NCBI GenBank assembly: GCA_007693395.1
Contig: REDS01000098.1
Location: forward strand, 1 to 51,230
DNA: 51,230 nucleotides
Direction of reading: 5' to 3'
Source of the DNA: Balneolaceae bacterium
GTDB lineage: Bacteria > Bacteroidota > Rhodothermia > Balneolales > Balneolaceae
The translations under genes and the position numbers were made by a program. Position 1 is the first letter of the stretch. Every line of letters begins with the position of its first letter. Of the stretch, positions 1 through 51,230 are shown in pieces. Below the pieces are notes generated by a model, which did no database searches, had not been told where the DNA came from, and saw nothing but the letters and a program-made list of their open reading frames with translations.

Positions 1-85
1 CAATTATTTACTAAAAGGTTCTCAATTAGCTTGAAGCCATTTTTAAATTTGGGTACCTTAGATGCCGTCAAATCAAACGATCAGA

Positions 86-607
86 ATGGAAATTTATACA
101 TTTGTACTTCTTGCAGTTTTAGCCATCGGCTCGGCCCTTGGTATGATTCTCAGCAAGAACACCGTAAATAGTGCTCTGTTACTTGTTCTAAACCTGCTTT
201 CAATTGCCGGGGTTTATCTGTTGCTGCAAGCTCAGTTTTTGGCACTCATACAGATACTTGTCTATGCCGGCGCAATCATGGTGCTGTTTTTATTTGTAAT
301 CATGCTCCTGAATATAGACCAGGAAGAGAGCTTCTTCGAAAAAGTGCGGGTAAAATATATTGTTGCCTTCCTTTTGGGAGCTGTAATTTTAGGTCAACTG
401 CTTTACAGCCTTGGAGGTGTTACCGACTTACTCCCGGAAATATCTCCCGATATGGAGTTCGTTGGTACAGTAGAGGCTCTGGGTGATGTGCTCTATACCG
501 ACTACCTCTTTGCGTTCGAAATGACGGCTATTCTTCTAACAGCTGCCGTTGTTGGAGCGTTAATGATTGCACAGTACAAGAAAAAGAAAACGGATGATTC
601 AGAATGA
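86..607 (+). CDS. nuoJ: NADH-quinone oxidoreductase subunit J (second complex I set)
   Basis: Membrane subunit J of respiratory complex I, 173 aa with about five hydrophobic segments. It lies in the arm that links the peripheral part to the antiporter-like subunits. The family pattern is clear: an early helix ending in a Ser/Lys-Asn turn, then the stretch around [20 protein letters not shown] at about residues 65-84. An ATG at 62 is in frame, but I chose the ATG at 86 because MEIYTF aligns with the start MELTTI of the other nuoJ in this window. It overlaps nuoK by 4 nt (ATGA), so the two are translationally coupled. Bases 1-61 hold no recognisable gene; the upstream subunits would lie outside the window. 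Confidence 0.93.
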
Positions 608-906
608 TAGAGATTGACTGGTATCTTGCACTTAGTGCGATAATTTTTACAATTGGTTTAATTGGTGTTCTCATCCGCAGAAATGCAATTGTCATTTTTA
701 TGTGTGTTGAGCTTATGCTAAATGCAGTAAACCTTTCTCTGGTTGCTTTTAGTGCTTATCACGGGGATGTAACAGGGCAGATTCTTGTATTCTTCTCACT
801 TGCTGTAGCTGCAGCAGAAGCTGTAATAGGTCTTGCTATTATATTGGCAATCTTCAGAAATAACCTCTCTGTTGATATTACCAAGATTAACCTGCTTCGC
901 TGGTAA
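604..906 (+). CDS. nuoK: NADH-quinone oxidoreductase subunit K (second complex I set)
   Basis: 100 aa, the usual NuoK length, with three transmembrane helices. It shows the family core [16 protein letters not shown] (residues 37-52), including the membrane Glu of helix 2, and a second buried Glu in [11 protein letters not shown], both used in proton translocation. The start codon overlaps the stop of nuoJ. No nuoL follows: the next gene is an unrelated phosphatase. A matching nuoL-M-N set appears only at 41280-46725 on the same strand, so this gene is probably the end of a broken operon segment. Confidence 0.95.
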
Positions 907-1029
907 CCGGTCTTTCATACAATGTTGTAGATTTCAGCAAGGAAAGAACATCGATATTGGTTCTTTTAAATAATATTCATGTATCTTTCACCTGCATAAA
1001 TTCGGCTACACATACAAAATAAGAGACCA

Positions 1030-2667
1030 TTGTTGACTTCCGTAAATCGGTTCTTTTTTTCTGCTTTAGGATTATTTCTTCTCTTTACTACAGAAGCAAA
1101 ATCGAATGATGATCCAAAATTTATTTTGATACATCTCGATGCAGTCTCATCAGAATATTTTTTACAGGAACTTGAGATAGGGAACTTACCAAACATGCAC
1201 TCATTTTTTGGTGATCAAGGGCGAATCGACTACACCATTACCTACTTCCCAAGCAAAACACCTACTGTAATTTCAAGTATAAGAGAAGGTGATAACCCCA
1301 TGGAATCTACACTTCCGGGTTGGAAATGGTCGAATGAATCCCGGGAAAATGTAGTAGGGATGGTGGGTAGTTTTTTGAGAATGGCTTTCAGCAAATCAAG
1401 GCTATCAACCTCCAATCTTCTGTATGGTCTGCCTGTTTTCAGCTGGATGGCAGGCCCGGCACTCATCAACACTGCTTATTATTTGAACGATTATAATATC
1501 CTCCAGTTTTACTGGTACAATGTAGATACACAAGGGCATTTTAACGGTGAAGAAGCATACCTGGAACAGCTTGCAATATTTGATAAACAGTTTGGCAGGC
1601 TGATGAGACGGCTTGATGATGATGTTAATGTGATTATCTATTCCGATCATGGAATGACATTTGGAGATGGTATAGAAATCGATCCCGTAATTGAGGATTT
1701 ACTGGGCGATGATTTGATGGTTTTCTCATACCCAACTCTATACATAAATACTCCGGGCAGAAAATCTGAATACGCCAAAAAACTGGTTGAGGAAACAGAA
1801 ATCGATTACACATTTTTTGAGCTGCAAGAGAATATTGTACAAGGTTTTCATGCCAACGGGTCTGTGCAATTCATAAAAAATTACGAGCTTGGAAAAATTC
1901 AGTACACGTATGACGGAACAGATATTTTTGGATACAGTGACCTTGGATACAATGGTGAATTTTTAAGCCGCAATGAGTGGCTTTCACTTACATATACATC
2001 GAAATATCCCATGGCACCGGTAAATATCTACTATCATTTGAATAACGAGATAGCCGGTGATATTGTAACTCTCTTTAATGATCAAAAATATCATCAGACA
2101 GGTTATAGCAGTGCAGGTAATCATGGCGGTTTTACCGACAGAGACATGACAGTTCCACTTTTAATGAAAGGGCCTGATGTAGAGCAGTTATACAACAAAA
2201 CATACTACTGGCTGCCTGATCTCTTTGTGGATATTGAAGGCGTGGATTTTGACAGAAGGCCACCGCGCGACAGGCACCAGTTTAGTTCGAGATACGATTT
2301 TCGTAACAATCGTACTGTTACCCAGTTTTCTATGTCTCCAAAATATCGGATTCAATATGGAGCTACGGCATACAGTTCAGACCTCAGCAATTTTACCGAT
2401 TTCGATCGGGTAGATGTTTGGGGGAAAGCTGATCTGTTCCGATCGTACCTTACCCGATTATGGATTGGCACAGGCATCGAAATAACCGATGAGAGTGTTG
2501 ATCCCCTGCTGATATTGCAACACGATATCCACATTCGAAAATTTGTACTGCAAAACTCATTTGCAACCAACAGGTCGTTCTATTTCAGGTTGTCGTACGA
2601 AGCTACCCCCTGGCTGGCCATCGAAAGTGTTAACTTTACATCGCTGGGTTTTCGGTTCGATTTTTAA
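1030..2667 (+). CDS. Secreted alkaline-phosphatase-superfamily protein with barrel-like C-terminus
   Basis: 545 aa. Residues 1-24 form a signal peptide. The only plausible start is TTG at 1030; the in-frame ATG at 979 runs into a stop after six codons. Residues 30-400 resemble type I phosphodiesterase/nucleotide pyrophosphatase and alkaline phosphatase enzymes. Likely metal ligands are D37 (LIHLDA), D166 and H170 (NVDTQGH), D206 and H207 (YSDHG) and H365 (AGNHGG); T77 in FPSKTPT is a candidate nucleophile. Residues from about 415 are rich in alternating aromatic and polar strands and end in GFRFDF; a terminal Phe is typical of outer-membrane beta-barrels. I infer a phosphoesterase held in or at the outer membrane. 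The substrate cannot be read from sequence. Confidence 0.75.
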   Translation: MLTSVNRFFFSALGLFLLFTTEAKSNDDPKFILIHLDAVSSEYFLQELEIGNLPNMHSFFGDQGRIDYTITYFPSKTPTVISSIREGDNPMESTLPGWKWSNESRENVVGMVGSFLRMAFSKSRLSTSNLLYGLPVFSWMAGPALINTAYYLNDYNILQFYWYNVDTQGHFNGEEAYLEQLAIFDKQFGRLMRRLDDDVNVIIYSDHGMTFGDGIEIDPVIEDLLGDDLMVFSYPTLYINTPGRKSEYAKKLVEETEIDYTFFELQENIVQGFHANGSVQFIKNYELGKIQYTYDGTDIFGYSDLGYNGEFLSRNEWLSLTYTSKYPMAPVNIYYHLNNEIAGDIVTLFNDQKYHQTGYSSAGNHGGFTDRDMTVPLLMKGPDVEQLYNKTYYWLPDLFVDIEGVDFDRRPPRDRHQFSSRYDFRNNRTVTQFSMSPKYRIQYGATAYSSDLSNFTDFDRVDVWGKADLFRSYLTRLWIGTGIEITDESVDPLLILQHDIHIRKFVLQNSFATNRSFYFRLSYEATPWLAIESVNFTSLGFRFDF

Positions 2668-2724
2668 AGAGTTAATTTCAGCACAGATCAAAATCATTAA
2701 TATTCATATTAAATAGTTGCCGCA

Positions 2725-4398
2725 GTGAGTGATCAAAAAATAATTTTCTCCATGGTTGGGGTCAGTAAAGTTTACAAACCCAACAAAACCGTTCTCAAAG
2801 ATATTTACCTCTCCTTTTTCTATGGGGCCAAGATTGGTGTTCTTGGCCTGAATGGTGCAGGGAAAAGTACTCTTTTGCGAATTATTGCCGGTGAGGACGA
2901 AGAATACATCGGTAACATTTCCCGCCAGAAGGGTATTACATTTGATTATTTGCCACAGGAACCGCAGCTTGACCCGGAAAAAACAGTATTGGAGATTGTT
3001 CAGGAAGGTGTTGCCGATACCATGAAACTGATCAAAGAGTATGAGGCCGTAAACGAAGGTTTTGCCGATCCTGATGCCAACTTTGAAGCACTCATTGCCA
3101 AACAGGCCAAACTGCAGGACGAAATTGACAGGATCGGTGCCTGGGATATCGACTCAAAATTGAACCAGGCGATGGATGCTCTTCGATGTCCGCCCGCTGA
3201 TGCAAAAATTGATGTTCTTTCAGGTGGTGAAAAACGCCGTGTTGCACTATGCAGATTGCTGCTCAAAAAGCCGGATGTATTGCTTCTTGATGAGCCGACC
3301 AACCATCTGGATGCTGAATCTGTAGGATGGCTGGAACAGCATCTTGCACGTTATGAGGGTACTGTAATAGCTGTAACTCACGATAGATATTTCCTCGATA
3401 ATGTAGCCGGCTGGATTCTTGAGCTCGATCGCGGTGAAGGTATTCCATTTAAAGGAAACTACACATCGTGGCTGGAGCAGAAGAAAGACCGCCTTGCACA
3501 GGAAGAGAAGCAGGAGTCGAAACGGCAAAAAACTCTTGAGCAGGAACTGGAATGGATTCGCCAAAATCCAAAGGGAAGGCGAGCAAAGAGTAAAGCGCGT
3601 ATTAACGCTTACGAAGAGATGCTCTCTGAAGATTACCAAAAACGCCGTGATGATATGGAGATATTCATACCAGCCGGACCGCGCCTTGGCGATAAGGTGA
3701 TTGTAGCGGAGAACGTAAACAAAGGGTATGATGAGAAACTCCTTGTTGAAAATATGAATTTCAATCTGTCGCCCGGTGGTATTGTGGGTGTGATTGGCCC
3801 GAACGGAGCCGGTAAAACTACTCTGTTCAAAATGATAACCGGGGAGGAAAACCCGGATTCCGGAAAAATAACTGTTGGCGACACTGTAGAGCTTGGTTAT
3901 GTTGATCAAAAACGACCGCTTGATCCATCCAAAACCATTTGGGAGGAGATCTCGGGCGGACAAGATATCATCAAACTTGGCAGCCGTGAAATAAACTCAA
4001 GAGCGTATGTGGCCCGATTTAATTTCAGCGGAAGTGATCAGCAGAAGAAGGTAAACGAAATATCAGGTGGTGAGCGAAACCGCGTACATCTTGCCAAAAT
4101 GCTGAAACAAGGGGCAAATGTGTTACTGCTTGATGAGCCTACAAATGATCTGGATGTAAACACACTGCGTGCACTTGAGGAAGCGATGCTGGAGTTTGCC
4201 GGATGTGTGGTCGTGATCTCGCACGACAGATGGTTCCTCGACAGAGTTGCCACGCATATTCTCGCTTTTGAGGGGAATAGTCAGGTATACTGGTTTGAAG
4301 GGAATTACCAGGAATATGAAGAGAACAGGCGCCAGCGGCTGGGAATAAAAGAGGATCAGCCTCAGCGAATTCAGTACAAAAAACTGATGCGTGATTAA
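2725..4398 (+). CDS. ettA: Energy-dependent translational throttle protein EttA (ABC-F)
   Basis: 557 aa soluble ABC-F ATPase with two nucleotide-binding domains and no membrane part. It binds the ribosomal E site and gates entry into elongation according to ATP/ADP level. Domain 1 has Walker A GLNGAGKST (residues 41-49), signature LSGGEKRR and Walker B LLLDEPTNHLD. The linker is the charged helical P-site tRNA-interaction region around residues 250-320. Domain 2 has GPNGAGKTT, ISGGERNR and LLLDEPTNDLD. The length and whole architecture match EttA rather than Uup or drug-resistance ABC-F proteins. The start is GTG (MSDQK). A hairpin follows 5 nt after the stop codon. Confidence 0.95.
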   Translation: MSDQKIIFSMVGVSKVYKPNKTVLKDIYLSFFYGAKIGVLGLNGAGKSTLLRIIAGEDEEYIGNISRQKGITFDYLPQEPQLDPEKTVLEIVQEGVADTMKLIKEYEAVNEGFADPDANFEALIAKQAKLQDEIDRIGAWDIDSKLNQAMDALRCPPADAKIDVLSGGEKRRVALCRLLLKKPDVLLLDEPTNHLDAESVGWLEQHLARYEGTVIAVTHDRYFLDNVAGWILELDRGEGIPFKGNYTSWLEQKKDRLAQEEKQESKRQKTLEQELEWIRQNPKGRRAKSKARINAYEEMLSEDYQKRRDDMEIFIPAGPRLGDKVIVAENVNKGYDEKLLVENMNFNLSPGGIVGVIGPNGAGKTTLFKMITGEENPDSGKITVGDTVELGYVDQKRPLDPSKTIWEEISGGQDIIKLGSREINSRAYVARFNFSGSDQQKKVNEISGGERNRVHLAKMLKQGANVLLLDEPTNDLDVNTLRALEEAMLEFAGCVVVISHDRWFLDRVATHILAFEGNSQVYWFEGNYQEYEENRRQRLGIKEDQPQRIQYKKLMRD

Positions 4399-4402
4399 AA
4401 GA

Positions 4403-4427
4403 AAAGCCCCGAAAATACCGGGGCTTT
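4403..4427. terminator. Bidirectional hairpin terminator between convergent genes
   Basis: A perfect 9-bp stem (AAAGCCCCG pairing with CGGGGCTTT) around a 7-nt loop lies between the stop of ettA and the stop of the minus-strand gene at 4438. On the minus strand it is followed by a T-rich run (TCTTTT), so it fits a terminator for that gene best; the plus-strand tail is less T-rich. Confidence 0.75.
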
Positions 4428-4437
4428 GATCAATTAT

Positions 4438-4689
4438 TTAGTTGGTGAGTGATTCAAGATTCTTCACAATTCTTCGGGCATCTTTATCATGACCCATTTC
4501 ATTGAGTTTAAACAGAATCATTGCAAGTGCGAAGAATGTTTGAGGCCAGAGACCGATAAATATTCCGGTTCTTTCTGCGTGTGCATTTTCATTTTCGTCA
4601 CTTCCTTTTTCAGTGTACCATGCTGCCACACTTGCAGCAATTGATGTAAATCCAAGGCCGGCAGCGATATATCCAATTTTATTTAGCAT
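4438..4689 (-). CDS. Small two-helix membrane protein, unknown function
   Basis: 83 aa. There is a hydrophobic helix at residues 5-24 (IGYIAAGLGFTSIAASVAAW), an acidic polar loop (KGSDENENAHAER), then a second helix at about 44-62 and a basic amphipathic tail. Both termini are probably cytoplasmic. I do not recognise a family. The gene stands alone between ettA and a long gene-free stretch. Real-gene status is supported by the ATG start, the balanced two-helix pattern and the hairpin terminator directly after its stop. Confidence 0.55.
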   Translation of the reverse strand: MLNKIGYIAAGLGFTSIAASVAAWYTEKGSDENENAHAERTGIFIGLWPQTFFALAMILFKLNEMGHDKDARRIVKNLESLTN

Positions 4690-5199
4690 AATATAAATAT
4701 CTGTTTATTAGTTATTTATTGATTTGATACTATTATTAACTGATCTCAAACTTTCTCCGTTCAGAACCGATCACCATACAGCATTCTGTTTGTGAATTCC
4801 TGAGTAATAGTGAGTTCATAGCCATCTCTTTTGTCACTGCACAGGCTTCCCCATAGGATTGTTAAACCTGGTCATAACTAAAATTATGTTTTATTTATTT
4901 AGCGACTCTGATAGAGTGCAATAGCTCATGTCAGAGTCGCAGATCGTTGCATCGAATTGAGATTCTTTTATTCACAACTCTGAAAGAAGCTGAGGAACAT
5001 CGTATCCGTACCTGATTCCAGAAGAGTTGCGTTTCATGAATAAAAAATTTCTTATAGAAGGATGCCTTGATAAACAGCAATAAAAAATTCAATTTTTATT
5101 TGATTTAGATATAGAAGTCAGATATCAAAAAAATTTGTTTTTTTTTTTTTTCATTTATTCCAATTAGTTCCCTATAACTTAAATCAAAATAAATACATC
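4690..5199. other. AT-rich gene-free region with a hairpin and a poly-T tract
   Basis: No convincing ORF in this 510-bp stretch between two divergent genes. It contains the inverted repeat at 4902-4940 and a run of 14 T at 5138-5151 just upstream of the Cys-rich peptide gene. It must carry the promoters of both flanking genes, but I could not identify a clear TTG/TAnnTTTG pair. No tRNA or other RNA gene was recognised. Confidence 0.5.
4902..4940. repeat. 10-bp perfect inverted repeat (stem-loop)
   Basis: GCGACTCTGA (4902-4911) and TCAGAGTCGC (4931-4940) are perfect reverse complements with a 19-nt spacer. Inside the spacer GAGT and GCTC can add a 4-bp inner stem closed with one G-U pair. The stem is GC-richer than its surroundings and no T-run follows on either strand. 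It could be a structured RNA, a protein site or a relic mobile-element end. Confidence 0.5.
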
Positions 5200-5439
5200 A
5201 TGAATAATATAAAAAAATCTGCTATTCGAGTTTTAGTAGCTGTGATGTTCCTAATCGGTGGATTAGCTTCAGGAAATATAATGAATGTAAATACATCTTC
5301 AGAATGTCCCAGAGAGGCATGTAATGATGATGACAAATGTGAGTGGTATGGTAACATGACTACTTGTTCAGATAATGGATCTTGCGATCATGGCGTTTGT
5401 AATCCTCCACCTTCTACCGATCCTGGAGTTCACCCTTAA
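5200..5439 (+). CDS. Secreted six-cysteine peptide precursor
   Basis: 79 aa. Residues 1-25 are a basic start followed by a hydrophobic core (signal peptide, cleavage near ASG). The remaining peptide of about 50 aa has six cysteines (36, 41, 47, 56, 62, 67), many Asp/Asn and a Pro-rich tail, which suggests three disulfides outside the cytoplasm. The layout of signal peptide plus short Cys-rich peptide followed directly by a propeller lipoprotein is like the NVEALA-type peptide loci of Bacteroidota. The NVEALA motif itself is not clear here, so that family is only a resemblance. The downstream lipoprotein gene starts 2 nt after the stop. Base composition is markedly AT-richer than in the surrounding housekeeping genes. 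Confidence 0.65.
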   Translation: MNNIKKSAIRVLVAVMFLIGGLASGNIMNVNTSSECPREACNDDDKCEWYGNMTTCSDNGSCDHGVCNPPPSTDPGVHP

Positions 5440-5441
5440 GA

Positions 5442-6644
5442 ATGGATAATAGTACTGATAGAATATTAACTTTAATATTTATAGTCTGCTCACTCCTGCT
5501 ACAAGTTTCTTGTTCATCAGAACAAGAGTCAGCTGGCAGGAGTGTGGAGCATCCTATTGATGAATTGATTCCATATATAGATGTAGAACAAATAGTTATT
5601 GATCGTGATTTTTCATTTGAGTTAATCGATGAGCCAAGTAAAATTTTGGTATTGTTACATTACTACTTAAATGATCGAAGTAAAATTGAACTTGAGCCAT
5701 TAACCTTAAAAATAGGAGATATTTCAAACTTAAAAGTTGAAAAATTGAGTAATGGGCGGTTGCTTATTTTAGACACCTCCAGAGATACTTTATTTGAATA
5801 TGATATAGCAGATCATAGTTACGAAATTGTTGCTGATTTTGGCAGAGGGCCTGGAGAGTTACAGCATTCAATGGATCTAACTGTTGCTGGTGACACAGTT
5901 TTCGTGGCAAGGAGAGACATGAGGTTGTCCAGATTCATCTGTAGTGCATCGTGTAAATATGATCGTACAGCAGTTTTAGACGTTCAGCCATTGTCTATTA
6001 TTACTACAAATTCTGGATTAGCTGTGTCCACTGGATTGCTATTTGGACTTGAAGATCTTTATTCAGACTCTGGCATTGAATTTTCTGCTATAAATATTTT
6101 CGATGTTGACAGTGAACAAATACTGTATTCATTTGGTGAGGTTTACAACTCGAATTATATACAGGTTTTAGAGAGATTTGCTCGTACAGGAATGGTGGCC
6201 TTTCTTCCGGGCAATAATAATTATATATGGGCGAGTAGTTGGTTCCCATACATATACCTTTACGATGAAAATTTTGAAATTGATAAAGTCTATAAACTCG
6301 ATCATCATATTCAAAATAAGTTTACATTTTTCCCAACCGAACAACGTCTAAGTTTTCCTGGAATGGATCGTACTTTAATCAATACAATAAAACCAATTGG
6401 GGAAGAAAAGTTATTACTTGTTACTGACACACGTACTAAAGACCAACAGTTGGAAGTAGATACCAATTATAGTATTGATTATTATCTTATTGATCACTTA
6501 AATCGTGAGAGTTTCCATATAGGGAGTGATCAGTTTACCTCAAATGATCAAAAATTGGTATATATAACTGATGATGAATTAATACTTAATAAGAATGGTG
6601 ATCTGTTTCGAATAGTGAATTTAAATAATATTGAAATTTTTTAA
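5442..6644 (+). CDS. Six-bladed beta-propeller lipoprotein
   Basis: 400 aa. The N-terminal hydrophobic segment ends in SLLLQVSC, so Cys24 is a likely lipidated residue, although Gln at -3 is not the ideal lipobox. The rest is beta-rich and resembles the Bacteroidota 6-bladed propeller lipoproteins. Its FGRGPGEL (133-140) is the family-typical Gly-Pro-Gly-Glu turn after the first blades. A CSASC pair lies at 167-171. Such proteins bind ligands or peptides at the envelope; no enzyme motif is visible. It follows the Cys-rich peptide gene with a 2-nt gap and overlaps the next gene by 14 nt, so the three form one transcription unit. AT-rich codon use suggests acquisition. Confidence 0.72.
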   Translation: MDNSTDRILTLIFIVCSLLLQVSCSSEQESAGRSVEHPIDELIPYIDVEQIVIDRDFSFELIDEPSKILVLLHYYLNDRSKIELEPLTLKIGDISNLKVEKLSNGRLLILDTSRDTLFEYDIADHSYEIVADFGRGPGELQHSMDLTVAGDTVFVARRDMRLSRFICSASCKYDRTAVLDVQPLSIITTNSGLAVSTGLLFGLEDLYSDSGIEFSAINIFDVDSEQILYSFGEVYNSNYIQVLERFARTGMVAFLPGNNNYIWASSWFPYIYLYDENFEIDKVYKLDHHIQNKFTFFPTEQRLSFPGMDRTLINTIKPIGEEKLLLVTDTRTKDQQLEVDTNYSIDYYLIDHLNRESFHIGSDQFTSNDQKLVYITDDELILNKNGDLFRIVNLNNIEIF

Positions 6645-7254
6645 TGTGCAATACATAAAGAATATATATGCTGTTCTAATCCTTCTTCTGCTTTTGACTA
6701 TAGGATTTCTAATTAATTATGAGAAACAGAAGTTTATTGATTATAAATCGAATATTAATCCCGACGGCGGCAATTATATCAAACTTACATATATAGGATC
6801 TTCACATTGTTATTTTTCAAAGAACATTGAGAATAATAGAAATGTGATAAAAATAAAGCAGCAGGTAAAAGAGCTGGCAATTATTAATGACTATAAATTC
6901 ATCTCGAGTGGCATTTCCGTAGATTTTAATGCATATCAAGGAATAAAATTTTTAGAAAAGACCGGGCCTTATGATGAAATAATAGTTGGTAATAATTGGT
7001 TCAATGAAGGTGTTTTTAAATATGTTTGGGATGGTTTTCAAGGTCGTCCAGCTACACCTCAAATTATTATTTCAAATGTTACGTATGAGGTCGAAGTTTA
7101 CCATGGAATTAAAAAATCAGAAACGGTTTTAAAGAGGTTTAATGGAGGCACTGAGATTAAAAATTTTCTCCAAGTTTTAAAAGAAAATCAGGAAACGGGA
7201 TCAGCTAAATTAGATATCTTGAATATTATGAAAAAAGTAGGAGAAGATTCTTAA
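6631..7254 (+). CDS. Membrane-anchored thioredoxin-fold-like protein with a CxxS motif
   Basis: 207 aa, TTG start inside the end of the propeller gene; no in-frame ATG exists before the hydrophobic segment. One transmembrane anchor (about residues 12-29) is followed by an extracytoplasmic domain. TYIGSSHCYFS (53-63) sits where the active-site loop of thioredoxin folds lies, with Cys60 and Ser63 forming a monothiol CxxS. ATPQIII (141-147) resembles the cis-proline loop, and the last helix follows a Gly-Gly turn (GGTEIKNFL). It is therefore possibly a thiol-binding or chaperone-like partner of the Cys-rich peptide. The family assignment is mine by motif and is uncertain. Low GC like its two neighbours. 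Confidence 0.55.
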   Translation: MKFFNVQYIKNIYAVLILLLLLTIGFLINYEKQKFIDYKSNINPDGGNYIKLTYIGSSHCYFSKNIENNRNVIKIKQQVKELAIINDYKFISSGISVDFNAYQGIKFLEKTGPYDEIIVGNNWFNEGVFKYVWDGFQGRPATPQIIISNVTYEVEVYHGIKKSETVLKRFNGGTEIKNFLQVLKENQETGSAKLDILNIMKKVGEDS

Positions 7255-7312
7255 AGAATTGAATATGTTATTTTTATTTGACTAATAATTTATTAAGTGG
7301 TAAAAATAAATT

Positions 7313-7341
7313 TTGAGGATCATTTTTTACTTATAGATTTG
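7313..7341 (+). promoter_or_regulatory. Bacteroidota-type promoter for the YgjP-like gene
   Basis: TTG (7313-7315, preceded by TT), 18-nt spacer, then TAGATTTG (7334-7341), a perfect TAnnTTTG -7 element. It lies 65 nt before the ATG at 7406 and would give a short leader. Confidence 0.6.
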
Positions 7342-7405
7342 GCTTTAACATTTGTACTAATGTAAATAGGTAGAATACAGATAAACTTGTATTTTTATCT
7401 GCAGT

Positions 7406-8092
7406 ATGAAACAGAGCTTCACCATTTCCGGAATTACGATTGATGTGACACGAAAGAATGTCAAAAACCTCAATCTTCGTGTCTATCCATCGGATGGGAG
7501 GGTTACAATCAGTTGTCCGAGAATGCTGTCGTACAAGAAAATTCTCAGGTTTACTGAAGAGAGAATTCCCTGGATTAAAAAACATCTGCAAAGGCCAAAG
7601 CCCAAATCATCTGCTAAACTTGATTATGTGACAGGAGAGATGGTATCCGTTTGGGGTGACAGATTGAAGCTGACAGTATTTGAAGCCAATAAACCCAGAG
7701 AAGTACTTGCTGAGAACGCCGGCGGTATTCATCTCAGAGTGAAACCGGGCGATGACAGGGAGAAACGTAAAAAGCTTTTGGAGAGCTGGTATCGGGCTGA
7801 ATTAAAAAGGGAAATTCCTCAGCTCATATCAGAGTGGGAACCGCGAATGGAAGTATCTGTATGTGAGTTTGGCGTAAAAAAGATGAAAACACGATGGGGC
7901 ACCTGTAATATTCGAGACAGACGAGTCTGGATAAACCTTGAGCTTGCCAAAAAACATCCGGATTGTCTTGAATTTATTGTTGTGCACGAAATGGTTCATC
8001 TGCTTGAACGGCTGCACAGCAAGCGGTTTTATCGTCTGATGGATCAGTTTCTGCCGGACTGGAGAGAACGCGAAAAGCTGCTTATCACTTAA
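7406..8092 (+). CDS. YgjP/SprT-like zinc metallopeptidase (DUF45, M48-like)
   Basis: 228 aa cytoplasmic protein. The C-terminal half carries the family pattern TRWGTCN (162-168), then the zinc motif HEMVH (194-198) with Glu195 as catalytic base, and His204 six residues later as likely third ligand. The N-terminal half is the beta-rich domain typical of this family, with length as usual (220-240 aa). Some family members are linked to restriction-modification loci, but none is present here, so its substrate is unknown. It has its own promoter and is convergent with gnd, overlapping its 3' end by 8 nt. Confidence 0.88.
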   Translation: MKQSFTISGITIDVTRKNVKNLNLRVYPSDGRVTISCPRMLSYKKILRFTEERIPWIKKHLQRPKPKSSAKLDYVTGEMVSVWGDRLKLTVFEANKPREVLAENAGGIHLRVKPGDDREKRKKLLESWYRAELKREIPQLISEWEPRMEVSVCEFGVKKMKTRWGTCNIRDRRVWINLELAKKHPDCLEFIVVHEMVHLLERLHSKRFYRLMDQFLPDWREREKLLIT

Positions 8093-9518
8093 CATTATCC
8101 TGCCAGTTCGTGTGGTAAAAAGTGCCCCGGGGTTTGTCAATCCGCTCATACGTATGGGCACCGAAATAGTCACGCTGGGCCTGTATCAGGTTTGCCGGTA
8201 ATTTTTCAGATCGCAGGGAATCGAACTGCGCAAGATATGCCGACAGGCAGGGCAGGGGTATTCGGGCATCGATTCCGGTTTTGATGGTATTCCTCCAGCC
8301 CGGTTGTAACCCATCTATTTTATCTGAGAATTGAGGATAAAGCAGCAGATGTTCAAGTTCAGGATTTTCCGCATATGCCGCCTCAATCGGTTCGAGCAGT
8401 TTTGATCGGATAATACAGCCACCCTGCCAAATTTTTGCTACCGATGCAGGGTTGATTTCCCACCCAAATTCGCGGCCGGCTTGTGTGATCATGTAAAATC
8501 CCTCGGCATAGGCAGTAATACGGGCCGCTTGCAGGGCTTCGGACAGATCCTTCAGGAATTCATCTCTATCGGGTACCAAATCGGTCGATTTTTTACGACT
8601 GGCCGATAATGTAGCTCTTAAATCCACGAGTGAAGAGAAAAATCTGGAATAGACAGCTTCCGTAATTCCGGAAAGCGGAATACCCAGCTCGAGTGATGTG
8701 ATAGCTGTCCATTTTCCGGTGCCTTTTTGGCCGGCACTGTCAAGTATTGTATCCACCAGCGGTTGTCCGTCTTCATCAGTAACCGTTAAAATTTCAGCAC
8801 TGATTTCCATCAGGTAGCTGTTAAGCACGGTTTTGTTCCACACAGAAAACTGTTCAGAGATCTCTGAGGCACTCATAACGGCGCACTCTTTCATCAAGTG
8901 GTATGCTTCGGCAATCAGTTGCATATCAGCGTATTCTATGCCGTTGTGCACCATCTTTACAAAATGGCCGGCTCCGCCTTTTCCGATCCACTGGCAGCAT
9001 GGTGAACCATCAAATGCTTTGGCTGAGGAGGTTTTAAATATAGATTGTGTCTGATTCCACGCATTTTGATTTCCGCCCGGCATCATGGAAGGGCCGTTTC
9101 GTGCACCTTCTTCACCTCCCGAAACACCCATCCCTACAAAAAGGATATTTTTTTCTGAAAGCTCCTTAACCCGGCGTTCTGTGTCCTTAAAATTTGAATT
9201 GCCGCCATCAATCAGTATATCACCCTCGCTGAGGTGGGGCAAGAGTTCGTCGATTACAGAATCAACCGGTGCACCGGCTTTTACCATCATCATAATTTTT
9301 CGGGGTCTTTCAATAGAATCAACGAATGATTCAAGATTCTCTGAAGCAAAAAAATCCTTATCCGCCCCTGCCTCATCCATAAAATTATTTGTGATAGTCT
9401 CTTCACCTGGTATCGTGCGATTGTAAACCGAAACCCGATTTCCTTTCTCTTCAAAATTCAGTGCCAGGTTACGCCCCATTACACCGAGGCCGTAAATTCC
9501 AATATGCGATTTACTCAT
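8085..9518 (-). CDS. gnd: 6-phosphogluconate dehydrogenase, decarboxylating
   Basis: 477 aa. Oxidises 6-phosphogluconate to ribulose 5-phosphate and CO2 with NADP+ (pentose phosphate pathway). It has the Rossmann motif GLGVMGRNLALN near the N-terminus, substrate-binding GGNSNF, catalytic region GHFVKMVHNGIEY and the large all-helical C-terminal domain with KGTGKWTA. The full length matches the long-form enzyme. I chose the ATG at 9518 (MSKSHIGIYG); a GTG three codons upstream is possible. It overlaps gntK by 8 nt, making a two-gene operon that converts gluconate to 6-phosphogluconate and then to ribulose 5-phosphate. Confidence 0.96.
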   Translation of the reverse strand: MSKSHIGIYGLGVMGRNLALNFEEKGNRVSVYNRTIPGEETITNNFMDEAGADKDFFASENLESFVDSIERPRKIMMMVKAGAPVDSVIDELLPHLSEGDILIDGGNSNFKDTERRVKELSEKNILFVGMGVSGGEEGARNGPSMMPGGNQNAWNQTQSIFKTSSAKAFDGSPCCQWIGKGGAGHFVKMVHNGIEYADMQLIAEAYHLMKECAVMSASEISEQFSVWNKTVLNSYLMEISAEILTVTDEDGQPLVDTILDSAGQKGTGKWTAITSLELGIPLSGITEAVYSRFFSSLVDLRATLSASRKKSTDLVPDRDEFLKDLSEALQAARITAYAEGFYMITQAGREFGWEINPASVAKIWQGGCIIRSKLLEPIEAAYAENPELEHLLLYPQFSDKIDGLQPGWRNTIKTGIDARIPLPCLSAYLAQFDSLRSEKLPANLIQAQRDYFGAHTYERIDKPRGTFYHTNWQDNVK

Positions 9519-10011
9519 CGTTTTCACTCAGATTGTTTAGAATTTCGTTGCTGATTGATTCCGGATCAGAATTGATAGAAACTGTAAGCGCATTTTTTGG
9601 CTCCTCAAGATCTTTGAACTGCGAATCGAGCAGTTCGGCCGGCATGTAATGGCCGGTTCTTATTTTCATTCGCTCGGATATCAGGCCTTTTGATCCCTGA
9701 AGATAGATAAACTGCACTTGATTTTGCCCCGATTTAGAAATTAACAGCTTACGATAACTCTCTTTAAGTGCCGAACAGGCAAGTACTGCTCCACCTGATC
9801 TGTTCCATTCGGATATCTTTTGCGATAAATTCAGAAGCCATGGTTTACGATCCTCATCATTCAGAGGGATAACGTTTCTCATTTTTTCTACATTTTCTTC
9901 AGGGTGGAAATCATCCGCATCAAAAAAGGGAAGGTTTTTTTCCTCCGCAAGCATTTTGCCAATGGTTGTTTTTCCACAACCGGATACTCCCATTACAATA
10001 TAAACCATCAT
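9511..10011 (-). CDS. gntK: Gluconokinase
   Basis: 166 aa P-loop kinase that phosphorylates D-gluconate to 6-phosphogluconate with ATP. The N-terminal Walker A is GVSGCGKTT (residues 8-16), followed by FDADDFHP, the gluconate-kinase substrate motif, and LACSALKESYR. Length is typical for GntK of the shikimate-kinase-like fold. It is the first gene of the operon with gnd. No gluconate transporter or GntR regulator is nearby. Confidence 0.94.
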   Translation of the reverse strand: MMVYIVMGVSGCGKTTIGKMLAEEKNLPFFDADDFHPEENVEKMRNVIPLNDEDRKPWLLNLSQKISEWNRSGGAVLACSALKESYRKLLISKSGQNQVQFIYLQGSKGLISERMKIRTGHYMPAELLDSQFKDLEEPKNALTVSINSDPESISNEILNNLSENDE

Positions 10012-10072
10012 CAGACATTACGTTCGGCTTAATGATACAATGGTTCAGGGAAATCACATAAAAAAAGAGGAA

Positions 10073-11149
10073 TTAAATCAGCCTTCTGCTTATTTCATGG
10101 GCAAGCCGTTCGATAGGGTAGGAGCCTTCGTTTAGTCCCATCATTTCCAGCTTCCAGGTGAGATCAGATAGCAGTGAAGTCTGTTTATTTTGAATGATAA
10201 TCTGCCCGCCAATCACATCAATTATATTGGCGCCATCAATCCCATCATTTCCACCACCTGAAAGAAAAACAGATAGTGTCCGGTTTCCATACTGTTTTCG
10301 TACTGATTTCATCAATACATCAATTGAAGGGCGAAAACCTTTTACATAGCTGCTTTGATTGAGCATGATAACCATCTCCTGGTTTTTCTTCCGTACGGTT
10401 ATATGATGATCTCCGGGAGCAATGTACACACAACCCGGCAGGAGTGCATCGCCCTCTTGTGCTTCCTTTACATTCAAATCTGTGATCTTATCAAGATCTT
10501 CAGCAAGCACTTCAGTAAGCATATTCGCTGCATGCTGAACCACAATAACAGGCACAGGCAGAGTGCCGGGCAGGCCGGCAAGCAGCCGGTAAAGAGAGGC
10601 TACACCACCAAGACAACCTGCAATTACTACCATATCCATTCTGTTGAACGAGTTCGTAAAGAATTCTGCGGGAATAGGTTCTGTTTTTTGAATGGCATTT
10701 TCCAGATAGTTTGTATTAAGCAATACCGTACGGTTTAATCGTGGTACTACCTTGATTACGGGACGCACTCTGTTTTCAAAATAGTCTATCGGTAATATTA
10801 TGCCACTAAAAGGTGAGGTTTTAGGGAAATATTCAGCTGCACCTTTCTTTAGCGTAATCAATGCAATTTCAGCACCATCGCGGTTGTTGGGTGTCATAAC
10901 CATAACAGGCAGATAGGGAAATTGTTCACGTGCTTTTTGGAAAATGTCCATCTCTGCTGAATTCTTCTCATTGATTCCGAGAATCAGTGCATCAGGTTTA
11001 GCGGTGTTAAGTTTATCTATAGCAGTTTGCACATCATCCGCATGTTCACAGGCAATAAGTTTGATTTCGGGATCCGGATTTATCGCATCGTGTAACCTGT
11101 TGCGAACGGTTTCATCAGAATCGATAATAAAGAGCTTAATTTTTTTCAT
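10073..11149 (-). CDS. CheB-like protein with degenerate receiver and Cys at the nucleophile position
   Basis: 358 aa. Residues 1-120 form a response-regulator-like domain that keeps the acidic start (IIDSDE) and the conserved Lys (FPK, 110) but has Gly58 where the phospho-acceptor Asp should be (DALILG). Residues 172-355 match the CheB methylesterase domain: His206 (VVQH), Asp302 (GGGNDG) and RPSIDVL are all present. The serine of the usual G-A-S-T-G-G loop is Cys179 (AGCLGG). CheB normally removes glutamate methyl esters from chemoreceptors; no chemotaxis gene lies near. It could be a repurposed signalling protein or a Cys-dependent esterase. It is divergent from nuoA with a 164-nt gap. Confidence 0.82.
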   Translation of the reverse strand: MKKIKLFIIDSDETVRNRLHDAINPDPEIKLIACEHADDVQTAIDKLNTAKPDALILGINEKNSAEMDIFQKAREQFPYLPVMVMTPNNRDGAEIALITLKKGAAEYFPKTSPFSGIILPIDYFENRVRPVIKVVPRLNRTVLLNTNYLENAIQKTEPIPAEFFTNSFNRMDMVVIAGCLGGVASLYRLLAGLPGTLPVPVIVVQHAANMLTEVLAEDLDKITDLNVKEAQEGDALLPGCVYIAPGDHHITVRKKNQEMVIMLNQSSYVKGFRPSIDVLMKSVRKQYGNRTLSVFLSGGGNDGIDGANIIDVIGGQIIIQNKQTSLLSDLTWKLEMMGLNEGSYPIERLAHEISRRLI

Positions 11150-11165
11150 GATACCGGTATGTTTA

Positions 11166-11178
11166 GTTGATGATCAAC
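11166..11178. promoter_or_regulatory. Palindrome upstream of the CheB-like gene
   Basis: GTTGAT-G-ATCAAC is a perfect 6+1+6 palindrome, 17 nt upstream of the minus-strand start at 11149. A further GTTGAT half site lies at 11218-11223. It sits in the divergent promoter region shared with nuoA and could be an operator. No clear TAnnTTTG element was found on the nuoA side. Confidence 0.35.
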
Positions 11179-11313
11179 CTCCAGACGTCTCTCACATCTG
11201 AAATCCAAAAATACCAGGTTGATAGTTAAAACTTTTATTTATGATACAATTATTTTGGATAAATAGGTATAAATATCGTAATATGATTTGTAACTATTAA
11301 ATCCCTGGAAAAA

Positions 11314-11769
11314 ATGCTGACAGATTTTGGTTATATCCTGCTCTTTATTGTTACCGGTGCCATATTTGTAGGGGTGGCACTTTTTGTTGCAAAACTTGTG
11401 AGACCGGATCGTCCCAACGAGATTAAACTGATGACCTACGAATGCGGAGAAATTCCATTTGGCGATGCCCGTGTTCAGTTCAACAACCGCTTCTACATTA
11501 TAGGTTTGATGTTTCTGATCTTTGAAGTGGAAATTTTGCTTCTTTTCCCGTGGGCAGTTGTATTCAAAGAGATCGGCTGGTTTGCTTTTGCAGCGATGTT
11601 TGTGTTCGTATTCCTGATTTTTATAGGATTTATTTACGAGCTCGGTAAAGGCCAGCTGAAATGGGACATACCAAAACCGAGAGTACCCAGATATGTAGAG
11701 GGAGTGGGTGTTGTTGATGACGATTATGAGGAAAAGAAGGTAAACGAAGCTGTACTGCAGACAGAATAA
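11314..11769 (+). CDS. nuoA: NADH-quinone oxidoreductase subunit A
   Basis: 151 aa, three transmembrane helices. The long cytoplasmic loop after helix 1 carries the family signature TYECGEIPFGDARVQFNNRFY (about residues 44-64), with the Cys near the quinone-site entrance, and helix 2 has the acidic FEVEILLLFPWA. The C-terminal tail (about 118-151) is longer and more acidic than in many NuoA. It is the first gene of a complete, collinear nuoABCDHIJKLMN operon, whose promoter must lie in the 164 nt shared with the CheB-like gene. Confidence 0.95.
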   Translation: MLTDFGYILLFIVTGAIFVGVALFVAKLVRPDRPNEIKLMTYECGEIPFGDARVQFNNRFYIIGLMFLIFEVEILLLFPWAVVFKEIGWFAFAAMFVFVFLIFIGFIYELGKGQLKWDIPKPRVPRYVEGVGVVDDDYEEKKVNEAVLQTE

Positions 11770-11793
11770 AAAATGAGGGTGTAGTCTCCAATT

Positions 11794-12294
11794 ATGGGAA
11801 TGCTTGATAAAAAATACCATGACAGTAACATCATTATAGTGGGTCTTGAAAGTGCCCTGAACTGGGCACGAAAAAACTCACTCTGGTACGAGCAGTTTGG
11901 CCTTGCCTGTTGCGCAATCGAGATGATGGCAACAGCAGCCTCCCGCTATGATTTCGACAGGTTTGGCATTATTCCCCGCTCTTCGCCGCGCCAGGCCGAT
12001 GTAATGATTGTAGCCGGTACGGTAACCATGAAAATGGCTTCACGAATTTTACGCCTCTATGAGCAGATGTCGGAACCGCGCTATGTAATTAGCATGGGAT
12101 CGTGTTCTAATTGTGGCGGACCCTACTGGGAGCACGGCTATCATGTGTTAAAAGGGGTTGATAAGGTAGTTCCGGTTGATGTGTATGTGCCCGGCTGCCC
12201 GCCAAGGCCAGAAGCACTTCTTGAAGGATTTCTGAAACTTCAGGAAAAAATTACAGGAGAAACAATTCTTCAGAAAAAAGAATCAGTGAAATAA
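11794..12294 (+). CDS. nuoB: NADH-quinone oxidoreductase subunit B (N2 cluster)
   Basis: 166 aa peripheral subunit that binds the terminal [4Fe-4S] cluster N2, the direct electron donor to quinone. The ligand cysteines are visible: the pair in GLACCAIEM, one in [11 protein letters not shown] and one in [18 protein letters not shown] and the SSPRQAD loop are also family-typical. It is 24 nt downstream of nuoA. The family also includes hydrogenase small subunits, but this length and the nuo order settle the call. Confidence 0.97.
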
Positions 12295-12302
12295 TAAGCG
12301 AG

Positions 12303-12788
12303 ATGAAAACACCGGAAGAGATTTTTGAGTACCTGAAAAATGAGTTTGGTGAAGATGCACTCACTTTTGAGAAGGGTGATATTGGCGATCCATGGATTCT
12401 CGTTAAAGCGGCTACAATCAAAAATGTATCAAAATTTTTGAGGGATGATCCCGGGATGAGGTTCAACATGTTGATGTGCCTCAGCGGATTACACTACCCG
12501 AAAGAGGAAGAAGTGGGAGTGGTTTACAATTTACACTCCACAGAGCTGCATCAAACCATTAACCTAAAAGTGCGAGTGCCGGTTGATGGACCTGCAGTTC
12601 CATCCGTAGAGGCCATCTGGAAAACAGCTGACTGGCACGAGCGAGAAGCATACGATATGGTTGGGGTGATATTTGATGGCCACCCGAATCACAAGAGAAT
12701 ACTACTCCCGGATGACTGGGAAGGCCATCCGCTAAGAAAGGATTATGTACAACAGGAATTTTACAGGGGAGTAACAACACGCTCTTAA
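12303..12788 (+). CDS. nuoC: NADH-quinone oxidoreductase subunit C
   Basis: 161 aa, corresponding to the 30-kDa subunit. It packs against NuoD and NuoI in the peripheral arm and binds no cofactor. The C-terminal signature is intact: ADWHEREAYDMVGVIFDGHPNHKRI followed by the LPDDWEGHPLRKDY motif. NuoC and NuoD are separate here, not fused as in Escherichia coli. ATG 8 nt after the nuoB stop. Confidence 0.95.
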   Translation: MKTPEEIFEYLKNEFGEDALTFEKGDIGDPWILVKAATIKNVSKFLRDDPGMRFNMLMCLSGLHYPKEEEVGVVYNLHSTELHQTINLKVRVPVDGPAVPSVEAIWKTADWHEREAYDMVGVIFDGHPNHKRILLPDDWEGHPLRKDYVQQEFYRGVTTRS

Positions 12789-12806
12789 CAGCAAGGGATT
12801 GGTGCT

Positions 12807-13946
12807 ATGATAGAAGTAATTTCAAAAGAAACCGGCAACAAAGAGATGGTCATCAATATGGGGCCGCAGCATCCGTCAACCCACGGTGTATTACGGCTTG
12901 AGCTGGTTCTGGATGGCGAGATCATCACAAAAGTTCGCCCTAATATTGGCTATCTGCACCGTTGTTTTGAGAAGTATGCTGAGCAGATGGACGACTACGC
13001 CAAAGTAATTCCCTACACCGACAGGATGGACTATGTTTCGGCGATTAACCAGGAGCATGGCTATGTGATTGCACTGGAAAGAATGCTCGAGCTCGAAGTA
13101 CCGGAGCGTGTGGAATATATCCGTGTGATAATGGCAGAGCTACAGCGAATTGCGAGTCACCTGCTGGGAATTGGTGCTTTTGGCCTCGATTTGGGAGCAT
13201 TTAGCCCATTTCTCTATCTGTTTACCGAGCGAGAAAAGATCCTCGATATCTTCGAAAGAGTAACCGGTGCGAGACTGCTCTACAATTACTTTGCTGTGGC
13301 CGGTTTGATGCGGGATGTTCACCCGAAGTTTAAAGCCGACACGGCAGAATTTGTAAGGACGTTCCGGCCTAAAATTAAGGAGCTGAACGACCTTCTCTCA
13401 TATAATAAAATTTTCATTCAGCGCACGGCCAACATTGGTGTTCTTCCAGAGAAAGTGGCATTTAATTATGCGGCATCTGGCCCGGTTCTAAGGGGATCCG
13501 GTGTGAAGTGGGATCTTCGCAAAAACGATCCATACTCCATTTACGACAGATTTGAGTTCGACATACCTGTTGGAACAGGAGAAGTTGGCACACTTGGCGA
13601 CTGCTGGGACCGCTACATAGTGCGCGTAAAAGAGATGGAGCAGAGCCTCAGAATTATTGAGCAGGCACTTGACGGCATGCCCGATGAAGGGGATGTGATG
13701 GAGGCTATACCAAAACGAATAAGGCCAAAAGAGGGGGAGATCTATGTACGCACAGAGACCCCGCGAGGTGAGCTTGGGTACTACATTGTCAGCGATAAAT
13801 CAGCAAGCCCGTTCAGGGTAAAAGCCCGCGCACCGAGTTTTGTACATCTAAGCGTGCTTCCGGCCATTTCAAAAGGTTCGCTTATTGCTGATATGGTGGC
13901 TATAGTTGGTAGCATAGATATAGTTCTTGGTGAAGTAGACCGATAA
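12807..13946 (+). CDS. nuoD: NADH-quinone oxidoreductase subunit D
   Basis: 379 aa, the 49-kDa subunit that forms most of the quinone-binding pocket with NuoB. It contains the conserved MGPQHPSTHGVLRL (residues 18-31) with the quinone-pocket His residues, the IGYLHR loop and QRIASHLLG. It is related to NiFe-hydrogenase large subunits but lacks the Ni-ligand CxxC pairs, so it is a complex I subunit. The C-terminus ends VLGEVDR as usual. The next gene is nuoH; nuoE, nuoF and nuoG are absent from the expected place. Confidence 0.97.
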   Translation: MIEVISKETGNKEMVINMGPQHPSTHGVLRLELVLDGEIITKVRPNIGYLHRCFEKYAEQMDDYAKVIPYTDRMDYVSAINQEHGYVIALERMLELEVPERVEYIRVIMAELQRIASHLLGIGAFGLDLGAFSPFLYLFTEREKILDIFERVTGARLLYNYFAVAGLMRDVHPKFKADTAEFVRTFRPKIKELNDLLSYNKIFIQRTANIGVLPEKVAFNYAASGPVLRGSGVKWDLRKNDPYSIYDRFEFDIPVGTGEVGTLGDCWDRYIVRVKEMEQSLRIIEQALDGMPDEGDVMEAIPKRIRPKEGEIYVRTETPRGELGYYIVSDKSASPFRVKARAPSFVHLSVLPAISKGSLIADMVAIVGSIDIVLGEVDR

Positions 13947-13966
13947 ACATCTGAACAGAAACTGAA

Positions 13967-14995
13967 ATGACAGAATACGCATCAAATATACACCCCATGG
14001 CAGCCATACTTATTCATGCTGCCATTCCGCTTACCATTATTTTGGTCTACGCGTTGGTTGCCATTTGGGGTGAACGAAAAATAGCCGGTTTCATACAGGA
14101 TCGGCTTGGCCCGATGAGGGTTGGCGGGTGGCACGGTTGGGCACAATCCATCGCAGACCTCCTGAAGCTCATTCAGAAAGAAGACATCATCCCAACAAAC
14201 GCAAGCCGGTTTCTTTTCAAGTTTGCTCCGTTTATGATGTTTGCAGCTTCTTACGCTGCATTTGCAGTGATACCGTTCAGTAGTGCATATATAGGCAGCA
14301 TGATAAACATAGGGGTTTTCTACTTACTGGCTATAACCTCGATTCTTACTTTGAGCGTGATTATGGCCGGTTGGGCATCAAATAATAAATGGTCGCTTCT
14401 TGGCGGTATGAGAAGTGCCGCACAGATGGTTAGTTACGAAGTGCCAACAATAGCTACAGTACTTACGGTTGTTTTGGTGGCGGGGTCGCTAAATCTGATG
14501 ACTGTAACCGAAATGCAGGCCGGTAATGACACACTGGGCTTTCTGCCCAACTGGCTGATCTTCCAGAATCCGTTTCTTATTGTGGCATTCATCATTTTTT
14601 TTATCTCCATTCTGGCCGAATCGCACAGGGTACCCTTCGACCTTCCGGAATCGGAATCGGAGCTGGTGGGTGGTTATCAAACCGAATATTCAGGGATGAG
14701 ATGGGCCATGTTTATGCTCGCAGAATATGCTGACATGCTGCTGCTTTCACTGCTCGGAGCAACACTTTTCTTTGGCGGCTGGAACAGCCCGTTTGGGGAT
14801 TTTATGTCGGGCCCGGTATGGGGTTTCTTCTGGTTTATGCTGAAAGGCTTGCTGCTTGTATTTGTAATGATGTGGATACGTTGGACACTGCCGAGGTATC
14901 GTGTGGATCAGCTGATGCACATCTGCTGGAATATTTTAATTCCGCTTTCATTCATTAACCTTGTGCTCACAGCCTTATGGGAAGTGATTTTTTAA
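13967..14995 (+). CDS. nuoH: NADH-quinone oxidoreductase subunit H
   Basis: 342 aa membrane subunit with about eight helices that couples quinone chemistry to the membrane arm. Signatures: GERKIAGFIQDRLGPMRVG (about residues 30-48), ADLLKLIQKEDIIP and the acidic loop ESESELVGGYQTEYSGMRWAMFMLAEY that faces the quinone chamber. It lies 20 nt downstream of nuoD and 18 nt before nuoI, in one operon. Confidence 0.97.
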   Translation: MTEYASNIHPMAAILIHAAIPLTIILVYALVAIWGERKIAGFIQDRLGPMRVGGWHGWAQSIADLLKLIQKEDIIPTNASRFLFKFAPFMMFAASYAAFAVIPFSSAYIGSMINIGVFYLLAITSILTLSVIMAGWASNNKWSLLGGMRSAAQMVSYEVPTIATVLTVVLVAGSLNLMTVTEMQAGNDTLGFLPNWLIFQNPFLIVAFIIFFISILAESHRVPFDLPESESELVGGYQTEYSGMRWAMFMLAEYADMLLLSLLGATLFFGGWNSPFGDFMSGPVWGFFWFMLKGLLLVFVMMWIRWTLPRYRVDQLMHICWNILIPLSFINLVLTALWEVIF

Positions 14996-15013
14996 ACAAT
15001 AGATGATAAAAAA

Positions 15014-15631
15014 ATGCTAAATGCAGTAAAACAGAGCTGGTTAACATTTAGATCGATCTTTACGGGGATGGGTGTTACCATTCGGCATTTTTTCGGGCCG
15101 TCTGTTACCCTTCAGTATCCAGAAGAGAAGATGGAGCTGCCTGCAGGAGCGCGCGCCAGGCTTTATGTAAACATTGATGATTGCATCGGTTGCAATCTGT
15201 GTGCAAGAGCATGTCCTGTTAACTGTATAGATATAGAAACCGTATTGGCTACGCAGGATGTGGATCTCGGCAAAACATCAACCGGAAACCCAAAGCGTTT
15301 CTGGCTTACTCGCTTTGATATTGACATGGCAAAATGCATGTACTGCGATTTATGTGTGTATCCGTGCCCAACCAACTGCATCTACATGGTTCCCGAATAT
15401 GAATATTCGGAGTTCGACAGGAGTAATCTTGTGTATCACTTCAGCAATCTTGAACCCGAAATGGTAGCAGAAGTGAAAGAGAAGGCAGAGCAGGAGGCGG
15501 AACAGAAAAAACGTGAACGCGAAGAGATGATGCGAAAAAAGGCAGAAGAGAAGGCGAAGAAAGAGCTCGAAGAAAAAAAGAAAGCAGATGAAGAAACGCC
15601 CAAAAATGAAAAAGAGAACAGAGGGGAGTAG
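15014..15631 (+). CDS. nuoI: NADH-quinone oxidoreductase subunit I with charged C-terminal tail
   Basis: 205 aa peripheral subunit holding clusters N6a and N6b. Both ferredoxin motifs are complete: CIGCNLCARACPVNC (about 56-70) and CMYCDLCVYPCPTNC (about 107-121). The N-terminus has the amphipathic helices that dock on NuoH. The last 50 residues are a Lys/Glu-rich helix (repeats such as KKREREEMMRKKAEEKAKK) not seen in classical short NuoI. In an enzyme lacking NuoEFG this subunit is next to the expected electron entry side. Confidence 0.95.
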   Translation: MLNAVKQSWLTFRSIFTGMGVTIRHFFGPSVTLQYPEEKMELPAGARARLYVNIDDCIGCNLCARACPVNCIDIETVLATQDVDLGKTSTGNPKRFWLTRFDIDMAKCMYCDLCVYPCPTNCIYMVPEYEYSEFDRSNLVYHFSNLEPEMVAEVKEKAEQEAEQKKREREEMMRKKAEEKAKKELEEKKKADEETPKNEKENRGE

Positions 15632-15634
15632 GTT

Positions 15635-16150
15635 ATGGAACTGACAACCATTTTATTCTACCTCTTCGCACTGGTTACCCTCGGGTCAGCCGCTATTATG
15701 GTGTTCTCCAAAAATATTGTCCATTCTGCATTTGCCCTGATGTTTACGCTAATGGGTGTTGCAGCACTCTATGTGCTGCTCTATGCTGATTTTCTCGCCG
15801 CTACCCAGTTGTTGGTGTACGTAGGCGGCATTTTAATTTTAATACTCTTCGGCGTGATGCTTACATCGCAGGGATACACACTCAGTTTTAAAACCATTAC
15901 GGTAAATCTTATTCCGGCATCGCTCATTTCAGTTGGTATAGCCGCACTGCTGATTTTTGCATTTTTAACAACAAACTGGACCATCAGCGAAGTAGCTGAG
16001 CGTACGGATACTGTGTATGATCTGGGAATGCTGCTGATGGGAGATTATATCCTGCCATTTATCGCAGTTGGAGTACTTCTTCTAATTGCAATAATCGGTG
16101 CCATTTTAATGTCAACACGGCTTTCTGCCGACAATGAGGGAGCAAGCTGA
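15635..16150 (+). CDS. nuoJ: NADH-quinone oxidoreductase subunit J
   Basis: 171 aa, five hydrophobic helices. The family core is at residues about 55-75 (ATQLLVYVGGILILILFGVML). ATG 3 nt after nuoI. It is paralogous to the nuoJ at 86-607: the same ME-start and the same helix pattern, but clearly diverged, which supports two different complex I sets in one genome. Confidence 0.95.
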   Translation: MELTTILFYLFALVTLGSAAIMVFSKNIVHSAFALMFTLMGVAALYVLLYADFLAATQLLVYVGGILILILFGVMLTSQGYTLSFKTITVNLIPASLISVGIAALLIFAFLTTNWTISEVAERTDTVYDLGMLLMGDYILPFIAVGVLLLIAIIGAILMSTRLSADNEGAS

Positions 16151-16152
16151 TC

Positions 16153-16488
16153 ATGGAAATACTGATGAGCAGTACCATTTTTGAACCCGGATTGAATCAC
16201 TTTTTAGTAGTAAGTGCCCTGCTTTTTTCGCTTGGCATTATGGCTGTGCTGTCAAAGAGGAACGTCATCATGGTGTTGATGGGGGTAGAACTTATTTTGA
16301 ACTCGGCAAACATCAATCTGATAGCATTCAGCCGGTTTACGGAGCTCTCTCTCGACGGACAGATGATAGGCCTTTTTGTGATCATCATTGCAGCTGCTGA
16401 GGCTGCAGTTGCACTGGCAATTGTGTTGAATGTCTATAACCGCTTCAAGACAATCAATCTCGATGAAATTAACCTTCTGAAGGGATAG
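16153..16488 (+). CDS. nuoK: NADH-quinone oxidoreductase subunit K
   Basis: 111 aa, three helices. Helix 2 is VLMGVELILNSANINLIAFSRF with the conserved Glu, and helix 3 has AAAEAAVALAIVL. The N-terminus is about ten residues longer than the paralogue at 604-906; an internal ATG (MSSTIF) is an alternative start. It is separated from nuoJ by 2 nt. Confidence 0.95.
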   Translation: MEILMSSTIFEPGLNHFLVVSALLFSLGIMAVLSKRNVIMVLMGVELILNSANINLIAFSRFTELSLDGQMIGLFVIIIAAAEAAVALAIVLNVYNRFKTINLDEINLLKG

Positions 16489-16525
16489 CGATGACAGAAT
16501 TAAAACCATCACGATAGGAAAAAGC

Positions 16526-18562
16526 ATGTTTACGAATCTTCCCATTATTATTCTGCTTCTGCCTCTGCTGGCATTTATCCTGATGATATTTATCGGGAAT
16601 AAACTGCCCCGAAAAGGAGACTGGCTGGCTACAGGAATGATGGCACTCACACTGGTACTATCGGTTGTGCTGCTTATTACCAAGGTTGGCTCACATTCGG
16701 CTGATGTATTTACATCATCGTTAGACTGGGTAGTAATCGGCTCAAAAACAATCGGGGTTGGCATTATGATTGATAACCTTGCAGCGATTATGCTGGTGGT
16801 TGTCACGCTGGTTAGTACACTTGTTCATCTGTTCTCTATCGGGTATATGGAAGGGGATATTCGTTACTCGCGGTATTACGCATACCTGGGGCTCTTTTCT
16901 TTCTCCATGCTGGGCATTGTACTCACAAACAACATCTTGCTGATGTATGTTTTCTGGGAGCTTGTGGGTATCAGTTCTTACCTTCTCATTGGCCACTGGT
17001 ATGAGAAGAAATCGGCTTCTAATGCTGCAAACAAAGCGTTTATTGTAAACAGAGTTGGTGATTTCGGGATGTTTATCGGGATTATGATCCTGTTCATCAG
17101 CTTCTCGTCTTTTACATTCGAAGCCATTTTCGATTCCATCTCGGCAGGTAAGCTGCCGTTTGGCAGTGAAGGGTGGTTAACTGCTGCCGGAGTGTTGATC
17201 TTCAGCGGAGCGATTGGCAAATCAGCCCAGTTTCCGCTGCATGTATGGCTTCCTGATGCCATGGAAGGCCCAACACCGGTAAGCGCCTTAATCCATGCTG
17301 CAACAATGGTGGCGGCAGGTGTGTACCTGGTTGCCCGTGTTTTCCCGATGTTAACGGCTGATGCTCTTATGGTGATCGCTTACATCGGTGCAATCACAGC
17401 GTTGATAGCTGCCACGATCGCTATTACCCAGTTCGATATTAAAAAAGTATTGGCCTATTCCACCATCAGTCAGCTTGGTTATATGATCATGGCGCTGGGA
17501 GTTGGGGCATATACGGCAGGCTTTATGCACCTTGTAACGCACGCCGCATTTAAAGCAGGCCTGTTTCTCGGTGCCGGCAGTGTGATTTACGCGATGCATG
17601 CAGCACTCCATAAATTGCACGATCATGATACAGATGCGCAGAATATCCGGAATATGGGCGGCCTGAAAGCCAAAATGCCGGTTACCTACTGGACCTTCCT
17701 GATCTTTACACTCGCTATTTCGGGAATTCCGCTTACATCCGGTTTTTTAAGCAAGGATGAGATTCTTGCGGGCACTCTGGCATTCAGCACTATTAACGGG
17801 CACTGGCTGCTACCGCTCATTGGGTTTACTGTAGCAGGCCTTACCGCCTTCTACATGTTCCGCCTGTTTATCCTCACATTCCACGGGAAAACGGCAAATG
17901 AAAAAATTCTGGGTGGAGTAATAGAATCGCCCAAAGTGATGACCATTCCGCTGATGGTTCTTGCAGCACTCTCACTCTTCTTCTTCTACAGTTTCAATCC
18001 ATTTGGTGCTTCATCAGGCTGGTTTTACAGTGCGGTTGTGCGTCCGGTGAGTATAGTACCTGAACTGCTTCAGCCGGCGGCATACCCTGTGTTTTATGAG
18101 GCAGTAAGCAGTGTTCACACTATTGCGATGGTACTCTCAATTATCATTGCGGTTGCAGGTGTATTTCTGGCATTTTTGGTCTATGAGAAGAAGAAAATCA
18201 GCGCAGAAAAACTGGCTCAGCATGCCGGTTTTCTCTACAAAGGCGCAACAAACAAATGGTATTTCGATGAGATCTATAACCGCGTATTTGTAAACGGAAG
18301 CCATGTTATCATGAAGGCACTGCGCTGGTTTGATGAGACTATTATCGACGGAATTGTAAACGGTGCAGCTACGGTAACACAGCTTTTTGCATCTATAAGC
18401 GGGTGGATCGATACCAACATTGTAGACGGGCTTGTGAACGGAACCGCATCAACAGCAAACAGGGCGGGCCGGCTTTTGAGCTACATCCAAACCGGCAAAG
18501 TGCAGACATATCTGCTGTTTGTACTGTTCAGCCTTTTGGTACTGTTTATCCTGTTTTTATGA
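16526..18562 (+). CDS. nuoL: NADH-quinone oxidoreductase subunit L
   Basis: 678 aa, the distal antiporter-like subunit with about 16 helices and a C-terminal lateral helix. Core signatures: HLFSIGYM, FWELVGISSYLLIGHWYEK, NRVGDFG, GAIGKSAQFPLHVWLPDAMEGPTPVSALIHAATMVAAGVY and the Lys-containing helices around DIKKVLAYSTISQLGYM. The C-terminal extension that forms the long horizontal helix is present (about residues 530-640). It pumps ions when the complex is driven by electron flow. Confidence 0.96.
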   Translation: MFTNLPIIILLLPLLAFILMIFIGNKLPRKGDWLATGMMALTLVLSVVLLITKVGSHSADVFTSSLDWVVIGSKTIGVGIMIDNLAAIMLVVVTLVSTLVHLFSIGYMEGDIRYSRYYAYLGLFSFSMLGIVLTNNILLMYVFWELVGISSYLLIGHWYEKKSASNAANKAFIVNRVGDFGMFIGIMILFISFSSFTFEAIFDSISAGKLPFGSEGWLTAAGVLIFSGAIGKSAQFPLHVWLPDAMEGPTPVSALIHAATMVAAGVYLVARVFPMLTADALMVIAYIGAITALIAATIAITQFDIKKVLAYSTISQLGYMIMALGVGAYTAGFMHLVTHAAFKAGLFLGAGSVIYAMHAALHKLHDHDTDAQNIRNMGGLKAKMPVTYWTFLIFTLAISGIPLTSGFLSKDEILAGTLAFSTINGHWLLPLIGFTVAGLTAFYMFRLFILTFHGKTANEKILGGVIESPKVMTIPLMVLAALSLFFFYSFNPFGASSGWFYSAVVRPVSIVPELLQPAAYPVFYEAVSSVHTIAMVLSIIIAVAGVFLAFLVYEKKKISAEKLAQHAGFLYKGATNKWYFDEIYNRVFVNGSHVIMKALRWFDETIIDGIVNGAATVTQLFASISGWIDTNIVDGLVNGTASTANRAGRLLSYIQTGKVQTYLLFVLFSLLVLFILFL

Positions 18563-18617
18563 TAATGAGAGAGTATGAAATTGAACGATTTATTAAAACA
18601 TAACAGAACGTAAACCT

Positions 18618-20204
18618 ATGGAACTTAACATATTTGGCATCGGTATTCTTACCTGGATAGTGTTTATCCCGATAGTGGGTATGATTATTGTTTTGCTGCT
18701 TCCTGACAAAAATCGAAATGCCATTCGCTGGACCGCAGCCGTAGCCACAGGAATACAGGTGGTGCTTGCAGGGATCATTTTTGCGTTTTTCGATCGTGCC
18801 AAACTCGGCATAAACGATGCGGAAAGTTTCCAGTTTATGGAGAAATTCAGTTGGATTACAGTTGAAGCTGTACCATGGGTTGGCCGGATTGAAATTAACT
18901 ACTTCCTGGGCATCGATGGATTAAGCGTACTGATGATAATTCTCACTTCGCTTATTGCATTCATCGGGGTGATATCCTCATGGAATATCGATAAGATGGT
19001 GAAGGGTTACTTTGCTCTTTATCTGTTGCTTGTAACAGGCATGATGGGTGTGTTTGTGGCGCTCGATTTCTTCCTCTTTTTCATCTTCTGGGAAGTGATG
19101 CTGCTGCCGATGTACTTTCTTATTGGTTTATGGGGTGGCCCAAGGCGAGAATACGCAGCTATCAAGTTTTTCATCTACACATTTGTTGGCGGTATCCTGA
19201 TGCTGCTCACCATGCTTGCACTCTATTTCAGCGTGGCTTATACCGATCCGGCAACCGGGCAGTCCGTGCATACATTTAATATTTTGCATATGATGAACCC
19301 CGCAAATTATGTGGATGGCGGCCTGCTCTCCGGAGTGGATACCACCTGGCGATATGTAGCCTGGATGGCGCTCTTCATAAACTTTGCGATAAAAATTCCG
19401 CTGTTCCCGTTCCACACCTGGTTGCCCGATGCTCACGTGGAAGCACCTACACCAATCAGTGTGATTCTTGCCGGTGTACTGCTGAAGCTTGGAACATACG
19501 GCCTGCTGCGAATCAACTTCCCGATTTTTCCCGATGCCACGGTGTACTTCATCTACTTTATGGCGGCATTAGGTATGATCAGTATAATCTACGGTGCATT
19601 CTGCGCAATGGCACAGGATGATTTTAAGAAACTGATTGCCTACTCATCCATCAGCCACATGGGTATTGTGGTGCTGGGTATTGCTGCCCTCAACACGCAG
19701 GGCATGGTAGGTGGTGTGTTGCAAATGTTTAACCATGGTATTATTACTGCGGTGCTCTTCCTTTCGGTAGGAGTACTGTACGACAGAACCAAAAAGCGGG
19801 GACTGTACGACTTTGGTGGTATTGCCACTCAGATGCCAAAATATACCGGCCTTGCGATGATCGGTATGTTCGCTGCATTAGGCCTGCCGGGGCTGAATGG
19901 ATTTGTAAGTGAGCTCTTCTCATTTCTCGGTGCATTCGAGGCTTATAAGTGGATCACCATTATCTCGGTAACCGGAATTATTATCACTGCGGGTTATATA
20001 CTATGGACCATCCAGCGTGTTTATCTTGGTAAAACTCCCGAGAAGCTCACCGATCTCAAAGACATCACTCCACGCGAGGTATTGATGTTTGTACCGCTTA
20101 TCGTATTGATTATACTGCTTGGCATTTATCCGGCCCCTGCAATTGAACTGATGAACAGCTCACTCAGCCATCTCGTAGAATTTATTCACGGCGGGGGCAT
20201 GTAG
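18618..20204 (+). CDS. nuoM: NADH-quinone oxidoreductase subunit M
   Basis: 528 aa antiporter-like subunit. Family motifs: GIDGLSVLMIILTSLI near residue 97, FWEVMLLPMYFLIGLWGG, PLFPFHTWLPDAHVEAPTPISVILAGVLLKLGTYGLLRI, AYSSISHMG and PGLNGFVSEL. It starts 55 nt after nuoL and keeps the L-M-N order. All key charged membrane residues of the class seem present by eye. Confidence 0.96.
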   Translation: MELNIFGIGILTWIVFIPIVGMIIVLLLPDKNRNAIRWTAAVATGIQVVLAGIIFAFFDRAKLGINDAESFQFMEKFSWITVEAVPWVGRIEINYFLGIDGLSVLMIILTSLIAFIGVISSWNIDKMVKGYFALYLLLVTGMMGVFVALDFFLFFIFWEVMLLPMYFLIGLWGGPRREYAAIKFFIYTFVGGILMLLTMLALYFSVAYTDPATGQSVHTFNILHMMNPANYVDGGLLSGVDTTWRYVAWMALFINFAIKIPLFPFHTWLPDAHVEAPTPISVILAGVLLKLGTYGLLRINFPIFPDATVYFIYFMAALGMISIIYGAFCAMAQDDFKKLIAYSSISHMGIVVLGIAALNTQGMVGGVLQMFNHGIITAVLFLSVGVLYDRTKKRGLYDFGGIATQMPKYTGLAMIGMFAALGLPGLNGFVSELFSFLGAFEAYKWITIISVTGIIITAGYILWTIQRVYLGKTPEKLTDLKDITPREVLMFVPLIVLIILLGIYPAPAIELMNSSLSHLVEFIHGGGM

Positions 20205-20282
20205 ATGAACAGATCAGAATGTATCAAACGTAACGGCCAATGGAAGAAATTAGAAATCTCAATGTAGAATCTGCACCTGAAC

Positions 20283-21773
20283 ATGGTTGAAAATACATTA
20301 TATAGCATCAGCCTATATCTGCCCGAGATTGTACTTGTGGTTACTCTCTGCATTATCATTGTGGCAGATCTCGTACTTAAAAATAAAGAACAGGTAATTG
20401 CATGGATCATGCTTAGCGGGCTAGCAACAGCAGGGTTTTTTGTAATTATACAGGCCGGTACGGTTGAAAACATTTTCTTTGGAATGGCAGCACTGGATCC
20501 ATTCGCCACATTTTTCAAAGTACTGCTTATTATTACAGGAATATTTGTGGTACTCTTTTCTATAAAAAACAGAGAGCTTGAAGGGTATTCATCACGAATG
20601 GGCGAATATTATATGCTCTTTACCGGCATGATGCTGGGTATGCTGATGATGGCCGGCGCCACCAATCTGCTGCTGATGTTCCTCGCACTTGAGATAGCGA
20701 GTATCAGTTCATACGTACTGGCAGGATTTACAAAGAGATCGCTCCGGTCTTCCGAAGCCGCAATGAAGTATATCATATACGGTGCTGTATCATCAGGAGT
20801 AATGCTATATGGTATCTCTCTGTTGATTGGTGTAACAGCTGCAACCGATATTTACGCCATTAACGACGCTATTTCTGCAGGTGTTGAGCAGACAATGATG
20901 CTTAATATTTCTGTATTGATGATACTTGTGGGCCTGGGGTTCAAGATTGCCGTGGTCCCGTTCCATTTCTGGGCGCCTGATGTGTACGAGGGTGCGCCTA
21001 TAACTATTGCCGCGCTGCTTGCAGTTGCTTCAAAAATTGCAGCCTTTGCTATGCTGATAAGGCTCTTTTCAGTCTCTTTTATAGATGCATCAGGGTTGAG
21101 TGCAACAGGCACATGGAGTTCGGTTGAAGGCATCCACTGGAATCTGCTGCTTGGCGGTATGGCTGCCCTTACGATGATTGTTGGAAACCTTACCGCACTA
21201 CGACAGGATAACATCAAACGGATGCTGGCTTATTCGAGCATTGCACATGCGGGGTATATTTTGATTGGCCTGGTGATTATGTCGAGCGAAGGGCTAACAT
21301 CTATCATGATCTATCTCTTTATCTACCTGTTTATGAACCTTGGGGCCTTTTATGTGGCGATGCTTTTTATGAACAAAGCAGGGACCGAATCCATTGAAGA
21401 ATATAAAGGGCTGGGGCACAGGGCTCCGCTTGCGGGTGTAGCATTAACCATCTTTCTGGTTTCCTTAACCGGCTTGCCTCCAACAGGTGGCTTTGTAGCC
21501 AAGCTCTATATTTTTGGGGCTGCCATAAGTGCGGGATGGATCTGGCTTGTAGCTGTTGCCGGTATCACTACGATTATTTCACTTTTTTACTATATCCGTG
21601 TTGTAAGAAATATGTACTTCTTTAAACCGGATGAGGATGCCGGAAGAATTGAATTTGATACCTTATCAAAAGCTATTCTGATTGCCTTGTTGGTACCTGT
21701 ACTGTTGACAGGCCTCTACTTCCAGCCGGTTCTGGAATTTGCGAGAAATTCTATGCTGATGTTCGGTTTTTAG
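20283..21773 (+). CDS. nuoN: NADH-quinone oxidoreductase subunit N
   Basis: 496 aa, the third antiporter-like subunit. Motifs: LALEIASISSYVLAGF, RSSEAAMKYIIYGAVSSGVMLYG, VPFHFWAPDVYEGAPITIAALLAVASK, KRMLAYSSIAHAGYILIG and LTGLPPTGGFVAKLYIF. It is the last gene of the 11-gene operon; no clear hairpin terminator follows. Confidence 0.96.
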   Translation: MVENTLYSISLYLPEIVLVVTLCIIIVADLVLKNKEQVIAWIMLSGLATAGFFVIIQAGTVENIFFGMAALDPFATFFKVLLIITGIFVVLFSIKNRELEGYSSRMGEYYMLFTGMMLGMLMMAGATNLLLMFLALEIASISSYVLAGFTKRSLRSSEAAMKYIIYGAVSSGVMLYGISLLIGVTAATDIYAINDAISAGVEQTMMLNISVLMILVGLGFKIAVVPFHFWAPDVYEGAPITIAALLAVASKIAAFAMLIRLFSVSFIDASGLSATGTWSSVEGIHWNLLLGGMAALTMIVGNLTALRQDNIKRMLAYSSIAHAGYILIGLVIMSSEGLTSIMIYLFIYLFMNLGAFYVAMLFMNKAGTESIEEYKGLGHRAPLAGVALTIFLVSLTGLPPTGGFVAKLYIFGAAISAGWIWLVAVAGITTIISLFYYIRVVRNMYFFKPDEDAGRIEFDTLSKAILIALLVPVLLTGLYFQPVLEFARNSMLMFGF

Positions 21774-21893
21774 TTCTTTGTTTTTATCGGGGCGTAATAA
21801 ACACGTATAAAGGTGCAAAGTGCAGCTAAAGTGAACTTTACCCGAAAACTAATCCACAGGCAGGAATTTCATCAAACAATAAACACCATTACC

Positions 21894-22298
21894 ATGAGTA
21901 CTAAAACAGCAGCAAAACTTTTTGAAGAGGCCGAAATTGACCTTAAACGAGCAAATGATGAACTCTACAGGCCATCGGAAGATGTTGTAAGCTTTTCTGC
22001 CTGCACTTTTTCAAGGCGTTCACTCTATAAATACCTGCATGGCCTTGCACAAATCTACGCAGAGGAGAAGAAGATTATGCTTGAGCCGAACCTTACCATT
22101 GATCAGCTTATCACATTCTGCAGCCAATTTAATAAAAAGCTAAAAGAGGTAGATTTTTCCAATCTCTACTGCAAATGCAACGATGTGTTGAAAGATCCAG
22201 ACGAAGAGATTGTACACTGCACAAGTGTTGACATGGTTAGCTACTGCGCCACCCTGGCTGGGCAGGTACGTGAAATTGCTCAGCAGAAAACCGGTTGA
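21894..22298 (+). CDS. Small helical protein, HEPN-like
   Basis: 134 aa. I chose the ATG at 21894 (MSTKTAAKLFEEAE); an upstream in-frame GTG at 21813 would add 27 residues with no clear fold. The helices (KLFEEAEIDLKRANDEL, RRSLYKYLHGLAQIYAEEK) resemble HEPN domains, in which two helices carry charged residues and often bind nucleotides or RNA. The classic RxxxxH motif is not present. Five Cys are scattered through the second half of the protein, including CKC. It sits between nuoN and the two Rrf2 genes, and its function is unknown. Confidence 0.45.
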   Translation: MSTKTAAKLFEEAEIDLKRANDELYRPSEDVVSFSACTFSRRSLYKYLHGLAQIYAEEKKIMLEPNLTIDQLITFCSQFNKKLKEVDFSNLYCKCNDVLKDPDEEIVHCTSVDMVSYCATLAGQVREIAQQKTG

Positions 22299-22350
22299 TT
22301 GATCGGTCTGCATGTATGCAGGTAAAATCCATTATGATTTGAAATAAAAA

Positions 22351-22380
22351 TTGCGTTTTAAAAAAGGCGATCTATTTTTG
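22351..22380 (+). promoter_or_regulatory. Bacteroidota-type promoter for rrf2-1
   Basis: TTG at 22351-22353, 19-nt spacer, TATTTTTG at 22373-22380 (perfect TAnnTTTG). It predicts a leader of roughly 85 nt before the ATG at 22471. It lacks the shared operator seen at the two sites further right; only a TTATTAGA half site occurs at 22415-22422. Confidence 0.6.
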
Positions 22381-22470
22381 TATCTTCTTTGCTGATTTCG
22401 GAGTATGCTGTCAGTTATTAGAAGCAGTATGTTGTTTTAACTAATTTTATCGAATAATTACTAAACAGGT

Positions 22471-22917
22471 ATGTTTTCAACATCGTGTCACTATGGCCTA
22501 CAGGGCATCCTCTACATTGCAATGCACTCAACCGGGGATAAACATGTAGATCTGAAACAAATTGCCGACAAGCAAAATATCCCCAAACACTTTTTAAGTA
22601 AAATTCTGCAGCAGCTGGTAAAACAAAACCTTCTTGTCTCCATGAAAGGTCCAACCGGCGGATTCAGGCTGAACAGAGATGCGAACGATATTTCATTGAT
22701 TGAAGTAATAGATGCTATAGACGGTCTTGGAGTTTTTACCAAGTGCGGTATTGGTTTTAAGCAGTGTAATGATGCAAATCCATGCCCAATTCATGATGAA
22801 TACAAAAAGGTGCGTAGTCAGGTTGAAAAACTCTTTAGTACGAAATCACTTCAGGAACTTATTGAGGACGTGAAAAAAGGAGAGAGTATCATTAGTCTTG
22901 GGAAAAAAGGAGCATAA
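22471..22917 (+). CDS. Rrf2-family transcriptional regulator, likely Fe-S (copy 1)
   Basis: 148 aa winged-helix regulator of the Rrf2 family (IscR, NsrR, RsrR relatives). The N-terminal helix-turn-helix matches the family: CHYGLQGILYIA, IPKHFLSKILQQLVKQNLL and the wing KGPTGGFRL. Three cysteines at 92, 99 and 105 (CGIGFKQCNDANPC) lie where IscR/NsrR bind their cluster, so it probably senses redox, NO or iron. It is highly similar to the regulator at 23152-23595, a tandem duplication. Its own promoter lies at 22351-22380. Confidence 0.9.
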   Translation: MFSTSCHYGLQGILYIAMHSTGDKHVDLKQIADKQNIPKHFLSKILQQLVKQNLLVSMKGPTGGFRLNRDANDISLIEVIDAIDGLGVFTKCGIGFKQCNDANPCPIHDEYKKVRSQVEKLFSTKSLQELIEDVKKGESIISLGKKGA

Positions 22918-22982
22918 GCTACAGGCCTAACTCTTTTTACTTGGTGCCCTTTTTAGAGTCATTCTAATCTGTTGAATACAAT

Positions 22983-23046
22983 TTGTGAGCCGTAAAGTTT
23001 TTTATTACATTTAATTAGAGTTTTTTATCTAAATATCTCAAATTGA
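22983..23046 (+). promoter_or_regulatory. Promoter with putative Rrf2 operator, rrf2-2/nifJ unit
   Basis: TTG (22983-22985), 20-nt spacer and TACATTTA (23006-23013) form a promoter. Directly after the -7 element is a 27-nt block (23014-23040, starting ATTAGAGTTT) that matches 22 of 27 positions of the block at 28408-28434 upstream of the ferredoxin gene, in exactly the same place relative to its promoter. TTAGA-N8-TCTAA is an inverted repeat inside it, and TCTCAA-A-TTGAGA follows at 23035-23047. Position over the start site suggests repression. Confidence 0.55.
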
Positions 23047-23151
23047 GAATAAACATCAGCACCGGTAAGTGGGCGGATAGTAGCAGTCAGTGGGAATAAC
23101 ATCCGCAAGAGGTTGATTCTGAATTAGCTACCGGCTCTTAATTGGCACCAT

Positions 23152-23595
23152 ATGTTTTCAGCTTCTTGTCATTACGGTTTGCAAGCCATGTTCTACATTG
23201 CGCTACACTCTTCCAGTGATAAGAATGTTGAACTTACAGAAATTGCAAGCGAACAGGATATCCCTAAACATTTTTTAAGTAAAATTTTGCAGCTTCTGGT
23301 GAGGGAGAAACTGCTCTATTCCATGAAAGGGCCAACCGGTGGATTCAGGCTCACAAAGCCACCAAATGAGATCACCCTGATTGAAATTGTAGATGCCATT
23401 GACGGGCTCGACATTTTCCATCAGTGCGGCATTGGCTTTAAAACGTGTGATGATCAAAATCCATGTCCACTCCATCACGACTACAAAGCAATCAGAGAGC
23501 GTGTAAAAAAACTGTTTAGCACAAAAACACTGGAAGCTTTAAAGGAAGAAGTGCAGGAAGGTGGGAGTATCATCTCAATGAGCCAGTTAGAATAA
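23152..23595 (+). CDS. Rrf2-family transcriptional regulator, likely Fe-S (copy 2)
   Basis: 147 aa, a close paralogue of the preceding regulator: same start MFS-SCHYGLQ, same recognition helix IPKHFLSKILQ, same wing KGPTGGFRL and the same cysteines 92, 99 and 105. It lies 87 nt upstream of the nifJ start without a terminator between, so it is probably cotranscribed with PFOR and controls it. The surface residues between helices differ from copy 1, so the two may form heterodimers or recognise different sites. Confidence 0.9.
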   Translation: MFSASCHYGLQAMFYIALHSSSDKNVELTEIASEQDIPKHFLSKILQLLVREKLLYSMKGPTGGFRLTKPPNEITLIEIVDAIDGLDIFHQCGIGFKTCDDQNPCPLHHDYKAIRERVKKLFSTKTLEALKEEVQEGGSIISMSQLE

Positions 23596-23682
23596 AAGAA
23601 ATTACATTACTGCCTGTTGGGGCAGCGGAGCAGAGGCATAACCATTTTAAAAATAGAATCAATTATCCCGGAGGAAGTATCC

Positions 23683-26600
23683 ATGTCGAAAAAACAGGTA
23701 ACCATTGATGCAAACGAAGCGGCAGCCTATATAGCCCATAAACTTAGTGAAGTAATTGCTATCTATCCTATTACACCCGCATCACCCATGGGTGAGTGGA
23801 GCGATGAATGGTCTATGGCAGGCAAAAAAAATATTTGGGGCACCGTGCCGGAAGTAGCCGAATTGCAGAGTGAAGGCGGTGCGGCAGGTACAATGCACGG
23901 GGCACTTCAAACCGGTGCTATAACTACAACATTTACGGCATCGCAGGGATTGCTGCTCAAAATGCCCAATCTCTATAAAATAGCAGGTGAGCTTACTCCG
24001 GCAGTTGTACATGTGGCAGCCAGAACGGTTGCAACTCATGCTCTGTCTATTTTTGGCGACCACAGTGATGTGATGGCCATGCGGCCTACAGGTGTGGCCA
24101 TGCTGAGCTCGAACAGTGTACAGGAGGCAATGGATATGGCTCTTATAGCGCATGCTTCCACACTGGAGTCCCGAATACCGTTTATTCACTTTTTTGACGG
24201 ATTTCGAACATCGCATGAGGTTCAAAAAATTCACCAGATTTCTGAAGAGGTGATGAAAGATATGATTGATGATGACTGGGTGATTGATCATCGTTTGCGG
24301 GCATTAACTCCGGATAAGCCGATCATCAGAGGTACGGCACAAAACCCCGATGTGTTCTTCCAGGCGCGTGAAGCAGGGAATAGATACTACAACGCATGCC
24401 CCGATATAGTGCAGAACACAATGAATAAACTTGCACTGTACACCGGCCGCCAATACAGATTGTTTGAATATTTTGGTGATGAAGATGCAGAAAGAGTGAT
24501 CATTCTGATGGGCTCCGGTGCAGAAACGGCCCACGAAACTGTGCTAAAAATGAACCAGCGCGGTGAGAAAGTTGGATTGATTAAAGTACGCCTTTTCCGT
24601 CCGTTCAGTATGCAGCACTTGATACGGGCACTACCTGATACAGTAAAATCGATTGCTGTGCTCGATCGCACCAAGGAGTCAGGCAGCGTGGGCGAACCAC
24701 TGTATAACGATGTGGTCTCAACACTATTTGAAAACAAAACTGAAGGCTGGAAAACCTTTGCAACAGATCCAAAAGTGGTTAATGGCCGATATGGGCTCTC
24801 TTCTAAAGAGTTTACACCGCCAATGATAAACCGCATTTTTGATGAGCTTAAAGAAGAAAAACCCAGAAACCATTTTACCATTGGTATAAATGATGACGTT
24901 ACACACACTCACCTCGATTATACATCCGATGGCTGGGATATGGATGCTGAAGTTTTTGAAGGCCTTTTCTACGGCCTGGGTGCTGATGGAACTGTGAGTG
25001 CAAATAAAAATTCTATCAAAATAATCGGAGATAATACAGATAATTACGCACAGGGTTACTTTGTGTACGATTCCAAAAAGTCGGGTGCAACTACAGTTTC
25101 CCATCTTCGGTTTGGGCCTAACCCAATCCGGTCTGCCTATCTCATCGACAAAGCAAAATTTATTGCCTGCCACCAGTTCCAGTTTTTGAACCGCTTGGAT
25201 ATGCTCAAGAAAGCTCGTCCCGGAGCTACTTTCCTGCTTAATGCTCCGTATGGACCGGATGAAGTTTGGGATAACATACCAAATAAAGTACAGCAGCAGA
25301 TTATTGATAAAAAACTTAAGCTCTACAGCATTGATGCATACAAAGTAGCCCGTGAAAATGGAATGGGCACCCGCATCAACACGGTGATGCAGACCTGCTT
25401 CTTTGCCATTTCAGAAATTTTACCGAAAGAAGAGGCCATTGCATTGATCAAAGATGCCATCAAAAAAGCGTACGGGAGCAAAGGTGAGAAGATACTGCAG
25501 AGCAACTATGCGGCTGTGGATAACTCCGTGGCCAATCTGTTTGAAATAGAGGTGCCTGAACAGGCCGGTTCTTCCATTGAGATGAGGCCACCTGTACCTG
25601 AAGAAGCTCCTGAATATGTGCAGAAAGTAATTGCAGAAATTATTGCAGGTAACGGAGATGAGCTGCCTGTAAGTGCTTTCCAGGCCGACGGTACCTTCCC
25701 AACTTCAACCACACAGTGGGAGAAGAGAAGTATCGCGCAGGAAATTCCGGTACTGGAACCCGATATCTGCATTCAGTGCGGTAAGTGTATGTTTGTTTGC
25801 CCGCATGCGGTAATCAGGATGAAGGCCTTTGATGGCGAACTGCTGGAAGATGCTCCTGAAACATTTAAATATATGGATGCAAAAGGGCGCGAATGGCCGG
25901 ATAATACCAAAGTGAGCATTCAGGTTTCGCCTGAAGATTGCACCGGATGTGTACTTTGTGTTGAGGTTTGCCCGGCAAAAGACAGAACAAATGTTGGCCG
26001 TAAGGCGCTAAATATGGCACCGATTGACCCGTTGCTTGATCAGGAAATTGAAAACTGGGAATTCTTCCTCACCCTGCCGGAGTTCGACAGATCACAAATC
26101 AAGCAGGAGACCGTAAAAGGTTCTCAGTTCCTGCAGCCACTGTTTGAGTTCTCCGGAGCTTGTGCCGGCTGTGGTGAAACACCATATATCAAACTGATAA
26201 CACAGCTTTACGGTGATCGGATGGTGATTGCCAATGCAACAGGCTGCTCCAGCATTTATGGTGGTAACCTTCCATCCACTCCATATACAACCAATAATCA
26301 GGGGTTAGGGCCTGCATGGTCGAACTCACTCTTTGAGGATAATGCCGAATTTGGACTTGGTTATCGACTAACGATCGATAAACATACCGAGCAGGCAAAA
26401 GAGATGCTGAGCCGTATGAATGGAGCATTGGATAAGTCGCTGGTTCAGGAGATTCTGACGGCTGATCAAACCACTGAACCCGGTATTTTTGAACAGCGGG
26501 AGAGAGTATCAAAGCTCAAGGAGTTGTTGAAGGGTTCAGATGCTAAAGATGCCAAAATGCTTTTAAGCCTTGCAGATTACCTGGTGCGGAAAAGCGTATG

Positions 26601-27246
26601 GATATTTGGAGGCGACGGTTGGGCGTATGACATCGGCTACGGCGGCCTCGATCATGTTCTTGACAGCGGCCGGGATGTAAACATTCTTGTGATGGATACC
26701 GAAGTTTACTCCAATACAGGTGGCCAGTGTTCGAAAGCCACACCGCTGGGTGCTGTTGCAAAGTTTGCAGCAGCAGGCAAACGTGTTGGAAAGAAAGATC
26801 TTGGGTTGATGAGCATTAACAGTGGTAAAGCCTATGTTGCACGCATTGCCATGGGATCGAGCGATATGCAGACAATGAAAGCAATAACAGAAGCGGAACG
26901 TTATCCCGGGCCGTCTATCATTATTGCGTACAGTCATTGTATTGCACACGGCTACAATATGAAGGATGGTTTAACCCAGCAAAAACTTGCGGTAGATGCC
27001 GGTTACTGGCCGCTCTTCCGGTTTGATCCGATGAAAGCGGATGAAGGTAAAAATCCATTCCAGCTCGATTCAAAAGCACCAAAAATAGACCTAAAAGATT
27101 ACGCGTACAACGAAATGAGATATCTGATGCTTGCAAAAGCGAAGCCAAAGCTGGCGAAAGAATTGATGAGCAGGGCTCAAAAAGAGGTACACGATCAATG
27201 GAAAGTGTACGAACAACTTGAAAAAGTGTACGAGCCAGAAGAGTAG
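23683..27246 (+). CDS. nifJ: Pyruvate:ferredoxin (flavodoxin) oxidoreductase, single-chain
   Basis: 1187 aa homodimer-type PFOR that converts pyruvate and CoA to acetyl-CoA and CO2 and reduces ferredoxin. The ATG at 23683 is preceded by a strong GGAGG at 23670-23674; the start MSKKQVTIDANEAAAYIAHKLSE matches the family. Domain I has YPITPASPMGEW. Two [4Fe-4S] motifs (CIQCGKCMFVCPH and CTGCVLCVEVCPAK, about residues 695-780) feed the exit. The TPP domain has GACAGCGETPY, ATGCSSIYGGN and the NTGGQ loop. The enzyme is usually anaerobic, so its presence in a probable aerobe is notable. It lies downstream of rrf2-2. Confidence 0.97.
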   Translation: MSKKQVTIDANEAAAYIAHKLSEVIAIYPITPASPMGEWSDEWSMAGKKNIWGTVPEVAELQSEGGAAGTMHGALQTGAITTTFTASQGLLLKMPNLYKIAGELTPAVVHVAARTVATHALSIFGDHSDVMAMRPTGVAMLSSNSVQEAMDMALIAHASTLESRIPFIHFFDGFRTSHEVQKIHQISEEVMKDMIDDDWVIDHRLRALTPDKPIIRGTAQNPDVFFQAREAGNRYYNACPDIVQNTMNKLALYTGRQYRLFEYFGDEDAERVIILMGSGAETAHETVLKMNQRGEKVGLIKVRLFRPFSMQHLIRALPDTVKSIAVLDRTKESGSVGEPLYNDVVSTLFENKTEGWKTFATDPKVVNGRYGLSSKEFTPPMINRIFDELKEEKPRNHFTIGINDDVTHTHLDYTSDGWDMDAEVFEGLFYGLGADGTVSANKNSIKIIGDNTDNYAQGYFVYDSKKSGATTVSHLRFGPNPIRSAYLIDKAKFIACHQFQFLNRLDMLKKARPGATFLLNAPYGPDEVWDNIPNKVQQQIIDKKLKLYSIDAYKVARENGMGTRINTVMQTCFFAISEILPKEEAIALIKDAIKKAYGSKGEKILQSNYAAVDNSVANLFEIEVPEQAGSSIEMRPPVPEEAPEYVQKVIAEIIAGNGDELPVSAFQADGTFPTSTTQWEKRSIAQEIPVLEPDICIQCGKCMFVCPHAVIRMKAFDGELLEDAPETFKYMDAKGREWPDNTKVSIQVSPEDCTGCVLCVEVCPAKDRTNVGRKALNMAPIDPLLDQEIENWEFFLTLPEFDRSQIKQETVKGSQFLQPLFEFSGACAGCGETPYIKLITQLYGDRMVIANATGCSSIYGGNLPSTPYTTNNQGLGPAWSNSLFEDNAEFGLGYRLTIDKHTEQAKEMLSRMNGALDKSLVQEILTADQTTEPGIFEQRERVSKLKELLKGSDAKDAKMLLSLADYLVRKSVWIFGGDGWAYDIGYGGLDHVLDSGRDVNILVMDTEVYSNTGGQCSKATPLGAVAKFAAAGKRVGKKDLGLMSINSGKAYVARIAMGSSDMQTMKAITEAERYPGPSIIIAYSHCIAHGYNMKDGLTQQKLAVDAGYWPLFRFDPMKADEGKNPFQLDSKAPKIDLKDYAYNEMRYLMLAKAKPKLAKELMSRAQKEVHDQWKVYEQLEKVYEPEE

Positions 27247-27254
27247 ATAATTGA

Positions 27255-27286
27255 ACGCCCGGTTTGTAATTAAAACAAACGGGCGT
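27255..27286 (+). terminator. Hairpin after nifJ
   Basis: ACGCCC and GTTTG, with one bulged G between, pair with CAAAC and GGGCGT around a 9-nt AT loop. It is 9 nt after the nifJ stop and followed by a short T-rich stretch (GTTTAT). This makes it a probable but weak terminator that may allow partial read-through to the next gene. Confidence 0.6.
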
Positions 27287-27327
27287 GTTTATCCATCAAA
27301 AAAATTACCAAAACTAACGAGATTATC

Positions 27328-28335
27328 ATGAATTTAGAGACTAAATATCTGGGACTTACCCTTAAGAATCCATTGGTTCCGTCAGCATCACCGCTATCCA
27401 GTGAAGTGGATAACGTAAAGAAAATGGAAGATGCGGGGGCATCAGCTGTTGTGATGTACTCCCTTTTCGAAGAACAAATTAATGTAGAAAATGAAGCTCT
27501 TGACCATTTTTTAACCTATCCACAGGAGAGTTACGCAGAGGCATTAAGCTATTTTCCTGAGCCGGATGAGTATCATAATCTCCACGCAGAAGATTATCTT
27601 GAGCAAATTGAAGCACTTAAAAGCGCGGTTGATATTCCTGTAATTGCGAGTATCAACGGAGTTTCTGAAGGAGGGTGGAGGTCGTACGCTAAACGCATGG
27701 AAGAAGCCGGAGCTGACGCCATTGAACTCAATGTCTACTACATAGCAGGCGACCCTTCCCTCTCTTCAACTGATGTGGAACAGATGTATATTAACGACCT
27801 GAAAGCTGTGAAAGAAGCCGTAACTATTCCTGTTTCAGTGAAGCTGGGGCCATACTTCAGCTCATTCGGTAATATGGCTGTTAAACTTGAAGAAGCAGGT
27901 GCTGATGGACTTGTTCTGTTCAATCGGTTCTACCAGCCCGATATTGATCTAGAAAACCTGGATGTTCAACCAAGCCTTGAGCTTAGCAGTTCATTCGAAA
28001 AGCGTTTACCATTGCGCTGGATAGCTATGCTGAGGCCTCATCTGAAAGGAAGCATTGCAGCCACAACCGGCATTCACTCAGCTAAAGATGTTATTAAAAT
28101 GATGCTTGTTGGTGCCGATGTTGCCATGATGGCTTCTGTGCTGCTTTACAGCGGTCCTACTGTTCTTGAACAGATACAAAAAGAGATGATCGAGTGGATG
28201 GAGGAGAAGGAGTATAACTCACTTGAAGAGATGAAGGGAGCCATGAGTTCGGCTTCCGTTGCAGATCCAAGCTCATTTGAACGTGCAAATTATATCAAGA
28301 TTCTACAGGGCTTTAAACTCGACAATTTCAGGTAA
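27328..28335 (+). CDS. Dihydroorotate dehydrogenase-like flavoprotein
   Basis: 335 aa, TIM-barrel FMN protein of the PyrD superfamily. The start NPLVPSASPLS and the phosphate-binding end (TTGIHSAKDVIKMMLVGADVAMMASVLL) fit class 1 enzymes. After the conserved ELN (133-135) there is VYYIAG instead of the SCPN loop that carries the catalytic base in class 1 dihydroorotate dehydrogenases, so it is unlikely to make orotate. Proteins of this type are often found next to nifJ. I infer a redox role linked to ferredoxin, with substrate unknown. Confidence 0.82.
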   Translation: MNLETKYLGLTLKNPLVPSASPLSSEVDNVKKMEDAGASAVVMYSLFEEQINVENEALDHFLTYPQESYAEALSYFPEPDEYHNLHAEDYLEQIEALKSAVDIPVIASINGVSEGGWRSYAKRMEEAGADAIELNVYYIAGDPSLSSTDVEQMYINDLKAVKEAVTIPVSVKLGPYFSSFGNMAVKLEEAGADGLVLFNRFYQPDIDLENLDVQPSLELSSSFEKRLPLRWIAMLRPHLKGSIAATTGIHSAKDVIKMMLVGADVAMMASVLLYSGPTVLEQIQKEMIEWMEEKEYNSLEEMKGAMSSASVADPSSFERANYIKILQGFKLDNFR

Positions 28336-28376
28336 TCTATACTGATTCTAAATTAAAGAGGTTACTGTCCATTTTG

Positions 28377-28437
28377 TTGGAGCCAGCGGTTCTTTTTAGT
28401 ACTTTTTATTAGAGTTTCTTGTCCAATTATCTAATAA
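28377..28437 (+). promoter_or_regulatory. Promoter with putative Rrf2 operator, ferredoxin/kor operon
   Basis: TTG (28377-28379), 20-nt spacer, TACTTTTT (28400-28407). The 27-nt block at 28408-28434 (starts ATTAGAGTTT, contains TATCTAA) matches the rrf2-2 upstream block at 22 of 27 positions and has the same spacing to the -7 element. TTATTAGA (28406-28413) and TCTAATAA (28430-28437) are a perfect 8-bp inverted repeat 16 nt apart. It is best explained as a shared operator. Confidence 0.55.
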
Positions 28438-28486
28438 GGGCGATACAATACTCAACAATCAATACGAATCATATAAAGGAAAGAAA

Positions 28487-28837
28487 ATGGCTGTTTTAAT
28501 TACCGATACCTGTATAAACTGTGGAGCTTGCGAGCCGGAGTGCCCAAACCAGGCAATTTATGAGCCCGGAGCAGAGTGGTCTATGGCAGACGGTACATCA
28601 CTATCCGGAATGGTTACCCTGATAAATGGCACAGAGGTAGACGCTAACGACATGCAGGAGCCTTTATCAGACGATTTTTATTTCATTGTGACTGATAAAT
28701 GCACAGAGTGTAAAGGTTTCCATGATGAGGAGCAGTGTATCGTATTTTGCCCTGTGCCCGATTGCATTATCCCCGACCCGGACCATGAAGAGGCCGAGGA
28801 TGTATTGTTGGCAAGAAAGGATTTGCTGCACGGGTAG
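28487..28837 (+). CDS. 2[4Fe-4S] ferredoxin, Chromatium/Alvin-like
   Basis: 116 aa electron carrier. The first cluster is [12 protein letters not shown] (residues 9-20). The second is [18 protein letters not shown], with the eight-residue loop CxxC-x8-CxxxCP typical of Chromatium-type low-potential ferredoxins, and a further CII at the end. Between the motifs lies a long insertion of about 45 residues. It is the first gene of the operon with korA and korB. It is the likely electron carrier between PFOR/KOR and the NuoEFG-less complex I; an AAGGAAAG site precedes the ATG. Confidence 0.92.
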
Positions 28838-28877
28838 ATACATTCGGTTTACCTGTAACATGAGATGAGAGAAATTT

Positions 28878-30731
28878 ATGGCTGAAAAGGCTCTGAACTC
28901 AGAAATGAGAAAGGTTGTGGTGCGATTTTCCGGTGACTCGGGAGATGGCATGCAGCTAACCGGAGATATGTTTTCTCAAACATCAGGCTGGGTGGGTAAC
29001 GACCTTACCACTACCCCCGATTTCCCGGCAGAGATACGCGCCCCTCAGGGAAGCGTTGGTGGTGTTTCGAGTTTTCAAATCCAGATAGGTGGCACTGAAA
29101 TTTACACACCGGGCGATCAGGTTGATGTGCTTGTTGTGATGAATCCCGCTGCGCTGAAAGCAAATATCGACATTTTGAAAGCCGGTGGTACCATTATTGC
29201 TGATTCTGACAGTTTCAGTCCCAGGAACCTCAAAAAGGCTGATTACGAATCAAACCCGCTCGAAGATGGATCCTTGTCTGATTATCACGTGATTCAGGCT
29301 CCGGCCACCTCACTCACAAAAGAGGCGTTGAAAGATTTGGGGCTTGAGAATACAGCGATGATACGAAGCAAAAATATGTTTGCTCTCGGGGTGGTGTCAT
29401 TTCTATTTAGCCGTCCGTTAAAAAATACCATCAATCTTCTGGAAAGGAAGTTCAGCAAAAAACCACTTTTGTTAAAGGCAAACCAACTGGCATTGAATGC
29501 TGGGTTTAGTTTTGCTGAAAGTACGGAAGTATTTGGCGCTTCCATCGTAATACCGCCCGCTAAACTACCGAAAGGCACCTACCGGAATATTGATGGAAAC
29601 ACAGCTGCAGCATGGGGGCTTCTGGCAGCCGCAGAAAACAGCGGGAGAAAGTTATCTCTCTGTTCTTATCCAATTACTCCCGCATCAGAAATATTTCATG
29701 AACTTTCTGCAAGGAAAGATCTTGGGGCAATTGTTTTTCAGGCTGAAGATGAAATTGCGGCGGCCTGTGCAGCAATTGGAGCCTCTTTCAGTGGTAACTT
29801 ATCTGTTACTACAACTTCGGGGCCGGGTGCATCTCTTAAATCGGAAGCTATGGGACTCGCGATAATCTCTGAAATACCTCTTGTATTAATCAACGTACAG
29901 CGGGCAGGCCCTTCCACCGGTTTGCCAACTAAAACAGAGCAGAGTGATTTGAATCAGGCACTCTACGGCAGGCACGGGGAAGCACCTCTCGTTGTAATTG
30001 CGGCAAGTTCGCCGGATGACTGTTTCTTCTACAGCTATGAAGCAGCCCGAATTGCAATGGAACATACAACTCCGGTAGTGATGCTGTCTGATTCATACCT
30101 GGCAAGTGGTACCAGCCCCTGGAGAATTCCGGAAGAGGGTGAGCTGACTGCAATAGACATACCAAAATTTGAAAAACCGGCTGAAGAGTGGCAGGCGTAT
30201 CTGCGAGATCCTGAATACCTAAGCCGCTACTGGAAAAGTCCCGGAGATGCAGGTTTTGAGCATCGTATTGGCGGTTTGGAGAAAAAAGAGAACACCGGTA
30301 ATTTGACTTATAAGCCTGAAAATCACGAAAAGATGACCAAAATTCGTGAAGAGAAAATTGCTAGGATTGCTAAAAAATTACCTGGGCAAACCGTAGAAGG
30401 AGCTCAGGAAGGTAAGCTGCTGATTGTAGGTTGGGGTAGTAGTCACGGTGCAATTAGTACGGCTGTTTCAGAACTGCTTGAGGCGGGAAAGAAGAATATC
30501 GGCTTTACCCACTTTAACTACATTAACCCGCTTCCACAAAATACAGAAGAGATCTTCTCCAGATTTGATGAGATACTTGTATGTGAGCTGAATAACGGCC
30601 AGTTTGCAAATTATCTGAGGACAAAACTCCCCCAATTCACCTATAAACAGTTTAACAAGATTAAGGGACAGCCGTTTTTTACGTCCGAAATTAAAGCAGA
30701 AATCGTAAACACGCTTACGAGGCAATTATGA
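28878..30731 (+). CDS. korA: 2-oxoacid:ferredoxin oxidoreductase, gamma-alpha fusion subunit
   Basis: 617 aa. The N-terminal gamma domain (about 1-190) has RFSGDSGDGMQLTGD and APQGSVGGVSSFQIQI. The alpha domain follows with CSYPITPASEIFHEL, then QAEDEIAAACAAIGASFSG and TTTSGPGASLKSEAMGLA, ending with the domain WGSSHGAISTAVSELLEAG. With KorB it oxidises a 2-oxoacid, most likely 2-oxoglutarate to succinyl-CoA, and reduces ferredoxin. No Fe-S motif is in this subunit. It overlaps korB by 4 nt (ATGA). Confidence 0.93.
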   Translation: MAEKALNSEMRKVVVRFSGDSGDGMQLTGDMFSQTSGWVGNDLTTTPDFPAEIRAPQGSVGGVSSFQIQIGGTEIYTPGDQVDVLVVMNPAALKANIDILKAGGTIIADSDSFSPRNLKKADYESNPLEDGSLSDYHVIQAPATSLTKEALKDLGLENTAMIRSKNMFALGVVSFLFSRPLKNTINLLERKFSKKPLLLKANQLALNAGFSFAESTEVFGASIVIPPAKLPKGTYRNIDGNTAAAWGLLAAAENSGRKLSLCSYPITPASEIFHELSARKDLGAIVFQAEDEIAAACAAIGASFSGNLSVTTTSGPGASLKSEAMGLAIISEIPLVLINVQRAGPSTGLPTKTEQSDLNQALYGRHGEAPLVVIAASSPDDCFFYSYEAARIAMEHTTPVVMLSDSYLASGTSPWRIPEEGELTAIDIPKFEKPAEEWQAYLRDPEYLSRYWKSPGDAGFEHRIGGLEKKENTGNLTYKPENHEKMTKIREEKIARIAKKLPGQTVEGAQEGKLLIVGWGSSHGAISTAVSELLEAGKKNIGFTHFNYINPLPQNTEEIFSRFDEILVCELNNGQFANYLRTKLPQFTYKQFNKIKGQPFFTSEIKAEIVNTLTRQL

Positions 30732-31747
30732 AAACGGACGTAAAAAACAGTGCGGAAAAACGTACCCGTAAAGATTTTATAAGCGACCAGGCCGTGCGAT
30801 GGTGCCCCGGTTGTGGTGATTTTATGATTCTTGCCAACATGCAGAAAGCGTTTGCGCAGATGAATCATAAAAAAGAGCATTTTCTCAGTGTCTCCGGTAT
30901 AGGGTGTTCATCCCGCATTACCTACTACCTCGATACATACGGTATACATTCAATCCACGGCCGTGCAATTGCTGTTGCTACCGGTGCAAAACTTGCCAGG
31001 CCCGAGCTCAACGTTTGGGTGTTTACCGGAGACGGAGACTGCATGGCTATTGGCGGCAATCACTTTATCCATGCGTGCCGGCGCAATGTAGACCTAAATA
31101 TTATTGTGTTTAACAACAGAATTTATGGGATGACTAAGGGGCAGTCATCCCCAACAACCCCCACCGGCCTGAAAACCAAAACTGCCCCTGAAGGCAGCTA
31201 CGAAACACCTTTCAATATTGGAGAGGTAGCCATTGGAGCGGGTGCAACATTTTTTGCAAGAGTGCCGGATAATAACCATGCACTTATGGAAGATGTGATG
31301 ATGCAGGCGTACCATCACAAAGGCACATCAGTGATTGAAGTGCTGCAAAATTGTGTGATATTTACGGACGGAATTCACGAACAAATTACGGGTAAGGAAA
31401 CGAAAGACAATAATCAGTTAATTCTTGAACACGGAAAACCGATGATCTTCGGAAAAGAGAAGGATAAAGGTTTGCGAGTGAACGGATTCCGGCTTGAAGC
31501 AGGAAAAATAAATACTGGGCAGGATAATGTATTGGTACACAATGCCTCAGAACATGACTCTTTAATACATCTTGCACTTGCTAAAATGCAGTTGCCCAAT
31601 CATCCGGTTGCGATGGGTGTTATCCGAAAAGCGGAATATGAGAACTATGAGAAGAGTGTACACAATGCCATTGAGCGGGAGAAGAACCGCACACCATTCA
31701 AGAGTACATCAGATCTGTTCAGAAGCGGAAATACCTGGGAAATATAA
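30728..31747 (+). CDS. korB: 2-oxoacid:ferredoxin oxidoreductase, beta subunit (TPP, Fe-S)
   Basis: 339 aa catalytic subunit. WCPGCGDFMILANMQ and SGIGCSSRITYY hold the cysteines of the single [4Fe-4S] cluster, and GDGDCMAIGGNHFIHACRRN plus VFNNRIYGMTKGQ form the Mg-TPP site. The pairing of a 617-aa fused alpha and a 339-aa beta is the usual KorAB form in Bacteroidota and Chlorobi; the choice of 2-oxoglutarate over other 2-oxoacids is from family knowledge. Confidence 0.93.
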   Translation: MKTDVKNSAEKRTRKDFISDQAVRWCPGCGDFMILANMQKAFAQMNHKKEHFLSVSGIGCSSRITYYLDTYGIHSIHGRAIAVATGAKLARPELNVWVFTGDGDCMAIGGNHFIHACRRNVDLNIIVFNNRIYGMTKGQSSPTTPTGLKTKTAPEGSYETPFNIGEVAIGAGATFFARVPDNNHALMEDVMMQAYHHKGTSVIEVLQNCVIFTDGIHEQITGKETKDNNQLILEHGKPMIFGKEKDKGLRVNGFRLEAGKINTGQDNVLVHNASEHDSLIHLALAKMQLPNHPVAMGVIRKAEYENYEKSVHNAIEREKNRTPFKSTSDLFRSGNTWEI

Positions 31748-32080
31748 TCTTTGTTTATGATTAAGTTTGGGCTCCGCTTGAAAAGGCGGGGCTCATTTTA
31801 TTTTAGGCAGATCTCAGGTTTACATTCTCATCTTAAAACTGCTTTGGATGAATTGAATGATTCCGGATTAAGCTTGAAAGTACCCATCAAACTGAATTCA
31901 ACGAGATGGCTTTTCCCATAAAAACCAGACATATATTTGAAATTTCCTTTCGAATGGTTTTATTGGTTCTGTAATGAGAGTTAGATAGAACATTAATATG
32001 ACGGGTTCAGTCGTATTGTTCATTTTAAACGAACTCTCGTTTCTTTGATAAACCAAAATAAGAGAAGAGGGAATAGCACA
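31748..32080. other. Gene-free region between korB and the hydrolase
   Basis: Contains the korB terminator at 31769-31804. After it I see no convincing ORF and no clear promoter pair; an AGAAGAGGG stretch just before 32081 is the likely ribosome-binding site of the hydrolase. Confidence 0.5.
31769..31804 (+). terminator. Rho-independent terminator after korB
   Basis: GGGCTCCGC (31769-31777) pairs with GCGGGGCTC (31786-31794) through seven Watson-Crick and two G-U pairs around an 8-nt loop, followed by ATTTTATTTT. It is 22 nt after the korB stop. Confidence 0.8.
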
Positions 32081-33499
32081 ATGGCAGAAACACACACGCT
32101 TATAATCCACGGATGGAGCGACTGTTCGGGCTCATTTGTGGAGATGAAGAAGAGGTTTGAAGAGAACGGCATCGGTACGGTTGATACCATTCTTTATGCC
32201 GATTATGAATCACGCGAAGACAACATCACGTTTAATGATGTGATTGACGGGCTTCACAGGCGACTGATCGAAAAAGAGCTGATTAACCCGGATGGTTCAG
32301 CAAAATTTGATCTCAATATTGTGATACATTCAACAGGAGGTCTTGTTGTTCGCCACTGGATTTGGAGATACTATGCAGATAGAATCGAGGAGTGCCCTGT
32401 TAAGCGGATTGTGATGCTGGCACCGGCTAACTTTGGCTCGCCGCTTGCTCACAGGGGTAAATCTTTTCTTGGCCGCCTGGTGAAAGGCAGATGGAAAATT
32501 GGCGATTTTCTTGAAGTAGGGAGGAGGCTGCTGGATGGCCTTGAGCTTGCCAGCCCGTACCAGTGGGAGCTTGCTCATCGGGATCTTTTCTCAAAACAGG
32601 TGTCGTACTACAATAAAGATCAGATTCAGCTCACTATTTTAACCGGCATCGAAGACTACTCCGGCATACGCGGCTGGGTGAATAAACCGGGTACGGATGG
32701 TACTATTGTGATAGCAGGTTCTTCAATAGATTCGATAAAAATGAAACTCGATTTTTCTGATTCCAGCACACCCTGCGAATGGACACAAACCAGCACAGCA
32801 CACGATTATGCATTTGGCGTGATTGCCGGCCTCGATCATGGAAGTATTGTCAGTGAGTTTGAAAAGGGTGATGGAGAAATAATTGACCTGACAATTGAAG
32901 CGCTGAAAATTGATAAACCTGAAAAATTTGAGGCATACAAGACAAAAATCGATGACATTACCGACCTGACGTACAGTACCTATGCGGGGAGGTCTAAAAA
33001 CAAGTATAGCCGTTATCAGCAGTTTATAATTCACGCGATTGATGATCACGGAGCGGATATCGACGATTTTACCATTGAGTTTTATGTGTATAAAGCATCA
33101 AAAGCGGAGAAAAATTTGATAGATAAGCGAAAATACTTTAACAGAAAGGAAGAGGAGCTATCAACCCGAATACACCGCGAGCTGATGCGTGAGGTACATA
33201 CCTACAGTAAAGAGAAGAGCTACCGGCGCCTGCTTGTGAACCTTGAAAATCTGAATGCGCTGTTGTTGAAGGCACGAGAAGAGCTGGGTGAGTTTGTGAT
33301 CAGTATGAAAATCTATGTACCTGAAATCGATAAGGGGATCTACTACGACCTTGACTCTCTGCAGAATATTGTGATTTACAGCTCAGACGGTGTGGATGGA
33401 GATGCACCAAGCCTGTTTTTTGGAAATACTACAACTCTGATTGAACTTGAAGTAGATCGAAGAACAAGCTATGTGCGCATTGGGAGGGATCCGAAATGA
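32081..33499 (+). CDS. Alpha/beta hydrolase (lipase/esterase-like) with unknown C-terminal domain
   Basis: 472 aa from the ATG (MAETHTLII); an upstream in-frame TTG at 32045 adds 12 residues. No signal peptide, so cytoplasmic. Residues 1-265 are an alpha/beta hydrolase: HGW (10-12) as oxyanion loop, nucleophile Ser84 in IHSTGG, Asp206 in GTDGTIV and His253 in GLDHGSIV form a likely triad. Residues about 290-472 are a beta-rich domain followed by basic helices that I cannot assign. No neighbour in its operon, and convergent with the Mrp cluster. An esterase, lipase or acyltransferase role is possible. Confidence 0.7.
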   Translation: MAETHTLIIHGWSDCSGSFVEMKKRFEENGIGTVDTILYADYESREDNITFNDVIDGLHRRLIEKELINPDGSAKFDLNIVIHSTGGLVVRHWIWRYYADRIEECPVKRIVMLAPANFGSPLAHRGKSFLGRLVKGRWKIGDFLEVGRRLLDGLELASPYQWELAHRDLFSKQVSYYNKDQIQLTILTGIEDYSGIRGWVNKPGTDGTIVIAGSSIDSIKMKLDFSDSSTPCEWTQTSTAHDYAFGVIAGLDHGSIVSEFEKGDGEIIDLTIEALKIDKPEKFEAYKTKIDDITDLTYSTYAGRSKNKYSRYQQFIIHAIDDHGADIDDFTIEFYVYKASKAEKNLIDKRKYFNRKEEELSTRIHRELMREVHTYSKEKSYRRLLVNLENLNALLLKAREELGEFVISMKIYVPEIDKGIYYDLDSLQNIVIYSSDGVDGDAPSLFFGNTTTLIELEVDRRTSYVRIGRDPK

Positions 33500-33522
33500 G
33501 AAGTAGTCAGCTTAAATCAATT

Positions 33523-35238
33523 TTAAATAAAATAAACAATCGCAAAAACGAGAAAGCTCAGAATAATAAAACTCATCACCACTTCCATGGATGGGCTGTA
33601 GCGTGAGGCCTCGTTTTTCTTGTCCGTAAAAGGATTGAGCCACTGCATAGGGTTTTTGAACTTCTCTGATAAGAATCGTGCCATAGCAAGAATAGCCTCT
33701 TCCACATCATCGTAGAAGCGGTCTACTCTGAAAACAAACACTCTGCGTACTGCAGGAGCTGCTTTTCTGTAGAACCAGTCCAGATCGAGAACGGTGGTGA
33801 GCTCCGGTGCCAGTTTCTTTCTGAGGAACCAGAAAGCAACAAAAGTGAGCAGTGCAATCTGCAGAATTTCAACGATGTGGTACACTGTGTATGGTTCGTA
33901 GCCTGTTTCGAACGGCAGGAATGTGTAGAGGGCATTTGGGAAAACACCGTAGAAAATACATGCAAAAGCTAAAATACCCATCGCGATATACATGTTTACA
34001 GGTATTGGCTTCAGCTCGCCGGTATACTCTTCCTTATCGAACCAGGTAAAGTATGGCAGCTTAAGGCCAACACTAAGCCACGTACCGACAGATGCCACCA
34101 ACAGCACCAGCATAATGGTTTCGTAGCCGCCATAACCGGCTGCATCAATCACCATTCCCTTACTGATAAAGCCGGCAAAAAGCGGAATTCCTGAGATGGA
34201 AAGGCCGCCTACCACATACAGCCCAAGCACCCATGGCAGTTTTTTGTACAGGCCGCCAAGATGAAACATTTTGCTCGATCCGGCTGAGTACATCACCGCG
34301 GTAACGGCCATGAACATCAGCGATTTGTATAAAATATTATTGTAGGCATGCGCTGCTGCGCCATTTAATGCAAGGTCAGTTCCAATACCAACTGCACACA
34401 CCATATAACCTACCTGACTGATAATGTGGTAGGACAGGATTTCGCGCATGTCTTTACAGATAACCGCGTAATAGATACCATATACGGCCATTGCTGCGCC
34501 AAAAAAGATGAGAAGCTCCCAACCGGCAAACATCCTAATAAGTACATAAACGGCTGTTTTGGTGGTGAAAATACTCATGAAAATAGTACCGGTCTGAGTC
34601 GCTTTTGGATAGGCATCAGAAAGCCAGGTATGCAATGGGATGATTGCAGTGTTAACCGCTACACCAAGAAGCATTAGAATATTTGCCGGTGTGTACTCCA
34701 TTGGGATGGATTCAACAGCGATTGACTCTTCTACTACAGAGTGCCACAGAATACCGGCAAAAAGCAATCCGCCTCCAAGTATGTGATAAATCAAATAGCG
34801 CATACCAGAGGCATCGGTTTCCGGTGTGCGGCGTGCCCAGATTAACCATGTGGAAGCCAGGGCCATGATTTCCCAGTAGATGATGAGGGTGAGAAGATCT
34901 CCCGCATACACAACACCAAGGGCACCACCTGCATATGTAAGTGCACTAATTTGCTGCCCAAGCTCTTTCATGTGGTAAGCATAAATACCGGCCAAAAGAG
35001 CACCAAGAGCAAACACAATCCCGAATAGGTTGCTGAGTGCATCGGTTTGCATGAGTACCAGATCGTAGTTCAGCAGTGAGCCTGTTACGGTGTAATTTTC
35101 GGGTCGGGTGAGGATAACAACTGCGGCAATAACCGGAAATGCCAAAAAGAGTGCAGGCCGTATTTTCTCTGAGAAAAACGATATAACAGCCGCCCCAAGA
35201 ATTAAAATAACACCCGGTATGGTGATAAACTCAATCAT
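33523..35238 (-). CDS. MrpD/NuoL-like antiporter subunit (third, long copy)
   Basis: 571 aa polytopic protein of the proton-conducting membrane transporter family. Typical parts: IIYWEIMALASTWLIW, PLHTWLSDAYPKATQTGTIFMSIFTTKTAVYVLIRM, REILSYHIISQVGYMV and GIPLFAGFISK. It is the last gene of the Mrp operon and carries a C-terminal extension of about 70 residues (RRVFVFRVDRFYDDVEEAILAMARFLSEKF and one more helix) resembling the lateral-helix tail of NuoL/MrpA. It may replace the missing N-terminal part of MrpA. It overlaps the small gene upstream by 8 nt. Confidence 0.85.
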   Translation of the reverse strand: MIEFITIPGVILILGAAVISFFSEKIRPALFLAFPVIAAVVILTRPENYTVTGSLLNYDLVLMQTDALSNLFGIVFALGALLAGIYAYHMKELGQQISALTYAGGALGVVYAGDLLTLIIYWEIMALASTWLIWARRTPETDASGMRYLIYHILGGGLLFAGILWHSVVEESIAVESIPMEYTPANILMLLGVAVNTAIIPLHTWLSDAYPKATQTGTIFMSIFTTKTAVYVLIRMFAGWELLIFFGAAMAVYGIYYAVICKDMREILSYHIISQVGYMVCAVGIGTDLALNGAAAHAYNNILYKSLMFMAVTAVMYSAGSSKMFHLGGLYKKLPWVLGLYVVGGLSISGIPLFAGFISKGMVIDAAGYGGYETIMLVLLVASVGTWLSVGLKLPYFTWFDKEEYTGELKPIPVNMYIAMGILAFACIFYGVFPNALYTFLPFETGYEPYTVYHIVEILQIALLTFVAFWFLRKKLAPELTTVLDLDWFYRKAAPAVRRVFVFRVDRFYDDVEEAILAMARFLSEKFKNPMQWLNPFTDKKNEASRYSPSMEVVMSFIILSFLVFAIVYFI

Positions 35239-35443
35239 AATAGTTGATGTCGCGGTTTACAATTTTTTTGGCAATAAACTTGGCTGAGTAAACCAGGGCG
35301 TAGCAGATCACAAAGCCAAAAATGGCGTAAAAGGCGGGAATTGCGTTCCACCAATGGCTGTCGTAACCGGCAAGTACAGTAAACTCAAGTACAAGTGTAA
35401 TGACGAAAATTATACCCAGTATGATCCAGTGAATTGTTTTCAT
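35231..35443 (-). CDS. Small two-helix protein of the Mrp operon
   Basis: 70 aa with two transmembrane helices (about residues 6-27 and 35-55) and a basic tail. It overlaps the genes on both sides by a few nucleotides (8 nt and 4 nt), so it is certainly translated with the operon. No catalytic motif. It could be an assembly or accessory subunit between the two large MrpD-like proteins. I do not recognise a family. Confidence 0.7.
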   Translation of the reverse strand: MKTIHWIILGIIFVITLVLEFTVLAGYDSHWWNAIPAFYAIFGFVICYALVYSAKFIAKKIVNRDINYYD

Positions 35444-36927
35444 GGTGCAGCCGAGTTAAAAAGTGATAGACTGATATCAACAGCGAGATCGTAAAAACCG
35501 AAAAACAGGTTTGGGAACAAGCCAAAGAGCACAGAAAGAACCGCAGTTACCATAATTGGAACTACCATTAAAGGCGATGCTTCACCATATTTTTCGAGGC
35601 CTTTGCCCGGTTTAAAGTAGGCACGGTAAATGATAGGGAAGAAGTACCCCACATTTAGGATACCGCTCACCACAAGTATAATAACCGGGAAAATCATGTC
35701 GCCTTCAAGTGAACCGAGCGCCAGTGTCCACTTACTGAAAAACCCATTGATTGGCGGGATTCCTGCAAGGCCCATTGAGCCGATAACGAATGCGGCCATT
35801 GTCCACGGCATCACTTTCGCAATTCCATCAAGGTTGCTGATTTCCGTTCTGTGAAGGTTTACGTAAATAGCACCGGCACAGAAGAAGAGGGTAATTTTCA
35901 TGGTGGCATGTGCAGCAATATGCATAATGCCACCGGTCATTCCGGTTGGTGTAAGCAGTGCAACACCAAGCACAATGTAGGAGAGATGGCCAACGGTTGA
36001 ATATGCAAGCCGGCGCTTAAGGTTATTCTGTGCAAAAGCTATCAGTGATGCCACAATAATGGTAAAACCTGCCAATAAAATGAGAATATCATTCAGCCCG
36101 TAGTCTCCCATTACATCCACACCAAAAACGTAACCCACAACCCGGGTTATTGCAAACACACCGGACTTAACAACGGCTACCGCGTGTAGAAGGGCACTAA
36201 CTGGAGTTGGTGCAGCCATTGCAGCAGGAAGCCATCCATGGATAGGCATGATGCCGGCTTTCACACCTACCGCTGCTAAAAAGAGAATAAATAGAAGCAA
36301 CATGGCTGTGTGTGGCAGATCCGCATCAGATAGAATACCACCCGGTGTAAAATCGAGTGTGCCTGTATAGTGATAGACCAGCGCAGATGCAGCTACAAGC
36401 AGCAATCCTGCGGTTAATGTAAATGCAAGATATTTGCGCCCGGCATCGATTGCTTCTTTCTTCTCATTATGGATAACGAGAGGGTAGGTAGCCACTGTGA
36501 GCATCTCATAAAATAGAAGAAATGTGATAAGGTTCGCAGAAAAAGCGATACCGATGGTTGCAGATAGACAGACGGCAAAACTTGCAAAATATCGGGTTTG
36601 TTTGATTTCGCCTGCCCCGCGAACGTAGCCTATGGAGTAGAATGAGGTAAAAATCCACAAGCCCGAAGCAATAACTGCAAAATATACACCAAAAGGATCG
36701 GCATTCAGAGCAAGCGGAATACCGGGTGCGAGGTCAACAAGATGAAGTTGAACAGATTCGCCCCGCATGGCACCCGGCAACAGGGTTAGTACCAGCACAA
36801 ACTTTATCACAGCTGCCAAAATGGTCCAAAATTCACGCAGGTTCGGTCTTGCCGAGCTTAACATAATCGGCACTACCACAACCAGCGATACCAAAATGGC
36901 TAATAAGGGTACGAGGGAAAGATCCAT
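35440..36927 (-). CDS. MrpD-like antiporter subunit (second copy)
   Basis: 495 aa, about 14 helices. Family motifs: FLLFYEMLTVATYPLVIH, GIMPIHGWLPAAMAAPTPVSALLHAVAVVKSGVFAI, LKRRLAYSTVGHLSYIVLG and GIPPINGFFSKWTLALG. The conserved membrane Glu of helix 5 (FYE) and the Lys-containing helices are kept, so it can probably move ions. It lies 52 nt from the mrpD proper upstream, the largest gap in the operon. Confidence 0.88.
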   Translation of the reverse strand: MDLSLVPLLAILVSLVVVVPIMLSSARPNLREFWTILAAVIKFVLVLTLLPGAMRGESVQLHLVDLAPGIPLALNADPFGVYFAVIASGLWIFTSFYSIGYVRGAGEIKQTRYFASFAVCLSATIGIAFSANLITFLLFYEMLTVATYPLVIHNEKKEAIDAGRKYLAFTLTAGLLLVAASALVYHYTGTLDFTPGGILSDADLPHTAMLLLFILFLAAVGVKAGIMPIHGWLPAAMAAPTPVSALLHAVAVVKSGVFAITRVVGYVFGVDVMGDYGLNDILILLAGFTIIVASLIAFAQNNLKRRLAYSTVGHLSYIVLGVALLTPTGMTGGIMHIAAHATMKITLFFCAGAIYVNLHRTEISNLDGIAKVMPWTMAAFVIGSMGLAGIPPINGFFSKWTLALGSLEGDMIFPVIILVVSGILNVGYFFPIIYRAYFKPGKGLEKYGEASPLMVVPIMVTAVLSVLFGLFPNLFFGFYDLAVDISLSLFNSAAP

Positions 36928-36979
36928 CGGTTATTATTCAGTGTTGATTTAAAATTTCTTCTGTTTAAAACCTCTGCCA

Positions 36980-38461
36980 TTACATTGGGAAGATGTTTAG
37001 CAATATCCCCACGATGATGGCATTTGCAAATCCAATAACAATTAAACTTACAGCGAGAATACCTGTTGGCCACAGCATGCTTGCTGATGCTTCGTTTCGG
37101 GTAGCCTCGGCAGGCTCTTTTTGCCCCTTCTCGGGATTCATCATATACACTTTTTCGAGTACCCTGAAGAAGTAAACTGCATTCAGTAACGAGCTTACTA
37201 AAACTACTGCGAGAAACAGCCAGTTGCTGTTGTCGATGGTTCCGAGTGCCAGATACCACTTACTGAAAAATCCTGCAAGCGGCGGAAGCCCAATCATTGA
37301 GATGGCAGCAATGCTAAATGATGCCATAGTCCACGGGTATTTTATGCGGTAGCTGTCATCAAACCGGCTGATATCTGAATGCCCTTCTTTCAATCTTAAT
37401 TGCCCGCTAATCATAAACAGGCATGCTTTCATAATAGCATGATTTAAAACGTGAAGCAGTGCACCTGCAAAACCCCAGGGATTGGCAAGGCTCAGCCCCA
37501 TAATGATATACCCGATCTGAGAGATAGAGCTGTAAGCCAGCATACGTTTCATCTCTGTCTGGGCAATTGCCATAATAGAACCATAAAGAATACCGATGCA
37601 GGCAAGAACACCAACAATGTAAGAGAGCGGTGCAATAGCATCGGTTATCTCAATACCAAACATCCAGAGAATAATTCTGAACAGAATGTACGCTGCTACT
37701 TTGGTACCGATTGGTGCAATAAGTGCGGTTGATGTTGACGCAGCGTAGGTATATGAATCGGGAAGCCAGCCATGCATCGGGAATAGAGCCGCCTTAACAC
37801 CAACGCCCACTATCATAAGGATCAGAGCTGCGAAGGTTGCGTTGCTTTCGAAAAGCATAGGAAGCATGGCCGCCATATCAATAATATTCAGCGTACCGGT
37901 AATGGTGTACATAAAGCCAACACCAAGAAGATAGAGAGTACCACCCGCTGTGCCAATAATCAGGTATCTGAAAGCTGCATATGGTGCCTGCTTTTCACCG
38001 ATTGCAATCAATGCATAGCCTGAGAGAGAAGCGATTTCAAGGAATACATACAGGTTAAAAAGATCGCCAGTGAGAATCATGCCATTGAAACCAAGCATCA
38101 TCAGCATGGCAAGGGAGTAGTATGGCATCTCTTTGCCGGGAAACTCTACCTTTTGCAGGTTATGGGAGTGGATCATCACAAAAAATGCAACCACATTTAT
38201 CACAAGTACAAAAAAGCCGGATAACCCATCATATACAAACTCAATACCAACAGGTGGTTCCCAACCGCCAAAGAAGTATCGAATACTCCCTTCATTCAGA
38301 TAATTAATAAAACCATAGACGGAGAACCCGGCGGCAATGCCTGAACCAAGCACAGCAAGTGGTTGCGACAGCTCACTTCTCCACAAGCCGAAGGCAGGAA
38401 TAACTACTGAAAACAGTACAAACGTTAAAGCGATATATGCCGGAAGATGCGACTCAATCAT
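36980..38461 (-). CDS. mrpD: Na+/H+ antiporter subunit MrpD
   Basis: 493 aa. It lies directly after mrpC with a 4-nt overlap, the standard Mrp order. Motifs: LYVFLEIASLSGYALIAIG, ALFPMHGWLPDSYTYAASTSTALIAPIGTKVAAY, KRMLAYSSISQIGYIIMG and GLPPLAGFFSKWYLALG. This is the main ion-translocating subunit of a multi-subunit sodium/proton antiporter that supports salt and alkaline tolerance. Confidence 0.92.
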   Translation of the reverse strand: MIESHLPAYIALTFVLFSVVIPAFGLWRSELSQPLAVLGSGIAAGFSVYGFINYLNEGSIRYFFGGWEPPVGIEFVYDGLSGFFVLVINVVAFFVMIHSHNLQKVEFPGKEMPYYSLAMLMMLGFNGMILTGDLFNLYVFLEIASLSGYALIAIGEKQAPYAAFRYLIIGTAGGTLYLLGVGFMYTITGTLNIIDMAAMLPMLFESNATFAALILMIVGVGVKAALFPMHGWLPDSYTYAASTSTALIAPIGTKVAAYILFRIILWMFGIEITDAIAPLSYIVGVLACIGILYGSIMAIAQTEMKRMLAYSSISQIGYIIMGLSLANPWGFAGALLHVLNHAIMKACLFMISGQLRLKEGHSDISRFDDSYRIKYPWTMASFSIAAISMIGLPPLAGFFSKWYLALGTIDNSNWLFLAVVLVSSLLNAVYFFRVLEKVYMMNPEKGQKEPAEATRNEASASMLWPTGILAVSLIVIGFANAIIVGILLNIFPM

Positions 38462-38826
38462 TGAAGTTTTTCTATCAGTTCTTCTTCATCCAGTGTTTCG
38501 TATCTATTGTAGATAGCGAGAAGCAAAGTAAATGCAACTCCGAGAGTGGCCACGCCTACAACAATAGCTGTAAGCATCAACGTATGTGGCAGTGGGTTAA
38601 GGTAGTTAGCAACCTGATCAACAGGGATGTTGGGATCCAAAACAGGTACGGTGGCATCCCATTTTGATGCGATGGAGACAAAATAGAGTACGACTGAAAT
38701 TTGTAGTATGGCGAGGCCGATAGTCTTTTTAATCAGGTTCTTTTTGAATAAAATTCCATATACACCAATGCATAGCAAGATAATGGTAAACCAGTATGCG
38801 TAGTGCCCCAAAAAGAAATCAAGCAT
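38458..38826 (-). CDS. mrpC: Na+/H+ antiporter subunit MrpC
   Basis: 122 aa NuoK-like subunit with three helices. It has GVYGILFKKNLIKKTIGLAILQISVVLYFVS, matching NuoK helix 2 with a Gln/Ser pattern, and PLPHTLMLTAIVVGVATLGVAFTLLLAIY, typical of MrpC. Overlaps mrpB by 8 nt and mrpD by 4 nt. Confidence 0.92.
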   Translation of the reverse strand: MLDFFLGHYAYWFTIILLCIGVYGILFKKNLIKKTIGLAILQISVVLYFVSIASKWDATVPVLDPNIPVDQVANYLNPLPHTLMLTAIVVGVATLGVAFTLLLAIYNRYETLDEEELIEKLQ

Positions 38827-39259
38827 AATCTTCCCCCTTTACCATGTTATCATAGATCATCACTAAAATTGCCATAACTGCAAGTCCAATTCCTACTTCA
38901 ATAATCAAAATACCGGTATATCTTAGCCAATCAGGATCCATTCCCGGTATAGGCAAAGCACCATAATCAAGGAAATATCCTCCCATTGCCATGGCTACCA
39001 AGCCTGTTGCAAAGTAAATTAACACACCGATAACCGCGAGTGGAGTGGTAGCAAACTCCTGTATTTGCAATCGGGCAATTCGGCGCCCACCGGCAACTCG
39101 TATCAACAGAACGGATGCAGCAAGAAGAGCTCCTCCCTGGAAACCTCCCCCGGGACTGTAGTGCCCGTGAATAATTACATACCATCCAAATACCATGATG
39201 TACGGGCTGAGAAGCCTCGCACCAAGCAGTACGATTGGGCTGTGAAACTGACGTCTCAT
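38819..39259 (-). CDS. mrpB: Na+/H+ antiporter subunit MrpB (MnhB domain)
   Basis: 146 aa with four helices. The MnhB signature is the stretch FGWYVIIHGHYSPGGGFQGG (residues 24-43). The acidic membrane residues are spaced as in the family. It is separate from the MrpA-type pieces upstream, which it overlaps by 4 nt. Confidence 0.92.
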   Translation of the reverse strand: MRRQFHSPIVLLGARLLSPYIMVFGWYVIIHGHYSPGGGFQGGALLAASVLLIRVAGGRRIARLQIQEFATTPLAVIGVLIYFATGLVAMAMGGYFLDYGALPIPGMDPDWLRYTGILIIEVGIGLAVMAILVMIYDNMVKGEDYA

Positions 39260-39561
39260 CCTCTCCTCCGTCTTGTTTTTCTGAGAACCAGTAGTGTAAT
39301 CAAACCGGCGGTGTAGATTACAACCTGCTCGCCAAATGTATCAATACTTCTGTAATCACCAAGAACAACGGTAACCATATTTGGTGTGCGGGCATCCCGG
39401 TAGGCATTCTGGATAAAGTAACTTCCTTTCACAGTAGTACCGGTTATGCTCTCTTCTGCATGCATAAGGTTATCCGGATCGCCACGGAAGGGCAGATCGG
39501 ATGCAGCGAATATCAAAATTCCTGCAAACAAAACTAATATGAGTACTTTAAGTGCTTTCAA
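39256..39561 (-). CDS. MrpA C-terminal / MbhE-like subunit
   Basis: 101 aa. Two helices flank an extracytoplasmic loop with the motif VLGDYRSIDTFGEQVVIYTAGLITLLVLRKTRRR, which matches the C-terminal domain of MrpA and the MbhE subunit of membrane-bound hydrogenases. No hydrogenase catalytic gene is nearby, so the Mrp context decides. It is translated with 4-nt overlaps on both sides. Confidence 0.82.
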   Translation of the reverse strand: MKALKVLILVLFAGILIFAASDLPFRGDPDNLMHAEESITGTTVKGSYFIQNAYRDARTPNMVTVVLGDYRSIDTFGEQVVIYTAGLITLLVLRKTRRRRG

Positions 39562-39803
39562 TCTTTTGATTTTCTTGAAGTTTGATAAACAACAACTACA
39601 AATAAAATACCTGTAACACCCGCACCAATTACAGCTTCAGTAAATCCAACATCAATAGCGCCCATGGCAACAAAAAGAAGAGCCATGAGAAAACTGAAGA
39701 TGGTCATCATCACAACTGCAACCAGCAGGTCTTTCACTTCGAGAGCTACAATGGCTGAGAGTGCAAGAAAAATGTAGATTACAAGTTCAAGTTCCCAGAT
39801 CAT
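39558..39803 (-). CDS. MrpA C-terminal / MbhD-like subunit (DUF4040)
   Basis: 81 aa, three short helices. The pattern ALEVKDLLVAVVMMTIFSFLMALLFVAMGAIDVGFTEAVIGAGVTGILFV contains the conserved acidic residue of the DUF4040 domain, which in classical Mrp systems is fused inside MrpA. Together with the next gene it represents a split MrpA C-terminus. Confidence 0.85.
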   Translation of the reverse strand: MIWELELVIYIFLALSAIVALEVKDLLVAVVMMTIFSFLMALLFVAMGAIDVGFTEAVIGAGVTGILFVVVVYQTSRKSKD

Positions 39804-40132
39804 TTGTGCTCCTCCTCATCAATTTCATCATCTGTATAGAATGGGTTGAGCCCTCGTTTATACGCTGCCCTTGCCAGTGCGTGGGTGCCAACCGGGTTTG
39901 CGAGGAAGATAAAGAGGATTATCAGCACAAGTTTTAATGAGCTTTGAGTTAATCCTTCGTAAATAACCAGACCCAGAATTACAAAAATGATTCCGAGCGT
40001 ATCACTCTTACTTACAGAGTGAGTTCGTGCATAGAAATCTGGCAGACGGATAATACCTATACTTCCAACCAGCATGAAAATAATGCCGATAACCACAAAG
40101 ATTATGCTGATTATGTTTTGAATTTCTGTCAT
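39800..40132 (-). CDS. mrpG: Na+/H+ antiporter subunit MrpG
   Basis: 110 aa with three helices. The MnhG/PhaG signature MLVGSIGIIRLPDFYARTHSVSKSDTLGIIFVILGLVIY is complete. A cytoplasmic acidic tail follows (TDDEIDEEEHK). Overlaps its neighbours by 4 nt. Confidence 0.93.
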   Translation of the reverse strand: MTEIQNIISIIFVVIGIIFMLVGSIGIIRLPDFYARTHSVSKSDTLGIIFVILGLVIYEGLTQSSLKLVLIILFIFLANPVGTHALARAAYKRGLNPFYTDDEIDEEEHK

Positions 40133-40401
40133 TTCTCCTCAAACCTCGGTGATGAAACGTATTTAGCGATAATCAGTGAGCCAATGAATCCAAGAATTGC
40201 ATAGGCAAGAGTGATATCGATAAACATGTCGATTCTGTCAAAAAGAAATCCGATTAATGCAATGAGAACAATGGTTTTTGTGGCAATTGCATTGGTTGCA
40301 AGAAGCCTGTCATAAAGCGTAGGGCCTTTGAGAACCCGAATAAGCGGAACGGCAATAATGATGGTGAGAATAACGGCACTGTAAAGAAAAAATGAGTCCA
40401 T
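40129..40401 (-). CDS. mrpF: Na+/H+ antiporter subunit MrpF
   Basis: 90 aa, three helices. The MnhF pattern LIRVLKGPTLYDRLLATNAIATKTIVLIALIGF is clear, with the conserved Asp in YDR. It shares one nucleotide with the end of mrpE and overlaps mrpG by 4 nt. Confidence 0.93.
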   Translation of the reverse strand: MDSFFLYSAVILTIIIAVPLIRVLKGPTLYDRLLATNAIATKTIVLIALIGFLFDRIDMFIDITLAYAILGFIGSLIIAKYVSSPRFEEK

Positions 40402-40967
40402 TATTTATTCTCCTTTGTTTCGGTTCTCGTGATTATCTGCAGATCTTCAATAACCTGCCGCTCCTCTTTCTGGAATAGTTTTAAAACCTCGCGCGGCATT
40501 TTATCTGAAGTGATGCCTTCGTAAGACTTATCGTCGATAGCGTGAACGATAAACAGATCATCTTCTATATCTATGGTAAGGGTGCCCGGTGTTAGTGATA
40601 TAGAGTTGCCAAGAATCATTTTAGCATGGGCACTTGGCAGGTTTGCACGAAATGTGATCATGGTGGTATGTAGCGGCATTTTCCTGCGTATAATAATACC
40701 AACCACATGGAAACCGGCAACTACAATCTGGAGGATCATCCATAAAAGATAGTAAACAGACCTTCCAAATCTCACCTCACTGAGATCGTCCATGTCATCA
40801 TCAAAAAAACGGTGCATTTTCAGCTGATAGTTCACATACATTACTCCGGCTACAGTAAGTACACCCAGTCCAAGATGGATTAAATCGAAGAATCCACTCA
40901 TAATAACCCAAAAGGCCATCAGTGAGATGAACGACATTGTAAGGCTGAAAAAAGATAACTTGTTCAT
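40401..40967 (-). CDS. mrpE: Na+/H+ antiporter subunit MrpE
   Basis: 188 aa, first gene of the operon. Helices at about 9-23, 30-46 and 72-92 precede the cytoplasmic MnhE domain with ANLPSAHAKMILGNSISLTPGTLTIDIEDDLFIVHAID (about 109-146), the family signature. It is divergently transcribed from the nuoL at 41280. The operon order E-F-G-D(DUF4040)-E(Mbh)-B-C-D differs from the classical A-B-C-D-E-F-G. Confidence 0.92.
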   Translation of the reverse strand: MNKLSFFSLTMSFISLMAFWVIMSGFFDLIHLGLGVLTVAGVMYVNYQLKMHRFFDDDMDDLSEVRFGRSVYYLLWMILQIVVAGFHVVGIIIRRKMPLHTTMITFRANLPSAHAKMILGNSISLTPGTLTIDIEDDLFIVHAIDDKSYEGITSDKMPREVLKLFQKEERQVIEDLQIITRTETKENK

Positions 40968-41276
40968 TAGTTAGCTCTATAAACGTTTTGCCCGCTTTCT
41001 TTTAATCCGTCAAACATATTGAAAAAAGTACATTCTCTGCAATTAAAGTTGCCCGGTTTTACACGGTTTATTCAAAAAAACGCTTTCAGCAGATTCGTGG
41101 CATTTATAAAGTATAGCTTTGGTTGAACTGCTGTTTAATACAACGTAGAAATATTTTGAATATGGGCAGATTTACACTCTTTTGAGTTTATCTTGGAATA
41201 GATTTTTGTATCTTTGCCTCCTGAAATTAAGGCTGTATTGAACAGTTAAACCATAAGCACCAAACTAATTAACCTG
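40968..41276. promoter_or_regulatory. Divergent intergenic region with a promoter candidate for the nuoLM-phhB-nuoN unit
   Basis: 309 nt between mrpE and nuoL on opposite strands. On the plus strand TATCTTTG (41209-41216) is a perfect TAnnTTTG -7 element. The nearest TTTG (41181-41184) gives a 24-nt spacer, longer than the usual 18-20, so the -33 assignment is weak. A leader of about 55 nt would follow. The mrpE promoter was not recognised, and no ORF is present. Confidence 0.45.
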
Positions 41277-41279
41277 TTG

Positions 41280-43298
41280 ATGGAATCACCCACAGTGCTC
41301 GTTGCCCTGATTATAGGATTGCCACTACTTGGTTTTCTCATAAACGGTATTTCCGGCCTTTTTTGGCAGAGTTTTCGATCAAAGAAGAGTTTTATCGGTA
41401 CTATAGCCAATTTTGCAGTTTTTATTCCTTTTCTGATAACTGTTTATCTGTTTCTGAACTTTAATGCAGAAGCAGGAGCCATTCACGCAAAACTTTTCAC
41501 CTGGATTGATACAGGTGGCCTCACTGTAGATATTGCCTATCAGATCGATCAACTCTCTCTGATAATGGCTCTTGTAGTTACCGGTGTGGGGTCATTGATA
41601 CACCTTTACTCAATCGGTTATATGTCGCACGATCCCGGTTTCTGGAAGTTCTTTGCTTACCTGAACCTGTTCATCTTTGCGATGCTTAATCTTATTTTGG
41701 CTGATAACCTGCTACTTCTCTTTTTGGGATGGGAAGGGGTAGGCCTTTGTTCTTATCTTCTTATCGGTTTCTGGTACACCGATATGCTGAAATCGGATGC
41801 AGCAAAAAAAGCTTTTCTTTACAACAGGGTTGGAGATTTTGCATTTCTGGTAGCGATCTTTATGATTTTTGAGGCTGTTGGGAGCCTGAATTTTGATGTG
41901 ATTCTTGCCAATCTGGATGCATTCACCGGTGATGCTGTATTCTGGATTGCATTTCTGATGTTTATAGGGGCAACAGGGAAGAGTGCTCAGATTCCACTCT
42001 TTGTTTGGCTGCCCGATGCGATGGCCGGTCCAACATCAGTGTCTGCACTTATACACGCGGCCACAATGGTTACATCGGGTATTTACCTCATTACAAGGAT
42101 GTCTCCGATGTACGTGCTCAGCCCCGAGGTGATGATGATCGTAGCGGTGATAGGTGCATTAACCGCAATCGTTGCAGCAACCATTGCCATTACGCAATAC
42201 GATATTAAAGGGGTTCTTGCTTATTCAACGGTTTCTCAGCTTGGTTTTATGTTTCTTGCACTTGGAGCAGGGGCTTACACTGCGGCACTATTTCATGTGA
42301 TTACGCACGCATTTTTCAAAGCATGCCTCTTTCTTGGCTCAGGTTCAGTAATTCACACCATGGAGCATGTAGAACACAAACTTCATGACAAAGGCAAGGA
42401 TGTGCATTTCGACCCCCAGGATATTCGCAACATGGGCGGTCTCAGAAAGTATATGCCGTCCACATATAAAACATTTTTGATAGCTACCATAGCTATTGCC
42501 GGTATACCGCCACTTGCCGGTTTCTTCTCGAAGGATGAAATTCTGATGCATACGATGAACATGGGCTTTGGTGAGTTTGCCGGTGCCATGTACTTCCTGC
42601 TCTGGGGAGTTGCAACGGTAACAGCATTCCTTACAGCATTCTACATGTTCCGCCTTACTCTTACTACCTTCCATGGAAGTTTCAAGCTGCCCAAGAAGGT
42701 AAAAGGCGCTGAAAATGCAGAGCAGTATCTGCATGAAAGCCCCTCAACAATGACCATTCCGCTCTGGACACTTGCGGGCCTTTCTGTAGTTGGTGGTTTT
42801 ATTGGTATCCCGAATTTTATTGCAAAAACTTTTGGTGGAGAGGGTACCATCAACTGGCTTGCAAGCTGGATAAGCCCAATTGCGGCAGACATACCCCTTA
42901 CACTTTCCATTCCTGCAGAATGGGCATTGATGATATTTGCAACACTGGTAGCAGTAGCCGGGGTGTACACGGCATTTAAAATGTATGGAAATGACAATCA
43001 GGAAGTTTCTGATGCCAAAATATCATCTCGCTTTGGCGGATTATATCAGGTTTGGAAAGAGAAGTACAATCTCGACGAACTATACGAAGGTACTGTTGTA
43101 CACCCAACGGTTCGATTCTCCGACAGAGTACTTGCTGTTTTCGACTTGAAAGTTATTGACGGATTTGTGAATGCTGTTGCCGGTATTGTTCGCCTTGCCG
43201 GAAGTTTGTTGAGATATATTCAAACCGGTGTAACAAGCAACTATGCATTCTTCCTTATTCTGGGTGTAATTCTGGTTCTCTCACTATTACTGTTTTAA
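41280..43298 (+). CDS. nuoL: NADH-quinone oxidoreductase subunit L (second set)
   Basis: 672 aa; ATG at 41280, one codon after a TTG. It has the full NuoL motif set: HLYSIGYM, FLGWEGVGLCSYLLIGFWYTD, NRVGDFAFL, ATGKSAQIPLFVWLPDAMAGPTSVSALIHAATMVTSGIY, and the long C-terminal lateral helix with FGGLYQVWKEKYNLDELYEG. It is clearly diverged from the nuoL at 16526 and has its own promoter region. The set L-M-N here lacks A-K, which probably reside elsewhere, in part at 86-906. Confidence 0.95.
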   Translation: MESPTVLVALIIGLPLLGFLINGISGLFWQSFRSKKSFIGTIANFAVFIPFLITVYLFLNFNAEAGAIHAKLFTWIDTGGLTVDIAYQIDQLSLIMALVVTGVGSLIHLYSIGYMSHDPGFWKFFAYLNLFIFAMLNLILADNLLLLFLGWEGVGLCSYLLIGFWYTDMLKSDAAKKAFLYNRVGDFAFLVAIFMIFEAVGSLNFDVILANLDAFTGDAVFWIAFLMFIGATGKSAQIPLFVWLPDAMAGPTSVSALIHAATMVTSGIYLITRMSPMYVLSPEVMMIVAVIGALTAIVAATIAITQYDIKGVLAYSTVSQLGFMFLALGAGAYTAALFHVITHAFFKACLFLGSGSVIHTMEHVEHKLHDKGKDVHFDPQDIRNMGGLRKYMPSTYKTFLIATIAIAGIPPLAGFFSKDEILMHTMNMGFGEFAGAMYFLLWGVATVTAFLTAFYMFRLTLTTFHGSFKLPKKVKGAENAEQYLHESPSTMTIPLWTLAGLSVVGGFIGIPNFIAKTFGGEGTINWLASWISPIAADIPLTLSIPAEWALMIFATLVAVAGVYTAFKMYGNDNQEVSDAKISSRFGGLYQVWKEKYNLDELYEGTVVHPTVRFSDRVLAVFDLKVIDGFVNAVAGIVRLAGSLLRYIQTGVTSNYAFFLILGVILVLSLLLF

Positions 43299-43317
43299 AG
43301 ATACTTAGCTGATAAAC

Positions 43318-44934
43318 ATGGAGTTTTTACTTAACCTTACCATCTATTTTCCGCTTCTTGGAGTGCTGGCGTTTCTTTTTCTGAAAGGTGATAACGCCGT
43401 AAAATGGACCAGTCTTGTTGTAACATCAATCACCTTTTTACTTTCGTTGCCTCTGCTGTTTAACTTTGATGTAGCAGGCTCTGCAACACCGCAGTTTGTA
43501 ACGGAAGGCTCACCTATTCTTTCCGGCTTAGATATCAAGTATCTGGTTGGACTCGACGGGCTCAGTTTACTTCTGTTCATGCTCACCACACTTTTCGGGC
43601 CAATTGTAATACTTGCTTCCTGGAACTCGGTGAAGAAAAGCCTGGTAGGCTATTACAGTATGTTGCTTATCCTTCAAACTGCATCGCTTGGAGTATTTGC
43701 TTCATTAGATCTCGTTGTATTTTACGTTTTCTTTGAATTGTCACTCATTCCAATGTATTTCCTTATCGGTATATGGGGTGGCAGTGATAAAGTTCGTGCA
43801 ACCATCAAATTTTTTATCTACACGCTTGTTGGCTCGTTGATCATGCTTGTTGCACTGATCTATCTGGGTTACAATGCAGGAGCTGCAACAGGAGTTTATC
43901 AGTTTACAGCAGACTGGAGATTTATTTCAAGCCCGGAGTACACCATTGGCCTTGTAGAGCAAACATGGCTTTTCCTTGCTTTTGCACTTGCTTTCTGTAT
44001 AAAGGTGCCGCTCTTTCCATTCCATACCTGGCTTCCTTACGCACATACAGAAGCGCCAACAGCAGGTTCTGTAGTTCTGGCAGCTATTATGTTGAAGCTT
44101 GGAACATACGGTCTGATCCGGGTTTGTATGACAGCCTTCCCAAACGCATTCATGGAATTTGCCCCCTGGATGGCCACCCTTGCGGTGATTGGCATCATAT
44201 ATGGTGCTCTTGTGGCGATGGTTCAGAAAGATGTTAAAAAGCTGGTTGCATATTCATCGGTCAGCCATCTTGGCTTTGTAGTTCTTGGTATCTTTGCATT
44301 CAACACAATTGCAGTGCAAGGTGCCATCATCCAGATGATTAATCACGGCCTTTCAACCGGCGCTCTCTTCCTTATTGTTGGAATGATTTATGACCGCCGC
44401 CATACCCGTATGATTGCTGATTTTGGCGGAATTGCCAAGAAAATGCCTGTTTTTGCGGTGATGTTTATGATTGCAACGCTGGCATCTATTGGTTTACCGG
44501 GACTCAACGGATTTATTGGTGAGTTTTTCATTCTGAACGGCTCATTCTTTTCAGAACTATATGCAAATAAAGCCTATGCTGTTATTGCGGCTTTAGGTGT
44601 AATATTGGCGGCTGTGTACATGCTCTGGATGTATCAAAGAGTGATGTTCGGTCCAATTACCAATAAAGAGAATGAGAAGCTTATCGATCTGAACGGCCGC
44701 GAAATAGGTTTGCTCGTACCGCTTGTGATATTCATGGTATGGATTGGTATTCGCCCTGTTGATTTTACAAAATACTCTGAAGAGTGGGTTGATACTTACA
44801 TTACCCTTTCAGAGGAGAAAAGTATTACTGTTATCGAAAACACGAGCAAAGAAGATATACCAAACTGGACCGCAAGGTTTTATAATATCGACGAAAATCA
44901 GTCTGAGTACAGATTGGCACATCAGGGAAAATAG
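43318..44934 (+). CDS. nuoM: NADH-quinone oxidoreductase subunit M (second set)
   Basis: 538 aa. Motifs: YLVGLDGLSLLLFMLTTL, FFELSLIPMYFLIGIWGG, PLFPFHTWLPYAHTEAPTAGSVVLAAIMLKLGTYGLIR, AYSSVSHLGFVVLG and LPGLNGFIGEF. The last 50 residues are a charged soluble tail (EEKSITVIENTSKEDIPNW) longer than in the first nuoM. It starts 20 nt after nuoL. Confidence 0.95.
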   Translation: MEFLLNLTIYFPLLGVLAFLFLKGDNAVKWTSLVVTSITFLLSLPLLFNFDVAGSATPQFVTEGSPILSGLDIKYLVGLDGLSLLLFMLTTLFGPIVILASWNSVKKSLVGYYSMLLILQTASLGVFASLDLVVFYVFFELSLIPMYFLIGIWGGSDKVRATIKFFIYTLVGSLIMLVALIYLGYNAGAATGVYQFTADWRFISSPEYTIGLVEQTWLFLAFALAFCIKVPLFPFHTWLPYAHTEAPTAGSVVLAAIMLKLGTYGLIRVCMTAFPNAFMEFAPWMATLAVIGIIYGALVAMVQKDVKKLVAYSSVSHLGFVVLGIFAFNTIAVQGAIIQMINHGLSTGALFLIVGMIYDRRHTRMIADFGGIAKKMPVFAVMFMIATLASIGLPGLNGFIGEFFILNGSFFSELYANKAYAVIAALGVILAAVYMLWMYQRVMFGPITNKENEKLIDLNGREIGLLVPLVIFMVWIGIRPVDFTKYSEEWVDTYITLSEEKSITVIENTSKEDIPNWTARFYNIDENQSEYRLAHQGK

Positions 44935-44949
44935 TCTCAAAGAATCATT

Positions 44950-45234
44950 ATGAAAGCATTATCCGCTGAAATCATTGAAAAGGAACTCACCGGTTTAGAT
45001 GACTGGGAGTTTGAGGACGATAAAATTTCAAAGAAATTTGAGTTCGGTAATTTTAAAGAGGCTCTGTCATTTATGGTTCGGGTAGGTTTTGAGGCAGAAG
45101 AGCAAGCCCATCATCCGGAATGGTTTAACGTGTACAACAGGGTAGAGATAAGCCTGAGTACACATGATGCCGGCAATAAGGTAACAGAGAAAGATATTCA
45201 CCTGGCCAAAGCAATTGAAGCTATAGCAAACTGA
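44950..45234 (+). CDS. phhB: Pterin-4a-carbinolamine dehydratase
   Basis: 94 aa. The enzyme dehydrates 4a-hydroxytetrahydrobiopterin formed by aromatic amino acid hydroxylases. The active-site set is intact: EEQAHHPEWFNVYNRVEISL followed by STHDAG and the Asp near KD (about residues 54-85). Length is typical. It lies between nuoM and nuoN, 15 nt after nuoM, so it belongs to the respiratory transcription unit. I recall the same arrangement in the Rhodothermus marinus complex I operon, where the protein was proposed to be associated with complex I. No aromatic hydroxylase is in the window. Confidence 0.93.
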   Translation: MKALSAEIIEKELTGLDDWEFEDDKISKKFEFGNFKEALSFMVRVGFEAEEQAHHPEWFNVYNRVEISLSTHDAGNKVTEKDIHLAKAIEAIAN

Positions 45235-45282
45235 TTTGGCAAATTAAATCAAAAATTAGTGCACAGGATTTAAAACAAACAA

Positions 45283-46725
45283 TTGATGGATTATTTACAC
45301 GACTTACACTCATTTTTGCCCGGTATTATCGTTGCTATTGCCGGCCTTACAGTGATTATGCTCGATGCCTTCAAAAAATCTATTGCTATATCATATTCTG
45401 TGGCGGTTTTTGGATTAGGTATTGCAGCACTTTTTGCAATACAATCTCTATTTGGTGATTCCGGCACTGCTTTCTCCGGTATGATTGTTTATGGCGGTAC
45501 CGGTGCATTTGGTACAGTGATTGTACTGTTGGGGGCACTTTTCTGCGTGATAATATCAAAAGATTATCTCGAAGATCTGGATCTTCATAATGGTGAAGTT
45601 TACGCCATGGTACTCTTCTCTGTTACGGGAATGCTTGGGCTTGCTCTGTCGAATGACTTGATTACGCTCTTTATCAGTCTTGAAACCATGTCGATCTGTT
45701 TGTATGTACTTGCAGGCCTGATGAAGAATGAGAAAATAGGCGCAGAGGCAGCTCTCAAATATTTTCTCTTAGGGGCGTTTTCTACAGGTTTTCTGCTTTA
45801 CGGTATAGCACTTATCTATGGTGCAACAGGCCATACAAATCTTGTTGAAATTGCGGGTGCTGCGGAGCCAACCTTACTGTTTTTTGCAGGTTCTGCACTA
45901 CTTTTGGTGGGTATTTTCTTCAAAATTGCTGCAGTACCATTCCATATGTGGGCTCCTGATGTGTACCAGGGCACGCCAACTACCCTTACAGCTTTTATGG
46001 CTACAGCAGCTAAATCTGCAACCTTCGTAGCATTTATTCTGGTACTTACCAGAATGCTTCCTGACTCAGAGGCAGGTGACTGGACAAACGTAATTCAGGT
46101 TGTTGCAGTAATTACAATGATTGTGGGCAACCTTATTGCGCTTGCGCAGAACAATGTTAAGCGAATGCTTGCATACTCAAGCATTGCTCATGCAGGTTAT
46201 CTGATGGTTGGTCTTGCCGCAGGAACTGCTGCCGGCTACTCAGGAGTTCTGTATTATTTGTTTGCTTACACGTTGATGAATGTTGGGGCATTTGGTGTAA
46301 TAGCATATTATGAGCGTAACCACGGTCTCGACTTTACTGAAATTGACAGTTATGCCGGTCTCGGTTTCAAAATGCCTGTGATGGGTGTAATGCTTTCTGT
46401 TTTTCTCTTTTCTCTGGCAGGTATACCACCGCTTGTAGGGTTTGTTGGCAAATATTATGTGTTTGCAGCTGCTGTTCAGGCAGGTTTAATTCCGCTCGCC
46501 ATAATTGGTGTGTTAGCGAGTGCTGCAAGTGTTTACTATTACCTCAGGGTAATGGTGTATCTATACTTCAAGGAAGCTCACAAAGAATACACGCTCAAAC
46601 AACCAAGTTTCTTGTTCAAAACCACATTGATTCTTCTGGCTGTTCTTACAGTCTACTATGGTATTGAACCGGTATTGCCTACATCCGGCCTTATTGAGTT
46701 GATACACTCCTATTACGCACTTTAA
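45283..46725 (+). CDS. nuoN: NADH-quinone oxidoreductase subunit N (second set)
   Basis: 480 aa. Motifs: FISLETMSICLYVLAGLMK, AALKYFLLGAFSTGFLLYG, VPFHMWAPDVYQGTPTTLTAFMATAAK, KRMLAYSSIAHAGYLMVGLA and AGIPPLVGFVGKYYVF. It differs from the first nuoN in many positions, as expected for separate sets. It ends the plus-strand respiratory unit 183 nt before rpsF; no obvious hairpin separates them. Confidence 0.95.
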   Translation: MMDYLHDLHSFLPGIIVAIAGLTVIMLDAFKKSIAISYSVAVFGLGIAALFAIQSLFGDSGTAFSGMIVYGGTGAFGTVIVLLGALFCVIISKDYLEDLDLHNGEVYAMVLFSVTGMLGLALSNDLITLFISLETMSICLYVLAGLMKNEKIGAEAALKYFLLGAFSTGFLLYGIALIYGATGHTNLVEIAGAAEPTLLFFAGSALLLVGIFFKIAAVPFHMWAPDVYQGTPTTLTAFMATAAKSATFVAFILVLTRMLPDSEAGDWTNVIQVVAVITMIVGNLIALAQNNVKRMLAYSSIAHAGYLMVGLAAGTAAGYSGVLYYLFAYTLMNVGAFGVIAYYERNHGLDFTEIDSYAGLGFKMPVMGVMLSVFLFSLAGIPPLVGFVGKYYVFAAAVQAGLIPLAIIGVLASAASVYYYLRVMVYLYFKEAHKEYTLKQPSFLFKTTLILLAVLTVYYGIEPVLPTSGLIELIHSYYAL

Positions 46726-46807
46726 GCGCGGAATTTTTTAGTCTGGGCTCAATCAGAAAAGGTCTGCAATTCCAAGCAGTATACAGCATTGAATTTGCAT
46801 GCGTACA

Positions 46808-46838
46808 TTGTAATCTAATAATCTAATCCTTATCTTTT
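46808..46838 (+). promoter_or_regulatory. Bacteroidota-type promoter for rpsF operon
   Basis: TTG (46808-46810), 20-nt spacer and TATCTTTT (46831-46838), seven of eight positions to TAnnTTTG when N is not counted as mismatch. The transcript would begin just before the leader hairpin at 46847. Confidence 0.5.
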
Positions 46839-46846
46839 AAGGCTCT

Positions 46847-46888
46847 GTCATCGGCATAATGTACGATGACTGTTTCCAATAAAGGAAA
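46847..46888 (+). promoter_or_regulatory. Two leader hairpins upstream of rpsF
   Basis: GTCATCG (46847-46853) pairs with CGATGAC (46864-46870) around 10 nt. A second stem TTTCC (46873-46877) and GGAAA (46884-46888) follows. Both lie in the predicted 5' leader of rpsF. Ribosomal protein operons of this kind are often autoregulated through an S6:S18 binding leader; whether these stems carry that specific bulge motif I could not confirm. Confidence 0.4.
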
Positions 46889-46908
46889 ACAACCAAAGAA
46901 CAAATAGA

Positions 46909-47292
46909 ATGAAAAAAGACTTTTATGAAATGACTTACATTCTGAACCCCGTTCTCGACGAGGAGAAGTTTTCAGAAATGGTAAGTTTTGTGAATAAGCT
47001 AATCGAAGACAACGGTGGTGATATCGTTGAAGTTGACGAGTGGGGAGTAAAAAAGCTTGCCTACGAAATGGATAAGAAAAGTACGGGTTACTATGTAAAC
47101 ATGTACTTCAATGCTCCGGGTACTGCTATTGAAGTGGTAGAGAGAAATATGAGAATTCATGATGATATCATGAGGTATCTCACCCTTAAGTACGACGCTA
47201 AAATGAAACGCTACTTTGATCTCAGACAAAAAGGTGAAGCACCTACTATTTTTGAAGAAGAGTCAGAAGAAGCAAACGAAGACGATAATTAA
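46909..47292 (+). CDS. rpsF: Ribosomal protein S6
   Basis: 127 aa. Starts [14 protein letters not shown], the S6 pattern, with the core [23 protein letters not shown] and the loop [11 protein letters not shown]. It binds 16S rRNA together with S18. The acidic tail ([12 protein letters not shown]) resembles the C-terminal extension of other S6 proteins. First gene of the rpsF-rpsR-rplI operon; the ssb gene often found between S6 and S18 is absent. Confidence 0.97.
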
Positions 47293-47303
47293 GGAGATTA
47301 GCT

Positions 47304-47555
47304 ATGATTAATAATCCATCACACCCCAAAAAAGGCCACCTAAAAAATAAAGACTGCAAATTCACTAAAGCAGGTTTTGAATACATCGACTACAAACAGA
47401 CCGACATTCTTGAGCGTTTCATCAACGATCAGGGTAAAATGCTGCCAAGAAGAGTAACAGGTACAAGTGCCAAACATCAAAGACAGCTCTCACTGGCCGT
47501 GAAACGTGCGAGATTTTTAGGTCTTATTCCATACGTAACCGAAAACCTGAGGTAA
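47304..47555 (+). CDS. rpsR: Ribosomal protein S18
   Basis: 83 aa. The core [52 protein letters not shown]-like stretch (about residues 26-78) is standard for S18. The basic N-terminus has one Cys. It is 11 nt after rpsF and 7 nt before rplI, and pairs with S6 in the 30S platform. Confidence 0.97.
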
Positions 47556-47562
47556 GAGACTA

Positions 47563-48012
47563 ATGAAGCTAATACTAAAAGAAGACGTTGAAAAACTGGG
47601 TTCTGCCGGTGATTTGGTTGATGTAAAACCCGGCTATGGCAGAAACTATTTAATTCCTCAGGCTAAAGCTGTTCTTGCTACGGAGGGTGCTATTAAGCAA
47701 TACGAAAACCTTAAGCGGGAAGCAGAGCTCAGAGCTGAGCTCACTGTTGAAGCTGCGAAAGAGCTTGCAGCACAGTTGAGTGCCACATCACTAACTATTC
47801 CTGTTAAAGTTGGTGAAGACGATAAGATCCACGGAACCGTTACAAACATTCAGATTGCGGAAGCACTTGAACAACGCGATATCATAATTGACAGAAGAAA
47901 GATCACTGTAGATCAGGATATCAAAACTCTTGGTGAATACACCGCAACTATTAATCTGATGGGTGAATTAAACCCACAGGTAAAAGTTTGGGTAGTTAAA
48001 GAAGACGAGTAA
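47563..48012 (+). CDS. rplI: Ribosomal protein L9
   Basis: 149 aa, the typical full length. The N-terminal domain MKLILKEDVEKLGSAGDLVDV is followed by KPGYGRNYLIPQAKAV, then a long connecting helix (about residues 45-75), and a C-terminal domain with TIPVKVGEDDKIHGTVTNIQIAEAL. It binds 23S rRNA and bridges to neighbouring ribosomes. Confidence 0.97.
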   Translation: MKLILKEDVEKLGSAGDLVDVKPGYGRNYLIPQAKAVLATEGAIKQYENLKREAELRAELTVEAAKELAAQLSATSLTIPVKVGEDDKIHGTVTNIQIAEALEQRDIIIDRRKITVDQDIKTLGEYTATINLMGELNPQVKVWVVKEDE

Positions 48013-48049
48013 TTAACTACTCCTTTCGATTAATTTTTTATCGTTGAGA

Positions 48050-49981
48050 ATGAAAAAATCAGGATTCATGATGGGGATAGCACTATTAGTGCTTTCCCCT
48101 TTTTTTGTTTACGCACAGCTGCTTGACCCGGTAGATTACAGGTTTGTTGAGGTACCAGAATCTGCCAAAGCCGGTGAAATTTTTGAAGTGAAAGTTGAAG
48201 CAACTATTGAAGGTGAGTGGCATCTCTATTCCGTGCTTAATGATCCTGATGCAGGGCCTTACCCAACAACTTTCTCATCAGCTATTCCACAGATGGCAAT
48301 AGCCGGGGATGTAACGGAAACTGAGGCTGTAATAGCTTTCGACCCTAACTTTAATACAGAGTTAGGCTGGCACTCTAAAAGGGCTGAATTCGTTATTCCT
48401 GTTGCTTTTCGTCCCGATCTTGAAGGCGAACAGCTAATTCATCTTGAAGTTCTGTACCAGGTTTGTGATGACCGTTCATGTCTGCCTCCAAAAACTAAAT
48501 CTATAGAAGGCACTATTGTTCTTGCAGGGGTTGCTGATGTTCCGTTCAACGACTTTCCCGACGAAGCTGAGTTTACTCAGCAGGATGAAGCATTTGAGCT
48601 TACAAGCGATGCATCTGTACCATCTGATAATGTATGGGGTTTTCTTTGGCTGGCCATTACAGCCGGCTTCGCAGCACTTCTGACACCGTGCGTATTCCCC
48701 TTGATTCCGCTTGTTGTTTCATATTTTTCTAATCAGGGCGGTGATGGCAAAAAGGGCACAAGCTGGGTGCAAGCCATTATTTTTGGCCTCTCTATCGTTT
48801 TGATTTTTACTGCAATTGGTGCACTGCTTGCATTAATTCTCGGTGTTGCCGGGGTAAGTCAGTTTGCGTCGAATCCGTGGGTAAATCTTATTATCGGTTT
48901 GATGTTTGTGGTCTTTGGTGTAAGCCTTCTTGGCATGTTCGAATTACGCCTGCCCTACAGGCTAACAAACTGGCTCAACAGAAAAAGTAATGAAGGCGGG
49001 GGTGTGGTTGGTACACTCTTTATGGGCTTTACCATCAGTGCAGTATCATTCTCATGCACCGCGCCATTTGTTGGAGCTATACTTGCAGCTACAACAGGAG
49101 GCGAGTGGTTTTTTCCAATAGTTGGAATGCTTGGTTTTTCTGCTGCATTTGCCAGCCCGTTTGTACTTTTTGCGATGTTCCCGGGTTATCTTGAGTCACT
49201 TCCAAAAAGTGGATCCTGGATGAATGTTGTTAAAGTTATTCTTGGTTTCATCATCCTTGCTGCAGCAGTCAAGTTTTTATCAAATGCAGATATCATTTGG
49301 GAGTGGGGTTTTATAACAAGGCCATTAGGAATTGCTATATGGATAACCTTGTTTTTCCTCGCCGGACTCTATCTACTTGGAACCTATGCCCTTCATGGAG
49401 ATGAGAGGCCGAAATATATAACTTCCGGCAGGTTATTGCTGGCTATTCCCTTCCTTTTGTTCAGTTTCTACCTGTTGCCGGGACTAATGGGTGCATCTTT
49501 GGGGATATGGGATGCCTGGCTTCCGGCAAGACAAGCAACAGACGTGAGTGTGGTAAGGGCTATCACATCATCTGGTGGGGTTGTTGCGGAGAGTGATCAA
49601 TGGTCGAGTAATTATGAAGAATCTGTAGAACGCGCTATTGCTGATAACCGCCCAATATTCATTGATTTTACCGGGTATACATGTACAAATTGCAGGGCAA
49701 TGGAGAGCACGGTATTTCCGCGTGAAAATATTGCAGAAAGATTTCAGAGAATGGAAAAAGTAAAGCTTTACACTGATGGCGGGCAAAACGCTGCAGAAAA
49801 TCAGAAATTTCAGTTCGAACTAAGCGGTACCCTTGCTCTTCCAACCTATGTAATTGTAGATCCCGCTACTGGAACTGTGTTAGATCAGTTGATTGGTTTC
49901 ACAAGGGCACCCGATTTTGAGAGCTTCCTCGACAGAGGTTTTGAGAGATTTGAACGATTAAATTCGCAAGCGGCTTTGTAG
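48050..49981 (+). CDS. dsbD: Thiol:disulfide interchange protein DsbD
   Basis: 643 aa; ATG at 48050, two codons after a TTG that is also possible. It has a signal peptide (residues 1-23) and an N-terminal DsbD-alpha-like domain with Cys139 and Cys144. The central membrane domain of about eight helices has TPCVFP (Cys214) and FSCTAPF (Cys336), the transmembrane redox pair. The C-terminal thioredoxin-like domain has GYTCTNC (Cys545, Cys548). It carries electrons from cytoplasmic thioredoxin to the periplasm for protein repair and cytochrome c maturation. It is 37 nt downstream of rplI. Confidence 0.92.
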   Translation: MKKSGFMMGIALLVLSPFFVYAQLLDPVDYRFVEVPESAKAGEIFEVKVEATIEGEWHLYSVLNDPDAGPYPTTFSSAIPQMAIAGDVTETEAVIAFDPNFNTELGWHSKRAEFVIPVAFRPDLEGEQLIHLEVLYQVCDDRSCLPPKTKSIEGTIVLAGVADVPFNDFPDEAEFTQQDEAFELTSDASVPSDNVWGFLWLAITAGFAALLTPCVFPLIPLVVSYFSNQGGDGKKGTSWVQAIIFGLSIVLIFTAIGALLALILGVAGVSQFASNPWVNLIIGLMFVVFGVSLLGMFELRLPYRLTNWLNRKSNEGGGVVGTLFMGFTISAVSFSCTAPFVGAILAATTGGEWFFPIVGMLGFSAAFASPFVLFAMFPGYLESLPKSGSWMNVVKVILGFIILAAAVKFLSNADIIWEWGFITRPLGIAIWITLFFLAGLYLLGTYALHGDERPKYITSGRLLLAIPFLLFSFYLLPGLMGASLGIWDAWLPARQATDVSVVRAITSSGGVVAESDQWSSNYEESVERAIADNRPIFIDFTGYTCTNCRAMESTVFPRENIAERFQRMEKVKLYTDGGQNAAENQKFQFELSGTLALPTYVIVDPATGTVLDQLIGFTRAPDFESFLDRGFERFERLNSQAAL

Positions 49982-50347
49982 CCAGACTCTCAAAAAAAAC
50001 TTTTTTACTGCAATTTTTATTTTGAACTTCAGCTTTGGAAAAGATAGTTCTCAATCTGCGCCTGTTTTTCTAACCTTTTTTTACAATTCATAACGTCTTT
50101 CTGTAACGTGAAAATTGTGGTATAAGAATAGTAAAAACCTTCTTAATTTCATTTAAACATCATTTTTTAGTGGCATACATTTCGTAAAATGGAAAATAAA
50201 TTGAAAAAATAAAGTCATTTTTCCGTTCAAGAATCGTCCTGATTACTTCTAAAAAAAAAGTTTTTAATAAAGACAAATACTATTGCAAATAAATCCACCT
50301 TTTGAGATTTTTCCTACTTCATATTCAAATTATAAATTAAATGCTCT
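49982..50347. other. AT-rich gene-free region
   Basis: 366 nt between dsbD and the OmpA-like gene with several A and T runs. No ORF, hairpin or clear TTG/TAnnTTTG pair was recognised. It should contain the OmpA-like gene promoter. Confidence 0.4.
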
Positions 50348-50878
50348 ATGAATATCACTGTGAATAAATTTTCATTTATCATCTTCTTTTTATCCCTTGG
50401 CATTCTGTTCAGTTCATGCCGAACAGCCGAAGAAATTGTTGAGCCCGAGCCCGAGCCAACAGTAGTTGAAGAGCCGGTAGAAGAGGAAGATTGGACGGTA
50501 GAAGAAGAGGTTGTTGAAGAAGTAGCTGTAATTGAAGAGTTGTACACAATCAACTTTGGTTTCGATATGTACAATATTACAGACCGTGCTGCACGTCTGC
50601 TAGCAGAAAATGTTGCAAAATTACGTGAGAATCCAGCCACCCGGGTACGTGTTGATGCATTTACTGACCACGTTGGTGGGGATCAGTACAACCTAAGGCT
50701 TAGTCTCAGAAGGGCAGCTGCCGTAGTAGATTTCTATGTACAGAATGGCATTGACGATGCTCGCATTGACTCAAGAGGTTTGGGTAAAGCTCCAATTCCA
50801 TGTACAGAGGCCGAGATGGACAGAGATACACCCGGCTGCGAGAAAAACAGAAGAGCTGAATCTCACCCGCTTAACTAA
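50348..50878 (+). CDS. OmpA/Pal-like peptidoglycan-binding lipoprotein
   Basis: 176 aa. The signal segment ends in GILFSSC, so Cys24 is the likely lipidated residue. Residues 27-62 are a Pro/Glu/Val-rich linker (EPEPEPTVVEEPVEEE). The OmpA-C domain (about 65-172) has INFGFDMYNIT, the strand DAFTDHVGGDQYNLRLSLRRAAAVVDFYV and GLGKAPIPCTE with the closing CEKNRRAE; these residues bind meso-diaminopimelate or the peptidoglycan peptide. It anchors the outer membrane to the cell wall. Probably monocistronic, with a strong terminator after it. Confidence 0.9.
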   Translation: MNITVNKFSFIIFFLSLGILFSSCRTAEEIVEPEPEPTVVEEPVEEEDWTVEEEVVEEVAVIEELYTINFGFDMYNITDRAARLLAENVAKLRENPATRVRVDAFTDHVGGDQYNLRLSLRRAAAVVDFYVQNGIDDARIDSRGLGKAPIPCTEAEMDRDTPGCEKNRRAESHPLN

Positions 50879-51215
50879 GTAGTTCTACTTGAATAGTTTC
50901 AAAAAAACGCATTTGTATTTTCAAATGCGTTTTTTTTTGCTCAAAATTCCGGACAGGTAGTTTTTACCGGAATAATTGTGCATTTGGAAAAAAATCGCTT
51001 TCTGAATAAATAAAATTAAAGAAATCCACTAATCTGTTTGGCACTTAGTGTTATCATCTAATATATTCCAATAAGTATTAACTAACAGCGACGTGATCGG
51101 TCTAAAGTTTTCAAAATATTAATTAGTGTTTGATATTTTGACTTTGGGATTCAAAAGATCTATCATTTTGCTTCTAATTTAAGCTCATAACCAAAACATA
51201 ACGCGGAGTAATCGT
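50879..51215. other. Gene-free right-end region
   Basis: After the terminator at 50901-50937 there is no convincing ORF. An AGTGTTTG-type AT-rich stretch around 51120 may be part of the promoter of the next gene. GGAG at 51205-51208 is a likely ribosome-binding site for the ATG at 51216. Confidence 0.4.
50901..50937 (+). terminator. Strong rho-independent terminator
   Basis: A perfect stem ACGCATTTG/CAAATGCGT around a 6-nt loop, flanked by seven A on the left and eight or more T on the right, 23 nt after the OmpA-like gene. The symmetry of the A and T runs lets it work on both strands. Confidence 0.92.
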
Positions 51216-51230
51216 ATGACTTCATCTTTA
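51216..51230 (+). CDS. Start of a gene cut by the window edge
   Basis: An ATG follows GGAG with a 7-nt spacing and reads MTSSL before the window ends. Only five codons are visible, so the product cannot be named. Confidence 0.35.

Follow-up and report, generated by a model that had tools for sequence, protein, structure and literature searches.

A three-gene cassette in a Balneolaceae contig

We analyzed a stretch of 51,230 nucleotides from a Balneolaceae bacterium (contig REDS01000098.1, positions 1 to 51,230), hereafter called the window, and focused on three genes that lie on its plus strand in the order secreted peptide, propeller lipoprotein and membrane-anchored thioredoxin-fold protein. 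First, a secreted six-cysteine peptide precursor of 79 amino acids is encoded at 5200–5439; it was recognized as an open reading frame (ORF) whose homologues precede a propeller gene across the class. Second, the ORF at 5442–6644 encodes a propeller lipoprotein of 400 amino acids, assigned from the Pfam matches of its homologues and a predicted all-beta fold. Third, an ORF read from a TTG codon (6631–7254) encodes the putative thioredoxin-fold protein with an N-terminal membrane helix, assigned from a structural model and an alignment. The first two genes are 2 nt apart, and with the TTG at 6631 as start codon the third ORF overlaps the propeller gene by 14 nt. Translation from a GTG at 6646 would abolish the overlap, and the start position is uncertain. 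This tight spacing, together with the six cysteines and the motifs FGRGPGEL, C60-Y-F-S63 and TPQ, had been reported in a preliminary description of the same DNA, and the ORFs confirm all of it.

The trio has a GC content of about 0.30, and the whole region of 4.5–7.5 kb stays at 0.29–0.34, whereas the flanks reach 0.41–0.49. None of the three window proteins matched a family in Pfam or NCBIfam. The search for known RNA elements within 4600–7500 gave only sub-threshold snoRNA-type matches, which we judged to be chance. A second full trio (L002) is present in the same genome on another contig, C157, with the peptide at 633–878 and the thioredoxin-like gene at 2197–2808 on either side of the propeller gene. 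Contig C129 of this genome has a related locus (L059), in which a six-cysteine peptide is found with two tandem propellers and without a thioredoxin-like gene. Elsewhere in the window, NuoJ-like and NuoK-like genes occupy the left edge (62–906), and a second NuoJ-like gene (15635–16150) lies inside the run of complex I genes that extends from 11314 onward.

Features of the thioredoxin-fold protein

The third protein has one N-terminal hydrophobic helix, predicted at residues 3–35. Its C60-Y-F-S63 motif places Cys60 at 6808–6810 and Ser63 at 6817–6819, and the loop T142-P143-Q144 carries the candidate cis-proline, Pro143, at 7057–7059. AlphaFold2, applied to the window protein and four relatives, gave a model with a pLDDT of 77 and the helix-strand order of the thioredoxin type. 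The top matches of this model were almost all thioredoxin-fold proteins by both structural searches: Foldseek returned ResA, TlpA-like and SCO-type proteins, while VIA-align returned tryparedoxin, CcmG and TlpA-like proteins, with Z up to 8.9 and an rmsd of 3.0 A over 120 residues. In the model Cys60 opens the helix that follows a strand, and Pro143 just precedes a strand, as is canonical. The protein is thus predicted to have a thioredoxin fold with both the attacking cysteine and the cis-proline in their canonical places, in agreement with the preliminary description, which had called it thioredoxin-like and left the fold to structure prediction. The sequence search of the PDB with the family profile gave only apparently spurious matches.

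Both residues are nearly invariant among the aligned homologues, Cys60 being kept in 86 of 87 and Pro143 in all 84. The fourth position of the motif varies. Among 68 cassette members it is serine in 41, alanine in 13 and cysteine in 14, and among the 18 genes without an adjacent upstream propeller it is serine in 6, alanine in 1 and cysteine in 11. Serine or alanine therefore replaces the resolving cysteine in 54/68 cassette members versus 7/18 of the other genes (Fisher p = 0.002), the latter group including genes truncated at contig ends and others whose propeller lies on the opposite side. Cassette membership is thus linked to a tendency to lose the resolving cysteine, which is not a fixed trait, and since the fourth residue varies among cassette members, CxxS is typical of the family without defining it. 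The monothiol character proposed from the window sequence stands as the commonest form, and it does not extend to the CxxC members.

The six-cysteine peptides

In the window peptide the cysteines are residues 36, 41, 47, 56, 62 and 67 (spacing 4, 5, 8, 5 and 4), and all six lie downstream of a single hydrophobic signal segment. The family shares the frame C-x4-C ... C ... C ... C-x4-C; the alignment is conserved only at the cysteines and one glycine, and the variation lies outside the cysteine frame. Five pairs of homologous peptides gave dN/dS values of about 0.18–0.51, which indicates purifying selection, and therefore we regard this small ORF as a real gene.

We searched the loci automatically for a strict motif, namely a signal-like segment followed by C-x4-C-xn-C-xn-C-xn-C-x3..6-C. 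The 111 kb immediately preceding the propellers contained 49 matches, spread over 43 of 69 loci, versus 4 in the 958 kb elsewhere in the same loci (both strands), a density about 100-fold lower. Three of these four background matches are further peptides of the same clusters. Peptides with looser spacing were recognized by eye in L002, L034, L035, L037, L038, L039, L042, L047, L054, L127, L137 and other loci, and L040, L052, L056 and L106 contain two or three tandem, divergent six-cysteine peptide genes ahead of one propeller. A search of PDB sequences with the peptide profile gave only apparently spurious matches. We also considered an EGF-like fold and rejected it, as the only match (PF23105, E 0.03) was below threshold and the cysteine spacing differs.

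The propeller lipoproteins

The window propeller has a lipobox-type cysteine, Cys24, at 5511–5513, and its FGRGPGEL motif comprises residues 133–140 (5838–5861). His37 and Pro38 are invariant in the family alignment. Of 20 aligned homologues, 12 match the six-bladed propeller family DUF5128 (PF17170; best E-value 4.8e-16) and 4 match TolB_like, and the window protein itself reached no Pfam model, PF17170 included. Its structural model is nearly all strand, with moderate confidence (pLDDT 68), and the top PDB matches are propellers of the NHL and WD types together with proteins from Bacteroides, among them a DUF4221 protein (3s9j), BF0058 (4raa) and the surface lipoprotein BtuG.

Linkage and distribution of the cassette

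Among 244 genomes of the class, which is presumably Rhodothermia by GTDB naming, the profile search detected the thioredoxin-like family in 53, and a single genome can hold as many as about 8 copies. It occurs in 18 of 92 genomes of Balneolaceae and in 7 of 28 genomes of the genus. One of the genomes that carry it (G010) appears to be Fodinibius halophilus (NZ_JAALLS010000005.1). In an even sample of 395 genomes across the phylum, 27 had the family, and apart from one they belong to this class; the exception (G305) encodes a CGPC protein with no propeller beside its gene.

We scored every ORF in stretches of several kb surrounding the thioredoxin-like genes with the propeller and thioredoxin-like profiles. 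A propeller gene lies directly upstream, on the same strand, of 71 of the 92 thioredoxin-like ORFs (profile E below 1e-12, halves of frameshifted genes being counted separately), and among the remaining ORFs several are truncated at the end of a contig or represent the second half of a gene split by a frameshift. Conversely, when the best-scoring propellers of 11 genomes were taken as the starting point, 21 of the 28 loci returned had a thioredoxin-like gene next to the propeller. The preliminary description had proposed searching related genomes for the triplet, and these counts, along with the enrichment of peptides upstream of propellers, establish co-occurrence in a conserved order, which is seen in dozens of other genomes. 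Neither of the two outcomes that the description had named as refuting, unlinked homologues or a third protein of another fold, was therefore observed. Beyond the trio the neighbours are not common to the loci: among 463 flanking ORFs no family was found in more than 6 of 89 loci. One subgroup of cassettes has an AraC-type helix-turn-helix gene upstream of the peptide (112–453 in L002 and 4614–4955 in L035); the L002 gene matches PF12833 weakly and is a possible regulator.

The distances among the three proteins correlate, with r = 0.84 for thioredoxin-like protein and propeller, 0.50 for peptide and propeller, and 0.53 for peptide and thioredoxin-like protein, which suggests that the trio travels as a unit; such correlation is also expected from mere co-inheritance.

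Mobility and insertion site

Comparison with two sister species revealed the site without the cassette. G064, the closest of the relatives searched, is collinear with the window over 1–4808 (93% DNA identity) and again from 7421 (87%), with 34 bp between the blocks. In G058, a more distant relative, the site is likewise empty (76% and 70% identity), with about 61 bp between the blocks, versus about 2.6 kb in the window. The cassette was therefore inserted or, less simply, lost twice, and the inserted segment has approximate boundaries at 4809 and 7420 (no strand assigned). Moreover, 59 of 67 cassettes have a higher AT content than the DNA around them, the median difference being 7 points. Mobility had been suspected from the codon use of the window genes, and both observations uphold it. 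At the insertion ends in the window we found no terminal repeat and no target duplication, and tblastn found no plasmid-borne homologues.

The left edge of the inserted segment contains a palindromic dispersed repeat of about 100 bp (4892–4993, no strand assigned), GCGACTCTGA...TCAGAGTCGC, which has copies of 75–78% identity in G067 (L248 and L253) and G061 (L249). By eye, these copies adjoin unrelated genes, namely ftsZ/ftsA-like, purF-like and LacI-type regulator genes. The genome of the window has one weak match besides the window copy, and the element is REP-like.

Taken together, the cassette is real, conserved and mobile, and it is best explained as an accessory envelope operon.

Relation to NVEALA loci and other known systems

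The closest known relatives of the cassette are the NVEALA loci of Bacteroidales. We examined them mainly in G423, whose order was taken from its NVEALA genes, and in other members of its family. The arrangement that characterizes them, in which the gene for a secreted peptide adjoins that for a propeller lipoprotein, is found in the window (5200–6644) and in dozens of our loci. In G423 the NVEALA genes adjoin DUF5128, TolB_like or DUF4221 propeller lipoproteins, and the propeller profile of the class recognizes some of these propellers (E down to 8e-10). Unexpectedly, one G423 NVEALA locus also encodes a thiol lipoprotein (YIDSTGCTSC). In related genomes this Bacteroidales thiol lipoprotein (YVDSxxCxxC) has 15 intact homologues, of which 13 have an NVEALA peptide, a propeller lipoprotein or both as neighbours, and in L260, L261, L270 and L276 the order is again peptide, propeller and thiol protein. 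The NVEALA loci from the family of G423 (L257–L276) usually contain the YVDSxxCxxC lipoprotein. The one such lipoprotein that was scanned, P0001, has no Pfam match, and its locus, L177, contains in addition a gene resembling signal peptidase I.

Both kinds of loci occur in multiple copies and combine a small secreted peptide, often containing cysteines, with an adjacent propeller lipoprotein and, usually, a thiol protein. The differences are also clear. The cassette peptides lack the NVEALA motif and have the six-cysteine frame, and the cassette thiol protein is anchored by a membrane helix and usually has CxxS/A. One NVEALA locus has a signal peptidase (PF10502), which was not seen in the cassettes. 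The PF14055 profile matched neither the window peptide nor 21 homologues at E 0.1, nor anything in the genome of the window, so that by this profile the peptides fall outside the NVEALA family. A degenerate [AVI][ED]A precedes the first cysteine in 9 of 49 homologues versus 2.4 expected, and it is absent from the window peptide. For the thiol proteins, hhalign gave a probability under 2% between the cassette and YVDSxxCxxC families, and homology is not demonstrable. The resemblance to NVEALA loci without an NVEALA motif, as first noticed, is supported and takes in a propeller and, in the NVEALA loci, a thiol lipoprotein of a different type (CxxC). The cassette had also been thought undescribed. 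This holds for its protein families, and the papers searched mention neither NVEALA nor DUF5128 and gave nothing on the system via these names, cysteine-rich peptides of Balneolaceae/Rhodothermia or MauD; it does not hold for peptide-propeller pairs, which are already annotated, unexplained, in NVEALA loci. The cassette consists of new protein families arranged as a variant of the peptide-propeller architecture, which is itself only loosely known.

The third protein also resembles members of the TlpA/ResA/CcmG and tryparedoxin types in its predicted thioredoxin fold, in the attacking cysteine that opens the first long helix and in the cis-proline. ResA and CcmG are membrane-anchored, as the cassette protein appears to be. 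Unlike them, it has no significant Pfam or NCBIfam match, and unlike dithiol oxidoreductases of the TlpA/ResA type, it has no CxxC, a feature mirrored by the serine or alanine of most cassette homologues. The proteins of the AGR2/ERp44 type offer a functional analogy (PMC10907643, PMC12384036), being thioredoxin-fold CxxS proteins tied to the folding of cysteine-rich secreted clients. They are eukaryotic, the likeness to them would be one of function, and the peptide is a presumed client of the cassette protein. The cassette protein is a possible bacterial counterpart of such dedicated CxxS folding factors.

Proposed function and alternatives

The reading that we favour, with about an even chance of being right, is that the thioredoxin-fold protein folds or proof-reads the disulfides of the peptide and that the propeller binds and displays it. 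The peptide would be exported by Sec, and its six-cysteine core would form three disulfides outside the cytoplasm. The thioredoxin-fold protein, held in the inner membrane by its single N-terminal helix, would face the periplasm and form mixed disulfides with the peptide, as a peptide isomerase, chaperone or quality-control retainer rather than a general reductase. Mixed disulfides are the expected chemistry of a thioredoxin-fold protein with only the attacking cysteine, and we assign this role because the attacking cysteine and cis-proline are kept while the resolving cysteine is usually missing. The peptide is the presumed client because the operon has no other obvious partner with multiple cysteines. 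The propeller lipoprotein would then bind the folded peptide and hold or display it at the cell envelope; it might instead bind something other than the peptide. Two observations narrow the proposal. The cassette members with CxxC mean that a retaining role cannot hold for all, and peptide-propeller loci such as that on contig C129 indicate that the thioredoxin-like gene can sometimes be dispensed with; in such loci its place could be taken by general Dsb enzymes.

Since the NVEALA loci also combine a propeller with a thiol protein, the peptide-propeller-thiol architecture appears to exist in at least two branches, one of them shown by the window. A wider view, plausible if somewhat short of probable, is that widespread undescribed systems of the Bacteroidota group pair a multi-cysteine peptide with its own propeller receptor or carrier and a dedicated thioredoxin-fold maturation factor, this class having the mobile, multi-copy CxxS/A version and NVEALA being another branch. 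With the cassette, peptide-propeller loci acquire a third component whose single reactive cysteine sets a clear chemical expectation. A cassette (L060) appears to be carried by a named, isolated strain, Fodinibius halophilus 2W32, and the cassette-free close relatives of the window genome are natural controls. This makes it possible to test directly what the secreted peptides, a large and unexplained class, do.

Four other explanations were weighed. The peptide may be a secreted antagonistic or signalling agent that acts on other cells, with the propeller and the thioredoxin-like protein as immunity, receptor or release factors. Patchiness, multiple copies and tandem divergence are the usual marks of cell-cell interaction genes, and the cassette has all of them: the family is found in only 7 of the 28 genus genomes, the insertion is clean, a genome may hold about 8 copies, and some loci have two or three tandem peptides that vary outside the cysteine frame. 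However, the flanks share no export ABC transporter or peptidase, the peptides match no Pfam toxin family, PADLOC matched no known defence system, and the five peptide pairs are under purifying and not diversifying selection, so that we consider this explanation rather unlikely.

The trio could instead be an NVEALA-type subgroup with a general role such as envelope redox or nutrient sensing, in which the propeller would read the peptide as a periplasmic reporter of redox state. The three roles shared with the NVEALA loci of G423 and its relatives (peptide, DUF5128/TolB_like propeller lipoprotein and thiol lipoprotein) and the cross-recognition of their propellers by our profile (E down to 8e-10) point this way, but the class peptides have no PF14055 match above the cut-off, and the two thiol-protein families gave no significant profile match to each other. 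We give it, too, a small chance.

Far less probable is an enzyme of the methylamine dehydrogenase kind, in which the peptide would join the propeller as a small subunit with a catalytic or structural role. The mau operon encodes a propeller large subunit, a cysteine-rich small subunit and a thioredoxin-like maturation protein (MauD), that is, the same three kinds of genes, and the correlated distances of propeller and peptide would suit such a complex. Unlike the small subunit of methylamine dehydrogenase, whose conserved tryptophan pair forms the quinone cofactor, the aligned peptides have no conserved tryptophan, tryptophylquinone residue or other candidate cofactor residue, and the cassettes have no recurrent MauE, MauG or radical-SAM neighbour. 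Finally, the idea that three unrelated AT-rich genes adjoin by chance, which only the shared base composition favours, can practically be dismissed, being refuted by the conserved order and the linkage counts across the class.
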